Shown here one piece after another: positions 1-64,000 of a stretch of 64,000 nucleotides of DNA. Source of the DNA: Candidatus Omnitrophota bacterium. Its GTDB lineage: Bacteria; Ratteibacteria; UBA8468; B48-G9; DTJG01. The position numbers were made by a program, and so were the translations under genes. Within the stretch, counting starts at the first letter, position 1; every line of letters begins with the position of its first letter. Under the pieces are notes generated by a model. It was not told where the DNA came from. It saw only the letters and a program-made list of their open reading frames with translations, and made no database searches. Where the stretch lies: NCBI GenBank assembly GCA_023818965.1, contig JAMWCD010000006.1:141475-205474 (forward strand), written 5' to 3'.

Positions 1-1
1 T

Positions 2-1255
2 TGTTTTCCTGTTTTTATTGTCTTTGGCTATGCCGGATTATCAAATGAAATTCTACCTCACTGGCCAGCGCAGGGTTATCTTACAATGATTGTACCATGT
101 GCATTTTTCATTAAAAATGTATTTGAAAAAAGTTACCGATTGAAAAAAAACATTATAAGATTTGTTTTATTTTCAGCAGGATTATTTACGCTTATTATCC
201 CGGTTCAGGTTGTTTTTCACTGTATTAATGTGCCCCGTGAGATAGATCCAACAGGAGACCTTTACGGATGGGATACAGCAGCAGTTTTTGCGGAACACCT
301 GCGTAATAATTCAGGATCTGATGCTTTTTTATTCACTCACAAATTTTATCTTGCAAGTCAAATGGCGTTTTATCTTCCGGAAAACACAGCCAGAAAACAT
401 CTTTATTGTTTGAGTAAAAGAGTTGACCAGTACGATTTCTGGCAGCAACATTTAGATTTGAAAAATGTCCTTAATGGTAAGACAGGAATATTTTTCACAG
501 ATGATCATTTTAAGGATTCTCCTGAAAAATTTTATAAATTTAAAAAAATTGATAAACCAGTGACACTGAAAATTTTCTACAGAGGAAAAAACGTAAAGAC
601 GTTCTATTTCTATGTGTGCCATAGTTTTGAGACAGATCACACAGACAATGAATTTTTCAATTCCCTTAATTTTTCACCAAGGAGTTTTTTAAAAAAAGTT
701 ATTGAACTGGATAACAATGCATTTTTATCATTAAATAGATTTGCATCTCGACACAGTAATCTTGCAAAAATATTGTTCGGTTTTGGATATCTTGGTTCAG
801 CAGAAATTACAACTTTAGTAGTGGCATTGATTCTTTATTTTTTCAGAAGACAGGAATTTTTAAAATATTTCGGGATGTTTTTTGTTATTCTGGTTATTGG
901 CGCCCTGATGGTTCATTTCTTCAAGGAAATTTTTCATTCTCCAAGACCTGCAGTTTTTTTTAAACAAACAGAAATTTTCGTTGTGGGACCCGTATTGAAG
1001 TCGGGCTCTTTTCCGTCAGGGCATTCTCAAACTTCTTTTGCGGCAGCAGTTTTTCTAAGTTTTTTATTTAAAAAGTTTTCACTGATTTTTATTGTCGCTG
1101 CAATAACTGTTTCATTTTCAAGGGTTTTTTCTGGTGTGCATTTTATCAGAGATGTTGCAGTCGGTGCAATAATTGGCGTAATTTCCTGCCTCATTGTTTT
1201 TGGTTGTAGATTCTTATTGCTAAAGAAAAGGAATTTGACAATTTCAAAAAAATAG
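2..1255 (+). CDS. GT39/PMT-like glycosyltransferase C-terminus fused to a PAP2 phosphatase domain (5' truncated by the window edge)
   Basis: The frame is open upstream of the listed ATG to base 2 and encodes '..NEILPHWPAQGYLTMIV', typical of ArnT/PMT-like enzymes. The C-terminus has PAP2 motifs KEIFHSPRP, PSGHS and SRVFSGVHFIRD. Confidence 0.75.
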   Translation, partial: CFPVFIVFGYAGLSNEILPHWPAQGYLTMIVPCAFFIKNVFEKSYRLKKNIIRFVLFSAGLFTLIIPVQVVFHCINVPREIDPTGDLYGWDTAAVFAEHLRNNSGSDAFLFTHKFYLASQMAFYLPENTARKHLYCLSKRVDQYDFWQQHLDLKNVLNGKTGIFFTDDHFKDSPEKFYKFKKIDKPVTLKIFYRGKNVKTFYFYVCHSFETDHTDNEFFNSLNFSPRSFLKKVIELDNNAFLSLNRFASRHSNLAKILFGFGYLGSAEITTLVVALILYFFRRQEFLKYFGMFFVILVIGALMVHFFKEIFHSPRPAVFFKQTEIFVVGPVLKSGSFPSGHSQTSFAAAVFLSFLFKKFSLIFIVAAITVSFSRVFSGVHFIRDVAVGAIIGVISCLIVFGCRFLLLKKRNLTISKK

Positions 1256-1263
1256 GGTAATAT
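1235..1263 (+). promoter_or_regulatory. sigma70-type promoter for tRNA-Gly (TTGACA-N17-TAATAT)
   Basis: TTGACA at 1235-1240 and TAATAT at 1258-1263, 17-nt spacer; overlaps the end of the PAP2 gene. Confidence 0.55.
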
Positions 1264-1307
1264 CTGTTGTAACAATTATATCCATCTCAGTTCGGCTCAA
1301 AAATATT

Positions 1308-1379
1308 GCGGGATTAACTCAGCGGTAGAGTGCGACCTTGCCAAGGTCGAAGTCACGGGTTCAAATCCCGTATCCCGCT
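1308..1379 (+). tRNA. tRNA-Gly(GCC)
   Basis: GCGGGAT/ATCCCGC acceptor stem, anticodon loop TTGCCAA, T-arm CGGGTTCAAATCCCG, discriminator T. Confidence 0.93.
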
Positions 1380-1553
1380 TTTGGATCTTTTACAAGGAAC
1401 GGGATTTGAATTGGAGCGAAGTAAGGGATTGCGAGCAAGCGCAGCAATCCCAGCGGCCGGCGACCCGAGTTGTAGTGGGAGACAAGGGCGCCAAATCCCG
1501 TATCCCGCTTTTGGATCTTTTACAAGAAATGGGATTCGAATTCGAGCGAAGTA
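1362..1553 (+). repeat. Direct repeat of the tRNA-Gly 3' end plus tail, flanking a GC-rich hairpin segment
   Basis: 35-bp perfect direct repeat CAAATCCCGTATCCCGCTTTTGGATCTTTTACAAG at 1362-1396 and 1492-1526, extended imperfectly to ..GAGCGAAGTA (1423/1553). Between them is an 8-bp hairpin GGGATTGC(1425-1432)/GCAATCCC(1444-1451). Confidence 0.85.
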
Positions 1554-1614
1554 TGAGATGGCGATATTGGTCTATCCCTTATTTTGCTTTGAAATTTTGT
1601 GTTTGAACCAGAAT

Positions 1615-1643
1615 TTGACTTGTATTTTTTCTCAAGGTATAAT
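1615..1643 (+). promoter_or_regulatory. Strong sigma70-type promoter for the tRNA-Thr/tuf/superoperon transcript (TTGACT-N17-TATAAT)
   Basis: TTGACT at 1615-1620, 17-nt spacer, perfect TATAAT at 1638-1643, just upstream of tRNA-Thr. Confidence 0.8.
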
Positions 1644-1665
1644 TATAATTCTTGACTGCATCAGG

Positions 1666-1737
1666 GCTGCTGTGGCTCAGGGGTAGAGCACGTCCTTGGT
1701 AAGGACGGGGTCATGGGTTCGATTCCCATCAGCAGCT
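1666..1737 (+). tRNA. tRNA-Thr(GGT)
   Basis: GCTGCTG/CAGCAGC acceptor stem, anticodon loop TTGGTAA, T-arm ATGGGTTCGATTCCCAT. Confidence 0.93.
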
Positions 1738-1793
1738 TGATGGGAACGGCTCTGATGCGAGAAAAATATTTTCATATGAATCGGGGGTGAAAC

Positions 1794-2996
1794 ATGGCGA
1801 AGGAGAAATTTGTACGAAGCAAGCCACATGTGAATGTAGGGACGATAGGGCATGTAGATCATGGGAAGACGACATTGAGCAGTGCGATAACGTTGGTATT
1901 GTCGAAGGCAGGGAAGGCTCAGCATTTGAAGTATGAAGACATAGACAAGGCGCCTGAGGAGAAGGAGAGGGGATTAACGATACAGATAGCGCACATAGAG
2001 TATGAGACGGAGAAGCGACATTATGCACACATAGATTGTCCTGGTCATGCTGATTATATAAAGAACATGATAACAGGTGCGGCACAGATGGATGGAGCGA
2101 TTCTGGTGGTGAGTGCTCCGGATGGTCCGATGCCGCAGACGAGGGAGCATATACTATTAGCCAGGCAGGTAGGGGTACCAGCGATAGTAGTATTTATGAA
2201 CAAGATGGACATGTTGAGTGATAAAGAGTTGATAGAGCTGGTAGAGATGGAAGTGAGGGAGTTATTGAGCAAGTATGAATTTCCTGGGGACAAGGTACCG
2301 GTGATAAAGGGTTCAGCGCTTGAGGCATTGAGTTGTGGATGCGGGAAGAGGGAATGTAGCAAGTGTGGACCGATATGGGAGTTAATGGATGCGATAGACA
2401 GTTACATACCTGAGCCTGTGAGGTTGGTAGATCAGCCATTTTTGCTTGCGGTAGAGGATGTATTTTCTATTACAGGAAGAGGGACAGTAGCGACAGGAAG
2501 GGTAGAGAGGGGAAAGATAAAGGCAGGAGAAGAGGTAGAGATAGTAGGATTAAGGGAAGGAGTGACAAAGACAGTAGTGACCAGTATAGAGATGTTCAGG
2601 AAGATACTTGATGAAGCGGTAGCAGGAGATAATGTAGGGTTATTGTTGAGAGGGATAGAGAAGGAAGGGGTAGAGAGAGGGATGGTGATAGCGGCGCCTG
2701 GGAGTATAACTCCGCATAAGAAGTTCAAGGCGCAGGTATATGTATTGAAGAAGGAGGAAGGAGGCAGGCACACTCCATTTTTCACAGGTTATCGTCCACA
2801 ATTTTTCTTCAGGACGACAGATGTGACAGGGACGATAAAGTTGCCTGAAGGTGTAGAGATGGTGATGCCTGGAGATAACATAGAGATGGAGGCAGAGTTG
2901 ATAGCGCCTGTTGCGATGGAGAAAGGGTTGAGGTTTGCGATCAGGGAAGGTGGTAGAACAGTTGGTTCAGGTGCTATCACGGAAATCATTTCATAA
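1794..2996 (+). CDS. tuf: Translation elongation factor Tu (copy 1)
   Basis: [29 protein letters not shown]; carries an unusual 4-Cys insertion. Confidence 0.97.
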
Positions 2997-3010
2997 AGGA
3001 TATTCAAACT

Positions 3011-3160
3011 ATGGCTGAAAATATTCTTCTTGCGTGTTCGGAATGTAAAAGGCGCAATTATGCGACTGAAAAGAATAAGAAGAAAAGCAAGGACCGACTG
3101 GAATTAAAAAAATATTGCCCATACTGCCGTAGGCACACGGTCCATAAAGAAACCAGATAG
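3011..3160 (+). CDS. rpmG: 50S ribosomal protein L33 (49 aa, 4-Cys form)
   Basis: Hand translation [49 protein letters not shown]; below the ORF-track length cutoff; syntenic between tuf and tRNA-Trp/secE. Confidence 0.93.
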
Positions 3161-3231
3161 GCCTGTAGCTCTAACGGCAGAGCGGCGGTCTCCAAAACCG
3201 TAGGTTGGAGGTTCAAATCCTCCCAGGCCTG
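3159..3231 (+). tRNA. tRNA-Trp(CCA)
   Basis: AGGCCTG/CAGGCCT acceptor stem, anticodon loop CTCCAAA, T-arm GGAGGTTCAAATCCTCC, discriminator G. Confidence 0.92.
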
Positions 3232-3244
3232 CAAAAAGTGAAAA

Positions 3245-3430
3245 ATGATACAGAAGATAAAGACATTTTTGAAGGAAAGTCAGAATGAGTTTAAAAAGGT
3301 GACATGGCCGAATTTTCAGGTTTTAAAAAGGTCAACAGTGGCAGTAATTTTTTTGATGATTTTGATGGCAGTTTATTTCGGCATTGTTGATGTGGTTTTT
3401 TCAAAAATGCTGCATTTATTTGCGAGGTAG
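3245..3430 (+). CDS. secE: Preprotein translocase subunit SecE
   Basis: 61 aa, FLKESQNEFKKVTWPN motif plus one TM helix; upstream of nusG. Confidence 0.93.
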   Translation: MIQKIKTFLKESQNEFKKVTWPNFQVLKRSTVAVIFLMILMAVYFGIVDVVFSKMLHLFAR

Positions 3431-3432
3431 TG

Positions 3433-3969
3433 ATGAGTAAATGGTTTATTGTTCATGTCAGAACTGGGCATGAGGATAAGACGAAGAAATTGATCGAAGC
3501 AAGACTTGCTAATGCTGGTAATACCATGGTAAAACAAATCATTATACCAACAGAAGATGTTGTTGAGGTAGAGAGTTCAAAAGGTGAAAAAACTATCAAG
3601 CCGCGGAAGTTTTTTCCTGGTTATTTACTGATTGAAACAGAGGATAATATTGATGATTTAACCTGGCATCTGATTAAAACAACCAGTGGTGTTTTTAATG
3701 TTCTTGGTGCAGGTACCAGACCAGCACCATTACAGGGAAATGAGGTTAAAAATCTTTTGCGTGAAATTGAAGAAAGAAAGGCAAAGCCTGTTCCGAAAAT
3801 TGAATTCAATAAAGGAGATAAGGTGGTAATAACAGAGGGTCCATTTGTTGATTTTACCGGCGTTGTTGAAGATGTAAACAATGATAAAGAAAGATTGAAG
3901 GTTAGTGTTTCAATTTTTGGAAGGTCAACAATTTTAGAACTTAACTTCTGGCAGGTCGAAAAGGTGTGA
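3433..3969 (+). CDS. nusG: Transcription termination/antitermination factor NusG
   Basis: KWFIVHVRTGHEDK; C-terminal KOW motif GDKVVITEGPFVDFTGVVE. Confidence 0.97.
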   Translation: MSKWFIVHVRTGHEDKTKKLIEARLANAGNTMVKQIIIPTEDVVEVESSKGEKTIKPRKFFPGYLLIETEDNIDDLTWHLIKTTSGVFNVLGAGTRPAPLQGNEVKNLLREIEERKAKPVPKIEFNKGDKVVITEGPFVDFTGVVEDVNNDKERLKVSVSIFGRSTILELNFWQVEKV

Positions 3970-3972
3970 AAA

Positions 3973-4410
3973 ATGGCTGAAAAATCGACAAAAAAGGTAA
4001 AAGCAGTAGTGAAGTTACAGATTCCAGCAGGACAGGCAACACCAGCACCTCCTGTTGGTCCTGCTCTCGGTCAGCATGGTGTAAACATAATGGAATTCTG
4101 TAAATCATTCAATGCTGCAACGAAAGGTAAGGAGGGAGATATTATTCCTGTTGTTCTTACAATATTTGAGGACAGATCTTTTACATACCAGTTGAAAACA
4201 CCACCGACTGCCTCATTATTGAAAAAGGCAGCCAATATTGTGAAGGGTTCGGGTGTTCCGAACAAGGAAAAGGTCGGAAAAGTTACACGGAAACAGATTC
4301 AGGAAATAGCAAAGATAAAATTACCTGATCTGAATACTGATGATCTGACAAAGGCAGTAAAAATCGTTGAAGGTTGTGCAAGAAGTATGGGAATAGATAT
4401 TATTGATTGA
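3973..4410 (+). CDS. rplK: 50S ribosomal protein L11
   Basis: [32 protein letters not shown]. Confidence 0.98.
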
Positions 4411-4419
4411 GAGGCGAAA

Positions 4420-5136
4420 ATGAAAAAGAGGTCCAAAAAATATCGGGCAATTTATGAAAAGATTGAAAAAAAGGAAGTATATTCACCAGAGGAAGCAATA
4501 GCATTTTTGAAAGCCAATCCATCTGCAAGATTTGATGAGACGATTGAACTTTCTGTTCATTTAGGACTGGATGTAAAAAAATTACAGCAACCTGTGAGGG
4601 GCTCAATAAATCTGCCGCATGGAAGTGGAAAACAGATTAAGGTTCTTGTTTTTGCACAGGGCGAAAATCTGGAGAGGGCAAAAAATGCAGGTGCAGATTA
4701 CTATGGGGGGAATGAGTTAATTGAAAAAATCAAAGGTGGCTGGCTTGATTTTCAGGCAGTTGTTGCAACTCCAGATATGATGAGGAACATTGCCCCTCTT
4801 GGTAAAATTCTTGGTCCGAGGGGATTGATGCCAAATCCAAAATCAGGGACAGTAACATTTGAAATTGAGAAAATTGTTGAGGAACTGAAAAAAGGTAGAA
4901 TTGAGTTCAAAATGGATAAGGATGGGAATATTCACATTCCTATTGGAAAGATTTCATTTCCTCTGGAAAAACTTGTTGATAACTTATACGCCGCCTTGAG
5001 AGCAATTATCGCAGCACGACCTCAAGGGGCAAAAGGTGTTTATCTGAAAAGTGCCCATATTTCATCAACAATGGGACCTTCTTTTGCACTGGATATTAAT
5101 AAGATTTCTCAGGAAATCAAAGCCACAGTTTCTTGA
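4420..5136 (+). CDS. rplA: 50S ribosomal protein L1
   Basis: GKILGPRGLMPNPKSGTVT. Confidence 0.98.
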   Translation: MKKRSKKYRAIYEKIEKKEVYSPEEAIAFLKANPSARFDETIELSVHLGLDVKKLQQPVRGSINLPHGSGKQIKVLVFAQGENLERAKNAGADYYGGNELIEKIKGGWLDFQAVVATPDMMRNIAPLGKILGPRGLMPNPKSGTVTFEIEKIVEELKKGRIEFKMDKDGNIHIPIGKISFPLEKLVDNLYAALRAIIAARPQGAKGVYLKSAHISSTMGPSFALDINKISQEIKATVS

Positions 5137-5151
5137 TAGAAGGACGAAAAT

Positions 5152-5685
5152 ATGAATAAAAGTGAAAAAGAATCTTTGTTGAAATTTTTGACGGAACGGT
5201 TGAGTTCAAGCAAGGTTTCAATTTTTGCGCAGTTTTCAGGAATTACTGTTAAGGAGATGGAACAACTGCGCAAGGATTTAAGAAAATGTTCAGGTAATGT
5301 CATGGTAGTAAAAAATACCCTGACAAAGATGGCACTGCGTTTGTGCTCAATGGATGAGGCAATGAAATTTATGGAAGGTCCAAATTTATTGATCTGGAGT
5401 CAAACAGGGGATGAATCAGAGGTTATAAAAGAGACCTTGAAATTTGTAAAAGCCTCAGCAGGGAAATTGAGAGTGAATTTTGGTTTGTTGAACAATTTGC
5501 TTGTTGAACCCGAAACATTAGAGAAACTTGGCAAACTTCCATCAAAGAAAATATTACAGGCAATGGTAATTGGAAGCATTAAATCTCCATTGAGTAATCT
5601 TGTTTACAATGTTAAATATCCGTTGACACGATTAATTTTGGTATTGAAAACGTTTTCTGAACAAAAGGAGAAGAAAAATGGCTGA
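5152..5685 (+). CDS. rplJ: 50S ribosomal protein L10
   Basis: L10 fold and position between rplA and rplL. Confidence 0.95.
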
Positions 5686-6073
5686 AGAAAAAAAATTTTC
5701 TGTGGATGTTCTTGTTGATGCAATTGGTAATCTTACTGCAATGGAACTAGCAGACCTTGCGAAGAAACTTGAAGACAAGTTTGGAGTTCAGCCGGTTGTA
5801 GCAACCGCAGGTGTTGCACCTGTTGCCACTGCTGAACAGGCAGCGCCACAGGCTGAAGAAAAGACCTCATTTGATGTTATTTTGACAGGTTTTGGCGCAA
5901 ACAAAATTCAGGTCATTAAAGAGGTAAGAGCCATCACAAACCTTGGTTTGAAAGAGGCGAAAGACCTTGTGGAGTCATTGCCAAAACCCATAAAGGAAAA
6001 GGTGAGCAAGGAAGAGGCAGAAGAAATAAAGAAGAAACTGGAAGCTGCTGGTGCAACTGTTGAAGTAAAATAA
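5678..6073 (+). CDS. rplL: 50S ribosomal protein L7/L12
   Basis: [43 protein letters not shown]. Confidence 0.98.
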
Positions 6074-6114
6074 GTTTTTTAATTAACCCCTAACCAGGGA
6101 ATGGAGACATAGCA

Positions 6115-9100
6115 ATGAAAAATCTGGAAATGCCTGATTTATTAAAGGTCCAGATTGACCCCTATAAAAGATTTCTTCAAAAGGATGTTCCCCCAGAAAA
6201 GAGGGAAAATACAGGACTTGAGGAGATTCTCAGGAGGGTCTTCCCTGAGATAGAGATACTACCTGGAGAAAAGCACCGTGTAATAGCAAGTGATGATGGG
6301 GTCCTGTTTCTTGAGTACATCAGTTATGCAATAGAAGACCCTGTGGAAACAGAATCAGAGTGTGTTGAGAAAGGTATTACCTACGGTGGCAGATTTAAGA
6401 TAAAATTCAGGCTTTATAAAAAGAACAAGTCAACCAATCGTTTTGATAGCATCAGGGAGCCACAGGATGTTTATCTTGGCATAATCCCCCTGATGACAGA
6501 ACGTGGAACATTCATTATCAATGGTATTGAAAGAGCAGTCGTTAATCAGATACAGAGATCTCCTGGAGTATATTTCAAAGAAGAGGAAGAGATAGGACAG
6601 AGAATTACATATTCAGCGCGTATTTTTCCTGCACGTGGGCTATGGATGGAATTTCATCCTGAACTTCATCATAATGTGATGTGTCTGTATGCGTATTTTG
6701 GAAAGAAAAAGATTTATGCCACAACTTTACTGAAAGCACTTGGATATTCTGAGGCAGAAATTTTATCATTATTGTATGACTCACCCGACAAAATCCCGAC
6801 TGATAGTATCATAAAAACAACCCTTGAAAAAGATGCTGATATAAAAACTGCTCAGGATGCTCTCAGAAAAATCTATGTGGAATTGAGACCTGGTTTTCCA
6901 ATGGATGACAGGGAAGCCCGAATATTTTTCAAAAGATTGTTTTTCTCTTCAGAACAATATGATCTTTCTCCTGCAGGAAGAATGCAGATTAACAAGAAAC
7001 TTGGATTGAACATAAATGAGTTGCATCTGACATCAGAAGATATCATTAAGACAATCAGGTACCTGCTGAATCTTATGGAAAACAATCAAGGTGAAGTAGA
7101 TGACATTGATCACCTTGGAAATAAAAGAGTGAGGACATCAGCAGAAATTATCAAAGAACACATGTATGAAGGGCTGATACGACTGGCTCATTTTGTAAAA
7201 GAAAGAATGGCAATCATTGATAAGACACAGGAAATTTCTCCACAGGACCTTTTGAATAGCAGGGTGTTTTCAACAGTTGTTGAAGAATTTTTTGCTCGAA
7301 ATCAGTTATCTCAATTTCTTGATCAGATTAATCCTCTCGCAGAACTTACTCATAAAAGAAGGTTGACAGCAGTTGGAGAAGGAGGGGTAAAAGAAAGAAA
7401 GCGAGCCGGATTTGAAGTCAGGGATGTTCATTATACACACTTTGGTAGAGTGTGTCCCATAGAAACACCTGAAGGTGCAAATGTTGGTTTAATTAATTCC
7501 CTTACTGTGTACGCTGAAGTTGACAGGATTGGTTTCATCAGGACCCCCTATTACAGGGTTAAGAACGGAAGGATTTTGTTTGATGAGGTCGTCTATATTT
7601 CTGCTGATGAAGAAGACAATTACGTTGTGGCTCCACCTGATGTTCCTTTTGATTCAAAAACAGGTTTAATTATTCCAGAAACAATTCGAGTAAGGTCAAA
7701 GGGTGGAGAATTTACAGAAGCCAGCAGGGATGAGATTCAGTTGATAGGGGTTTCTCCCAAACAGGTTGTTGGTTTAAGTGCTTCGCTAATACCATTTCTT
7801 GAGCACAATGATTCCAACCGTGCATTGATGGGTTCAAATATGCAACGTCAGGCAGTTCCACTTTTAAAAGCAGAAGCCCCACTGGTACGTACAGGAATGG
7901 AGAAAAAGGTTGTAATGGATTCAGGTGTTGTGGTAAAGGCAAGAAATTCAGGAGTTGTGAAGTATGTGGATGCAAGCAAAATTATTATTGAAAGGGATGA
8001 TAAAGGATTATTTCCCTGGCAGCACCAGGATGAGTATTATCTTCAGACATTTCGCAGAACAAATCAGGATACCTGTTTTCATCAGAAACCAGTTGTTTCA
8101 GTTGGTCAGAAAGTAAAAAAGGGACAGATTATTTCAGATGGACCTGCTGTCTCTCCAGAAGGATATCTTGCACTCGGAAAAAATTTACTTGTTGCCTTTA
8201 TGCCGTGGAGGGGATATAACTTTGAGGATGCGATTGTTCTGAGTGAACGACTCGTGAAGGAAGATACATTTACCTCAATTCACATTGAGAGGTTTGAGGT
8301 TATTGCTCAGGAGACAGAGCGTGGACCTGAAGAAATAACAGCAGACCTTCCGAATGTTTCTGAGGAAGAACTAAGAAATCTTGATGAAAATGGCATTATC
8401 AGGATAGGTGCAGAAGTTAAACCAGGTGATATTCTTGTTGGTAAAATTACACCAAAGGGAGAATCTGAACTGACTCCTGAAGAGAAATTATTAAGGGTGA
8501 TTTTTGGTGAAAAGGCAAGAGATGTTGCGAATACGTCATTGACTGTTCCTCCTGGTGTTTATGGTGTTGTGGTAAATGTAAAAACATATTATCCAACCGA
8601 AAGAATATCAGAGGACCAGGTGAAGAAGCAGGTTAGTGAGATCGAGAAAGAACTGAAAAATAAAAAGGCAATCGTGTGCAAAATTATCAAAGAACAGATA
8701 AAAGAAATACTAATCAGAAACAAGATTTCTGCCACCAGATTAACAACAAATCCTGATAGCTGGGATCGCATTGTTAATTCAATTGATAATGAAGATATAA
8801 AAAATCAGGTGAAAAAAATTGTTGACATCGGCAAATCAGAACTTGAAAAACTTGAACAGGATGCGAACAATGAAAAAATAAAAATTCGAAGGGGTTCAGA
8901 ACTTGAGCCCAATGTTATATGCAAGGTATCTGTTGAAATAGCAATAAAGAAAAAAGTTGCAGTTGGTGATAAGATGAGTGGAAGACATGGGAATAAAGGA
9001 GTAATCTCTGTGATATTGCCGGAAGAGGATATGCCATTTCTTGAGGATGGAACTCCTGTTGATATAGTGTTAAATCCACTTGGGGTTCCTTCACGTATGA

Positions 9101-12100
9101 ACATTGGTCAGATTCTTGAAACACATTTAGGATGGGCTCTGAGGACACTCGGATGTTCTGCTGAGACACCTGTTTTTGAAAGTATTAAAGAAATTGAGAT
9201 TAAACAAAAACTCAGAGAGGCAGGTCTTCCTGAGGATGGAAAGACAATTGTCTATGATGGACAAACCGGTGAACCATTCCTTCAGCCTGTAACAGTTGGT
9301 TCAATTTATATGATGAAATTGATTCATCTTGCTGATGAAAAGTTTCATGCTCGTTCTGTTGGTTCATATTCGTTAATAACACAGCAACCACTGGGAGGAA
9401 GGGCACAGTTTGGAGGTCAGAGGTTTGGAGAGATGGAAGTATGGGCTCTTGAAGGATATGGAGCCAGTCATACCCTGCGTGAAATGCTTACGATTAAAAG
9501 TGACGATATAAAGGGACGCAAAAAAGCCTATGAAAGTATTGTAAAGGGGATTGATTATCATGAAGAAAATCTTCCAGAATCATTCCATGTTCTTACACGT
9601 GAATTGAATGGTCTTGGATTTGATTTGAGGATAGAAAAAAGAAAAAAGGATGGTCAGGATAAGGATGTTGTGACCATAAGAATTGCACCACCAATGGTGA
9701 TTCGTTCGTGGTCTTACGGGGAAGTAAAAAAAGCAGAGACATTGAATTACAGAACAAATAAACCCGAACGTGATGGTTTATTCTGTGAGAAAATTTTTGG
9801 TCCTGTAAAGGACTGGGAATGCGCGTGTGGAAAATACAAAAAACAGAGATTTCGCGGAATTATCTGTGACCGCTGTGGTGTAGAAGTTACCACTTCTGAT
9901 GTAAGAAGGGAAAGAATGGGTCATATTGAACTGGCAACACCTGTTTCATATGTGTGGCTGTTCAAAAGTTCAGCAAACTGGCTCGGGGTTCTACTGGATC
10001 TTTCACAGGTGACACTTGAAAAGGTTCTTTACTACGACAGATACATTGTTGTTGACGCAGGAGATACTCCGTTACAGGAAAAAGAACTTCTTACTGAAGA
10101 AGAATATAGAGAAAATCTCAGTAAATATGGGAATAGATTTCGTGCAGAAATTGGTGCAGCGGCAATACAGGAACTACTGAAAAAGATTGATCTTGAAAAA
10201 GAGATGGAAAAAGTGAAGCAACAGTTGAAAGACAAAAAGAAGAAAAAGGACCAGACAAACAGAAGAAATCTTGTAAAGAAATTACGAATGATAGAAGGTT
10301 TGATAAAAACAGAGGTTAAACCAGAGTATCTTGTAACGTCCATTATTCCTGTGATACCTCCTGATTTAAGACCACTTCTTCCTCTTGACGGTGGAAAATT
10401 TGTTGCGTCTGACCTTAATGACCTTTATCAGAGGGTTATTAACAGAAATAACCGTCTTAGAAAACTTATCAAACTCCAGGCACCTGATATCATTATCAGG
10501 AATGAAAAAAGGATGTTGCAGGAAGCAGTTGATGCACTTTTGGATAATGGACGTTATGGAACACCTGTACTTGGTAAAGGGAAAAGGCCTTTGAAATCGC
10601 TTAGTGATGCATTGAGAGGTAAACAGGGTAGATTCAGACAGAATCTTTTAGGTAAGCGAGTTGATTATTCTGGAAGGGCAGTAATTGTTGTTGACCCAAA
10701 ATTAAAGTTGAATGAGTGTGGAATACCAAAACAAATGGCTCTTGAACTTTTCAGTCCGTTTGTTTTAAGAGAATTGAGAAAGAAAGAATATTTCCATACC
10801 CTTGGCAGTGCAAAAAGAGCCCTTGAGGAAAACAGACCAGAGGTATGGGAAATCCTTGAAAAAGTCACAAGGAATCATCCTGTATTGTTAAACAGACAAC
10901 CTACGCTTCATCGTTTGAGCATTCAGGCTTTTGATCCAAGATTAATGGAAGGCAATGTTATCAGGATACATCCCCTTGTTTGTACTGCCTTTAATGCAGA
11001 CTTTGATGGGGACACAATGAGTGTACATGTTCCCATAACTGTTGAGGCACAACTTGAGGCAGAACTATTGATGAAATCATCTCTTCATGTCCTGTCTCCA
11101 GCTAATGGAAGGCCTATCGTTACACCGACAAGAGATATTGTACTTGGATGTTACTATATGACATTCCAGAGTGATCAATCAGTTTATGGTGATAAAATTG
11201 TTGAATACAGGGCGCATAAGAAAACGATTGAAGCAGTATTTGACATTGATGAGGCGAAGATATTATACATGGTCGGGAAACTTGAACTTCATCGACCTGT
11301 AAGAATAAGAAATAAAAATGGTGAGATTATACTGACAACAGTAGGAAGGATTTTGTTCAATGAGATTCTTCCAGAAGGAATGCCGTATCAAAATCGTCTC
11401 ATCAATATTGAGGCACTTGAGAATCTCATCAAGAGGATGTTTGTCACCTGTGGCTATGCAAAAACAGTAGAATTTCTTGATGCGGTGAAGGAACTTGGTT
11501 TTGAGTACGCAACAACCGGAGGTTTGAGTATTGGTATAGATGATCTAAAAGTTCCAGAAGCGAAACAAAAGATGATTGCTGAGGCACGAAAAGAGGTTGA
11601 AAGAATAGAGAAAGAATACAGAGAGGGTTTGATTTCTGAGGGTGAAAGATATAACAGGATTATTGACCTCTGGACATCAATTACAAATGAAGTGTCTAAT
11701 GAGGTTTTTGCAACATTGAGAAGAGATGCTTCTGTTGAGCCATTCAGGATTAATTCTCTTATTATGATGGTTGAGTCAGGGGCAAGAGGAAATCGTTCAC
11801 AGGTGAATCAGCTGGCAGGTATGCGTGGATTGATGATCAGGCCAACAAAGAGAGCAACAGGTGGTATTGGAGAAATTATTACAACACCGGTACTGGCAAA
11901 TTTCAGGGAAGGGCTGCCACTGCTTGAATACTTTATCTCAATCCATGGTGGAAGAAAGGGAGTTGTTGATACTGCTCTGAAAACCTCAGATGCTGGATAC
12001 TTAAGCAGACGACTTGTTGATGTTGCGCACAGTGTGATTGTTACAATGGAGGATTGTGGTACAGCCGATGGTATTTATATCAGTGCACTTACTGAGGGAG

Positions 12101-13950
12101 AAAAAGTTATCATACCGCTTAGGGACAGGATTATTGGTCGTGTTGCCTTTGACCCAATTGTTGATATTATTTCAGATGAAGTTGTTGTAAAAGCAGGTGA
12201 AATTATTGATGAGGAAAAGGCAGAAAAAATTGTTGCCCTTGGTATCGAAAGAATCAAGATTCGTTCAGTTCTTACCTGTAAAGCAGAAAAAGGTGTTTGC
12301 GCAAAATGTTATGGGGCAGACCTTTCCAGAAATAAACTTGTCAATCTTGGTGAGGCAGTGGGCGTTGTTGCTGCTCAATCAATTGGAGAACCAGGTACAC
12401 AATTGACACTGAGAACATTCCATGTTGGAGGTACTGTAACAAGAGCCATAGGACCTTCAAGGATTATCAGTCATAGCGAAGGATATGTAAAGTTTTCAGA
12501 AAATCTCAGGTTTGTTAGAAACAAAGATAACAGGATGGTTGTTATCAGCCGTGAAGGAACCATAGATATATACGATGATAAGGGTCGTCAACTTGAAAGT
12601 AATCCAGTATTTGTTGGTGCAATTCTCCACATCGAAGCAGGTAAAAAAGTGAAAAAGGAACAGGTTCTTGCGACATGGGATCCTTACGCTTTACCCATTA
12701 TCGCAGAAAAGAAGGGTGTCGTAAGATTCAGGGATATTGTAAGCGGTAAGACGATTAAGGAAGAAAAAGACCAGCGTGCAAATGTTACCAAGAGAACAGT
12801 GATTGAACATCAGGAAGACCTGGAACCGAGGATTGAAATTCTTGAAGATGTGCATGCCGGGAAGTCAGCCGTTATCAAATTTAAGGATATTGAAGTGGGA
12901 GAGAATGCAAGAAAAGAGGACAATGAAATAATTATCACAACACACACTTCTGAAAAAAGACCTGAAATTGTTCTGGTTGAGAAAGATGGAAAAACTGAAT
13001 TAGAAAAACATCCTGTTTCTATACATACTGAAATTATGGTGAATGATGGAGATTCTGTAAAAGCAGGCGACTTAATTGCTCGCAGGGTTATTGCTTCCCA
13101 TTATCTTTCAGTTAATACCAGTATTCTTGTTGACGATGGACAGGTCGTTACCCCTGGTGAAATCCTCGCAAAAACACCAAGGGTTGTTGGACGTGTTCAG
13201 GATATCACAGGAGGATTACCAAGAGTTTCAGAACTTTTTGAGGCAAGAACACCAAAGAATCCAGCAATTTTAAGTGAAATTGAAGGTACAGTTTCCATCC
13301 ATCAGGGTGAAAAGGGAACAAGAATTATACGAGTAACAGATGAATCAACCAAGCAGACAAGAGAATACAGGATTCCTTTTGGAAAACATCTTCTTGTTGC
13401 AAACGGAGATCATGTTGTCAGTGGTTCGAAACTTACTGATGGTCCTGCTGTTTTGACAGATGTTTTAAGAACACAGGGTGAAAAAAAGGTTCAGGAATAC
13501 CTTCTGAACGAAATACAAAAAGTTTACAGGGTGGAGGGTGTTAATATTAATGACAAGCACATGGAAATTATTATTCGACAGATGCTTTCGAAGGTGAGAG
13601 TGACTGATCCTGGTGACACCTACCTGCTTGAGGGCGAAGAGATTGACAGGGTAAAAATTCAGCAGATCAATGAAGCATTACCAAAAGGTAAAAAACGAGC
13701 AAAATATGAACCATTGATTCTTGGGATTTCCAGGGTTGCTCTCAGCAGTGAAAGTTTTATTTCTGCTGCTTCATTCCAGGAAACAATGAAAGTTATAACA
13801 AATGCTGCTATTACAGGTGCTGAGGATTACCTTGAGGGATTGAAAGAAAATGTTATTCTTGGGAAATTAATCCCTGCTGGTACTGGATTTTTTGCCAGTC
13901 AGATGAAAAAGCAGGAACAAACCGCAGAAGCATTTGTGAGCAGTGAATAA
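6115..13950 (+). CDS. rpoBC: Fused DNA-directed RNA polymerase beta-beta' subunit (2611 aa; RpoB about 6115-9650, RpoC about 9670-13950)
   Basis: One uninterrupted ORF with RpoB signatures ([37 protein letters not shown]) followed by RpoC signatures ([42 protein letters not shown]). Confidence 0.95.
9627..9677 (+). promoter_or_regulatory. Candidate -1 programmed ribosomal frameshift site at the rpoB/rpoC junction
   Basis: GAGG (9627-9630), in-frame A_AAA_AAG (9642-9648), inverted repeat ATGGTCA(9650-9656)/TGACCAT(9671-9677), -1 frame stop TAA (9660-9662), AAGGA(9661-9665)-N4-GTG(9670). Confidence 0.4.
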
Positions 13951-13970
13951 CAATTTAAAAAGGAGAAGAT

Positions 13971-14375
13971 ATGCCAACGATTAATCAACTTATTCGACTG
14001 GGAAGGAAGAAGAAAATAAAAAAGTCCAAGTCAACTGCACTTGAAGCAAATCCGTTAAAAAGGGGTGTATGTCTTTATGTCAAAACAATGACACCCAAGA
14101 AACCCAATTCAGCCTTGAGAAAAATAGCAAAGGTAAGATTGAGCAATGGTAAGGAAGTGATTGCATATATTCCAGGTATTGGCCACAATCTGCAGGAACA
14201 CTCTATCGTACTGGTACGGGGAGGCAGGGTTAAGGATCTGCCAGGAGTAAAATATCATATTGTAAGAGGCGCATATGATGCAGCACAGGTTGAGGGAAGG
14301 AAGAAATCCCGGTCTCGATATGGTACCAAAAAATCAAAGGAACAACAGGCACCGCAACAACAAAAACAGGAGTAG
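13971..14375 (+). CDS. rpsL: 30S ribosomal protein S12
   Basis: [33 protein letters not shown]. Confidence 0.98.
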
Positions 14376-14377
14376 TT

Positions 14378-14848
14378 ATGCCAAGAAGAAAGTATAAATC
14401 ACGAAATATATTATTACCTGACCCGAAATACAATGATCTTGAAGTGGCTAAATTCATCAATTCTTTGATGGTTGATGGAAAAAAGAGCCTGTCTCAAAAA
14501 ATAATGTACAGATGTTTTGATCTGTTAAGTGAACGAACAAAGGAAGATCCTTTAACAGTATTCAAGAGAGCATTGAATAATGTCAAACCGAGACTTGAAG
14601 TCCGTCCAAGAAGGGTTGGAGGTGCAACATATCAGGTTCCTGTGGAGGTTGCACCAAAAAGAAGTCTTGCACTTGCAATCAGATGGATTATTCAATCAGC
14701 AAGAGCTCGTAAAGGTAAACCCATGTACGAGCGTCTGGTTGAGGAAATTATTGATGCAAGTAAAAATGAAGGTGCCAGTGTAAAGAAAAGAGAAGAAATG
14801 CACAAAATGGCAGAATCGAACCGCGCTTTTGCACATTATCGCTGGTAA
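14378..14848 (+). CDS. rpsG: 30S ribosomal protein S7
   Basis: [29 protein letters not shown]. Confidence 0.98.
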
Positions 14849-14952
14849 AGTTTCATTTCTCAAGGCACCATCCATTATTGTGATGTTGCACTGGAGTTTT
14901 GTTTTGAAGGTAGATAAAAACAATTCTGGGATTATCAGGGAATACATAGAAA

Positions 14953-17058
14953 ATGGTGACAAAAGTTTTAACGAAAAAAAATACGGAATTTTTGCGAATG
15001 GAAGATATTGAACGCGTAAGAAATATTGGGATTATTGCCCATATTGATGCTGGAAAGACAACGACAACAGAACGCATTCTTTATTATAGCGGGAAGATTT
15101 CTCGTGTTGGAGATGTTGATGAAGGAACCGCAACAATGGACTGGATGGAACAGGAAAGAGAGCGTGGAATTACAATAACATCTGCAGCCACGACCTGTTT
15201 CTGGCGGGGGCACAAAATTAACATTATTGATACTCCTGGACATGTTGATTTTACTGCTGAGGTTGAAAGATCTTTAAGGGTACTTGATGGTGCTATTGGA
15301 ATTTTCTGTGCTGTGGGAGCAGTTCAATCTCAATCGGAAACTGTCTGGAGACAGAGTGAAAGATATGGTATACCGAAGATTGTTTACATCAACAAGCTTG
15401 ACAGAATTGGTGCTGATTTTTACAGGGTTATCAATCAAATTGAAAAAAGATTGGGCGCAAAATGCCTTATTCTTCAACTGCCCATTGGCAGAGAACTAAA
15501 TTTTTCAGGTATTATAGACCTGATAGAAAACCATGCGATTTTTTATCCCACAGATTCAGAAAATGATGCGTATATTGCTGAAATTCCAGCAGAGATGAAA
15601 CAGGAAGTGATTCACGCAAGAAATCAAATGCTTGAGCGACTTGCTGAGCATGATGAAGAAATTATGGAAATGTATGTCCATGATAAAGAAATAGAGAAGG
15701 ATGTTATTCGAAGGGCTATCAGAAGGGCAACTTTAAAAAGATATCTGTACCCTGTATTTTGTGGTGCATCATTAAGAAACAAAGGGACAAAACTTTTACT
15801 TGATGCAATCGTTGATTATTTACCATCTCCTGTTGATAGGGGGGAGATTACAGGCGAAAATCCTGAGACAAAAGAAATTGTAGCGAGAAAACCTGTTATT
15901 GAAGAGCCTGTTTGTATTCTTGCTTTCAAAGTTGTCAATGATATGTTCTTCGGAAGACTGATTTATGCGCGTGTTTATTCAGGAGAAATCATTCCAGGGA
16001 TGCGACTTATGAACTGGTCACGTACCCGCAAAGAAAGGATATTAAAAATTCTTGAGGTTCATGCAAATAAATTTCAGGAAATTGAAAGGGCTGTGGCAGG
16101 TGATATTGTTGCCCTTGTTGGATTAAAGGAGACCTTCACAGGTGATACTCTTGGTTCTCCAGATCATCCGATTATTCTTGAAAAAATGCAATTTCCTGAA
16201 CCTGTTCTGAACATGAAGGTTGAACCAAAAACAAAAGCAGAAGCAGAAAAGGTTTTTCAAACTCTCACAAAAATGAGTGAGGAAGATCCGACATTTAAAA
16301 TAAAGATTGACCCTGAGACAGGAGAAACGATTATTTCTGGAATGGGACAATTGCATATAGAGGTTCTTGTTGAGAGAATGAGAAGACAATACAATGTTGA
16401 TGTACGATTGGGAAAACCAGAGGTTGCATACAAAGAGACAATCACAAAGACTGCGATTGGTGAAGGCAAATTCATTAAGCAAACTGGTGGTAAGGGTCAT
16501 TATGGACATGTTGTCGTTGAAATCAAACCTGCTGCTGAGGGAGTTAAATTTAATTTTACCAGTCGACTGAAAGGAGAAGTTATTCCATCACAATTTTTGC
16601 CTGCTATTGAAGAAGGAATTGTTGAAGCAATGGAAGTGGGTTCTTTAAAAGGTTATCCTGTGATAAATGTAGAAGTAGCAGTGGTTGATGGTTCGTTCCA
16701 TCCTGTTGATTCAAACGATATTGCATTTAAGATTGCGGCATCAATGGCTTTCAAAGATGCTTATATGAAAGCCAGTCCAGTACTTCTTGAACCGATTATG
16801 AAGCTTGAAGTTACAACACCATCAGAATATGTTGGAGAAATTATCGCAGATATTGGCATCAGAAATGGTCGGATTGAAGAGATGATTGATGAAGGAAAAT
16901 ATAAGATAATTCGCGGGTTTGTGCCGCTTCGGACAATGTTTGACTACCCGACTGTAATCAGGTCCTTGACACAAGGTCGCGCAAGTTATATAATAGAACC
17001 TTGTTTTTACGAAAAAATTCCTGATGAACAATTGAAAAAAATAGAAGAACTTATGTAA
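14953..17058 (+). CDS. fusA: Elongation factor G (start could instead be ATG 14998)
   Basis: [29 protein letters not shown] domain order. Confidence 0.97.
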
Positions 17059-17075
17059 TTAAATGGAGGCAGAAC

Positions 17076-18278
17076 ATGGCGAAGGAGAAATTTGTACGAA
17101 GCAAGCCACATGTGAATGTAGGGACGATAGGGCATGTAGATCATGGGAAGACGACATTGAGCAGTGCGATAACGTTGGTATTGTCGAAGGCAGGGAAGGC
17201 TCAGCATTTGAAGTATGAAGACATAGACAAGGCGCCTGAGGAGAAGGAGAGGGGATTAACGATACAGATAGCGCACATAGAGTATGAGACGGAGAAGCGA
17301 CATTATGCACACATAGATTGTCCTGGTCATGCTGATTATATAAAGAACATGATAACAGGTGCGGCACAGATGGATGGAGCGATTCTGGTGGTGAGTGCTC
17401 CGGATGGTCCGATGCCGCAGACGAGGGAGCATATACTATTAGCCAGGCAGGTAGGGGTACCAGCGATAGTAGTATTTATGAACAAGATGGACATGTTGAG
17501 TGATAAAGAGTTGATAGAGCTGGTAGAGATGGAAGTGAGGGAGTTATTGAGCAAGTATGAATTTCCTGGGGACAAGGTACCGGTGATAAAGGGTTCAGCG
17601 CTTGAGGCATTGAGTTGTGGATGCGGGAAGAGGGAATGTAGCAAGTGTGGACCGATATGGGAGTTAATGGATGCGATAGACAGTTACATACCTGAGCCTG
17701 TGAGGTTGGTAGATCAGCCATTTTTGCTTGCGGTAGAGGATGTATTTTCTATTACAGGAAGAGGGACAGTAGCGACAGGAAGGGTAGAGAGGGGAAAGAT
17801 AAAGGCAGGAGAAGAGGTAGAGATAGTAGGATTAAGGGAAGGAGTGACAAAGACAGTAGTGACCAGTATAGAGATGTTCAGGAAGATACTTGATGAAGCG
17901 GTAGCAGGAGATAATGTAGGGTTATTGTTGAGAGGGATAGAGAAGGAAGGGGTAGAGAGAGGGATGGTGATAGCGGCGCCTGGGAGTATAACTCCGCATA
18001 AGAAGTTCAAGGCGCAGGTATATGTATTGAAGAAGGAGGAAGGAGGCAGGCACACTCCATTTTTCACAGGTTATCGTCCACAATTTTTCTTCAGGACGAC
18101 AGATGTGACAGGGACGATAAAGTTGCCTGAAGGTGTAGAGATGGTGATGCCTGGAGATAACATAGAGATGGAGGCAGAGTTGATAGCGCCTGTTGCGATG
18201 GAGAAAGGGTTGAGGTTTGCGATCAGGGAAGGTGGTAGAACAGTTGGTTCAGGTGCTATCACTGAAATCATTTCATAA
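17076..18278 (+). CDS. tuf: Translation elongation factor Tu (copy 2)
   Basis: 400 aa protein identical to the ORF at 1794-2996. Confidence 0.97.
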
Positions 18279-18292
18279 AGGATATCAGGACT

Positions 18293-18604
18293 ATGGAAAA
18301 AAAGCGAATAAGAATTAAATTAAGAAGTTTTGACCACAGGATACTTGATGAATCAGTAAAGCAGATTACTGATATTGCAAAAAGTACTGGTGTCAGGATT
18401 ATTGGTCCTATACCGCTTCCAACAAAAAAGGAAATTTATACTGTTTTACGTTCGCCACATGTGAACAAAAAGAGCAGGGAACAATTCCAACTGTGTACAC
18501 ATAAGAGATTGATTGATATACTTGACCCAACTACACGGACTGTTGATGCTTTAAGTCGTTTGAATCTTCCAGCAGGTGTAGAGGTTGAAATGAAATTGGA
18601 GTGA
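18293..18604 (+). CDS. rpsJ: 30S ribosomal protein S10
   Basis: [29 protein letters not shown]. Confidence 0.98.
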
Positions 18605-18607
18605 GAA

Positions 18608-19255
18608 ATGTCATTACTTGGATTAATTGGAAAAAAATTGGGTATGACGCAGGTTTTTGATGATAACGGGAATGTTGTTCCTGTCACTGTTGTTGAACTC
18701 GGTCCCTGTTTTGTGACACAAAAGAAAACTTCAGAAAAAGATGGATATTCAAGTATTCAGATTGGTTATCAGGTTGTGTCTGAGAAAAAAGCGACCCGAC
18801 CAATCATCAGTCATTGTAAAAAGGCAAATCTTCCACCATTGAAATATATGAGAGAAATCAGGATGGATGAAAGTGAACTGGAGAAGTTTTCACCAGGGCA
18901 GGAATTAAATGTCTCAATTTTCAAAGAAAATGAGTATGTTGATGTTATTGGAACGTCAAAAGGAAAAGGTTTTCAGGGCGTTGTGAGAAGACATGGATTC
19001 AAAGGTGGTCCAGCAACAAGGGGTTCAATGCAGCACAGAAAACCAGGTTCCATTGGTGGAGGCAATCCTCAAAGGGTCATCAAGGGAAGGAAAATGGCAG
19101 GTCATATGGGAAATGAGAGAGTTACGGTACAGAACCTGATGGTATATAAAGTGATCCCTGAAAAAAATATGGTGTTGATAAAGGGTGCAGTACCAGGTGG
19201 TAAAAACAGTATTGTCTTTGTTAGACATGCATTGAAAAAAAGAGGTTCTAAATGA
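18608..19255 (+). CDS. rplC: 50S ribosomal protein L3
   Basis: GLIGKKLGMTQVF; GHMGNERVTVQNL. Confidence 0.98.
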   Translation: MSLLGLIGKKLGMTQVFDDNGNVVPVTVVELGPCFVTQKKTSEKDGYSSIQIGYQVVSEKKATRPIISHCKKANLPPLKYMREIRMDESELEKFSPGQELNVSIFKENEYVDVIGTSKGKGFQGVVRRHGFKGGPATRGSMQHRKPGSIGGGNPQRVIKGRKMAGHMGNERVTVQNLMVYKVIPEKNMVLIKGAVPGGKNSIVFVRHALKKRGSK

Positions 19256-19902
19256 TCAAAGAAATACCGGTTTTTAATATTGCGGGCGAAAAAATTAGCA
19301 GTGAGATTATTGATGTATCTGTTGAAAAACCAAACATTGATGTGCTGCACAGATATATCACTGCATTTTGTGCGAATCAACGTCAGGGAAATGCCTGTAC
19401 TAAAACAAGAGGTGAAGTTTCTGGTTCAGGGAGAAAACCCTGGCGACAAAAAGGTACAGGAAGAGCAAGGGTTGGTTCAATTCGAAATCCCTTGTGGCGA
19501 CATGGAGGAGTGGTATTTGGTCCGAAACCAAGGGATTACAGACAGAATATTCCTGAAAAGATGAAAAAGATTGCCCTGAGGGATTCGTTGATGACCAGAA
19601 TAAATGAAGATGCCCTTTCCCTTATAAAATTGCTTGATGAAGTAAAGAGTCCAAAAACTAAAATGTTTGCAGATTTTCTGAAAAAGATTGGCTGTTCTGA
19701 AACAAAGGTTTTGTTTATCCTTAACAGGGATTTTGATAAAAGAAATGAACTGGTTATGAGTATTCGAAATATTGAAAATGTGTCCTATTGTTATGTGGAG
19801 CAGATTAATCCATATTTGATACTGTTAAACGATAGGATCATTGCACAGTCAGATGTCTTTTCTGTTTTGAAGACGATTGTTGCAGGAGATGAAAATGTTT
19901 AA
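19252..19902 (+). CDS. rplD: 50S ribosomal protein L4
   Basis: TRGEVSGSGRKPWRQKGTGRARVGSIRNPLWRHGGVVFGPKPRDY. Confidence 0.98.
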   Translation: MIKEIPVFNIAGEKISSEIIDVSVEKPNIDVLHRYITAFCANQRQGNACTKTRGEVSGSGRKPWRQKGTGRARVGSIRNPLWRHGGVVFGPKPRDYRQNIPEKMKKIALRDSLMTRINEDALSLIKLLDEVKSPKTKMFADFLKKIGCSETKVLFILNRDFDKRNELVMSIRNIENVSYCYVEQINPYLILLNDRIIAQSDVFSVLKTIVAGDENV

Positions 19903-20176
19903 TCCTTACAGCATAATAAAATATCCATTGATTACAGAGAAGGCGACAAATCTTGAGAAAGAAAATAAATATATGTTTGTTGTTGATAAAAAGGCAAGGA
20001 AAACACAGATTAAGCTTGCCATTGAGCAATTATACAATGTTAATGTAGTTTCTGTGGCTGTGATCAATATGCCTGCGAAAAAAAGAAAGTATCGTTTATT
20101 TCAGGAAGGATATAGACCGGGATATAAGAAGGCAATTATAACTTTGAAAGAAGGAGAAAAAATTGCCATTACGTAA
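19895..20176 (+). CDS. rplW: 50S ribosomal protein L23
   Basis: [17 protein letters not shown]; start trimmed to ATG 19895. Confidence 0.95.
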
Positions 20177-20981
20177 GTTGAAACCAGTAACAAGCAGTCA
20201 GAGGCATGCAATACTTCCAGATTATAAGGAAATAACAAAAAAGGAACCTGAGAAGAGTCTTGTTGTTGGAAAACGCAAGACCGGTGGTAGAAATAATACA
20301 GGAAGAATTACTGTTCGTCACAGGGGCGGTGGACATAAAAAGCTTTACAGAATAATTGATTTCAAGGGAAGATCACTGGAGGCAAAAGTACTCAGTATTG
20401 AATATGATCCGAACAGAACAGCACACATTGCACTCATTCAATATGTGGATGGAAGAAAAGCATATATCGTTGCTCCAGCGGATTTAAAGGTTGGTATGCG
20501 TATTTATTGTGGTGAGGATGTCAGTATTTCTCCTGGTAATAGAATGCCACTTGCAAAGATACCTGAAGGAACAGAAATTTGTAACATTGAACTTCAACCA
20601 GGTAAAGGTGGGCAGATTGTAAGAGCAGCAGGTTGTTCTGCGATTCTTGTAACAAAAGGGGATAAATTTGCTTCTGTTAAACTGCCCTCAGGAGAAGTAC
20701 GGTTGATACCATTAAACTGTATGGCGACCATTGGTAGGGTGAGTAATCCTGAACATAAATATGTTTCCCTTGGTAAAGCAGGAAGAACCCGCTGGCTTGG
20801 AATAAGGCCAACAGTTAGAGGGGTTGCGATGAATCCTGTTGACCATCCTCATGGCGGTGGTGAAGGCAGGGGCAAAGGTAATATTTCTCAAACACCGTGG
20901 GGAAAGCCAACAAAGGGCTATAAAACTCGCAATCCTGATAAATACTCAAATAAGTTTATTGTCCAGAGAAGGAAGAAATAG
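20163..20981 (+). CDS. rplB: 50S ribosomal protein L2 (TTG start)
   Basis: [37 protein letters not shown]. Confidence 0.98.
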
Positions 20982-20992
20982 GAGTTGATGAT

Positions 20993-21274
20993 ATGAGATC
21001 ACTAAGAAAAGGACCGTTTGTTGATAGGGTACTGCTGGAAAAAATTGAAAAACTAAAAAAGGCAGGGAAAAAAGAACCCATAAAGACATGGTCGAGACGT
21101 TCGACAATAATTCCAGATTTTGTGGGTTACACATTTGCAGTTCATAATGGTAAATCATTTGTTAATGTTTACATTACCGAAAATATGGTTGGGCACAAAC
21201 TTGGTGAATTTGCGCCAACAAGAGTTTTCCGTGGCCATGGTGCCCATACCGAAAGAACAACGGAGAAGACCTGA
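20993..21274 (+). CDS. rpsS: 30S ribosomal protein S19
   Basis: [32 protein letters not shown]. Confidence 0.98.
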
Positions 21275-21660
21275 TGGAAGTAATTGCAAAAACAAATTTT
21301 GCCAGAGTCAGTGCGAGAAAAGCAAGGTATCTGAGACCCCTTGTAATTAACAAGGAAGCAAATAATGCGCTGGAAATTCTTGAGCATTTACCCCAGAAAT
21401 CAGCATTGATTATTAAAAAGCTTATTCAGTCAGCACTCGCAAATGGAAAACAGAAAAATCCTGAGCAGGACAGGTGGTATGTAAAAAATCTTATCATAGA
21501 TGAAGGTCCAAGAATGAAACGATTACGGTCTGCACCAATGGGTAGAGCCGTAATCATTATGAAGAAATTTTCTCATATTACAGTTATTCTTGAAGAACTT
21601 TCAGAAAAAAACATTAAAGGAAGTAAACATGGGACAAAAGGTAAATCCAATAGGGCTTAG
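21274..21660 (+). CDS. rplV: 50S ribosomal protein L22
   Basis: ARVSARKARYLRPLV..PRMKRLRSAPMGRA. Confidence 0.97.
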   Translation: MEVIAKTNFARVSARKARYLRPLVINKEANNALEILEHLPQKSALIIKKLIQSALANGKQKNPEQDRWYVKNLIIDEGPRMKRLRSAPMGRAVIIMKKFSHITVILEELSEKNIKGSKHGTKGKSNRA

Positions 21661-22378
21661 ATTAGGGATTAATGAGAGGTGGAGATCTTTCTGGTATGCA
21701 AATGATAGGAATTTTAAGGATTTTTTGAAGGAAGATGTCGAAGTAAGGAAATACCTTTTTCAAAGGTTTCCAAGAGGTTCTGTAACAAGGGTAGATATTG
21801 AAAAAATTGCGGAAAAACTCAGGATTATTCTTTACAGTCCGAGACCTGGAGTAGTTCTCGGAAGAAAGGGTTCAGAAATTAATGCTGTGAGGGAAGAGGT
21901 TTATAAAAACATAAACAAACAGGTTTCAATTGATGTGAATGAAGTAAAAAATCCTGGTCAGGATGCACAGTTTATGGCTGATAGCATTGCAATGCAACTT
22001 GAAAGAAGAGTGCCTCACAGGATTGCAGTAAAAAAGGCAATGGCTTTGAGTTTACAGTCAGGTGCACTTGGTATAAAAATCAGGGTTGGAGGACGACTTG
22101 GAGGAGCAGAAATTTCAAGGTCAGAATTATACATTAAAGGAAAAGTTCCTCTTCATACCCTGCGTGCGAAAATCAGCTATGCCACATCAACTGCAATTAC
22201 AAAATTTGGTTGTATTGGCGTAAAGGTCTGGATTTTTCTTGGAGAAGTGTTTGATGAGAAAGAGCAACCAGTTCAAAAGGCACCAACTGAGGAAGTCAAA
22301 GTTAGTGATACAGATACAGTTGAACAACCTGTAAGGAGTCGTAAAAATGCCGTTAATGCCAAAAAGAGTAAAGTATAG
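21629..22378 (+). CDS. rpsC: 30S ribosomal protein S3
   Basis: [18 protein letters not shown]; start trimmed to ATG 21629. Confidence 0.97.
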
Positions 22379-22760
22379 AAAGGTACAGAAAGGAAGAACC
22401 AAAGGTAAAGCAACAAGAGGAGCCAGCATTTACTTTGGAGATTTTGGTCTACAGGTTTTATCTCCAGGAAGATTGAAAAACTATCAAATAGAGGCAGCAC
22501 GTATTGCCATTACGCATTTTTTGAAATCAAAGGGGAAATTGTGGATCAGAATATTTCCTGATAGACCCTTTACCAAAAAACCTGCTGAAACAAGAATGGG
22601 AAAAGGAAAGGGTGATGTTGCGGGCTGGGAAGCAATTGTTCTTCCTGGCAGGGTGATATTTGAAATTGCGGGTGTACCTGAAGATGTTGCAACAGAAGCA
22701 TTAAGACTGGCTTCTTATAAGTTACCTGTTGAGACAAAAATCATTAAACGGGAAATTTAA
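22347..22760 (+). CDS. rplP: 50S ribosomal protein L16
   Basis: [25 protein letters not shown]. Confidence 0.98.
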
Positions 22761-22985
22761 ATGAAGAGAAATGAATTTGAAGAATTGAAAAGTTTGACCA
22801 TTCAGGAACTGGAACAAAAAAGGAATGAACTTGCAAAACGTCTTTTTGAGCAGAGAATTCAGGTTCGACTCGGACAGGAAAAAAATACTCGATCATTGAG
22901 AAATTTGAGAAAGGATATAGCCAGAATTAATACCTTGATTCAGGAAAAAAGGATGAGTCAGCAAAGAGGTGCAAATGGAAATTAA
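22761..22985 (+). CDS. rpmC: 50S ribosomal protein L29
   Basis: [38 protein letters not shown]. Confidence 0.96.
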
Positions 22986-23280
22986 GCAAAAAGTTAGTAT
23001 TGAAAAAAAGGGTATTGTTGTGAGTGATAAAATGGATAAAACAAGGGTGGTTCTTGTTGAGACCATGGCGAGGCATCCAAAATACCTTAAGATTATCAAA
23101 AAAAGAAAAAAATTTTATGTCCATGATGAAGGAAACATCAGTAAAGAGGGTGATATTGTTATTATCAGGCAATGCAGACCACTGAGTAAATTAAAACGTT
23201 GGAAACTTGTGGAAGTTGTGAAACAGGCGACATCCAGAAAAGAAGGAGTAATAAATGGTGCAACTGAGAACAATACTTGA
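22975..23280 (+). CDS. rpsQ: 30S ribosomal protein S17
   Basis: [42 protein letters not shown]; start likely ATG 22975. Confidence 0.96.
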
Positions 23281-23623
23281 GGTTGCAGACAATACTGGTG
23301 CAAAAAAGATCAGTATTATTGGAGTGCTCGGGCATTCAAAAAGACGTTATGCAAGAGTGGGAGACATTATAAGAGCAAATGTCAAGGATGCAATTCCTGA
23401 TGGGATAGTGAAAAAGAAACAGGTTGTGAAAGCAGTTGTGGTTCGTACAAAAGCGCCAATTCGAAGACCTGATGGTTCATACATCAGGTTTGACCATAAT
23501 TGTGCAGTAATCATTGATGATGACCTTAATCCAAGGGGTACAAGAGTTTTTGGACCTGTGCCAAGAGAATTAAGAGATGCCAAGTTTATGAAGATTGTTT
23601 CCCTTGCTCCGGAGGTACTGTAA
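23255..23623 (+). CDS. rplN: 50S ribosomal protein L14
   Basis: [37 protein letters not shown]. Confidence 0.98.
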
Positions 23624-23624
23624 A

Positions 23625-23948
23625 ATGGGTTGCTTAATAAAGAAAAATGACTTTGTTGTTGTGCTGAAGGGTAAGGACGCAGGGAAAAAAGGAAGGGTTA
23701 TCAAAGTTTTTCCAAAAGAGCAACGTGTCCTTGTTGAGGGTGTAAATTTTGTAAAAAAGGCAACAAGACCAAAGAAACTTGATAGACAGGGTGGAATTGT
23801 AACAATGGAAAAACCGATCGCAATAAGCAATGTTCAATATTTCTGTTTAAAGTGCAGCAAAAGAACGAGACTTGGTGTAAGAATAATGGAAGATGGTGCG
23901 AAGGTGCGATATTGCAAGAAATGTGGGGAGCTTGTGGAGGAAAAATAA
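23625..23948 (+). CDS. rplX: 50S ribosomal protein L24
   Basis: KNDFVVVLKGKDAGKKGRVIKVFP (KOW); start trimmed to ATG 23625. Confidence 0.96.
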   Translation: MGCLIKKNDFVVVLKGKDAGKKGRVIKVFPKEQRVLVEGVNFVKKATRPKKLDRQGGIVTMEKPIAISNVQYFCLKCSKRTRLGVRIMEDGAKVRYCKKCGELVEEK

Positions 23949-24494
23949 ATGGAAGCAAGATTAAAAAAACTTTATGAAGAAAAAGTTGTGCCTGAAATGA
24001 TGGAAAAATTTGGTTTCAAAAACAAATTGCAGGTTCCAAGAATCAAAAAAATTGTAATAAATATGGGCATTGGCAGGGATAATAAGGATGCAAAAGCAAT
24101 AGAATCTGCTCAAAAAGAGCTTGCCATGATAAGTGGACAGAAGCCAGTTATTACCAGAGCAAAGAAATCGATTTCAGCATTCAGTTTGAGAAAGGGGGAT
24201 ATTTGTGGTGTTATGGTCACATTACGGGGTAATAGAATGTATGAATTTCTTGACCGCATGATCACAGCTGCCCTTCCCAGGGTTAAGGATTTCAATGGAT
24301 TGAGTCCGAATTCATTTGATCAGTTTGGTTCATATACCATTGGAATTAAGGAACAGGTGATTTTTCCTGAGGTGGATTATAACACCATATACAAGGTTCG
24401 GGGAATGAATGTTACAATTTCTACTGATGCAAAAAAAGTTGAACATGCAAGGGCATTATTAAAACTGATTGGATTGCCTATAAGGGAGGAGTAA
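23949..24494 (+). CDS. rplE: 50S ribosomal protein L5
   Basis: [25 protein letters not shown]. Confidence 0.98.
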
Positions 24495-24496
24495 CA

Positions 24497-24682
24497 TTGG
24501 CGCGGAAATGTTTTTTTGAAAAGATGAAAAAGGAACCAAAGTTTAAGGTAAGGAAAAGAAATCGTTGCTGGAGATGCGGTAGACCAAGAGGATATATAAA
24601 AAAGTTTGGTATCTGCCGCGTCTGTTTCAGACAGCTTGCTTCACAGGGTGAAATTCCCGGTGTAACAAAGGCAAGCTGGTAG
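24497..24682 (+). CDS. rpsN: 30S ribosomal protein S14, zinc-binding type (TTG start)
   Basis: [41 protein letters not shown]. Confidence 0.96.
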
Positions 24683-24696
24683 GAAGGAGTGCTATT

Positions 24697-25086
24697 ATGA
24701 CAGATCCTGTTGCAGATATGATTATCAGGTTGAAGAATGCTAATGCGGTTTTCAAGCCGTATACTGATGTTCCGTGGTCAAAGCTGAAAGAGAGGATTGT
24801 TGAAGTGTTAAAACAGGAACATTATATCAAGGACTGGGAGATTGTAGAAAATAATGGGAAAAAAGTTTTGAGGATACATTTGCTTTATATTGGACAAAGA
24901 CCAGCAATACTCAGGGTTCGAAGAGTAAGCAAGCCAGGCCAGAGAATATATATTTCAGCCGAGGAACTTTCCAAAAGAAAACGTGATTCAGGAATTGGAG
25001 TGTTAAGTACCTCGAAGGGGGTTTTAAGCAGTCGCAAGGCAATTGAGTTAAATACTGGTGGCGAATTTTTATTTTACATTTGGTAG
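24697..25086 (+). CDS. rpsH: 30S ribosomal protein S8
   Basis: MTDPVADMIIRLKNAN..GIGVLSTSKGVLSSRKA. Confidence 0.98.
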   Translation: MTDPVADMIIRLKNANAVFKPYTDVPWSKLKERIVEVLKQEHYIKDWEIVENNGKKVLRIHLLYIGQRPAILRVRRVSKPGQRIYISAEELSKRKRDSGIGVLSTSKGVLSSRKAIELNTGGEFLFYIW

Positions 25087-25095
25087 GTGGATACT

Positions 25096-25668
25096 ATGGG
25101 AAGATTAGGAAAAAAACCTATTGAAGTACCGGATGGAGTGAAAGTAACTGTCAGTGATGGTATTGTAACTATTGAAGGACCAAAGGGGAAGATGGAGAGG
25201 AAGATTTTTGAAAATCTTAAAGTTGTCGTTGAGGATAAGAAGATTTTTGTGAACAATACAGTTCCCGAAACTCCGAAATTCAGGCGACTTTTCAGAAAAA
25301 CAGATGCACTCCAGGGACTGCTACGAACCTTACTTAAGAATGATATCATTGGGGTGACAAAAGGTTATGAAAAAGTCCTTGAAATTCATGGAACAGGATT
25401 CAGGGCAGAGGTGAAAGGAAAAAAGTTGATTTTGAATCTTGGTTTTACGCATCCTGTGGAGTTGGATTTGCCTGATTCAATTACTGCCCAGGTTGAGAAA
25501 AACACTGTGATAACATTTCGTTCGTATGACAAGGAATTTCTTGGAAATTTTGTTGCAAAGGTCAGGGACATTTATCCACCTGAGCCGTATAAGGGAAAGG
25601 GCATCAGGTATGCAGGAGAGTATGTCAGACACAAGGTTGGAAAAGCAGCAGTTGGTGCTCAGAAATAA
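25096..25668 (+). CDS. rplF: 50S ribosomal protein L6
   Basis: MGRLGKKPIEVPDGVKV..PEPYKGKGIRYAGEYVRHKVGK. Confidence 0.97.
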   Translation: MGRLGKKPIEVPDGVKVTVSDGIVTIEGPKGKMERKIFENLKVVVEDKKIFVNNTVPETPKFRRLFRKTDALQGLLRTLLKNDIIGVTKGYEKVLEIHGTGFRAEVKGKKLILNLGFTHPVELDLPDSITAQVEKNTVITFRSYDKEFLGNFVAKVRDIYPPEPYKGKGIRYAGEYVRHKVGKAAVGAQK

Positions 25669-25680
25669 AGGAGTAATTAT

Positions 25681-26058
25681 ATGAGGTTGACAAAAAAAGA
25701 AAGAAGAAAAATAAGGCATCTTCGTGTAAGAAAAAAAGTTTTTGGTACAAAGGATAGACCAAGGTTAGTTGTGTTCAGAAGTTTAAAACATATCTATGGT
25801 TCAATCGTGATTGATGATGTTACTCCCAATAAAGTGTTGTTTACTGTTTCTTCTCTCAGCAAAGAATTTACCGGTCAGGCAGGTCCAGAAGAAAAGGGTG
25901 GAAATGTAAAAGGGGCGTTTCTTGTTGGGAAACTGGTGGCTGAACGTGCGAAGGCAATGAATATTGAAAAGGTCGTTTTTGACCGTGGAGGATATAAATA
26001 TGGTGGTTGTGTCAAGGCGTTTGCTGAAGGAGCTCGACAAGGAGGTCTAAAATTTTAG
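25681..26058 (+). CDS. rplR: 50S ribosomal protein L18
   Basis: [48 protein letters not shown]. Confidence 0.97.
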
Positions 26059-26549
26059 CAAGAGATAATATCCTTGAACAAATTGAACAGGAAAGCGGAG
26101 AGGAAAAAGAAATTGTTATTGAAATCCGCAGGGTGACAAAGGTCACCAAGGGTGGAAAAAGATTAAAGTTTCGTGCGGTACTGGTCTGGGGTAATCAAAA
26201 GGGCGAAGGTGGTTTTGGGGTTGGAAAAGCATCTGAGGTGCCAGAAGCCATTCGTAAAGCGAAGGAAAAAGCAAAAAGGAATAAAATTTCAATTTCTTTG
26301 AATGGTTCTACGATTGGCGGCGCTGTTGATGCAAAATATGATGCATCACATGTTATACTCAAACCAGCACCAAAAGGACATGGGCTTGTTGCAGGTAAAA
26401 CAATGAGGGCATTTCTTGAGGTGATTGGTGTCAGGGATGCTGTTTGTAAGGTTCTTGGTTCTACCAATGCAATAAATGTTCTTAATGCAACGTATAGAGC
26501 ACTGAAATTTCTTGAATTAAAGGAGAAGAAAAGTGTTGAAAATACATGA
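26052..26549 (+). CDS. rpsE: 30S ribosomal protein S5, with proposed ATT start (ORF track calls GTG 26133)
   Basis: The frame upstream of GTG 26133 encodes ..[23 protein letters not shown], which aligns with the S5 N-terminus; strong SD AAGGAGGT (26039-26046) lies 5 nt before ATT 26052. Confidence 0.85.
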
Positions 26550-26985
26550 CCTTAAACCTGCGAAGGGAAGTAAACACAAAAAGAAGATTGTTGGAAGGGG
26601 TCATGGCTCAGGTCATGGCCAGCAGGCTACCAGAGGCCACAAGGGACATAAAGCCAGGTCAGGATTTCATCGTGTTGGAGGCTTTGAAGGTGGGCAGATG
26701 CCTCTGATTCGTAGAATACCAAAGCGGGGTTTTAACAACCCTGAAAAAATCACAGTTAAGGAAATCAATATTGGCTTGATTAATAAAAAATTTAATGAAG
26801 GAGAAATTGTTTCACCTGCAACCCTTATTGAAAAGGGGATTATTAAAAAACAAAATTGTATTGTCAAAATTCTTGGTGAAGGAAAACTTGAAAAACCACT
26901 GGAAATTCATGCCCATACCTTTTCCAGAAAGGCAAGGCAACTTATTGAAAAGGCAAAAGGAAAAGTTATAATTCTAAAAAAATGA
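26533..26985 (+). CDS. rplO: 50S ribosomal protein L15 (non-ATG start, GTG 26533 or TTG 26536)
   Basis: GRGHGSGHGQQATRGHKGHKARSG..FEGGQMPLIRRIPKRGF. Confidence 0.97.
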   Translation: MLKIHDLKPAKGSKHKKKIVGRGHGSGHGQQATRGHKGHKARSGFHRVGGFEGGQMPLIRRIPKRGFNNPEKITVKEINIGLINKKFNEGEIVSPATLIEKGIIKKQNCIVKILGEGKLEKPLEIHAHTFSRKARQLIEKAKGKVIILKK

Positions 26986-28292
26986 TTACTGCATTCAAAG
27001 ACACTTTAAAAGTACCGGATTTAAAAAAGAAAATTCTTGTTGTTATTGCATTGTTAACGGTTTATAGATTTGGTTGTTATATTCCTGTACCTGGAATCAA
27101 TGGAAAGGCACTTGCTTCTTTCTTTGACAGGATGTCAGGTACTCTTTTTGGAATTGCTGACCTGTTTGCAGGTGGGGCATTAAGCAATGCAACAATTTTT
27201 GCGCTTGGTATAATGCCTTATATCAGTGTATCTATTATACTTGAATTGCTGGCTTCAATTTTTCCATTTTTTGAGCAGATGTTGAGAAGTGGTATAGAAG
27301 GAAGGAGAAAATTAACACAGTGGACAAGATATGGTACTGTAATTCTTTGTCTTTTTCAGGGGTTTGCAGTGAGTATCTGGCTTGAAAACCCTGCGCATTT
27401 TGACGGTGTGGTTATGGTTAATTCTCCAGGATGGCTTTTCAGAATTACAACGGTTCTTACTCTGACAACAGGTACTGTATTTCTTATGTGGCTTGGTGAG
27501 CAGATTACAGAAAAAGGAATAGGCAATGGTATTTCTTTGATTATTACAGCCAGCATTCTTTCAAGAATGCCAGTGGCTGTTCATCAAACAGCACAGCTGG
27601 TGGCTGCAGGAGAAATCAACCCGGGTTTAATTGTGCTGATGGTTGGTTTGATTTTTGTTGTTGTTGGTGCAGCCATCATGCTTAATGAAGGAGAAAGAAG
27701 AATACCGGTTCAGTATGCAAAAAGGGTTATTGGAAGAAGGGTATATGGTGGACAGACAACCTATTTACCGGTGAAATTGAATCCTGGTGGAGTACTACCT
27801 TTGATTTTTGCTGTGTCATTTTTAACCTTTCCATCGACAATACTGAGATTTGCCAATAATCCATTTTTACAGAAACTTGCCCATGTGATTAGTCCGGTAT
27901 CTGGACCAGGGATGGTACTATATGCTTTATTGATTATTGGGTTTTGTTATTTTTATGCCAGCGTGATTTTTAACCCTGAACATATTTCTGAGGATTTGAA
28001 AAAATATGGCGGCTTTGTGGCAGGAATAAGACCTGGTAAGGCAACAGGTGAATATCTTGAAAAAATACTTGGTAGATTAACACTTCCAGGTTCATTAATG
28101 CTAACTGCTATCGCAATATTTCCTTACATTATCATGCATATATTCAGAATTCCGTACTTGATTGCCAGTATGTTTGGTGGTATTGGACTTCTTATTGTGG
28201 TCAGTGTCATTCTTGAGACGCTCAGACAGATTGAGGCACATCTTATTATGCGCCATTATGAAGGGTTTTTGAAAAAGGCAAGAGCAAAATGA
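26982..28292 (+). CDS. secY: Preprotein translocase subunit SecY
   Basis: 10-TM SecY with VYRFGCYIPVPGI, QYAKRVIG. Confidence 0.97.
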   Translation: MITAFKDTLKVPDLKKKILVVIALLTVYRFGCYIPVPGINGKALASFFDRMSGTLFGIADLFAGGALSNATIFALGIMPYISVSIILELLASIFPFFEQMLRSGIEGRRKLTQWTRYGTVILCLFQGFAVSIWLENPAHFDGVVMVNSPGWLFRITTVLTLTTGTVFLMWLGEQITEKGIGNGISLIITASILSRMPVAVHQTAQLVAAGEINPGLIVLMVGLIFVVVGAAIMLNEGERRIPVQYAKRVIGRRVYGGQTTYLPVKLNPGGVLPLIFAVSFLTFPSTILRFANNPFLQKLAHVISPVSGPGMVLYALLIIGFCYFYASVIFNPEHISEDLKKYGGFVAGIRPGKATGEYLEKILGRLTLPGSLMLTAIAIFPYIIMHIFRIPYLIASMFGGIGLLIVVSVILETLRQIEAHLIMRHYEGFLKKARAK

Positions 28293-28936
28293 GAAAGATT
28301 GTTATTTTATTTGGTCCGCCCGGAATCGGCAAGGGAACAATTGGAAAAATTCTCAGTGAAAAATGGTCAATGCCACTTGTATCCACAGGGGATCTGTTAA
28401 GAGAAAATGTGAAAAATAAAACAGTGATAGGAATGAAGGCAGACCAGTATATGAAAAAAGGTGAACTTGTTCCTGATAGTATTGTGTTTGAAGCACTGGT
28501 TGAAAGAATTAATCAGAATGATGCCTTGAAGGGAATTTTGATGGATGGATTTCCAAGGAACATTTCGCAGGCACAGATGTTTGAAAACATTTTGAGTCAG
28601 GGTGACACTGTATTTTTATTAAATCTGGTTGCTTCAGATAATGTGTTGATTGACCGATTGTCATTGCGGAGAATTTGCAAAAATTGTGGGGCAATTTATC
28701 ACTTAAAAAATTTACCTCCAAAACGTGAAGGTATTTGTGATATTTGTGGCGGACAGTTAATTCAGCGAGAAGATGATAAACCGGATGTTATTTTAAGACG
28801 GCTTGAAGTTTTTCGCAATGAAACAAAACCATTACTTGATTATTACAGTACAAGGCATAAGGTTTTAACTGTTTGTGCTGATGATAATCCTGACAGCATA
28901 CTAAAAAGAATTGAGGGACTTCAACTGTGGGCGTGA
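28289..28936 (+). CDS. adk: Adenylate kinase (zinc LID type)
   Basis: LFGPPGIGKGTIGKIL; LID CKNCG..CDICGG; DGFPRN. Confidence 0.96.
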   Translation: MRKIVILFGPPGIGKGTIGKILSEKWSMPLVSTGDLLRENVKNKTVIGMKADQYMKKGELVPDSIVFEALVERINQNDALKGILMDGFPRNISQAQMFENILSQGDTVFLLNLVASDNVLIDRLSLRRICKNCGAIYHLKNLPPKREGICDICGGQLIQREDDKPDVILRRLEVFRNETKPLLDYYSTRHKVLTVCADDNPDSILKRIEGLQLWA

Positions 28937-29676
28937 AAACACCCGAACAGATAGAGAAAATCAGGAAGGCATGCAGGATCTGTAAAAAAATTTTGATTGA
29001 AACAGTTAATTTTGTCAGGGAGGGCATTACAACATTTGATGTTGCAAGATTTGCTGAAAATTTGATGGAGAAAGAAAAAGTGAAGTCAGCGTTTCTTGGA
29101 TATAGAGGATATCCTGGAGTAATATGCATATCAATAAATGAGGAGGTTGTTCACGGGATACCATCGAAGACAAGATATATTCAGGTACAGGATATTGTAT
29201 CAGTTGATGTGGGAGTTGTGAAGGATGGATATATTGGAGATTGTGCAATGACATGTCATGTGGGCGAGATTGGAGAAGAAAAGGTGAGATTGATTGATGT
29301 AACAAAAAATGCATTGATTGCAGGTATATCAAAAGTGAGGGAAGGTTGTAGAACAGGTGATATTGGATGGGAAATTCAGTCACTGGTTGAAAAAAATGGA
29401 TTCAGTGTTGTTCGTGATTTTGCTGGACATGGTGTGGGAAAATATTTACACGAAGAACCGGATGTTCCAAATTTTGGTAAACCCGGTAAGGGATTTGAAT
29501 TGAAAGAAAACATGGTCATTGCAATAGAACCAATGGTCAATATGGGAAGTTCAGAATTGAAAATTTTATCTGATGGCTGGACTGTTGTTACTGCTGATGG
29601 ATTACCTTCTGCCCATTTTGAAGATACAGTGCTGGTAACCAGGGACGGTTACGAAATTCTTACAACTAACAACTGA
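28927..29676 (+). CDS. map: Methionine aminopeptidase, type I
   Basis: [38 protein letters not shown]. Confidence 0.97.
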
Positions 29677-29894
29677 TGGAGAAAAAAACAGAAAAGATTG
29701 TTCTTACAGGAACGATTAGCAAGGCATTGCCCGGTACAAGTTTCATTGTTGAACTTGAAAACGGGATGAAGGTTACTGCACACTTGTGTGGAAAAATGAA
29801 ATTGAACTACATAAGAATTATTCCTGGAGATAAGGTTGCTGTTGAAATTTCACCCTATGATATAACAAGGGGAAGAATTATTAAACGATTGTAA
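29676..29894 (+). CDS. infA: Translation initiation factor IF-1
   Basis: S1-fold IF-1; [33 protein letters not shown]. Confidence 0.96.
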
Positions 29895-29905
29895 AAGGAG
29901 AAAGT

Positions 29906-30031
29906 ATGAAAGTGAGATCTTCAGTAAAGAAAATTTGTCCTCAGTGCAAAATCATTAAACGAAGAGGAACTGTGATGGTAATCTGTAAGAATCCACAGGA
30001 TGGACCAAAACATAAACAGAAACAGGGATAA
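29906..30031 (+). CDS. rpmJ: 50S ribosomal protein L36 (41 aa)
   Basis: Hand translation [41 protein letters not shown]; too short for the ORF track. Confidence 0.95.
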
Positions 30032-30043
30032 GGAGGTTTTACT

Positions 30044-30460
30044 ATGGCTCGTATTCTTGGGGTTGAGATTCCAAATGAGAAAAAGGTAACGATTGGATTA
30101 AGTTATATCTATGGCATTGGGAGGCCTACTGCCGAGCGAATAGTGAAGGCAACAGGAGTTAATCCAGATAAAAGGATTAAGGAACTTACAGAAGAAGAAA
30201 TAGGTAGAATCTCAAGTTTTATTCAGCAGAATTTTAAGATTGAGGGTGACTTGAGACGGGAAGTCAGTAATTGTATCACCCGACTTATTGAGATAAATTC
30301 CTACCGTGGGCTGAGACATAAAAGATCATTACCGGTTCGAGGTCAGAGAACAAGAACAAATGCGAGAACAAGAAAAGGACCTCGTAAGACCGTTGGCGTT
30401 GTCAGGGATAAGGCAGCACGAAAAGCATTGAAAGCCAAGACAAGGGAAGGGGAAAGTTAA
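30044..30460 (+). CDS. rpsM: 30S ribosomal protein S13
   Basis: [60 protein letters not shown]. Confidence 0.98.
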
Positions 30461-30483
30461 AACCTAATTTTTAAGGAGAACAT

Positions 30484-30888
30484 ATGGCTGAGAAAGAGAA
30501 AAAGAAAAAATATACAAAGAAGAAGAAAAGGCATGTTACAATTCCATCAGGAATCGCCCATATCAAGGCAACATTTAATAACACAATTATTACAATTACT
30601 GATCCTGAAGGAAAGGTAATTGCGTGGGCGAGTGCTGGTACTGTTGGATTTAAAGGGACAAGAAAGGGTACTCCCTTTGCAGCACAATTGATTGCTGAAA
30701 ATGTTGCAAGGAAGGTCCAGAGTATGGTGAATATGAAAGATGTGGAAGTTAGGGTTAAAGGTCCTGGACCTGGTCGAGAAACTGCTATCAGGGCTCTTCA
30801 AACTGCTGGATTGAATATTACTTCTATCAAGGATGTTACACCGATTCCCCATAATGGATGCAGACCACCGAAGAGAAGAAGAGTATAA
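30484..30888 (+). CDS. rpsK: 30S ribosomal protein S11
   Basis: [36 protein letters not shown]. Confidence 0.98.
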
Positions 30889-30906
30889 AATATAAAAGGA
30901 GTTGTT

Positions 30907-31524
30907 ATGGCAAAAATTACCAAACCACTGTGTAAAATCTGCAGACGTAACGCAGAGAAATTGTATCTAAAAGGTAGAAGGTGTGAAAGCGATAAATGTC
31001 CACTTGATCCCAGGAAACAACGTAAAGTTCAGGCACCTGCCAAAACATCAGAATACGGGATGCAATTGAGGGAGAAAAATAAGGTTAAGGTATACTATGG
31101 AGTGGGAGAGAGACAGTTCAGACGGTATTTCTCTATTGCAAAGAAGGCAAAAGGAGTTACCGGGGATGTGCTTTTGAGATTGCTCGAGTGTCGTCTTGAC
31201 AATGTTGTTTACAAATTAAACTGGGTATTTTCACGAAGGATGGCAAGGCAGGCTATTATCCATGGACACATCCTTGTTAATGGTAAAAAGGTCAATAGAC
31301 CTTCATATCAGGTAAAAATTGGTGATGAAATTACAATCGCTGAAAACTCAAAATATCAGGAAATCGCAAGTCAGGCAAGACAAGCAGGTCGGTCAGGTGT
31401 TATACCTGCATGGATTGAGTGTTCAGAAAGCGAATTGAAAGCTGCAATTGTAAGGTATCCAACAAGAGAAGAAGTCAGTATTCCTGTTGATGAACATCTG
31501 ATTATTAACTTTTATTCAAAGTGA
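30907..31524 (+). CDS. rpsD: 30S ribosomal protein S4
   Basis: EYGMQLREKNKVKVYYGVGERQFRRYF; S4 RNA-binding domain. Confidence 0.98.
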   Translation: MAKITKPLCKICRRNAEKLYLKGRRCESDKCPLDPRKQRKVQAPAKTSEYGMQLREKNKVKVYYGVGERQFRRYFSIAKKAKGVTGDVLLRLLECRLDNVVYKLNWVFSRRMARQAIIHGHILVNGKKVNRPSYQVKIGDEITIAENSKYQEIASQARQAGRSGVIPAWIECSESELKAAIVRYPTREEVSIPVDEHLIINFYSK

Positions 31525-31534
31525 GGTGGAAATT

Positions 31535-32512
31535 ATGGAACAAAAGACATTGGCTTTTCTATTTCCGTCAAGAATAATGTGGGAAAAAGAAACATATAGA
31601 AACAATTATGGAAAATTGATTGTTGAACCACTTGAAAGGGGTTTTGGTGTGACTGTAGGAAATGCATTGAGAAGGGTTTTGCTGTCATGTATTCCTGGCG
31701 TTGCTATCACAGGGCTAAAGATTTCAGGTGTTCAGCATGAATTCACAACAATTCCTGGGGTTAAGGAAGATGCAACACAGATTGTTTTGAATCTAAAGCA
31801 GGTGATATGTAAACCAGTAATTTCGGAGTTTCCGCACAGGTCTTCTATAAAGATTTCAGGAATTTCAGAATTGAGTGCAAAGGATTTGATTACAGATGGA
31901 AGTGTTGAAATTCTGAATCCCGAACTTCACATTGCAACACTGGATCCGTCAACAGAATTAACAATTGAACTTGAGATTACTTCCGGCAGAGGTTATCTTC
32001 CTGTCGAAAAAATGAAACTTGTGAGAAAAGATATTCCAGTGGACATGATTTTGATTGATGGAATTTATACACCTGTAAAAAAGGTGGCATTTCATGTCGA
32101 AAATACACGTGTTGGTCCGCTTGTTGACTATGAAAAATTAATTCTTGATGTCTGGACAAATGGGGCAATTTCTCCTGCAGATGCAGTGAGCATTGCGACT
32201 GATATTTTAAATAATCATTTCGGGAAAATTGGGGAAAATCAAACCATAGGAGAACAACCGGTTTCTGCAAAAGCAGGGTCTGAGGTCGAAAAGGCAGATA
32301 TTCCAGTCACTGAATTGAATCTTCCAACAAGGATTGTGAACATTCTTCAAAAACATAATATTAACACCTTAAATGACATTCTTAAAATGCCACGAGCAAA
32401 ATTTGAAGAGATGAAAAACTTGGGAGAAAAATCAATTGAAGAAATAGAAGCAATTGTTGAGAAAATGGGTTACAGGTTGAAAGGAAATTCGTCTGACACG
32501 GAGCAGTCATGA
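31535..32512 (+). CDS. rpoA: DNA-directed RNA polymerase subunit alpha
   Basis: LIVEPLERGFGVTVGNALRRVLLSCIPG; C-terminal alphaCTD. Confidence 0.97.
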   Translation: MEQKTLAFLFPSRIMWEKETYRNNYGKLIVEPLERGFGVTVGNALRRVLLSCIPGVAITGLKISGVQHEFTTIPGVKEDATQIVLNLKQVICKPVISEFPHRSSIKISGISELSAKDLITDGSVEILNPELHIATLDPSTELTIELEITSGRGYLPVEKMKLVRKDIPVDMILIDGIYTPVKKVAFHVENTRVGPLVDYEKLILDVWTNGAISPADAVSIATDILNNHFGKIGENQTIGEQPVSAKAGSEVEKADIPVTELNLPTRIVNILQKHNINTLNDILKMPRAKFEEMKNLGEKSIEEIEAIVEKMGYRLKGNSSDTEQS

Positions 32513-32859
32513 GACATAAAAAAGATATTCGCAAACTCAGCAGGAACAAATCTCATCGGAAAAGTCTTTTGAGAAATATGGCAATCAGTTTTTTTCAGAA
32601 TAAAAAGGTAATGACCACTGAAGCAAAGGCAAAGCAATTGAAAAGAGTTGTTGAAAGATTGATTACGATTGGGAAAAATCAAAACCTTGCCAGTATTCGA
32701 AGGATTAACTCATATTTGAATCACCAGCCGACCACGAAAATTGTACTGGAACTTGGACAGAAATTTAAGGATAGGAAAGGTGGTTATACAAGAATTATTA
32801 AAGTAGACCGAAGACGTGGCGATGCAAGCAAAATGGCATTAATTCAAATGGTGGAATAA
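32509..32859 (+). CDS. rplQ: 50S ribosomal protein L17
   Basis: MRHKKDIRKLSRNKSHRKSLLRNMA. Confidence 0.98.
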   Translation: MRHKKDIRKLSRNKSHRKSLLRNMAISFFQNKKVMTTEAKAKQLKRVVERLITIGKNQNLASIRRINSYLNHQPTTKIVLELGQKFKDRKGGYTRIIKVDRRRGDASKMALIQMVE

Positions 32860-32860
32860 A

Positions 32861-33073
32861 ATGAAAGAACCCTTGAAAATACTTGATAAGTATGATAAAA
32901 AAGAAAATATCTACAAATTGATATTGCAATTTGCTGAAAAGGGGCATAAAATCCTTTCTTCTGGCGTTGCCTCCATTTCTGATGATTCATTGAATATACT
33001 TGATGCAATACTGAAGGATGTGGAGGAGGAGAAGATGAATGAACATAGAGAATCTCCTGAAAAGGATGGCTGA
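32861..33073 (+). CDS. Small protein, possible divergent RNA polymerase omega subunit
   Basis: 70 aa directly after rpoA-rplQ; 'ILDKYDKKENIYKLILQFAEKGHKIL..NILDAILKDVEEEKM' resembles the omega pattern (E. coli '[33 protein letters not shown]'). Confidence 0.4.
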   Translation: MKEPLKILDKYDKKENIYKLILQFAEKGHKILSSGVASISDDSLNILDAILKDVEEEKMNEHRESPEKDG

Positions 33074-34136
33074 AATTGATGCCTCAGACCTGCATCTTAA
33101 GGCAGGAAGAAAGCCTTTTTTCAGAATAAAAACCATTCTTCAGGAAGTTTCTGATTATCCTGTACTAACTGCCCAGGAAATTGAACAATATGCCTTCAGC
33201 ATTATGAATGAGAAACAGAGGACTCAGTTTATCGAGAATATGGAGATGGATCTTGCAACAGAATCACCTGAAACAGGAAGATTCCGTGTTAATATATTCA
33301 GGCAACGTGGAAATATCGGTATTGTAATGAGAAGGATCAAGTCCAGCATCCCCTCTTTTGAACAACTGGGATTACCTGCTGTTTTAGAAAAAATTTGTGA
33401 TTTTCCGACAGGTCTTGTTCTTGTTGCAGGTCCAACTGGTTGCGGAAAATCCACTACACTTGCAGCAATGATAGAATACATCAATACAAGTAAGCAGGCG
33501 CTTCACATTATTACAATCGAAGACCCGATTGAATATGTTTACACTGATAAGAATTGTCTCATTAATCAACGTGAGGTTGGGATTGATACACTTTCTTTTC
33601 ATGATGCTTTGAAAAGGGTTCTTCGTGAAGACCCTGATATTATCCTCATTGGAGAATTGAGAGATACCGAGACATTTGAAGCAGCGATCAGGGCATGTGA
33701 AACAGGCCACCTTGTGTTCAGTACCCTGCATACAGTTGACACTGTGACAACAATTAATAGAATTCTTGACTTTTTCCCGCAGAACCAGCACGAGATGATA
33801 CGAAAAATTCTTGCCTATAATCTTCGTGCGACCTGCTGTCAGAAATTGCTCCCCAAAAAGGATGGAACAGGAATGGTTCCTGCCTGTGAAATAATGATTG
33901 TTACTCCAATTGTTTCAAGATTAATTATTGAAGACAAAATTGGCAAGATTCCAAGTGCTATTGCTGCTGATAAAGAGGCAGGTATGCAGACATTTAATCA
34001 GCACCTTGTAAAATTAATTAATGAGGGAAAGATTACAAAAGAAACAGGTTTTGAGGCTTCACCTGCACCCCATACCCTGGAGATGAATCTGAGAGGAATA
34101 TACCTTGATGAGGAGACCAGGATTATTGGAGAGTAA
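33039..34136 (+). CDS. pilT: Type IV pilus twitching motility ATPase PilT
   Basis: DASDLHLKAGRKP; Walker A AGPTGCGKSTTLAAMI; IITIEDPIEY; ACETGHLVFSTLHT. Confidence 0.92.
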   Translation: MNIENLLKRMAEIDASDLHLKAGRKPFFRIKTILQEVSDYPVLTAQEIEQYAFSIMNEKQRTQFIENMEMDLATESPETGRFRVNIFRQRGNIGIVMRRIKSSIPSFEQLGLPAVLEKICDFPTGLVLVAGPTGCGKSTTLAAMIEYINTSKQALHIITIEDPIEYVYTDKNCLINQREVGIDTLSFHDALKRVLREDPDIILIGELRDTETFEAAIRACETGHLVFSTLHTVDTVTTINRILDFFPQNQHEMIRKILAYNLRATCCQKLLPKKDGTGMVPACEIMIVTPIVSRLIIEDKIGKIPSAIAADKEAGMQTFNQHLVKLINEGKITKETGFEASPAPHTLEMNLRGIYLDEETRIIGE

Positions 34137-34148
34137 GCCTGTCTCGAG

Positions 34149-35408
34149 ATGAAAATACTTGTAATAGGAAGTGGTGGACGTGAGCATGCAATATGCTGGA
34201 AGATTGCGTCTGAAATGGATTCTGGTACACTTTATGCTCTACCAGGCAATGGTGGCATAGGAGAAATTGCAAATCTTGTTGACATTCCAGTTAGCCATTA
34301 TCAGGAAATCGCAACATTTGCAAAAAAGGAAAAAATTGATCTGACAGTTGTTGGTCCGGAAAATCCACTTGCAGATGGGCTGGTTGATATTTTCAGGAAA
34401 AAGGGATTGAAAATTTTTGGTCCTACCAGGAAAGCAGCAATGCTTGAGGCGTCAAAGGTCTGGGCAAAGGAATTCATGGCACAACATAATATTCCGACAG
34501 GAAAATTTTCTGTCGCCGATAACTTTCAGCAGGCAAAAAGAATAATTGAAAAAACTGAATTTCCCGTTGTTATCAAGTACGATGGACTTGCAGCAGGAAA
34601 AGGTGTTAGTATTGCAGAGGGAAAGGAGGACGCAATATCTTTTCTTGAAGCAGTTTTTGAAAAAAACATTTTTTCATCCACCAATGTCAGGGTCGTTATA
34701 GAGGAATTCCTTACAGGCGAGGAACTTTCGTATCTTGTTATCACAGATGGAGAAGTTTTCATACCTCTTGCTCCAGCCAGGGATTATAAAAAGATTTACG
34801 ATGGTGATAAGGGTCCGAATACAGGTGGCATGGGCTGCTACAGTCCTGTACCTATATGTGACAGTGAACTTGAAAAAATTATAGAGAAAAAAATTGTCAT
34901 TCCCACAATAAAAGGACTTCAAAGAGATGGGATTGAATATAAGGGTGTTATTTATTTCGGATTGATTATTACAAAAGATGGTCCTGAAATTCTTGAATAT
35001 AATGTGAGATTTGGAGACCCCGAAACAGAAGTGATTTTGCCGAGGATGGAAAGCGGACTGCTGGAATTGCTTGAGGCAACTACTGAAGAAAGATTAAGAG
35101 AATATGACATTAAATGGAAGAAAAAAGCGGCTGTTGATGTTGTCATTGCATCTGGAGGATATCCAGGGAAATATGAAACAGGCTTTGTAATTGCTGGCGT
35201 TGAGTCAGTATCCGGGGACGGCATTATTTTTCATGCAGGAACAAAAAAAGAAAATGATAGATTTGTGACTGCTGGTGGAAGAGTTTTGAATGTTGTCGGG
35301 CTTGGAGACACAATTGAGGATGCAAGGGAAAAAGCATATGAGAAAGTTCAGAAGATTTCCTTCAAAAATATGTATTACAGGAAGGACATCGGGTACCTGA
35401 AGGAATAA
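34149..35408 (+). CDS. purD: Phosphoribosylamine-glycine ligase
   Basis: MKILVIGSGGREHAICWK; NTGGMGCYSP; NVRFGDPETEVILPR. Confidence 0.97.
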   Translation: MKILVIGSGGREHAICWKIASEMDSGTLYALPGNGGIGEIANLVDIPVSHYQEIATFAKKEKIDLTVVGPENPLADGLVDIFRKKGLKIFGPTRKAAMLEASKVWAKEFMAQHNIPTGKFSVADNFQQAKRIIEKTEFPVVIKYDGLAAGKGVSIAEGKEDAISFLEAVFEKNIFSSTNVRVVIEEFLTGEELSYLVITDGEVFIPLAPARDYKKIYDGDKGPNTGGMGCYSPVPICDSELEKIIEKKIVIPTIKGLQRDGIEYKGVIYFGLIITKDGPEILEYNVRFGDPETEVILPRMESGLLELLEATTEERLREYDIKWKKKAAVDVVIASGGYPGKYETGFVIAGVESVSGDGIIFHAGTKKENDRFVTAGGRVLNVVGLGDTIEDAREKAYEKVQKISFKNMYYRKDIGYLKE

Positions 35409-35415
35409 ATCTTCG

Positions 35416-35444
35416 TTGACAGAATTTTCATAAAATGATATACT
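35416..35444 (+). promoter_or_regulatory. sigma70-type promoter for rpsO-pnp (TTGACA-N17-TATACT)
   Basis: TTGACA 35416-35421, 17-nt spacer, TATACT 35439-35444, about 50 nt before rpsO. Confidence 0.75.
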
Positions 35445-35492
35445 GATTGCACACGATAAAAATGTGAAAAAAATTTTTCGGGAGAAGAAGAA

Positions 35493-35759
35493 ATGCTTGA
35501 AAAAGCGATTAAGGAAAAAATAAAACAGGATTTTGGAAGACATCCCGGAGATACTGGTTCTCCTGAGGTTCAAATTGCCATACTTACAAAAAGAATTGAG
35601 GCACTTGGTGAACATTTTAAGAAATTTCCCAAGGATTTCAATTCAAGGCGAGGGCTTTTGAAACTGATTGGAAGAAGAAGACGTCTTTTAAAGTATCTTC
35701 AGACAAAAGATTTTGCAGCATACCAGGCTCTCATTGAAAAACTGGGATTGAGAAAATAG
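35493..35759 (+). CDS. rpsO: 30S ribosomal protein S15
   Basis: [51 protein letters not shown]. Confidence 0.98.
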
Positions 35760-35762
35760 AAA

Positions 35763-37898
35763 ATGATAAAAAGATTGGAAATAGAGCTTGGTGGAAAACC
35801 TATCATTATTGAAACAGGACTTCTGGCGAAACAGGCAGCAGGTGCTGTGACTGTTTCGTGCGGCGAAACAGTCGTTCTTGTGGCTGCCACCACCAAACCG
35901 TCAGAAGAAATCAGAGATTTTTTCCCTCTCACCTGTGATTATCGGGAACAAACTTCTGCTGCTGGTAAAATTCCAGGTGGTTTTTTTAAAAGAGAAGGAC
36001 GCCCTTCAGAAAGAGAGATTCTTGTCAGTCGCCTGATGGACAGATCTATCAGACCACTGTTCCCTGATGATTTTACTGATGAGGTTCAAATAATTTCATT
36101 TGTTCTTTCTGTTGACCAGGAAAATGATCCTGACATTCTTTCTGTTATTGGGGGTTGTTGCAGTGTCTTACTTGCAGGACTTCCTGTCAGTGATGTGGCA
36201 GGTTGTGTAAGGATTGGCAGAATTGATGATAAATTTGTTATCAATCCGACAATTTCAGAACTTGAAAAGAGCTCTTTGAATCTTGTGTTATCAGGTACAG
36301 AAAAATCAATTATCATGATGGAAGGATGGGCAAAGGAAATCAGTGAGGATGCATTTATCGAGGCGACTGAATTTGCCTTTAATGCCATTGGACCCCTTAT
36401 AAAAAAAATTTCTGAATGGAGACAACCTGTTTCATATTCTAAATTGTTCAATCCTGAACCTGCTACAGTGGAAATTGTTGAAAAGTTTGTCAATGAAAAA
36501 ATGCAATCCATATGGAATTACCCTGAGAAGAAACAGAGAAACGAATATTACATACAAATGTTTGAAGAATTGAAAAATCAGTTTGAGGCAGAAAAACATG
36601 CAGAACTTCAAATCATATTTGAAAAGGTTCTCGAAAAAACGATCAGGCATATGATACTGTCTTCAGAAAAGAGGTTTGATGGTAGAAAAAAGGATGAAAT
36701 CAGACCTGTTGAATGTAGTGTTGGCTTGCTTCCGAGAACACATGGTTCTGCACTTTTTACCCGTGGTCAAACGCAATGTATTGCATCTGTTACACTGGGT
36801 ACAAAACATGACCAGCAGATTATTGATGGGCTTTTTGAAGAAACATCCAAGAGATTTATGCTCCATTATAATTTTCCACCATTTTGTGTTGGTGAAACCA
36901 GTCCTCTTCGAGGTCCGTCCCGTAGAGAAATCGGACATGGTGCTCTTGCGGAAAGGTCTCTTCAATCGCTGATTCCTGAAGAGACAGTTTTCCCTTATAC
37001 AATAAGGATTGTTGCGAATATTCTTGAATCAAATGGTTCTTCTTCAATGGCAACAGTTTGTGCTTCTTCTCTTGCACTGATGGATGGTGGAGTGCCGCTT
37101 CCAAGGCATGTCGCAGGGATAGCCCTTGGGATGATTAAAGAAGGCGACCAATATGTTTTGCTTACAGACATTGCGGGTGAAGAAGATCATGTTGGTGATC
37201 TTGATTTAAAAATTGCAGGGACATCTGTTGGAATTACAGGATTTCAGATGGATGTTAAGACAATGGAATTTTCCCATGATATCCTGAAAGAGGCAGTAAT
37301 TCAAAGCAGACAGGCAAGGGAAAGAATTATCGAGATTATGAACAGAGTGCTGGACAAATCCCGACCAGAGATTTCAAAGTATGCACCAAGAATTGTTTCA
37401 CTTAAGGTGCCGTCTGATAAAATTGGACTTGTCATCGGTGGTGGCGGAAAGACAATTAGAAAAATTATTGATGAGACAGGGGTAGAAATTGACATAGAAG
37501 ATGATGGCACAGTTTCTATTTACAGCAGTGATATTGAAAAATGTCAAAAAGCAGTTGAAAAAATAAAGGCAATTATTGAAGAACCTGAGCATGGAAAAAT
37601 TTATGAAGGGACTGTGACAAGGGTGTTTCCTTTTGGAGCCATGGTGAAATTTTTCAATGAACTGGAAGGGCTTGTTCATATTTCAGAACTTGCACCAACA
37701 AGAGTCAACAGGGTTGAAGATGTGGTAAATGTTGGTGAGAAAATTAAGGTAAAATTCATTGGTTTTGATGAACAGGGCAGGGCAAATCTCAGTCGTAAAC
37801 AGGCTCTGACCACTGAAGAAATTGAAAAGGAAAAACATAGCCTTCATAGTGGATTACTGAGAAGAGAACCCCGCAGGGATAATAGAAAGAGATTCTAA
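35763..37898 (+). CDS. pnp: Polyribonucleotide nucleotidyltransferase
   Basis: RNase PH domains, KH (KIGLVIGGGGKTIRKI) and S1 domains. Confidence 0.98.
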   Translation: MIKRLEIELGGKPIIIETGLLAKQAAGAVTVSCGETVVLVAATTKPSEEIRDFFPLTCDYREQTSAAGKIPGGFFKREGRPSEREILVSRLMDRSIRPLFPDDFTDEVQIISFVLSVDQENDPDILSVIGGCCSVLLAGLPVSDVAGCVRIGRIDDKFVINPTISELEKSSLNLVLSGTEKSIIMMEGWAKEISEDAFIEATEFAFNAIGPLIKKISEWRQPVSYSKLFNPEPATVEIVEKFVNEKMQSIWNYPEKKQRNEYYIQMFEELKNQFEAEKHAELQIIFEKVLEKTIRHMILSSEKRFDGRKKDEIRPVECSVGLLPRTHGSALFTRGQTQCIASVTLGTKHDQQIIDGLFEETSKRFMLHYNFPPFCVGETSPLRGPSRREIGHGALAERSLQSLIPEETVFPYTIRIVANILESNGSSSMATVCASSLALMDGGVPLPRHVAGIALGMIKEGDQYVLLTDIAGEEDHVGDLDLKIAGTSVGITGFQMDVKTMEFSHDILKEAVIQSRQARERIIEIMNRVLDKSRPEISKYAPRIVSLKVPSDKIGLVIGGGGKTIRKIIDETGVEIDIEDDGTVSIYSSDIEKCQKAVEKIKAIIEEPEHGKIYEGTVTRVFPFGAMVKFFNELEGLVHISELAPTRVNRVEDVVNVGEKIKVKFIGFDEQGRANLSRKQALTTEEIEKEKHSLHSGLLRREPRRDNRKRF

Positions 37899-38584
37899 AC
37901 TTTTCCTGTCTTTTCTTTATAAAGGTCAATAATAGCCGAGACAACCTGTTCAATTGTCATAAATGTTGTATCAATCACAACTGCATCATCAAGTTTTTTC
38001 AAAGGTGCAATTTCCCTGTTTTTGTCCCTTTGGTCTCTGATTTCGATTTCTCTCTGAAGTTTTTCAATATCTTCTTCAATTCCTTGCTGTTTCAACTGGA
38101 GATATCTTCTTTTTGCCCTTTCCTGTACTGATGCATCAAGATAAATTTTCAATTGAGCATCAGGGAATACCTTGCTACCTATGTCTCTACCTTCCATTAC
38201 AATGTCATGGTTTTTTCTATAAGAGCGCTGGATATCCCATAACAATTGTCTTATTTCATGGATTGAAGCAACAAAATGGCTGTTTGTACTTACCTGTTCT
38301 GTTCGTATCTCGTTGCTTACATCCTGACCATCCAGCAGTACTCTGTAAGAATCGCCATTTTGAATGAGTTCTATTGTGGTGTCCTTTGCCATTTCTATTA
38401 ATGCCTGGGGATTGTGAAAATCAATGTTTTGTTTCAATGCCTTCAATGTTAATGCACGATACATGGCTCCAGTGTCAACATAGAGAAAATTCAATCTTTT
38501 TGCTACAATCTTTGCGACAGTGCTTTTCCCAGCACCTGCAGGTCCATCGATAGCAATGACAAAATGTTTATCTTCAGGATTCAA
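37895..38584 (-). CDS. cmk: Cytidylate kinase (proposed TTG start inside the frr 3' end; ORF track extends to 38707)
   Basis: HFVIAIDGPAGAGKSTVAKIVAKRLNFLYVDTGAMYRALT; in-frame TTG at 38584 gives LNPEDKHFVIAIDG. Confidence 0.9.
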   Translation of the reverse strand: MNPEDKHFVIAIDGPAGAGKSTVAKIVAKRLNFLYVDTGAMYRALTLKALKQNIDFHNPQALIEMAKDTTIELIQNGDSYRVLLDGQDVSNEIRTEQVSTNSHFVASIHEIRQLLWDIQRSYRKNHDIVMEGRDIGSKVFPDAQLKIYLDASVQERAKRRYLQLKQQGIEEDIEKLQREIEIRDQRDKNREIAPLKKLDDAVVIDTTFMTIEQVVSAIIDLYKEKTGKV

Positions 38585-39131
38585 GTATTTCCTTTTCTTT
38601 AATGTTTGCTTTTTTTTCAACTTCTTCAATGTATTTGTCTGTGATTTTTTGAAGTTCTTCTGTTGCCTTGAATGAGTCATCTTCAGAAATTTTCTTTTCT
38701 TTCTCAAGTTTTTTAAGTTCTTCCTTTATTTTTCTTCGTATCTCACGGATCTCAACCTTTGCCTGTTCTTCAAGTTTTCTTAAAACTTTGACAAGTTCTT
38801 TTCTTCTTTCTTCACTTAATGGTGGAACAGAAATTTTTATATTTGTAGCGTCAGCAACTGGATTGAATCCAAGGTTGCTCATCTGAATTGCTTTTACGAT
38901 CTTATCAGTGATGGATTTATCCCACGGTTGTATCACAAGTGTTTGTGGATTTGGAATTGATACAGTGGCAACCTGATTGATGGGAAGTTTTGATCCATAG
39001 TATTCAACAAGTATTCCTTCAAGAAGGGCTACAGATGCACGACCGAGTCGAAGATTATTCATTTCTTTAACAAAATTATCTTCAACCTTTTTCATTTCCG
39101 TTTCTGCTTCCTGACATATCTGTTTTATCAT
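38574..39131 (-). CDS. frr: Ribosome recycling factor
   Basis: LRLGRASVALLEGILVEYYGSKLPINQVATVSIP. Confidence 0.97.
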   Translation of the reverse strand: MIKQICQEAETEMKKVEDNFVKEMNNLRLGRASVALLEGILVEYYGSKLPINQVATVSIPNPQTLVIQPWDKSITDKIVKAIQMSNLGFNPVADATNIKISVPPLSEERRKELVKVLRKLEEQAKVEIREIRRKIKEELKKLEKEKKISEDDSFKATEELQKITDKYIEEVEKKANIKEKEILES

Positions 39132-39874
39132 GACACCTCCCTTTTAAAGATTGTTGAATTTTTATCAGCGATTACTGTTTTTAATCCTTTTCCACATACG
39201 ATCTGTTTCAAATTGCCTTTTCTGAAAAGATTAAAGACAATGACTGGCAAATGGTTATTCATACAAAGGGTTATCGCGGTGTTATCCATTACCTTCAGGT
39301 CATTGTTCAGTACTTCTTTGTAAGTGAGGAATTCATATCGTTTTGCCTTTTTATTTTTTAATGGGTCGTCTGTGTAAACTCCATCAACCTTTGTGGCTTT
39401 TAAGATTACTTCTGCTCCGATTTCGATTGCTTTTAATGCAGCAGAAGTATCTGTTGTAAAATAGGGATTTCCTGTTCCTCCCACAAATATTACTATTCTT
39501 CCTTTTTCAAGGTGTCTGATTGCACGTCTTCTAATGTATGGCTCACAGAACTGTCGCATCTCAAATGAACTTTGAACCCTTGTAATTGCATTCATTTTTT
39601 CAAGGCAACTTTGAAGTGCCAGTCCATTAATCACTGTTGCAAGCATTCCCATATAATCTCCTGTGATTTCATCAATAACCCTGTCATCACGTGTGATACC
39701 CCTGAAAATATTTCCTCCACCTATTACAATGGCTGTCTGACAACCGAGTTCAGTTACTTCTTTAATTTCTTTTGAAATTGAAATCAAAGATTCAGAATTG
39801 ATTCCAAATTGACCATTTTCAGCAAGTGCCTGTCCAGAAAGTTTCAGCAAGATTCTGTTAAAAACAGGTTTCAT
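39128..39874 (-). CDS. pyrH: Uridylate kinase
   Basis: RILLKLSGQALA; GGGNIFRG; D-Y-M-G-M-L-A-T-V-I-N. Confidence 0.97.
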   Translation of the reverse strand: MKPVFNRILLKLSGQALAENGQFGINSESLISISKEIKEVTELGCQTAIVIGGGNIFRGITRDDRVIDEITGDYMGMLATVINGLALQSCLEKMNAITRVQSSFEMRQFCEPYIRRRAIRHLEKGRIVIFVGGTGNPYFTTDTSAALKAIEIGAEVILKATKVDGVYTDDPLKNKKAKRYEFLTYKEVLNNDLKVMDNTAITLCMNNHLPVIVFNLFRKGNLKQIVCGKGLKTVIADKNSTIFKREVS

Positions 39875-41367
39875 ATTTTTATCCTTGTAAAAAGAATTTC
39901 CCTTTTTCCTGCTTTTGTACCCTCAGGTATTTTCATAACATCCTTATTTAAAATAATTTTATTTGCCACACTTTCTTCAATGTTAAGGATCTTCCATATT
40001 TTTTTTGATGTTTCGGGTATAAATGGATAAACAAGGAAAGAGATAATGGAAATTCCGGCAATACACTGAGATAGTGTATTCTTCGCTGAATCAATGGGTG
40101 CAGTCCATGGTTTTTCCTTATCAAGGAGCTTGTTAAATTCGCCCACCAGTTTCCAGATTTCAGTAAGTGCCTCAGAAAATGAAACATTTGTCATATAATG
40201 GTCAACATTTTTTATTGTGCTATCAATGGCTGTTTCTATATCAGAACTGATAAATCCAGAGGGTAAAATTCCATTGAATAACTTTTCAACAAGGTTTATG
40301 GTTCTGTTGACCAGATTTCCAAGGTCGTTTGCAAGATCACTGTTATATCTTTTGATAAATTTTTCTTCAGAATATTCACCATCAAGCCCAAATGGGACTT
40401 CTCTCAAGAGGAAATATCTGAATCCATCTACACCAAAACGGTCAATCAATTCAACCGGATTAATAACATTTCCTTTTGATTTTGACATTTTTTCACTGCC
40501 AACGGTCCACCACCCATGTGCAAAAATTTTCTCAGGAAGTTCCAATCCAAGAGCCATCAGTATTGCTGGCCAGATAATAGAATGAAATCTTAAAATATCT
40601 TTTCCTATCAACTGAACATCAGGAGGCCAGTATTTATTGGGTTTTCCATCAGCATAGTCAACACCTGTGAGATAATTCAAAAGTGCGTCAAACCATACAT
40701 AAATGGAATATTTTTCTTCTGTAGGCGATTCAATTCCCCAAACAGTATGCTGTCTTGTAATAGAAAGGTCTGTCAACCCCTGAGATATGAAGTTCGTAAC
40801 TTCTTCAAGACGAAATGGTGGCTGAATCATTTCAGGCTTTTTTTCAAGGTAAGAAAGAAGGGATTTTTCATATTTTGATAATCTGAAGAAGTATGATTTT
40901 TCCTTGAGTATTTTTACTTCCCTGCCACAGTCAGGACAGACAGGTTTTGATGGGTCAATCTTTGTCTTTGGTATAAAAAATTCACATGGTATACAGTAAT
41001 AACCTGCATATTCTCCCTGATAAATGTCTCCATTTTCCATCAGTTTCTTAAATACCTGTCTTACAGTATTTTGATGTTGAACTTCTGTGGTTCGAATAAA
41101 TCTTGAATATGAAATGCCGAGTTTTTCCCACATTTTTTTAAATATCTCTGACATCTGGTCAGAAAATTGCTGAACTGTCATTCCCTTTTTTTCAGCTGCC
41201 TGGGCAATCTTTTCGCCGTGTTCATCAGTTCCTGTAAGAAAGAAAACATCCTTTCCTGTAATTCTGTGATATCTTGAAAGACAATCAGCAGCAATTGTTG
41301 TGTAACAGTGTCCAATATGAGGTTGATCATTGATATAATAAATCGGTGTGGTGACATAGAATTTCAT
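39871..41367 (-). CDS. metG: Methionyl-tRNA synthetase (short form)
   Basis: TTPIYYINDQPHIGHCYTTIAAD; KMSKSKGNV; zinc CIPC..CPDC. Confidence 0.97.
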   Translation of the reverse strand: MKFYVTTPIYYINDQPHIGHCYTTIAADCLSRYHRITGKDVFFLTGTDEHGEKIAQAAEKKGMTVQQFSDQMSEIFKKMWEKLGISYSRFIRTTEVQHQNTVRQVFKKLMENGDIYQGEYAGYYCIPCEFFIPKTKIDPSKPVCPDCGREVKILKEKSYFFRLSKYEKSLLSYLEKKPEMIQPPFRLEEVTNFISQGLTDLSITRQHTVWGIESPTEEKYSIYVWFDALLNYLTGVDYADGKPNKYWPPDVQLIGKDILRFHSIIWPAILMALGLELPEKIFAHGWWTVGSEKMSKSKGNVINPVELIDRFGVDGFRYFLLREVPFGLDGEYSEEKFIKRYNSDLANDLGNLVNRTINLVEKLFNGILPSGFISSDIETAIDSTIKNVDHYMTNVSFSEALTEIWKLVGEFNKLLDKEKPWTAPIDSAKNTLSQCIAGISIISFLVYPFIPETSKKIWKILNIEESVANKIILNKDVMKIPEGTKAGKREILFTRIKI

Positions 41368-42029
41368 TGTTCGCTCTCCTCATCTTCATACATTTTGCTT
41401 TCAAATATTAAACAACACATTAATCTTCCACACAGACCTGAAATTTTACTCATATCAAGGGGTAAATTCTGTGTTTTCACAAGTTTCATTGTAATGGGCT
41501 CGAAATCCTTTAAAAATCTATGACAGCAAATTTCCTGTCCACATATACCATAACCACCTTTGATTTTTGCTTCATCCCTTAATCCAATCTGTCTCATTTC
41601 AATTCTGCAGTTGAATATACTTGCAAGTTCCTTTACCAGTTTCCTGAAATCAATGCGTCCTGCAGCCCAGTAATAAAATGTTATGATTGTTCTGTCAAAG
41701 GAATATGTAACGTCAATGAGTTTCATCGGCAGATTTATTTCCTTGATTTTTTCATTACATATTCTGAATGCATCCTTTTTCAGTTGATCATTTTCCTTGA
41801 TAATTAGCATATCCTGTTCTGTAAGTTTTCTAATGATTCTACCTGAAATTGTTAGATTTGCATCCTGATGTGACGAATCGAGTACTGACCATACTCGAGC
41901 ATAGTCCTGGGTTCCCTTTGTAAATTCCACGATGCATAAATCACCTGGTTTGATTCCAGAAGATTCTTCCCCTTTTACAAAACAGGGTTTTTCAACTTTT
42001 CTTACCTGTATTTCAAAGATTTTTTCCAT
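41364..42029 (-). CDS. PSP1 C-terminal domain protein, RicT/YaaT-like
   Basis: GGYGICGQEICCHRFLKDFEPITMKLVKTQNLPLDMSKISGLCGRLMCCLIFE. Confidence 0.88.
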   Translation of the reverse strand: MEKIFEIQVRKVEKPCFVKGEESSGIKPGDLCIVEFTKGTQDYARVWSVLDSSHQDANLTISGRIIRKLTEQDMLIIKENDQLKKDAFRICNEKIKEINLPMKLIDVTYSFDRTIITFYYWAAGRIDFRKLVKELASIFNCRIEMRQIGLRDEAKIKGGYGICGQEICCHRFLKDFEPITMKLVKTQNLPLDMSKISGLCGRLMCCLIFESKMYEDEESEQ

Positions 42030-43848
42030 TTTTGTATTCCTCAATTATTCTAACTTCGTCCTTACTGCTGGGTGGAAGTTTTTCACTCCGTTCAATATAA
42101 ATTTTTGCAAGTTCATCCTTACCGATTTTTTTATAAAACAATCCAATTTCAAGATTATAAAGTGATTTTGATGGATAACATTCAATCATTTGCACAAATT
42201 CTTTTTCTGCCTCTTCAAATCTTCCGATGGCTTCAAGCATTTCAGCAAGAGCCCTGTGATATCGGGCTGAAAAAGGATTCAATGTTACAGCTTTTTTATA
42301 ACCATCAATGGCTTTTTCAGCAAATTCAATGTTTTTTGTTTGAAAATAGGCAAATTTAAATATTTGACCCTGCATAAAAAATGCTTCAGGTTCAGGAAAT
42401 ATGTTACCTGCATATTCCAGAGCCTGAATTGGGTTATCTCGATATTTACCTTCTTCTATGTCTCCTATGATTTTTTCCACTCGCCATGATTTAAATTCAA
42501 CTACACCTGATATAAAGGACAAAAATATCATACTTCCTGCAAGCAATTTTGTCAATTTACGTAATGGTTGGTCTGTAATAACTGGATGCGATTCTATCAG
42601 TCCCACAAATGCAAATAATATGACAGTGATTGCTGCATTTTGATAATGAAAATCAACCATGAAATGGAGAAATGTTGCAATTGTTGCAAAAGTAAAACCA
42701 GCAAATAATGGTTCTTTTGAGTAGAGAAAATTGTTAATGTTTCTTTTAACGAAGTAAAAACATGTCAACAGGAAAATAATGCATCCAATGATACCTGTGC
42801 AGGAAATTATTTCGAAAAAAAGATTATGTGCGTATTTTGCTTCCATTGCCCCTGGAATTTTGAATTTTAAATAGAATTGAGAAAAATTTCCAGGACCAAT
42901 GCCTGTAAGATAATGGTTTTTGAATACGGATATTGCTGATGACCAGTAATTCATTCTGTCTGTCAATGAACTGATTTTTGGTAAAAAACCATACTTAATA
43001 CCTGCAATAACCATAAAAGTACTAACGATGAAAACTATTGCACATGTTTGAAGATAAAGTTTCTTTGGTACAATGAAAAACAGTAGCATTAAAAATGAAA
43101 TCAGAAGAAAGCAAAACCATCCACCCATTGATTCTGTGGCTGCAAAAACAGGTAATATTGCAGCAAGAACAATGCCATTGAAAATTTTTAGAGGCAAGGA
43201 TGAACTTGAAAGAATTGAAAAAAACACAACAGGATAAAGCATTAAAAGATAGCCAGCAAAGGTATTTGGATAAACAAATGTTGAAAAAATTCTGTTGCTT
43301 GCCATTCGGTCAATATATGTTTCGGGCATATTTTTTATCATCTCAGGATGTTGCATTATTGTTTGTCTTGTAATTTCAAGTCCCCAGAAATATTGATAAA
43401 TACCATAGGCAGCAATTAAGCCAAGTGTTAAAATACTTATGAAACTTACAATCTTAAAATCTTTTTCAGAGAAATTTGTTTTGAAAAGAACCCAGATTGC
43501 AAAAAGGGTGAGCAAATATGAACATTCTTTTATTACCACATACCACAGATTCCAGAAAAATAGAAGTCCTGCAAAACAGTAAATGATAAAAATGAAGAAA
43601 AAAAACTGACCAGGTGAGAAGATTAATGTTTTTCTGTTTATAAAGATTGAAATTGTTAGAAGCACAAAAATTGATATACTGAACATATGATTAAAACCAG
43701 GATACGCAAATCCATCAAAAAATGGTCTGAGAAAAAGGAAAACAATAAGGATGCCCTTAATGAAAGTAAGTGGAGAAAGGACATTGCTGCTGTTTAAAAC
43801 TTTTATGTCTTTTTTTTCAACAATCTGTTTCTTTTTGTCTTTTTTCAT
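42013..43848 (-). CDS. O-antigen ligase/Wzy-like membrane protein with C-terminal TPR repeats
   Basis: Multiple TMs; TGIGPGNFSQFYLKFK..AHNLFFEI ligase motif; TPR tail. Confidence 0.8.
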   Translation of the reverse strand: MKKDKKKQIVEKKDIKVLNSSNVLSPLTFIKGILIVFLFLRPFFDGFAYPGFNHMFSISIFVLLTISIFINRKTLIFSPGQFFFFIFIIYCFAGLLFFWNLWYVVIKECSYLLTLFAIWVLFKTNFSEKDFKIVSFISILTLGLIAAYGIYQYFWGLEITRQTIMQHPEMIKNMPETYIDRMASNRIFSTFVYPNTFAGYLLMLYPVVFFSILSSSSLPLKIFNGIVLAAILPVFAATESMGGWFCFLLISFLMLLFFIVPKKLYLQTCAIVFIVSTFMVIAGIKYGFLPKISSLTDRMNYWSSAISVFKNHYLTGIGPGNFSQFYLKFKIPGAMEAKYAHNLFFEIISCTGIIGCIIFLLTCFYFVKRNINNFLYSKEPLFAGFTFATIATFLHFMVDFHYQNAAITVILFAFVGLIESHPVITDQPLRKLTKLLAGSMIFLSFISGVVEFKSWRVEKIIGDIEEGKYRDNPIQALEYAGNIFPEPEAFFMQGQIFKFAYFQTKNIEFAEKAIDGYKKAVTLNPFSARYHRALAEMLEAIGRFEEAEKEFVQMIECYPSKSLYNLEIGLFYKKIGKDELAKIYIERSEKLPPSSKDEVRIIEEYKNGKNL

Positions 43849-44740
43849 TATACAGGCCAATGATTGATTGTAAATTTGTGTGGTTTGTTTTTAAATAATC
43901 AATAAGGAATTTGCAAATTTTCATCGGCAGTTCTGGATTAATTATCAAAAATGTACCCAGTCCTATTGCTGAAGCACCTGCAAAAATCATTTCAAGTGCT
44001 CTTTTTTCTGAACTTATCCCACCAACACCTATGATAGGAATAGAGACCTTTTGATAAAGTTCATATACAGCCCTTAATGCCATGGGAAAAATCATACTGC
44101 CAGACACTCCACCAGTATACATTTTTTTATTGTTCCAATCATAATATAAACCCTTGTATGTATTTACAGCACATAAAATGTCTGCACCTGCCTCTTCTGC
44201 TGCAATGCCTGTTTCGCAAATATCTCTAACATTAGGACTTAATTTTGCAATGATAATTTTATCGGTAATCTTTTTTGCTTTTTTTATGATGTTGAAAGTA
44301 GAGCGAGGGTCTTCTGAAATGATTTTTGATGTTTTTATATTCGGACAGGATAAATTCAATTCAAATGCACTGATTCCATTTTTCCTGTCAAGGAACTCAA
44401 TACATTTCAATATATCCTCAGGACTTTTCCCACCAACACTTACAATGATAGGTTTTTTTAATTTTTTCAAACAGCTCAGTTTTTCACTGGCAAAACATCT
44501 GACACCAATATTTTGAAGTCCAATACTGTTCATTAAACCATTTTCAAACTCCCATATTCTTGGTGGTGGATTTCCCTGTGTTTGTTCCCATGTAAGTGTT
44601 TTTGTAATGATTGCACCAAGAAATTTATAATCAGTCACATCCTGAAGTTCATCTCCATAACCAAATGTTCCGCTGGCAGGTAGTACCGGTGTATCAAGCA
44701 CAAGTTTCCCGAGTTTAATTTTCAATTGCTTTAAGTCCAT
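43817..44740 (-). CDS. pyrD: Dihydroorotate dehydrogenase (NAD-dependent, catalytic subunit)
   Basis: PVLPASGTFGYGDE; ELNLSCPNIK; GVGGISS. Confidence 0.94.
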   Translation of the reverse strand: MDLKQLKIKLGKLVLDTPVLPASGTFGYGDELQDVTDYKFLGAIITKTLTWEQTQGNPPPRIWEFENGLMNSIGLQNIGVRCFASEKLSCLKKLKKPIIVSVGGKSPEDILKCIEFLDRKNGISAFELNLSCPNIKTSKIISEDPRSTFNIIKKAKKITDKIIIAKLSPNVRDICETGIAAEEAGADILCAVNTYKGLYYDWNNKKMYTGGVSGSMIFPMALRAVYELYQKVSIPIIGVGGISSEKRALEMIFAGASAIGLGTFLIINPELPMKICKFLIDYLKTNHTNLQSIIGLYNEKRQKETDC

Positions 44741-45486
44741 TTGATTTCTCTATGGTCGAAAACAGGTCCATCCCTGCACACTCTTTTATATCCGTTTATG
44801 GTCTCAGTGACACAGCCCTGACATACACCAAGTCCACAGAACATGATATTTTCAAGAGAAACATATGCCTCAATATTATTGTTCCTGCATATTTCACTGA
44901 GTGCCTTTAGCATTTGATATGGTCCTGCGGCAAAAACAATATCTGTTTTTTCATTGTTAAGTTTTCTTTCAAACATTTCCACAACAGTTAATTTTTCTCC
45001 ATCACTTCCGTCATCAGTAGAAATGAATTTTTTATAATCTCCTTTCGGTAAAAGGAAATCAAGCAAATGTCCTTTATCCCTTGCTCCATAGAAAAATTTA
45101 AAATTCATTTTTTCTGAAATTAGTTGCGAAGCCAGAAAAAGTAATGGTGCAAGACCCATTCCACCAGCAACAAGAGAAATTTCTTTTTTTCTGTCAGGCA
45201 AAGGGAAATTATTCCCAACCGGTCCAACAATATCAAGGTATTGCCCTTTTGATATCTCTGAAAGCTTTTTTGTGCCTTTTCCTTTTATTTCAAAAAGTAT
45301 TCGTACTGAATTTTCTGTACATCCTGCGATGGATAATGGTCTGCGTATAAATGCTCCACCTGTCAGAATATGAAGGAATTGTCCTGGTCGTGGAAATGGA
45401 GTAAGATCGTTTTCAAGAAATAATTCAACGAATTTTTCTTTATAAATTTTTTTTGATAATACCTGCATGATTTTGTGTTTTTTCAT
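44731..45486 (-). CDS. pyrK: Dihydroorotate dehydrogenase electron transfer subunit
   Basis: RRPLSIAG; GGMGLAPLLFLA; C-terminal CGLGVCQGCVTE; start trimmed to ATG 45486, overlapping the uppP stop as ATGA. Confidence 0.92.
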   Translation of the reverse strand: MKKHKIMQVLSKKIYKEKFVELFLENDLTPFPRPGQFLHILTGGAFIRRPLSIAGCTENSVRILFEIKGKGTKKLSEISKGQYLDIVGPVGNNFPLPDRKKEISLVAGGMGLAPLLFLASQLISEKMNFKFFYGARDKGHLLDFLLPKGDYKKFISTDDGSDGEKLTVVEMFERKLNNEKTDIVFAAGPYQMLKALSEICRNNNIEAYVSLENIMFCGLGVCQGCVTETINGYKRVCRDGPVFDHREIKWT

Positions 45487-46253
45487 TGTTGTGCCAGTGT
45501 GATGAAACCTGCAATGATTGTATAAACTCCAAACCACTTCATTTTTGCTTTTTGAACTGCTTTTGAAAGTATCATCAGCGCAATATATCCTGATATAAAA
45601 CCTGATACACCTGCAATTAAACAGTCAATTGTAAAACTTCCCGACCCTTTCGCAAGTTCAAGAATAAAACCACCTGTAATCGTTAATATTCCGAGAAAAA
45701 AAGAAAATTCAAATGCCCTTTCAGGAGAAAAGCCCATGTTCCTTGCTGCTGTGATTGTTGCTCCTGAACGGGATATTCCTGGGAGTATTGCTATTGCCTG
45801 AAATATGCCAATGACAATGGCTGATAATAAATCGTTTGAATCAGTATTTCTTTTGTTTTTATTGAGAAGTTCGCCAGCAATCAGAATGATTCCATTAATA
45901 ATCCAGCAATACCCAAGAACAGTCAAGGTTGCTATTTTTTCGATATATGAATCAAACAGTATTCCCAGAATAGCAGCAGGGATTGATGCAATGATTAAAT
46001 TTTTCCATAGAAGATGTTCCTTGCGATATTCAGGACTATTCAGATTTACCAGAGACACAAGCATTTTTTTGATTCTTTTCCTGAAATAAAGAACAATGGA
46101 AATCACTGTGCCCATGTGAACAGAAATCCATAAAGGCAGCTGATATCCAGGAATCAATGACATCTTTCCTGCATATAAAATATGACCCGAACTGCTGACA
46201 GGAAGAAATTCTGTAATTCCCTGCAGTATTCCAATTAATATCGCATCAATCAT
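45483..46253 (-). CDS. uppP: Undecaprenyl-diphosphatase UppP/BacA
   Basis: GILQGITEFLPVSSSGH; PGISRSGATITA. Confidence 0.96.
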   Translation of the reverse strand: MIDAILIGILQGITEFLPVSSSGHILYAGKMSLIPGYQLPLWISVHMGTVISIVLYFRKRIKKMLVSLVNLNSPEYRKEHLLWKNLIIASIPAAILGILFDSYIEKIATLTVLGYCWIINGIILIAGELLNKNKRNTDSNDLLSAIVIGIFQAIAILPGISRSGATITAARNMGFSPERAFEFSFFLGILTITGGFILELAKGSGSFTIDCLIAGVSGFISGYIALMILSKAVQKAKMKWFGVYTIIAGFITLAQQ

Positions 46254-46302
46254 TGTTTATATATTTTACCACAGAAATCGTCATACCACTGACCTGGAAA
46301 TT

Positions 46303-46330
46303 TTGAGTTGTTCTGTTTGTATATTATGAT
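46303..46330 (+). promoter_or_regulatory. Candidate promoter TTGAGT-N16-TATGAT for the glycan island
   Basis: -35 at 46303-46308, -10 at 46325-46330; ATG only 6 nt after the -10. Confidence 0.4.
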
Positions 46331-46336
46331 ATTATT

Positions 46337-47008
46337 ATGAAAATTTCAGTGTTGATACCCGCATACAATGAACAGGAAACGATTGCTGAGGTTTTGAAAA
46401 AAATTTCATCCCTACCATTTGAAAAAGAAATTATTGTTGTTGATGATGGTTCAACAGATTCAACTTACCAAATCTTAAAAGCAGAATCTTCCAGGTTTGA
46501 AAATCTTTGTATAGTCAGGCATAAACAGAATAAAGGTAAAGGGGCAGCCATCAGAACAGGGATTAAAGTTGCGACAGGAGATTACATTGTGATTCAGGAT
46601 GCAGACCTTGAACTTGATCCGTTTGATATTTTAAAATTGATTGATGCTATTGATAAAGATCACAAGGTTATATATGGTTCAAGGTTTCTCACAAGGAAAA
46701 AAATACCACTGATCAGTTTACTTGCAAACAAATTTTTGACACTATTGACAAACATTTTTTTTGGTTCGCATCTTACTGATATGGAAACATGTTACAAATT
46801 ATGTTCAAGCGAAATCCTGAAGGGTCTTAAATTGAAATCAGATGGTTTTGAGATTGAACCTGAAATCACATGCAAAATTCTAAAAAAGGGAAACAAAATC
46901 AAAGAAGTTTCTATTTCTTATAATCCGAGAAAAAAAGGTAAAAAGATTGGTTGGATTGATGGTTTTAAGGCAATTTTTACCATCATAAAATACAGGATTT
47001 ATGATTAA
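46337..47008 (+). CDS. GT2 family glycosyltransferase, DPM1-like
   Basis: SVLIPAYNEQETIAEVLKKI, VDDGSTDST, QDADLELDP. Confidence 0.88.
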   Translation: MKISVLIPAYNEQETIAEVLKKISSLPFEKEIIVVDDGSTDSTYQILKAESSRFENLCIVRHKQNKGKGAAIRTGIKVATGDYIVIQDADLELDPFDILKLIDAIDKDHKVIYGSRFLTRKKIPLISLLANKFLTLLTNIFFGSHLTDMETCYKLCSSEILKGLKLKSDGFEIEPEITCKILKKGNKIKEVSISYNPRKKGKKIGWIDGFKAIFTIIKYRIYD

Positions 47009-48710
47009 AAAATTTTATCTTGCAATATTGATACTTGTGGGACTATTGTTTCATACTAAAGGAATAAACTGGGGAATTCCTGACAGGGAAAGAATTGATC
47101 TTGTTTTTGGAGATGAAGAAGTTCTTGATGCCTTTCTAAATCCTATGCTAAGTACACATGAGGAAATTAGAGAGATGCAGGTTTATTATGGTGCTCCTTA
47201 CAAACTCGATTATAACCCTGAAGAAAAAATTGTTGTTGATGTAAAAAAGAAAAAGATTGTTATTTCAAAAGAAATGGTGAATACTTTAAGAAGTTATCTT
47301 TTTCGTTCATATGGTGCGGATGAACAGGCTGCGATTGCCAGTTTAAGTAAAATGGATCCATCAAAACATAATTTTAATCCTCATTTTTTTGAATACGGTG
47401 GTGTATATCTTTATCCCCTTGGTGCTTTTTTGAAGGGATGTTCTATTTTCAAAATTGTTAATCTTAAATCTGATAGGGCTTTTTATTTGAAAAATCCTGA
47501 AGAAATTGGAAAATTATATATTCTGTCACGATTGTTTGGTGCTATTGTTTTTATTCTTTCTGCCATTGTTTTCTTTTTCCTTTCAAGAAAGATTTCAAAA
47601 AACATACACTTAGCGTTTTTATCGAGTTTACTGTTTGTTGTTACACCTGTTTTTGTTCTCTGGTCTCACTATTTAAAGCCATATACCTTCGGATTGTTCT
47701 GGGTTATAGTGACCTTTTATGGAATCATTAACTTTTTTGAAAATAGGAAAACTGGATGGCTTATATTTTCTTCAGTTTTTGCAGGTCTTTCAATGGGAAC
47801 TTTACTTTCTTATGGTTACATATTTTTTACATGCATCTGTGTAATCTTTTTAACTTCAAAAAACTTTACAGAACTTCTGAAAAATCTTGTTCTATCAGTT
47901 TTCTTTTTTTTGTTTGCCTATTTTATTACAAATCCTTATGCAATTATATCCTGGAAAGAGTTCACAAACGAGATGTTTTACATTCAATCATACTGGAAAG
48001 GTTCTGCAAGTTTTGAAAATCTTAAATATTTTTTGACTGTTTCATTAGGATACGGGCTTGGTAAAGGAATCCTGCTTCTTTTGATATTTTGCTTGATTTT
48101 ATGTTTTATAAAACGAGAAAAAATTTTTTTCATACTTTTCTTCAGTTTAATTCCAGGATTTCTGTACTTGGGACTTACGACTGGTAAATGGGTACATTAT
48201 GCCTTTATTGTTTATCCGTATTTATTTCTGTTTTTACTATTCGGTTTAACAAAGATAAAACATCAGTTTTCTGTTTTTCTGATTTTGCCTGTCTTAGTAT
48301 GGACTATGATATTTACTTTTGCTTATCTTAATCTTTTTTCTGGAGAAAACATTCGTACTTCTGCAGGAAGATGGATTAATGAAAATATTCCTGAAAAATC
48401 AGAAATTGGTATTCTTGAAGCACCCTCACCATGGAGAACACCACCATTTCAATTTTTGAAATATAATATATTGATAGGTGCATCAAGACAAACAATAAAA
48501 AAATCAGAATATTTCATTGTCAGTGAATACCAGTGGGTCAGAGGAGGGTCTTTGCTGGAAATAAAAGAAATGTTAAAGGGTTATAACCTTATTAAGGAAT
48601 TCAGAAAGGATGCGAAGTCTTTTAAATGGGTTTTTCCAAATCCTGAAAAAATTCCTTATGACTGGTGTCATCCAAATCCTGTGATTTTGATATGGAAAAA
48701 AAAGACATAA
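47001..48710 (+). CDS. GT-C (GT39/PMT-like) membrane glycosyltransferase, paralog A
   Basis: Multi-TM; FNPHFFEYGGVYLYPLGAFLK; AGRWINENIPEKSEIG..TPPFQFLKYN. Confidence 0.75.
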   Translation: MIKKFYLAILILVGLLFHTKGINWGIPDRERIDLVFGDEEVLDAFLNPMLSTHEEIREMQVYYGAPYKLDYNPEEKIVVDVKKKKIVISKEMVNTLRSYLFRSYGADEQAAIASLSKMDPSKHNFNPHFFEYGGVYLYPLGAFLKGCSIFKIVNLKSDRAFYLKNPEEIGKLYILSRLFGAIVFILSAIVFFFLSRKISKNIHLAFLSSLLFVVTPVFVLWSHYLKPYTFGLFWVIVTFYGIINFFENRKTGWLIFSSVFAGLSMGTLLSYGYIFFTCICVIFLTSKNFTELLKNLVLSVFFFLFAYFITNPYAIISWKEFTNEMFYIQSYWKGSASFENLKYFLTVSLGYGLGKGILLLLIFCLILCFIKREKIFFILFFSLIPGFLYLGLTTGKWVHYAFIVYPYLFLFLLFGLTKIKHQFSVFLILPVLVWTMIFTFAYLNLFSGENIRTSAGRWINENIPEKSEIGILEAPSPWRTPPFQFLKYNILIGASRQTIKKSEYFIVSEYQWVRGGSLLEIKEMLKGYNLIKEFRKDAKSFKWVFPNPEKIPYDWCHPNPVILIWKKKT

Positions 48711-49924
48711 AAATTGTTCTTTTGATTTTTTTTGTTGCCTTAATTTTGAGGATTGGCTTTATTCTTACACTTGACAATTCAATTGATGTATGGGGTGATT
48801 GGTGGGATGAATTGGGATGGAAACTTGCCACAGGTCAGGGCTACTGGGTGAATAATCCATTTAATCCAGAAGGACAGATTTTTTATGCGTGGAGGCCACC
48901 ACTATTTCCTCTTTTGCTGGCGGGTATTTATTCTACTTTCGGACATAGTTATCTATCGGCAAAAATTTTTCTGGCAATTTTAAGTTCAATATCTTGCTTA
49001 CTGCTTTTTTTTGTAAGTAGAATTACTTTTTCATCCAGCAAGTATGCGATTATATCTGCTTTTGTTTATACCTTTTATCCCCCTGCAATTTTCTGGACAG
49101 GTTATCTTGCGCCAGTAACCTGTGAAATATTTCTTGTTTTGCTGGTTGTATTACTACTTCTGATTGCTGAAAGAAAAAGAGAACTTCTTTTATTTGCACT
49201 TTCAGGATTAGTTGTTGGACTTGGAGTTCTTACAAGGTCTCTTTTCATAATTTTCATTCCTGTTGTTTTCTTGTGGTTAATTTGCTTGCATGGGATTAAA
49301 TTCTCATTTTTTACAACAGCACTGTTTGCCCTTTTTTGTTTTTTAACTGTATCACCATGGATTATCAGGAACTATTATATTTATGGAAGATTTGTTTTGA
49401 GTTCAACGGAAGGAGGCATAGTTTGTTACATTGCTAATAATCCAAATTCAATAAAAGAAAATTCAGGATGTTGGGATCCAACTGGTAAAGATTTGAATTT
49501 GATGGCAGAGATCTCGCGAATGAATGAACTTGAGGTACAAAAATACTTTTATAAACTTGCCTTTGAGTTTATAAAGGAAAACCCATTGATTTATACAAAA
49601 CTTGTTATAGACAGGTTTTTTCGTTTCTGGAAGATTACACCACATACTTTTTCTGGACCTGGTGAAAATTACAAAAACTATCATGTGATTATTGCCTTTT
49701 TAACAAATCTTCCAATTTTTATTTTGGCATTAACAGGATTTTTATTTTCATTGAAAATATGGAGAAATTTTGTGTTGTATTATCTTATTGTTTTAATGTG
49801 GTCATTACCAATCATTTTGTTTTTTAAAACTGTAATAAGATATCGTGAACCATTAATGCCATTTATGATTATTCTTGCGATTAATGGTTTGAAAAATTTA
49901 AGAAAAGGGAAAAATGTTCAGTAA
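48692..49924 (+). CDS. GT-C (GT39/ArnT-like) glycosyltransferase
   Basis: RPPLFPLLLAGIY; multiple TMs; TVSPWIIRNYYIYGRFVLSSTEGG. Confidence 0.78.
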   Translation: MEKKDIKIVLLIFFVALILRIGFILTLDNSIDVWGDWWDELGWKLATGQGYWVNNPFNPEGQIFYAWRPPLFPLLLAGIYSTFGHSYLSAKIFLAILSSISCLLLFFVSRITFSSSKYAIISAFVYTFYPPAIFWTGYLAPVTCEIFLVLLVVLLLLIAERKRELLLFALSGLVVGLGVLTRSLFIIFIPVVFLWLICLHGIKFSFFTTALFALFCFLTVSPWIIRNYYIYGRFVLSSTEGGIVCYIANNPNSIKENSGCWDPTGKDLNLMAEISRMNELEVQKYFYKLAFEFIKENPLIYTKLVIDRFFRFWKITPHTFSGPGENYKNYHVIIAFLTNLPIFILALTGFLFSLKIWRNFVLYYLIVLMWSLPIILFFKTVIRYREPLMPFMIILAINGLKNLRKGKNVQ

Positions 49925-51671
49925 AAAGAGAACCCGGATTTTTTTTATTATAATCCTGGCACTTTCACTCTTTGTTAATCTACCAGGAATTAAATGGGGA
50001 CTTCCTGGGAGTAATATTATAAATCTTGTCTTTGGTGATATCGAATTTCATAAGACAGTTCTTTCTCAAATGGTAGAAACAAGAGATGAAATAAGACAAA
50101 TGATTAATGTTCCTGGGGATAAGTATTATTCGTCATACGACGAAAACAGAATGATAAAAATTCCATATAAAAATGAAGTGATTTCATTAACCGTAGGGCA
50201 GGTTAATGCTATGCGGACGTACCTGCTGAGAACTTATTATCCCGATGAGCATATTACGATAGCAGCGCTGGCAAATATTAATGTGAAAGAAAAAAAATTC
50301 AGTCCAAAGGTATTAATACCTGGACCACTCTACGTTTACATTTCTGGACTGTGGTTAAAAATTTGCAATTTTTTTAATGTTGTAAAAATATCGAAAAATG
50401 TGGATTTTTATCTTAATAATCCTTCAAAAATGGCATCCATTTATGTTTCGCTAAGAATTTTACTTATTATAATATTATGTTTAACTGTTTATTTTACTTT
50501 TCATTCTGTCAGTGCAATCTGGGGTGTCGAAGCAGGTATTATTTCTTCACTTCTTGTCGGGATATCGCCAGTATTAAACCTGTGGAATCATTTTGGTTAT
50601 TATTATGGATTTGCTCTTCCTTTTGTAATTTTTGCTTTTTATTATGGTTACAAAATACTCAGAGATAATCGTTTGAGATTTTATATCGTTTCAGCAGTGT
50701 TGTCAGCCATTTCAATGTCTGTTGTTATGCTTTATGGAATTTCAATTTGGTTTTTAATCTCGGCTATTTTAGTGATTCTGATATATTCAGAAAGAACCAG
50801 AAAAACACTAAATACTATGATAAAAAATTTTCTTGTTGCTTCTATTGTTTTTGCTGGAACATTTGTCTTCATCCACTTTTTTTTGTTGATTGACAAAGAA
50901 ACACTTGTGAAATTAATGAACTTTGAACACGGAGATTTTAAATTTTCTCCTCAATTTTTTTATTTTACTTTTGCTTCATTGAAAAGTGCGTGCGGCTGGC
51001 CATTTTTGATCAGTGCAATAGCAGGTTATGTTTTATTAATCACAAGATTTAGAGAAAAAAATGCTAAATTTTTTGTAATTTCTTTGGTGTTACCATTTAT
51101 TGTTTTCTCATGTTTTTCTCCATGGTATGCACGAAGGAGTATATTCCTTATTCCATTTATGGCAATGTCAGCAGGAGTGTTTTTAATCTGGTTAAAAAAT
51201 AAAAATAGAGTCATTGGAAATATTATTTTAATTTTCACGGTTGTTTTCACATTGCTTTATTCTGTTTCTTATACAAAGATTTTCGTGGAAAAAAATATCC
51301 GGGATATTGCAGGTGAATGGATTAATGAAAACATTCCTGAAAAAGCGAAAATTGGTTTGTCACAGTTGCCAGCCCCTTATAGAACGCCACCTTTTCAGTT
51401 TTACAGATACAGTTTGTTGCCCGTTAACTGGGATAAGGATTTATTGAAAAAAGAAAGACCTGAGTATTTTATTGTTAGTGAATATGATGTGCTCTGGCAA
51501 ACAAAAGAAAAGTTAGACCAGTTTTTTTCTGATTATGATGTGTTAAAATCTTTTAGAAAGCAGGCACAGATATGCGGAATCAGTTTCAATAGAACATCAT
51601 TTTCAGCAAAGGACTTCTGGGTTCCAAATCCAGATATTGTTATTTATAAGCGAAAAAATGTGGAAAAATAA
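49914..51671 (+). CDS. GT-C membrane glycosyltransferase, paralog B
   Basis: Shares WG(I/L)P..LVFGD, YL(F/L)R.Y..DE and WINENIPEK..RTPPFQF with the ORF at 47001. Confidence 0.7.
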   Translation: MFSKKRTRIFFIIILALSLFVNLPGIKWGLPGSNIINLVFGDIEFHKTVLSQMVETRDEIRQMINVPGDKYYSSYDENRMIKIPYKNEVISLTVGQVNAMRTYLLRTYYPDEHITIAALANINVKEKKFSPKVLIPGPLYVYISGLWLKICNFFNVVKISKNVDFYLNNPSKMASIYVSLRILLIIILCLTVYFTFHSVSAIWGVEAGIISSLLVGISPVLNLWNHFGYYYGFALPFVIFAFYYGYKILRDNRLRFYIVSAVLSAISMSVVMLYGISIWFLISAILVILIYSERTRKTLNTMIKNFLVASIVFAGTFVFIHFFLLIDKETLVKLMNFEHGDFKFSPQFFYFTFASLKSACGWPFLISAIAGYVLLITRFREKNAKFFVISLVLPFIVFSCFSPWYARRSIFLIPFMAMSAGVFLIWLKNKNRVIGNIILIFTVVFTLLYSVSYTKIFVEKNIRDIAGEWINENIPEKAKIGLSQLPAPYRTPPFQFYRYSLLPVNWDKDLLKKERPEYFIVSEYDVLWQTKEKLDQFFSDYDVLKSFRKQAQICGISFNRTSFSAKDFWVPNPDIVIYKRKNVEK

Positions 51672-52368
51672 AAAAGTTAGTGTGATTTTTCCGACTTATA
51701 ATGAAAAGGATTCAATCAGACATGCAATTGATGACTTTTTTGCCTCAGGATTTGTTGATGAAATTGTTGTGGTGAATAATAATGCTGTAGAAGGAACCGA
51801 CGAAGAGGTAAAAAAGACATCTGCCCGGCTTGTATATGAAAAAAGGCAGGGATATGGTTATGCAATCTGGAAGGGTCTTGAGGAAGCAACAGGAGATCTT
51901 CTTATTATTTCTGAACCAGATGGGACATTTTCTGGAAAGGATGTTATTAAACTGCTTGCTTACAGTGATGATTTTGATTATGTTATTGGAACAAGAACAA
52001 CAAGGGAACTTATCTGGCAGGGTGCTAATATGGGAGCATTTTTGAAATGGGGTAACTGGTCAGTTGCAAAACTCCTTGAGTTTTTATACAACACAACAAC
52101 ACTGACTGATGTTGGTTGCACGATGAGATTGATAAAACGAAATGTTTATGAAAAAGTAAAAAAATACTTTACTATTGGAACACAGCATTTTGGTCCAGAA
52201 TTAACCATTCTTGTGGCAAAATCAGGAATAAAATTTATAGAAATTCCTGTAAATTACAAGCCAAGGGTTGGCAAGTCATCTGTCACAGGAAGTTTCAGAA
52301 AATCTTTAATTCTGGGTATGAAGATGATATGGTTAATTATAAGATACAGATTCAAAAAATTAAGGTGA
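51658..52368 (+). CDS. GT2 family glycosyltransferase
   Basis: KKVSVIFPTYNEKDSI, VVNNNAVEGTDEE, SEPDGTF. Confidence 0.86.
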   Translation: MWKNKKVSVIFPTYNEKDSIRHAIDDFFASGFVDEIVVVNNNAVEGTDEEVKKTSARLVYEKRQGYGYAIWKGLEEATGDLLIISEPDGTFSGKDVIKLLAYSDDFDYVIGTRTTRELIWQGANMGAFLKWGNWSVAKLLEFLYNTTTLTDVGCTMRLIKRNVYEKVKKYFTIGTQHFGPELTILVAKSGIKFIEIPVNYKPRVGKSSVTGSFRKSLILGMKMIWLIIRYRFKKLR

Positions 52369-52372
52369 AATT

Positions 52373-53050
52373 ATGATACTTGCTTATCACAGAATAAATC
52401 CATGGTATCGTGATGATGCATTAAGTGTAAATCCTGAAATATTTGAATCACATATAAAATTTTTACTGGAAAAGGGTTTTAAACCTGTTTCTCTTTACGA
52501 TTATCTTGATGAAAAGGTCTCAGATAAAAAATTTTGCATTACTTTTGATGATGGTTTTGCTGATAATTATTTTTTTGCTTTTCCAATTCTGACAAAATAC
52601 AATATCAAAGCAACAATTTTTCTTATTGCCCACTTTATTGGAACAGAAAAAATTCATCAAAAATACACAGACAGAGAAAAAGATAGATATTTGCAGTGGA
52701 AGGAAATTCATGAAATGATTAAGTCAGGGATTGATTTTGGTTCTCACTCTCTTACACACCCTGACCTTACGACGCTTGACAAAAAGCAATTGTGGGATGA
52801 GATTTTTGATTCAAAAAGATTTTTGCAAAAAAATATTGGTCGCAAAATCAATTTTTTCTGTTATCCCTATGGCAGACAGAACGAAAAAATCAGACAAACA
52901 GTGAAAAATGCAGGTTATCTTGGTGCAGTCGTTACAAACTGGAAAGGAAAATATGATTCATATTGCCTGCCAAGAATAGGTATTTATGGACACAATTCCT
53001 TTTTCGCCTTCAGGATAAAAATATGGTTGGAAAAAATTCGGGGAAGATAG
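52373..53050 (+). CDS. Polysaccharide deacetylase (NodB domain)
   Basis: ILAYHRI, FCITFDDGFADNY, GSHSLTHPDL, FCYPYGRQN. Confidence 0.93.
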   Translation: MILAYHRINPWYRDDALSVNPEIFESHIKFLLEKGFKPVSLYDYLDEKVSDKKFCITFDDGFADNYFFAFPILTKYNIKATIFLIAHFIGTEKIHQKYTDREKDRYLQWKEIHEMIKSGIDFGSHSLTHPDLTTLDKKQLWDEIFDSKRFLQKNIGRKINFFCYPYGRQNEKIRQTVKNAGYLGAVVTNWKGKYDSYCLPRIGIYGHNSFFAFRIKIWLEKIRGR

Positions 53051-54204
53051 TTTTTATTTTTTTTCTACTGGCTTTTATCATCAGGATAATTTTTGTTTTT
53101 TCTCTTAAAACAAAATTTTATTTTGATGATGAGTATGAATACTGGAAAATTGTCAATAATTTCATTACTGGAAAAGGTTTAATGGTATCTGAAACATTGA
53201 AGGCATATAGACCTCCTTTGTATCCATTGTTTCTTGTTTTATTTGCAAAACTTAATACTGGAATTACAGGCATAAGGATTGTCCAGGCATTGCTGTCATC
53301 CGTTAGTTGTATTTTTATCTATTTTCTTGCGAGAAAAGTTTTCAATGAAAAAATTGCAATCTTTTCTCTTGCCATTTCATCTGTTTATCCTTTTTTCATT
53401 TTTTACTCAGGTTTCCTGCTGACAGAGACATTGTTCATATTCCTTGTTATTTGTTGTATTTATGCTTTTATTAAACTTGCAGAAAGCAGGGTATCACCGG
53501 TTTATGGATTTATTCCTGGTATTTTTGCCGGTCTTGCGGGTTTGTGTAGGCCAACAATGGAGTTATTTTTTCCCTTTTGTTTACTATTTATTATTCTTTC
53601 AAAAGCATCATGTGTAGTGAAATTCAAAAAAATTGTCTTTGCTATGGCAGGATTTATTATTATTTTAACACCCTGGATTATCAGAAATTTTATTGTGCTT
53701 GGTAGTTTTGTTCCTGGAACTACAATGGGCGGTGCAGTATTCTGGGAAGGGAATAATCCTTATTCAGATGGTGGACCCTGCAGGTATTTTCCTGAAGGTG
53801 TATGGCAGATTGAGGAATCAAAAAGAGACCAGGTCTTTTATAAACTTACCATAGATTGCATCAAACAAAACCCGAAAAGATTTGCCTGGCTACTCTGGAA
53901 CAAGTTTATCAGATTCTGGAATGTTGTTCCAAATGCATCTGAATACACAAAAACGATATACAGAATTATTAGTGTTTTTAGTTTTGGATTGATGTTACCA
54001 TTTTTTGTTCTGGGTATTTTTGTTTCTCCCAGAAATTTGAATACACTGTTTTTGACTGGTATGATTGTTTTTTTTACTGTTTTTCATATGATATTTCTTG
54101 CATCCATCCGTTACAGGGTGGCAATTGAACCATTCGTTATTATGTTTGCTTCAAGTGGATTTTTGTGGATTTTCAATCAATTGCATTGTCAGAGGAAGAC
54201 ATGA
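53023..54204 (+). CDS. GT-C (GT39-like) glycosyltransferase
   Basis: YRPPLYPLFLVLFAK, multiple TMs, LTPWIIRNFIVLGSFVPGTTMGG. Confidence 0.78.
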   Translation: MVGKNSGKIVFIFFLLAFIIRIIFVFSLKTKFYFDDEYEYWKIVNNFITGKGLMVSETLKAYRPPLYPLFLVLFAKLNTGITGIRIVQALLSSVSCIFIYFLARKVFNEKIAIFSLAISSVYPFFIFYSGFLLTETLFIFLVICCIYAFIKLAESRVSPVYGFIPGIFAGLAGLCRPTMELFFPFCLLFIILSKASCVVKFKKIVFAMAGFIIILTPWIIRNFIVLGSFVPGTTMGGAVFWEGNNPYSDGGPCRYFPEGVWQIEESKRDQVFYKLTIDCIKQNPKRFAWLLWNKFIRFWNVVPNASEYTKTIYRIISVFSFGLMLPFFVLGIFVSPRNLNTLFLTGMIVFFTVFHMIFLASIRYRVAIEPFVIMFASSGFLWIFNQLHCQRKT

Positions 54205-54884
54205 AACTTTCTATCATAGTTCCAGTATACAATGAACGCACCACGATAAAAGAAATTTTTCAGAAACTTATTCGTGTTCCTGTTGAAAAAGAAATCATTA
54301 TTGTTGACGATGGAAGTAAAGACGGGACAACAGAAATTTTAAAAGAAATTCAGATGACCACTGGTGAACAAAATTTAAAAATAATATTCAAAAGTAAAAA
54401 TGAAGGCAAAGGTTCTGCCATAAGGGAAGGTTTGAAATATGTCAGTGGAGATGTTGTTGTTATTCAGGACGCAGACCTTGAATATGACCCGATGGATTTT
54501 ATTAAATTAATCAAGCCAATTGAAGAGGGCAAAGCAGATGTTGTTTATGGTTCAAGAATACTTGGTAAAAATCCAAAATCATCTTTTTCTTTTTATCTTG
54601 GTGGCAGGTTGTTATCCTGGATTTCAAACATTCTTTACAGAACATCAATAACAGATGAACCAACCTGTTACAAGATGTTCAAAACAGATGTAATCAAATC
54701 AATAAACCTTCGTTGTAAGGGTTTTGAATTTTGTCCTGAAGTTACAGCAAAATTAGCAAAAAGAGGAATTAAGATACATGAAATCCCGATTAAATATAAT
54801 CCGCGAAGTAAACGAGAAGGCAAAAAAATCAAATGGAAGGACGGACTGATTGCGATATGGGTACTACTGAAAAACAGGTTTTGA
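54201..54884 (+). CDS. GT2 family glycosyltransferase, DPM1-like
   Basis: LSIIVPVYNERTTIKEIF, VDDGSKDGT, QDADLEYDP; ATGA overlap with the upstream gene. Confidence 0.9.
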   Translation: MKLSIIVPVYNERTTIKEIFQKLIRVPVEKEIIIVDDGSKDGTTEILKEIQMTTGEQNLKIIFKSKNEGKGSAIREGLKYVSGDVVVIQDADLEYDPMDFIKLIKPIEEGKADVVYGSRILGKNPKSSFSFYLGGRLLSWISNILYRTSITDEPTCYKMFKTDVIKSINLRCKGFEFCPEVTAKLAKRGIKIHEIPIKYNPRSKREGKKIKWKDGLIAIWVLLKNRF

Positions 54885-55696
54885 ATAATGTCTTATGTCC
54901 TGTTTGCAGATGGGATACAGATTTGATATGGAGTGATAAAAATTATTTTGCGAGAAAATGTAAAAGATGCCATGTGATATTTTCTTCCACGAACACTTTT
55001 GTGAAATACGATGAAAAATATTTTTCTACCTGGTACATTAAGCCATATTTCAAAAGGAAGAGATATTTTGAAAAACTTTTGAAAAAAATTGAAAATTGTG
55101 TTGAGATACCCTGTGGTAAACTTCTTGATGCAGGTTGCGGAACCGGTATATTTCTTGAAATTGCGAAAAAACATTCATTTGATGTTTGTGGTATTGAAAC
55201 ATCGTTGTTTGCAGTTCAATATTGTAAGGAAAGAGGTTTTGATGTTATTTGTTGCGATATAAAAAAATCAGATTTTCCTGATAACTATTTTGATGTTGTA
55301 ACTATGTTTGATGTGATTGCTCATCTTGAAAATCCTCTGGGATATCTCAATCACATAAGGAAACTACTGAAAAACGAAGGCATTATTATTATCAAGACAC
55401 CATATCATCCTTTACTACTTTTTAAAATTGCGCAATTACTTGGTTTTACTGGAATGTCAAAGGGACTTTTGCATATTCCTGCTCAAATTTTTCATTTTAC
55501 TCCTTTATCATTGAAAAATTTGCTTTCTTTTGCTGGTTTTGATACTATGTGCATTTTAAAAGTTAATGAAATGCCATCTTTTTTTCTTTCTTTTTCACCA
55601 AAAACAATGGCATCCTTTTTTGTTCAATTGATTTTGAAAATTATCTACGGAGCAGATTCTGTTGTCATTATAGGGAAGAAGGTTCAACCAGCATAA
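54857..55696 (+). CDS. Class I SAM-dependent methyltransferase with N-terminal Cys-rich (zinc-ribbon-like) region
   Basis: LCPVCRWD..CKRCHVIF; LLDAGCGTGIFLEIAK; DVVTMFDVIAHLENP. Confidence 0.88.
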   Translation: MGTTEKQVLNNVLCPVCRWDTDLIWSDKNYFARKCKRCHVIFSSTNTFVKYDEKYFSTWYIKPYFKRKRYFEKLLKKIENCVEIPCGKLLDAGCGTGIFLEIAKKHSFDVCGIETSLFAVQYCKERGFDVICCDIKKSDFPDNYFDVVTMFDVIAHLENPLGYLNHIRKLLKNEGIIIIKTPYHPLLLFKIAQLLGFTGMSKGLLHIPAQIFHFTPLSLKNLLSFAGFDTMCILKVNEMPSFFLSFSPKTMASFFVQLILKIIYGADSVVIIGKKVQPA

Positions 55697-55745
55697 TTTT
55701 ATATATTTAAAGCAGAGACATTATAATATAAGAAAGGGGATACTG

Positions 55746-56774
55746 ATGAATAAAATTGTTATCACAGGTGGAGCTGGTTTCATAGGAACAAATCTGGCAT
55801 TGAATCTGGTAAAAGACAATGCAAACCACATAATAATTTTTGATAATCTCTCACGTGCTGGTGCCGAGAAAAACCTTGAATTCCTTTTAAGTAAAAATTA
55901 TAAGAATTTGCAATTTTTTAAGGGAGATGTCAGGGATTTCAAATCTCTTAAAGAAATTGTGAAGGATGCAAAAATTGTTTTTCATCTCGCCGCTCAGGTA
56001 GCAGTGACCTCTTCTGTCGAAGAACCATTAAAGGATTTTGAAATAAATGCAATGGGTACGCTTTATATTCTTGAAGCCATAAGAAAAGTATCTCCTGATG
56101 CAATAATTGTTTTTGCGTCAACCAACAAGGTGTACGGAGAACTTAAGCATTTGAAACTGAAGGAAACAAAAACAAGGTATGTCTTTGCTGAAATGAAAAA
56201 TGGGATATCAGAAAAGGAGAATCTTGATTTTCATTCGCCTTATGGCGTTTCAAAAGGATGTGCTGACCAGTATGTCAGGGACTATTACAGAATTTATGGT
56301 TTAAAAACTGTTGTCTTTCGTCAGTCCTGCATTTATGGTGCACACCAGCACGGTAATGAAGACCAGGGATGGGTGGCTCATTTTATAATAAGAAGTTTGA
56401 TGGGCAAAAGTATTAATATTTATGGTGATGGAAAACAGGTCAGGGATTTGCTTGAAGTGAGGGATTTAATAAGGGCATACAAAACTGCTATCAAAAAGAT
56501 AGAGTTGGTAAAGGGTGAAATTTTTAATATTGGTGGTGGGAAAAATAATTCATTTTCACTTCTTGAATTGATTGAATTTTTGTCAAAAGAATTAAACAGG
56601 AAGATTGACTATAATTTTTATCCGTGGAGACCTGGTGATCAAAAGGTATTCATCAGTGATAACAGAAGAATTAAAAAACTTCTTGGATGGGAGCCAGAGA
56701 TATCAACAGAAAAAGGAATAAAGGGACTAATCTGCTGGTTAAGGAAATTTAGAATTGATGAAAAAGGGAAATAA
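55746..56774 (+). CDS. SDR epimerase, CDP-paratose 2-epimerase-like
   Basis: GGAGFIGTNLAL..DNLSRAGAEKNLEFL; ASTNKVYG; HQHGNEDQGWVAHF. Confidence 0.8.
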   Translation: MNKIVITGGAGFIGTNLALNLVKDNANHIIIFDNLSRAGAEKNLEFLLSKNYKNLQFFKGDVRDFKSLKEIVKDAKIVFHLAAQVAVTSSVEEPLKDFEINAMGTLYILEAIRKVSPDAIIVFASTNKVYGELKHLKLKETKTRYVFAEMKNGISEKENLDFHSPYGVSKGCADQYVRDYYRIYGLKTVVFRQSCIYGAHQHGNEDQGWVAHFIIRSLMGKSINIYGDGKQVRDLLEVRDLIRAYKTAIKKIELVKGEIFNIGGGKNNSFSLLELIEFLSKELNRKIDYNFYPWRPGDQKVFISDNRRIKKLLGWEPEISTEKGIKGLICWLRKFRIDEKGK

Positions 56775-56775
56775 A

Positions 56776-58098
56776 ATGTTTACAATAGGAGTAATTGGAG
56801 CAGGTCATGTTGGGTTGGTGACTGCAGCATGTCTGGCAAAACTGGGTCATTATGTTCTATGTGCTGACAATGATGAAGATAAAATAAAAAAGCTTAAGAA
56901 ACTGGTGATGCCCTTTTATGAACCAGGACTTGAAGAAATAGTGGAACACCAATATAAGAAAGGAAATCTTCTGTTTACTGATTCAGTGAAAGAAGTTTCT
57001 GAAAAATGCGATGTTATTTTTATTGCAGTTGGAACTCCTTCAACCCCTGATGGTTCTGCTGACCTTTCATATGTTGAAAATGTTACTGTTGAAATTGCCC
57101 GGGCACTTTGTGCTTTTAAGGAGAGAAAAAAAGAAAATATTTACAGGTTGATTGTGGAAAAAAGTACTGTTCCTGTCCTTACCGGACAATGGGTAAAGAA
57201 AACGTTTCAATTGATAGGACCAACAGGAATTGAGTTTGATATTGCTGCAAACCCTGAATTTTTACGAGAGGGTAGTGCCATTAAAGATTTTCTTGAACCT
57301 GATAGAGTCGTAGTTGGCGTGGAAAATGAGAGAGCAAGAAAAATTTTCGAACATATTTATTCAAAAATAAAAGCACCGATTGTTTTTACAGATGTGAAAA
57401 GTGCTGAATTAATAAAACATGCTTCTAATTGTTTTCTTGCATTAAAAATTTCGTATATCAATGCAATCTCTCAAATATGTGAAAGGGTTGGAGCAGATAT
57501 TGAAAAGGTGGCTGAGGGTATGGGTTATGACAGAAGGATTGGAAAAGATTTTTTGAAGGCAGGAATTGGATGGGGTGGAAGTTGTTTTCCAAAAGATGTT
57601 GCTGCTTTTATTAAACTTGCAGAAGAAATTGGTTATCCTTTCAATCTTTTGAAAGAAGCTCAGCAAATCAATAAACAGCAGCGTCTTCTTGTTATAAAAA
57701 AGGCAAAGGAACTATTGTGGAATTTGAAAGGAAAGAAAATTTCAATTCTGGGGCTTTCTTTTAAGCCCAATACAGATGATATCAGAGAATCTCCTGCCAT
57801 AGAAATTATAGAAATGTTATTAAAGGAAGGTTCATTAATAAAATCTTATGACCCAAAAGCAATGGATAATATGAGAAGAATTTTCCCTGACATTGAATAT
57901 TGCAATGATGCTTATGAATGTGTGAAAGATACTTCCCTGTTAATTTTATTAACTGAATGGGAAGAATTCAGAAAACTTGATTTTGAAAAAATTAAACGTT
58001 TGATGGAAAGTCCAAATATTATTGACGGCAGAAACTATCTTGATAAGGAAAAACTGAAATCAATTGGTTTCAATTACAGGGGTATCGGGAGGAATTAA
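56776..58098 (+). CDS. UDP-glucose 6-dehydrogenase
   Basis: GVIGAGHVGLVTAACLAKLGH; NPEFLREGSAIKDF; GIGWGGSCFPKDV. Confidence 0.95.
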   Translation: MFTIGVIGAGHVGLVTAACLAKLGHYVLCADNDEDKIKKLKKLVMPFYEPGLEEIVEHQYKKGNLLFTDSVKEVSEKCDVIFIAVGTPSTPDGSADLSYVENVTVEIARALCAFKERKKENIYRLIVEKSTVPVLTGQWVKKTFQLIGPTGIEFDIAANPEFLREGSAIKDFLEPDRVVVGVENERARKIFEHIYSKIKAPIVFTDVKSAELIKHASNCFLALKISYINAISQICERVGADIEKVAEGMGYDRRIGKDFLKAGIGWGGSCFPKDVAAFIKLAEEIGYPFNLLKEAQQINKQQRLLVIKKAKELLWNLKGKKISILGLSFKPNTDDIRESPAIEIIEMLLKEGSLIKSYDPKAMDNMRRIFPDIEYCNDAYECVKDTSLLILLTEWEEFRKLDFEKIKRLMESPNIIDGRNYLDKEKLKSIGFNYRGIGRN

Positions 58099-59076
58099 AT
58101 GAGAAACAAATTAATTCTAATTTCAGGTGGAGCAGGTTTCATAGGCAGTCACCTGTGTGATTATTATGTTTCAGAAGGAAATAATGTTTGGTGCATTGAC
58201 AATTTATGCACTGGTAGAATATCAAACATTGAACATCTTTTGAAAGAACAAAAGTTTAAGTTTATTGAGGCAGATATTATATCGCTTGATATTAACAGCA
58301 TTAAAGAACATTTTGATATGGTTTTTCATCTTGCAAGTCCTGCTTCTCCACCTGATTATTTCCGTTTACCTTTAGAAACATTGAAGGTTAATTCTCTTGG
58401 TACAGAAAAAATGCTTGAGATTGCACGCAAATGTAATGCGAAATTTCTTTTTAGTTCCACTTCAGAAGTTTATGGAGATCCACTGGTCAGTCCACAGAAA
58501 GAGGATTACTGGGGAAATGTCAATCCAGTGGGTCCAAGGTCAGTATATGATGAAGGAAAAAGATATGGTGAGGCAATTGTTATGGCATACCACAGAAAAT
58601 ACAGGGTAGATACAAGAATCATAAGAATATTTAATACTTATGGCGAGAGAATGCGACTGGATGATGGAAGGGTAATACCGAATTTTATAAGTCAATTATT
58701 ACAGGGAAATCCACTGACAATTTATGGAGATGGAAGACAGACAAGAAGTTTTTGTTATATTTCTGATTTGATCAATGGAATTGTGAAAATGATGGAGATT
58801 GATTTTCATTTTCCAGTGAACTTAGGAAATCCTGAAGAATTTACAATTCTTCAACTGGCAGAACTGTTACAGAAAATTACAGGTAAAAAGGCAATAATTC
58901 AATTTCTTCCAGCCCTTGAAGATGACCCAAAACAAAGAAGACCCGACATTTCAAGGGCAAAACAATTGCTCAACTGGCAACCTGTTGTTCAACTTGAAGA
59001 AGGATTGAGAAAAACACTCAAATATTTCCAGTCCATCCCAATCCCGTCCCCAGGGGCGGATAAGGGGGTAAAATAA
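58099..59076 (+). CDS. UDP-glucuronate decarboxylase (UDP-xylose synthase)-like SDR
   Basis: GGAGFIGSHLCDYY; SSTSEVYGDPLVSPQKEDYWGNVNPVGPRSVYDEGKRYGEA. Confidence 0.9.
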   Translation: MRNKLILISGGAGFIGSHLCDYYVSEGNNVWCIDNLCTGRISNIEHLLKEQKFKFIEADIISLDINSIKEHFDMVFHLASPASPPDYFRLPLETLKVNSLGTEKMLEIARKCNAKFLFSSTSEVYGDPLVSPQKEDYWGNVNPVGPRSVYDEGKRYGEAIVMAYHRKYRVDTRIIRIFNTYGERMRLDDGRVIPNFISQLLQGNPLTIYGDGRQTRSFCYISDLINGIVKMMEIDFHFPVNLGNPEEFTILQLAELLQKITGKKAIIQFLPALEDDPKQRRPDISRAKQLLNWQPVVQLEEGLRKTLKYFQSIPIPSPGADKGVK

Positions 59077-59097
59077 TGAAAAAAGAGAATTAAACAT

Positions 59098-59200
59098 AGA
59101 TGGATTGTATCATGTTTTTCAATCGCAGTATTGCAGGATATGAAATTTTCACCTGCAAGGATGAATATATCAGTATAGAAGATGTATAAAAATCAAAGGA
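59098..59200 (+). pseudogene. Decayed Y1/REP-associated-type transposase fragment
   Basis: Conceptual translation with one frameshift: DGLYHVF / NRSIAGYEIFTCKDEYI, resembling N-termini of Y1 transposases; stops in all frames. Confidence 0.5.
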
Positions 59201-59288
59201 ATGCTAAGTTTTCAAAATTTTTACTGTTAGATGAAAAAAGTGAGTCCGGCGCCGCTTTTCCATCGCGGGGGAGGTATTGGGAGGAGAG

Positions 59289-60416
59289 ATGAAAAAGGTT
59301 ATTGTTACAGGTGGAGCAGGTTTTATAGGTAGTCATCTTTGTGATGCTCTAATAGAAAATGGATATAAAGTCACTGTATTTGATAATCTTGAACCACAGG
59401 TTCATCCAGGTCAATTAATCCCTGATTATCTCAACAAAAAGGTCAATTTTATAAAAGGAGATGTAAGGGATTATCAAAAATTCAGGGATGCAATAGTCGG
59501 ACATGATTTTGTTTTTCATTTTGCTGCTGCGGTTGGTGTAGGACAATCACAGTATCAAATTTCAAAATATGTTGATGTGAATATCAATGGTACTGCAAAT
59601 CTTCTTGATATACTGGTAAACAGTAAACATAAGGTAAAAAAAATTATTGTTGCTGCCTCAATGAGCAGTTATGGTGAAGGAATGGCAAAGTGCGAAAAAT
59701 GTGGGATTTTCAAGCCATTACTGAGAAATCTTTCAGAAGGAATTATTGTGAGAGAAAGGCATTACTGGGAAATAAAATGTCCTGTATGCGGTAAGATGGC
59801 AATTTCTATTCCAACAGATGAGAAAACATTACTTGATGCCAATTCCATATATGCAGTAACAAAAAAAGAACAGGAAGAAATGTGTATACTGATAGGGAAA
59901 ACATATGGTATCCCTGTTGTATCATTGAGATTTTTTAATGTGTATGGACCAAGGCAATCCCTTTCAAATCCTTATACAGGAGTTACTGCAATTTTCATCA
60001 GCAGAATAAAAAATAACAATCCACCAGTGATATTTGAAGATGGACTGCAAACAAGGGATTTCATATGGGTTGGTGATGTTATAAGAGCGAATATCCTTGC
60101 TCTTGAAAGTGAAAAAGCAAACTATGAGATTTTTAATGTTGGCTCTGGAAAGCCAGTCAGTATACTGAAAATTGCAAAAATGTTGTGTGTCCTTATGGGT
60201 AAGTCCATTCAACCTGTTATCACCTATAAATTTAGAAAGGGTGATGTCAGGCATTGCTTTGCAGACGTAAGAAAAATAAAAAAACTATTGAATTTTAAAA
60301 CAACTGTTCCATTGAAAGATGGATTAGCAAGATTGATTAACTGGTGCCAGACAGTTGATGCAAAGGATGATTTTGAGAAGGTTTTGAAAGAATTAAAAGA
60401 AAAGAAACTTGTATGA
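59289..60416 (+). CDS. SDR epimerase with CxxC..CxxC insert, dTDP-L-rhamnose 4-epimerase-like
   Basis: GGAGFIGSHLCDALIENGY; CEKCGIFKPLLRNLSEG..YWEIKCPVCGK insert; start trimmed to ATG 59289 after GGGAGGAGAG. Confidence 0.78.
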   Translation: MKKVIVTGGAGFIGSHLCDALIENGYKVTVFDNLEPQVHPGQLIPDYLNKKVNFIKGDVRDYQKFRDAIVGHDFVFHFAAAVGVGQSQYQISKYVDVNINGTANLLDILVNSKHKVKKIIVAASMSSYGEGMAKCEKCGIFKPLLRNLSEGIIVRERHYWEIKCPVCGKMAISIPTDEKTLLDANSIYAVTKKEQEEMCILIGKTYGIPVVSLRFFNVYGPRQSLSNPYTGVTAIFISRIKNNNPPVIFEDGLQTRDFIWVGDVIRANILALESEKANYEIFNVGSGKPVSILKIAKMLCVLMGKSIQPVITYKFRKGDVRHCFADVRKIKKLLNFKTTVPLKDGLARLINWCQTVDAKDDFEKVLKELKEKKLV

Positions 60417-61126
60417 CAGACAACAAAATTTTTTTAACCATTGTAATACCAGCGAGAAATGAAGAGGAAAACATTGAATATACCATTGACAGTATTATTC
60501 CTTTTATCGACAGGAATTCAACAGAAATAATTGTTGTTAATGACCATTCTTCTGATAGAACAGAGGAAATTGTGAAAACAATTTTGAAAAAAGAACCTAT
60601 TGTTAAACTTGTTAGTAATGTTGATGAACCTGGTTTTGCGAATGCATTGAAAACAGGTTTTAGACATGCAAAGGGAGAATTTGTTCTACCTGTGATGGCT
60701 GATGGATGTGATCATGCCGAAACAATTTCTCTGATGCTTGATAAAGCAAGAGATGGATACGAGATTGTATGTGGCTGTAGATATATGAAAAATGGTGGGA
60801 AAGAAGGAGGTCCCAGATTACAGGGGTTTTTTTCTAAATTTGTCTGTCTTTCACTTTATTATCTGACAAAAATTCCAACAAAAGATGTATCAAATGCGTT
60901 CAAACTTTACAAACGTGATATTTTACAAAAGTTGCATTTGAAAGAAAAAGGTTTCGCAATTTCAATGGAAATCACACTGAAATTTTTTTTTAAAGGTTAT
61001 AAAATTTGCGATGTACCAACATTCTGGTCTGGAAGAAAAAAAGGAAAGTCAAAATTTAAACTTTCAAAAACTTTTCCTTATGTGAGGTTATATCTATGGG
61101 CACTGGTAAAGGCAATGACAAAGTAG
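60413..61126 (+). CDS. GT2 family glycosyltransferase, DPM1-like
   Basis: LTIVIPARNEEENIEYTI, VNDHSSDRT, MADGCDHAE. Confidence 0.88.
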   Translation: MTDNKIFLTIVIPARNEEENIEYTIDSIIPFIDRNSTEIIVVNDHSSDRTEEIVKTILKKEPIVKLVSNVDEPGFANALKTGFRHAKGEFVLPVMADGCDHAETISLMLDKARDGYEIVCGCRYMKNGGKEGGPRLQGFFSKFVCLSLYYLTKIPTKDVSNAFKLYKRDILQKLHLKEKGFAISMEITLKFFFKGYKICDVPTFWSGRKKGKSKFKLSKTFPYVRLYLWALVKAMTK

Positions 61127-61821
61127 ATTTGTCTGTGATTATTCCAGCATACAATGAAGAAGATGTTATAGAAAAAACTCTTCATGTCATTTACAATTAT
61201 TTGAAAAATAAAAATATTAACTGGGAGATTATTGTTGTTGATGATGGAAGCACAGATATGACATCTGAAAAAGTTCAACAAATATGCAATAAAATCCAGG
61301 GTATCAGATTGATTTCATATAAAAAGAACGTGGGTAAAGGAGGAGCGGTTCGTCAGGGAGTGCTTGCTGCAAACGGAAGAAATATTCTTTTCTCAGATGC
61401 TGATTTATCAACGCCCATAACTGAACTTGAGAAACTTTTACCATGGATTGAAGATTATGACATTGTAATGGGTTCAAGAAGGGTGAAGGACTCGCACATC
61501 ATCAGAAAGCAGCCATTTCATAGAAGAATTTCAGGAAGAATTTTTCAATTAATGATAAGGGCTGTCCTATTTTTGCCTTTTTCAGACACTCAATGTGGAT
61601 TTAAACTATTCAAGGGAAAGGTGGCAAAACAGTTGTTTTCTCAACTGATTCATAATGGATTTGTTTTTGATGTTGAGATTGCTTACAGGGGTTACAGGCA
61701 GGGTTATAAAATTAAGGAGATTGGTGTTATATGGGCAAATGACCCAACAAGTACCGTAAGATTTTTTAAAGATTCTGTTCGTTGTTTTATCGAACTGGTC
61801 AAAATCAGGTTTCAAAAATGA
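61096..61821 (+). CDS. GT2 family glycosyltransferase, dolichyl-phosphate glucosyltransferase-like
   Basis: LSVIIPAYNEEDVIEKTL, VDDGSTDMT, FSDADLSTPI, DTQCGFKLF. Confidence 0.9.
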   Translation: MGTGKGNDKVDLSVIIPAYNEEDVIEKTLHVIYNYLKNKNINWEIIVVDDGSTDMTSEKVQQICNKIQGIRLISYKKNVGKGGAVRQGVLAANGRNILFSDADLSTPITELEKLLPWIEDYDIVMGSRRVKDSHIIRKQPFHRRISGRIFQLMIRAVLFLPFSDTQCGFKLFKGKVAKQLFSQLIHNGFVFDVEIAYRGYRQGYKIKEIGVIWANDPTSTVRFFKDSVRCFIELVKIRFQK

Positions 61822-63503
61822 CGAGAAAAATTTTTTTAAATGCATGTGTCTATTGTTTATTTCTCATTTCAGCATGTATGTATTTTTTAGGTATCTGGTG
61901 GGGGCTACCATCGAATCAAACAAAAAAATTTTATGGCTTTGATGTTGCTGTTTCAAAAGAATATATAAAAAAAAGCTGGGAGATCTCAAAAAGTTTTTCT
62001 TCAGAAAAATTACCAAGGTCAGTTTTTAATCCAATCAGATCCTTTCATCCTGATGAACACAATATCTTGAAAAGCATCAGTTCAATGAATCCTGAGAAAT
62101 TTGATTTCAATCCTCATTTTTTTGAATACCCGACAGGGCAGATTTACCTTATTGCATTATTTTTGAAAGTATCTTCTGAGTTAAACATTGTTCATCTTCA
62201 GCCTGATATTGAATATTATTTTGATCATCCAGATGAAATGGCAAAAATATATATCGCTGGCAGATTACTTACCGCATCAATGGCTCTGGCAGGATTGATA
62301 ATTTTTTATAGATTAATTTTGATGATTTATTCAAACATTTTTTCAGCATTACTTGCAACAATGTGTCTTGCCTTTACTCCTGTTTATTCAATCAATGCAC
62401 ATTATATGACTGTTGATGTTCCAATGGTATTCTGGATTATTGTTTCAATGTACTTTGCGTTTTTGTATATTCAACAACGTAAACTGTTTTTTCTTTTTCT
62501 TTCTGCCCTGTGTACAGGGATAGCCGCTGGTACAAAATATCCTGCAGGTATTTTTGTTTTTTTGTTTCCACTTATTCTTTTTTATACTAATACTGGTAGT
62601 GTTCGAAGGTTTTTTAATTTGACCCTGGTATGCTGTATCATCTTTTTTTCTGCCTTTTTTCTCACAACGCCATATTCAATTTTGTCGTTTGGAGAATTTA
62701 AAAGAGACCTTTTCTATCAGGCAGCAGCCAGGGGGCTTGGTTCTCTAAATCTTTTCAGTTACATCAGGTTTTTGCCTGATACACTGAGTGCATTGCGAAC
62801 TGGTTGTTTGTGGATTGTATTGCTTTATATTGCGGGGTTAATTGTTGCGATAAAAAAAAGACAGATTTCAGAAAAATTTTTACTTTCAGGATTTTTACTT
62901 TCAATTATTCCGATTTTTGCCTGCGGAGGATTTAAATACACCAGGTATTATTTGATTATGTTACCTTTTCTTGCTGCAATAACAGGAAAATTGTTTGAAG
63001 AGATTTTTAGATTGAAGTCAGGAGCACTCAGGTTATTGCTGATATTCGGATGTATCACAGCCGTATTATCAGGACTGGTAAAATCAACTGCCTATACACG
63101 ATTGATGACAGAAAACAGGGATGTTAGAATCATTGCTGCTGAATTTATAGAAAAGGATATTCCGTATGGAACAACAATTATTTATACAAAAGACCCATGG
63201 GTTTTTGAAGTTCCGCCAGTTAGTCCTTTGAAATATAATTTGCTGGTAATACCTGAACATGCACTGGCAAATGCTCCTTCTAAAAGTTTTCTTATCATTG
63301 GAGAATTGCAATATTTTCTTACTTCAGGAAATAGAAAATACCTGATGCAAAGAAAAATAAGGATGATTGAACAAAAAGGATTTAAACTTAAAGAAATTTT
63401 CATCCGTTATCCTTGTGCAGGACCATTTTCTTTTGATCAGTACTGGACAATCCATGATATGCTATATACCCATCCAGCGATTTTGCTATTTTATAAACCA
63501 TGA
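61818..63503 (+). CDS. GT-C (GT39/PMT-like) membrane glycosyltransferase
   Basis: SFHPDEHNILKSISSMNPEKFDFNPHFFEYPTGQIYLIALFLK; multiple TMs; ATGA overlap with the upstream GT2. Confidence 0.78.
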   Translation: MTRKIFLNACVYCLFLISACMYFLGIWWGLPSNQTKKFYGFDVAVSKEYIKKSWEISKSFSSEKLPRSVFNPIRSFHPDEHNILKSISSMNPEKFDFNPHFFEYPTGQIYLIALFLKVSSELNIVHLQPDIEYYFDHPDEMAKIYIAGRLLTASMALAGLIIFYRLILMIYSNIFSALLATMCLAFTPVYSINAHYMTVDVPMVFWIIVSMYFAFLYIQQRKLFFLFLSALCTGIAAGTKYPAGIFVFLFPLILFYTNTGSVRRFFNLTLVCCIIFFSAFFLTTPYSILSFGEFKRDLFYQAAARGLGSLNLFSYIRFLPDTLSALRTGCLWIVLLYIAGLIVAIKKRQISEKFLLSGFLLSIIPIFACGGFKYTRYYLIMLPFLAAITGKLFEEIFRLKSGALRLLLIFGCITAVLSGLVKSTAYTRLMTENRDVRIIAAEFIEKDIPYGTTIIYTKDPWVFEVPPVSPLKYNLLVIPEHALANAPSKSFLIIGELQYFLTSGNRKYLMQRKIRMIEQKGFKLKEIFIRYPCAGPFSFDQYWTIHDMLYTHPAILLFYKP

Positions 63504-64000
63504 ACAGTGATATTTTTGATTTTGAAATTTCCAGAGATAGGATTGCACAATATCCACTCGAGAACCGGGAAGATGCCCGTTTGATGGTGGTAAATCGTAA
63601 AGATGCAGATATTTTCCATTTGAAATTCAGTGATATTATAAGTTTTTTTTCTCCAGGTGAAGTAATAGTTCTGAACAATACAAAAGTTATTCTTGCACGG
63701 TTGATTGGTAAAAAGGAGACAGGAGGAAAAATTGAAGTACTTTTGTTAAGAAAGCAGAATGATGGAATCTGGGAAGTTCTTATTCGTGGAAAAATTAAAC
63801 CTGAAACGAAAATTGTTTTTGAACAGATTCAGGCAGTTGTTCTTGGGAAAAATGAATACGGCTCATATACGGTTAAATTTAATACTGATGATGATGAAAA
63901 GATCTTCAGTATTGGGAAACTTCCACTTCCTCCATATATTAAAAGAGACCCTGAACAAAAGGACTATCAATATTATCAGACCGTCTATGCTGAAAAAATC
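63500..64000 (+). CDS. queA: S-adenosylmethionine:tRNA ribosyltransferase-isomerase (3' truncated by the window edge)
   Basis: Hand translation MNSDIFDFEISRDRIAQYPLENREDARLMVVNRK..VIVLNNTKVILARLIGKKETGGKIEVLLLRK. Confidence 0.94.
   Translation, partial: MNSDIFDFEISRDRIAQYPLENREDARLMVVNRKDADIFHLKFSDIISFFSPGEVIVLNNTKVILARLIGKKETGGKIEVLLLRKQNDGIWEVLIRGKIKPETKIVFEQIQAVVLGKNEYGSYTVKFNTDDDEKIFSIGKLPLPPYIKRDPEQKDYQYYQTVYAEKI

What the first reader, a model, noticed from the sequence alone, without database searches (positions are those of the whole stretch)
1360..1553. GC-rich element that duplicates the tRNA-Gly 3' end
35-bp perfect direct repeat (1362-1396 = 1492-1526) comprising half of the tRNA T-arm, the acceptor 3' strand and a tail, with weaker similarity to 1423/1553. 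The unit also contains a 12-bp inverted copy of the T-arm (TTCAAATCCCGT 1360-1371 / ACGGGATTTGAA 1399-1410), an 8-bp hairpin, and a GC-rich core (CAGCGGCCGGCGACCCGAG..GGGCGCC) out of character with the AT-rich surroundings. The geometry resembles insertion of a tiny element at a tRNA 3' end with regeneration of the tail. It could be a non-autonomous tRNA-targeting repeat, an integration scar or a processing/terminator module.
Basis: partly seen in the sequence, partly recalled or inferred. Interest (0 to 1): 0.72.

Follow-up and report, generated by a model that had tools for sequence, protein, structure and literature searches.

The report
tRNA-locked repeat elements copying their target
Behind this tRNA gene sits one copy of a previously undescribed family of about 110-base structured DNA/RNA elements found behind tRNA genes across one little-known bacterial phylum, each copy carrying a direct and an inverted piece of the very tRNA gene it sits on.

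Summary
Window 1380-1564 is one full and one decayed unit of a dispersed family. The same core lies behind at least nine different tRNA genes of this genome, in one to three tandem units. A covariance model finds it in 27 of the 35 genomes held for the phylum (MAGs labelled Ca. Omnitrophota, Ca. Ratteibacteria, TA06). In the fetched stretches 139 of 161 hits have a same-strand tRNA upstream; first units start 9-24 nt behind it, on 30 tRNA species. Each unit is a T-rich tail, an inverted copy of that tRNA's own T-loop/T-stem (from T54, 10-12 nt), a GC-rich core with two covarying hairpins, and a direct copy of that tRNA from C56 to its 3' end. Empty alleles exist, also for the window's tRNA-Gly. 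Core sequence follows the genome; arms follow the tRNA. No Rfam family, phage or plasmid matches. Reverse transcriptase, Y1 and IS110 transposases are missing from several element-rich genomes. Best reading: a tRNA-locked, non-autonomous mobile element of unknown enzymology that copies part of its target at insertion. Main rival: a conserved RNA module working with tRNAs. Mobility is inferred from alleles, not seen.

The parts
1308..1379 (+). tRNA-Gly(GCC), the target gene, intact
   Evidence: ARAGORN; Rfam RF00005 69.9 bits
1380..1398 (+). T-rich tail, 5' end of the inserted unit; not present at the empty site
   Evidence: absent from G007 L283; tails of different tRNAs share motifs such as TTCTTTGA above shuffled level
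1399..1410 (+). inverted copy of the T-loop and 3' T-stem strand of this tRNA (ACGGGATTTGAA); 5' strand of helix P1
   Evidence: tRNA-specific in 98 units at positions 57, 59, 60, 63, 64, 65, each 0 of 2000 permutations
1411..1491 (+). GC-rich core: conserved GGAGCGAAG (1413-1421), hairpin P2 (1425-1432/1444-1451), hairpin P3 (1459-1466 with 1486-1492, loop region GTAGTGGGA 1472-1480)
   Evidence: family alignment and covariation; covariance-model hit 1399-1501, 105.1 bits (the window unit is one of the ten the model was built from)
1492..1509 (+). direct copy of the tRNA 3' part, C56 to the discriminator (target duplication); its first nt also close P1/P3
   Evidence: exact copy of 18-21 nt in 79 of 111 first units examined
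1510..1564 (+). decayed second unit: tail, inverted arm ATGGGATTCGAA (1529-1540), start of core CGAGCGAAG (1543-1551)
   Evidence: part of the 73-nt, 90% identical repeat; intact tandem arrays of 2-3 units at tRNA-His, Val and Tyr in the same genome
1615..1643 (+). promoter-like site of the next gene, tRNA-Thr (1665-1738), left intact downstream of the insertion
   Evidence: TTGACT-17-TATAAT, 11 of 12; similar sequence is present at the empty site in G007

Best explanation
The feature is a member of a phylum-wide family of small (about 110-130 nt per unit) non-autonomous mobile elements that insert at tRNA genes. Shown: each unit sits directly behind a tRNA, in the tRNA's orientation. It consists of a T-rich tail, an inverted copy of the host tRNA's T-loop/T-stem starting at T54, a structured core, and a second copy of the tRNA from C56 to its 3' end, so the tRNA stays whole. 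Inferred: insertion starts at the T-loop palindrome; the core joins at C56, the C56-to-3'-end stretch is duplicated, and the inverted arm is copied from the target during insertion, for example by snap-back or template-switch synthesis, so every new copy automatically matches its new host tRNA. The folded core, held by two-sided compensatory changes, is probably what the unknown enzyme recognises. Arrays grow by repeat insertion or unequal recombination. The enzyme acts in trans and was not found.
For: Core behind nine tRNA genes of this genome. Model hits in 27 of 35 genomes, up to 30 matches per genome at E <= 0.01. 139 of 161 hits have a same-strand tRNA upstream within 600 nt, first units 9-24 nt behind it. 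30 tRNA species of 16 amino acids. The 3' copy is exact in 79 of 111 first units. The inverted arm is specific to its own tRNA at six variable positions, 0 of 2000 permutations each. Filled and empty alleles: Gly-GCC (the window) against G007, Ser-CGA with 99.5% identical downstream flank, Leu-TAG, Arg-CCG, Trp, Val-TAC. The second copy either stops within 3 nt of the tRNA end (30 sites) or runs through the tail into a further unit (35 sites). Cores are more alike within a genome at different tRNAs than between genomes (0 of 500 permutations), as expected for spread inside a genome. Structure: 15 of 16 pairs of P2 and P3 with changes on both sides, 92.5% of cells paired against 74.9% in shuffles.
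Against: No transposition was observed and no autonomous partner found. RVT_1, Y1 and IS110 transposases do not track the elements. Several sites (Tyr, Val-GAC, Ser-TGA, His) are occupied in many species of the genus, which also fits long retention for a function. Type B loci, where the core lies inside the T-loop of an extra tRNA-Ser copy, are kept in two families. Within-genome similarity could also come from gene conversion.
Confidence: 0.6

Rival explanations
1. The units are a host RNA module, not a parasite: a structured trailer co-transcribed with the tRNA. Its inverted arm can pair either with the upstream T-arm or with the downstream copy, switching between a normal tRNA and a tRNA with a long T-arm extension, and so controlling tRNA maturation or acting as a separate small RNA.
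For: Same orientation as the tRNA. Strong two-sided covariation. The sense strand folds better than the antisense in 62 of 66 units. Same tRNAs occupied in many species. Type B copies keep a hairpin in front of the core even though the T-loop itself has changed to CTGAAAT.
Against: Empty alleles at the same tRNA in close relatives. Variable unit number and decayed units, including in the window. Patchy occupancy: about 16 of 44 tRNAs in G007 and 9 of 30 in this genome. Core similarity follows the genome, not the tRNA. Site-specific insertion alone would also fix the orientation, and the strand bias was not controlled for base composition.
Confidence: 0.25
2. Satellite of a tyrosine-recombinase or casposase-type integrase: the unit is a minimal integrative element whose attachment site is the tRNA 3' end with crossover in the T-loop, mobilised as a small circle by an enzyme encoded elsewhere.
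For: Duplicated segment C56 to tRNA 3' end with a boundary in the T-loop, as for phage Ms6, where 100% attP/attB identity is needed (PMC1762012). Casposase reads the T-psi-C palindrome and inserts at tRNA 3' ends, often in tandem (PMC9939771). Tandem arrays here.
Against: Such enzymes use one fixed target sequence, yet here one core serves 30 tRNA species, each with matched arms. The inverted target copy is not a feature of those systems as recalled. Duplication is 18-21 nt, not the 15 bp of casposase. Integrase and Cas1 genes were not searched for.
Confidence: 0.1
3. One-off local tandem duplication of the tRNA end, later decayed.
For: Only one full and one decayed unit in the window.
Against: The same core lies behind many other tRNA genes in this and 26 other genomes, and the core is not part of any tRNA.
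Confidence: 0.02

Closest known systems
tRNA-gene integration by phage/island tyrosine recombinases with crossover in the T-loop (e.g. mycobacteriophage Ms6, PMC1762012)
   Same: Insertion at the tRNA 3' end with the tRNA 3' part duplicated and the gene kept whole; boundary in the T-loop
   Different: Unit is about 110 nt with no gene; one core serves 30 tRNA species; carries an inverted copy of the target; tandem arrays
Casposons (Cas1 integrase, target at the T-psi-C palindrome and tRNA 3' end; PMC9939771)
   Same: Target near the T-arm palindrome, tRNA 3' ends, tandem insertion, target duplication
   Different: Casposons have own terminal inverted repeats, cas1/polB genes and 15-bp duplications; here the inverted repeat is target-derived and the duplication starts at C56
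Mobile GC clusters / double-hairpin elements of mitochondria (PMC4478555)
   Same: Very short GC-rich palindromic elements, sporadic presence, merging of palindromic modules
   Different: Those are mitochondrial and, as far as recalled, not restricted to tRNA 3' ends and without target-matched arms; these are bacterial and lie behind tRNA genes
MITEs and REP/REPIN elements moved by Y1 (RAYT) transposases
   Same: Short, non-autonomous, palindromic, dispersed, multi-copy
   Different: No fixed element-borne terminal repeats; located at tRNA genes; no Y1 transposase found in several element-rich genomes

Membership tests
tRNA-integrating element of a tyrosine recombinase | tRNA 3' part duplicated at the far end of the insert, tRNA kept whole | tested here: met
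   18-21 nt copy from C56, exact in 79 of 111 first units
tRNA-integrating element of a tyrosine recombinase | integrase gene in the element or in its host | not tested
   The unit is too short to encode one; integrase genes elsewhere in the hosts were not searched for
Casposon | element-borne terminal inverted repeats and 15-bp target duplication | tested here: not met
   Inverted arms are copies of the host tRNA; duplication runs 18-21 nt from C56
Casposon | cas1 (casposase) gene | not tested
   No genome search was left for Cas1
REP/REPIN (RAYT) | Y1 transposase in the genome | tested here: not met
   PF01797 absent at E 1e-5 from G000, G003, G007, G008, G010, all with elements; drafts are incomplete
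Retroelement (group II, retron, SINE-like) driven by a bacterial reverse transcriptase | RVT_1 protein in the genome | tested here: not met
   PF00078 found in 4 of 35 genomes only; absent from G000 and G002-G009; drafts are incomplete
IS110 with bridge RNA | DEDD transposase in the genome | tested here: not met
   PF01548 absent from element-rich G005, G008, G010, G015, G029; drafts are incomplete
MITE | terminal inverted repeats shared with an autonomous parent and fixed-length target duplication | tested here: inconclusive
   Arms differ with each tRNA, so no fixed terminal repeats; duplication length varies slightly; no parent was seen in the fetched loci, but none was searched for systematically
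Known RNA family (Rfam 15) | covariance-model match over the unit | tested here: not met
   No match over the core in the window region (E up to 5); in six related loci only weak sub-threshold matches besides tRNA and 6S (E up to 1)

The most novel reading that the evidence does not exclude
A new class of mobile nucleic acid that rewrites its own target-matched arm at each insertion: a structured core that inserts at the T-loop of many different tRNAs, copies the target T-arm in inverted form into itself and duplicates the tRNA 3' end, so that one element family can use most tRNA genes without destroying them.
Probability: 0.35. Interest if true: 0.9.

Novelty: new variant of a known kind. Interest (0 to 1): 0.74.

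Why it matters
tRNA genes are the classic landing sites of integrative elements, but each known integrase reads one attachment sequence. Here one minimal core uses 30 tRNA species, with arms that match the host tRNA, so the family poses a clear question: how does an element acquire target-matched arms? It also gives a covarying RNA or single-strand-DNA fold not in Rfam, found through most of a phylum, with filled and empty alleles for direct tests. If the rival holds, it is instead a new tRNA-coupled RNA module.

Tried and rejected
Chance repeat: rejected. Intrinsic terminator: none by the consensus scan. Known RNA: no Rfam match over the core. Viral or plasmid cargo: no match in IMG/VR with two patterns, in phages or in plasmids. 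Reverse transcriptase, Y1 and IS110 transposases as the motor: absent from several element-rich genomes. The two Nonomuraea hits of the 20-mer scan match only 25 nt of the model and are chance. A pseudoknot suspected from CCC/GGG changes turned out to be the covarying stem P3. A first pattern for type B was mistyped and gave nothing; the corrected one gave eight loci. Literature: seven accepted searches of the open library found no description of such elements; most subscription journals are not in it.

Full report
WHAT IS IN THE WINDOW. tRNA-Gly(GCC) occupies 1308-1379. Behind it lie a 19-nt tail (1380-1398), an inverted copy of the tRNA's T-arm (1399-1410, ACGGGATTTGAA), a GC-rich core (1411-1491), and a direct copy of the tRNA from C56 to its end (1492-1509). 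A second, decayed unit follows (1510-1564). The repeat 1362-1434 / 1492-1564 is 73 nt at 90% identity, and the inverted repeat is perfect.

IT IS A FAMILY, AND IT IS TIED TO tRNA GENES. In the window's own genome (1.38 Mb, 65% complete) the core lies behind tRNA-His (three units), Leu-CAG, Val-GAC (two), Tyr (three), Met, Lys-CTT, Lys-TTT and Ser-TGA (two), besides Gly-GCC. The matches listed for this genome by the whole-genome model search fall in these nine arrays. Thirty tRNA genes were found in this assembly.

PHYLUM-WIDE SPREAD. A covariance model from ten units hits 27 of the 35 genomes held for the phylum. A 20-mer of the core, scanned over 85,462 species genomes, returned 26 stretches: 24 from MAGs labelled Ca. 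Omnitrophota, Ca. Ratteibacteria, candidate division TA06 or 'bacterium', and 2 from Nonomuraea that match only 25 nt. Outgroup genomes show hits at about the level of the reversed-pattern control. Divergent relatives in other phyla are not excluded.

POSITION AND ARMS. Of 161 model hits in fetched stretches, 139 have a tRNA upstream on the same strand within 600 nt. First units begin 9-24 nt after the tRNA. The 22 others are mostly at contig ends, behind undetected or broken tRNAs, or in type B loci. Thirty tRNA species of 16 amino acids are used. In 98 units the inverted arm matches its own tRNA at the variable positions 57 (91/98, expected 48.5), 59 (96/98, expected 40.9), 60, 63, 64 and 65, none reached in 2000 permutations; agreement fades at 64-65. 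The copy is usually 10-12 nt long, counted from T54. Where the same tRNA differs between species, the arms differ with it, for example Arg-CCG TTCGACTCCC in G007 and TTCAACTCCC in G003, each with matching inverted and direct copies.

EMPTY ALLELES AND BORDERS. G007 lacks the insertion at the window's tRNA-Gly: 77 nt separate Gly and Thr there, 285 here. At Ser-CGA, G007 is filled and G002 empty with 99.5% identical downstream flanks. The inserted stretch is tail + inverted arm + core, and CGAATCCTGCTCTCTCCGCC is duplicated. Leu-TAG gives CAACTCCCCCTCCTCGCAC. Across 88 sites the identity of the two copies stops within 3 nt of the tRNA end in 30 and runs through the tail into another unit in 35; the rest lie between. 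At the cleanest pairs the tail is part of the insert. Its motifs recur at different tRNAs (TTCTTT 23 times; the commonest 6-mer in shuffled tails occurs about 9 times, at most 14).

STRUCTURE. Sixty-six units align over 112 columns. RNAalifold gives 21 pairs, 20 with two-sided changes. For P2 and P3 alone, 92.5% of cells pair (shuffles 74.9%), 15 of 16 pairs change on both sides, and sliding destroys it. P3 and the P2 loop carry GA...GA steps (seen directly in the alignment). Some units have long optional hairpin modules. The sense strand folds better than the antisense in 62 of 66; this was not controlled for composition, so it only hints at RNA.

SPREAD WITHIN GENOMES. Cores at different tRNAs of one genome are more alike than cores of different genomes (0 of 500 permutations). 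Sharing the same tRNA adds little (28 of 500). So core follows genome and arms follow tRNA. Repeated insertion with copying of the target would give this; gene conversion of cores plus maintenance of the arms would give it too.

MECHANISM. Shown: site, orientation, borders, duplication, target-matched arms, structure. Inferred: T-loop palindrome as entry point, templated copying of the inverted arm, action in trans. The constant start (T54) and variable far end of the inverted copy suggest synthesis that begins in the T-loop and stops around the end of the T-stem. The motor is unknown: RVT_1, Y1 and IS110 domains are missing from several element-rich genomes. Tyrosine integrases and Cas1 were not searched.

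TYPE B LOCI. In G002, G007, G010 and G012 an extra tRNA-Ser(CGA), and in G024 tRNA-Val-type copies, carry the core inside the T-loop, after a hairpin CTGAAAT...ATTTCAG. At Ser-CGA and at the Val locus L215 an intact tRNA follows where the contig reaches far enough. In the ordinary units the inverted arm can pair upstream (making the same kind of hairpin) or downstream (P1). Type B keeps only the first. This is the best argument for the RNA-module rival and remains unexplained.

COMPARISON. Phage Ms6 also crosses over in a tRNA T-loop and needs full attP/attB identity (PMC1762012). Casposase reads the T-psi-C palindrome and inserts at tRNA 3' ends, often in tandem, with 15-bp duplications (PMC9939771). 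Mitochondrial GC clusters are similarly tiny GC-rich mobile palindromes (PMC4478555). In what was read, none is described with target-matched inverted arms. Membership in each was tested or marked untested in the table.

VERDICT. Observation confirmed, interpretation supported and extended. New family; whether it is a new kind depends on the unproved copying step.

Noticed in passing
window 6115-13950 (+): One 2611-aa open frame that reads as RNA polymerase beta followed in frame by beta-prime (an rpoB-rpoC fusion) (by reading, not by family search).
   Followed up: no
L168 721-936, L125, L197, L201, L215, L315-L322: Extra tRNA-Ser(CGA) and tRNA-Val copies with the core inside the T-loop, which is changed to CTGAAAT; at Ser-CGA kept in two families, with an intact tRNA downstream where visible.
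   Followed up: partly
L008 1216-1390: 6S RNA gene (RF00013, 66.9 bits) directly upstream of tRNA-Tyr and its three-unit array.
   Followed up: no
L002 1180-1280, L004 1630-1780, L006 1200-1250, L011 1300-1340, L019 1560-1600, L031 1790-1960: A different dispersed palindromic repeat (about CCCCTCCTTT..AAAGGAGGGG) often lies just downstream of the arrays.
   Followed up: no
L011 1358-1523, L019 1365-1530, L031 1530-1740, L006 (between units): Long optional hairpin modules within or between units (e.g. GGTTGCTGATGCGATGAATAAAGAGCATCGTATAGCAAG...), with GA..GA loops; similar modules occur in other genomes.
   Followed up: partly
window 1720-1750 (tRNA-Thr 3' end): tRNA-Thr is followed by a short inverted copy of its own T-stem (TTCCCATCA ... 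TGATGGGAA) without a core; it may be a remnant or a hairpin of its own.
   Followed up: no
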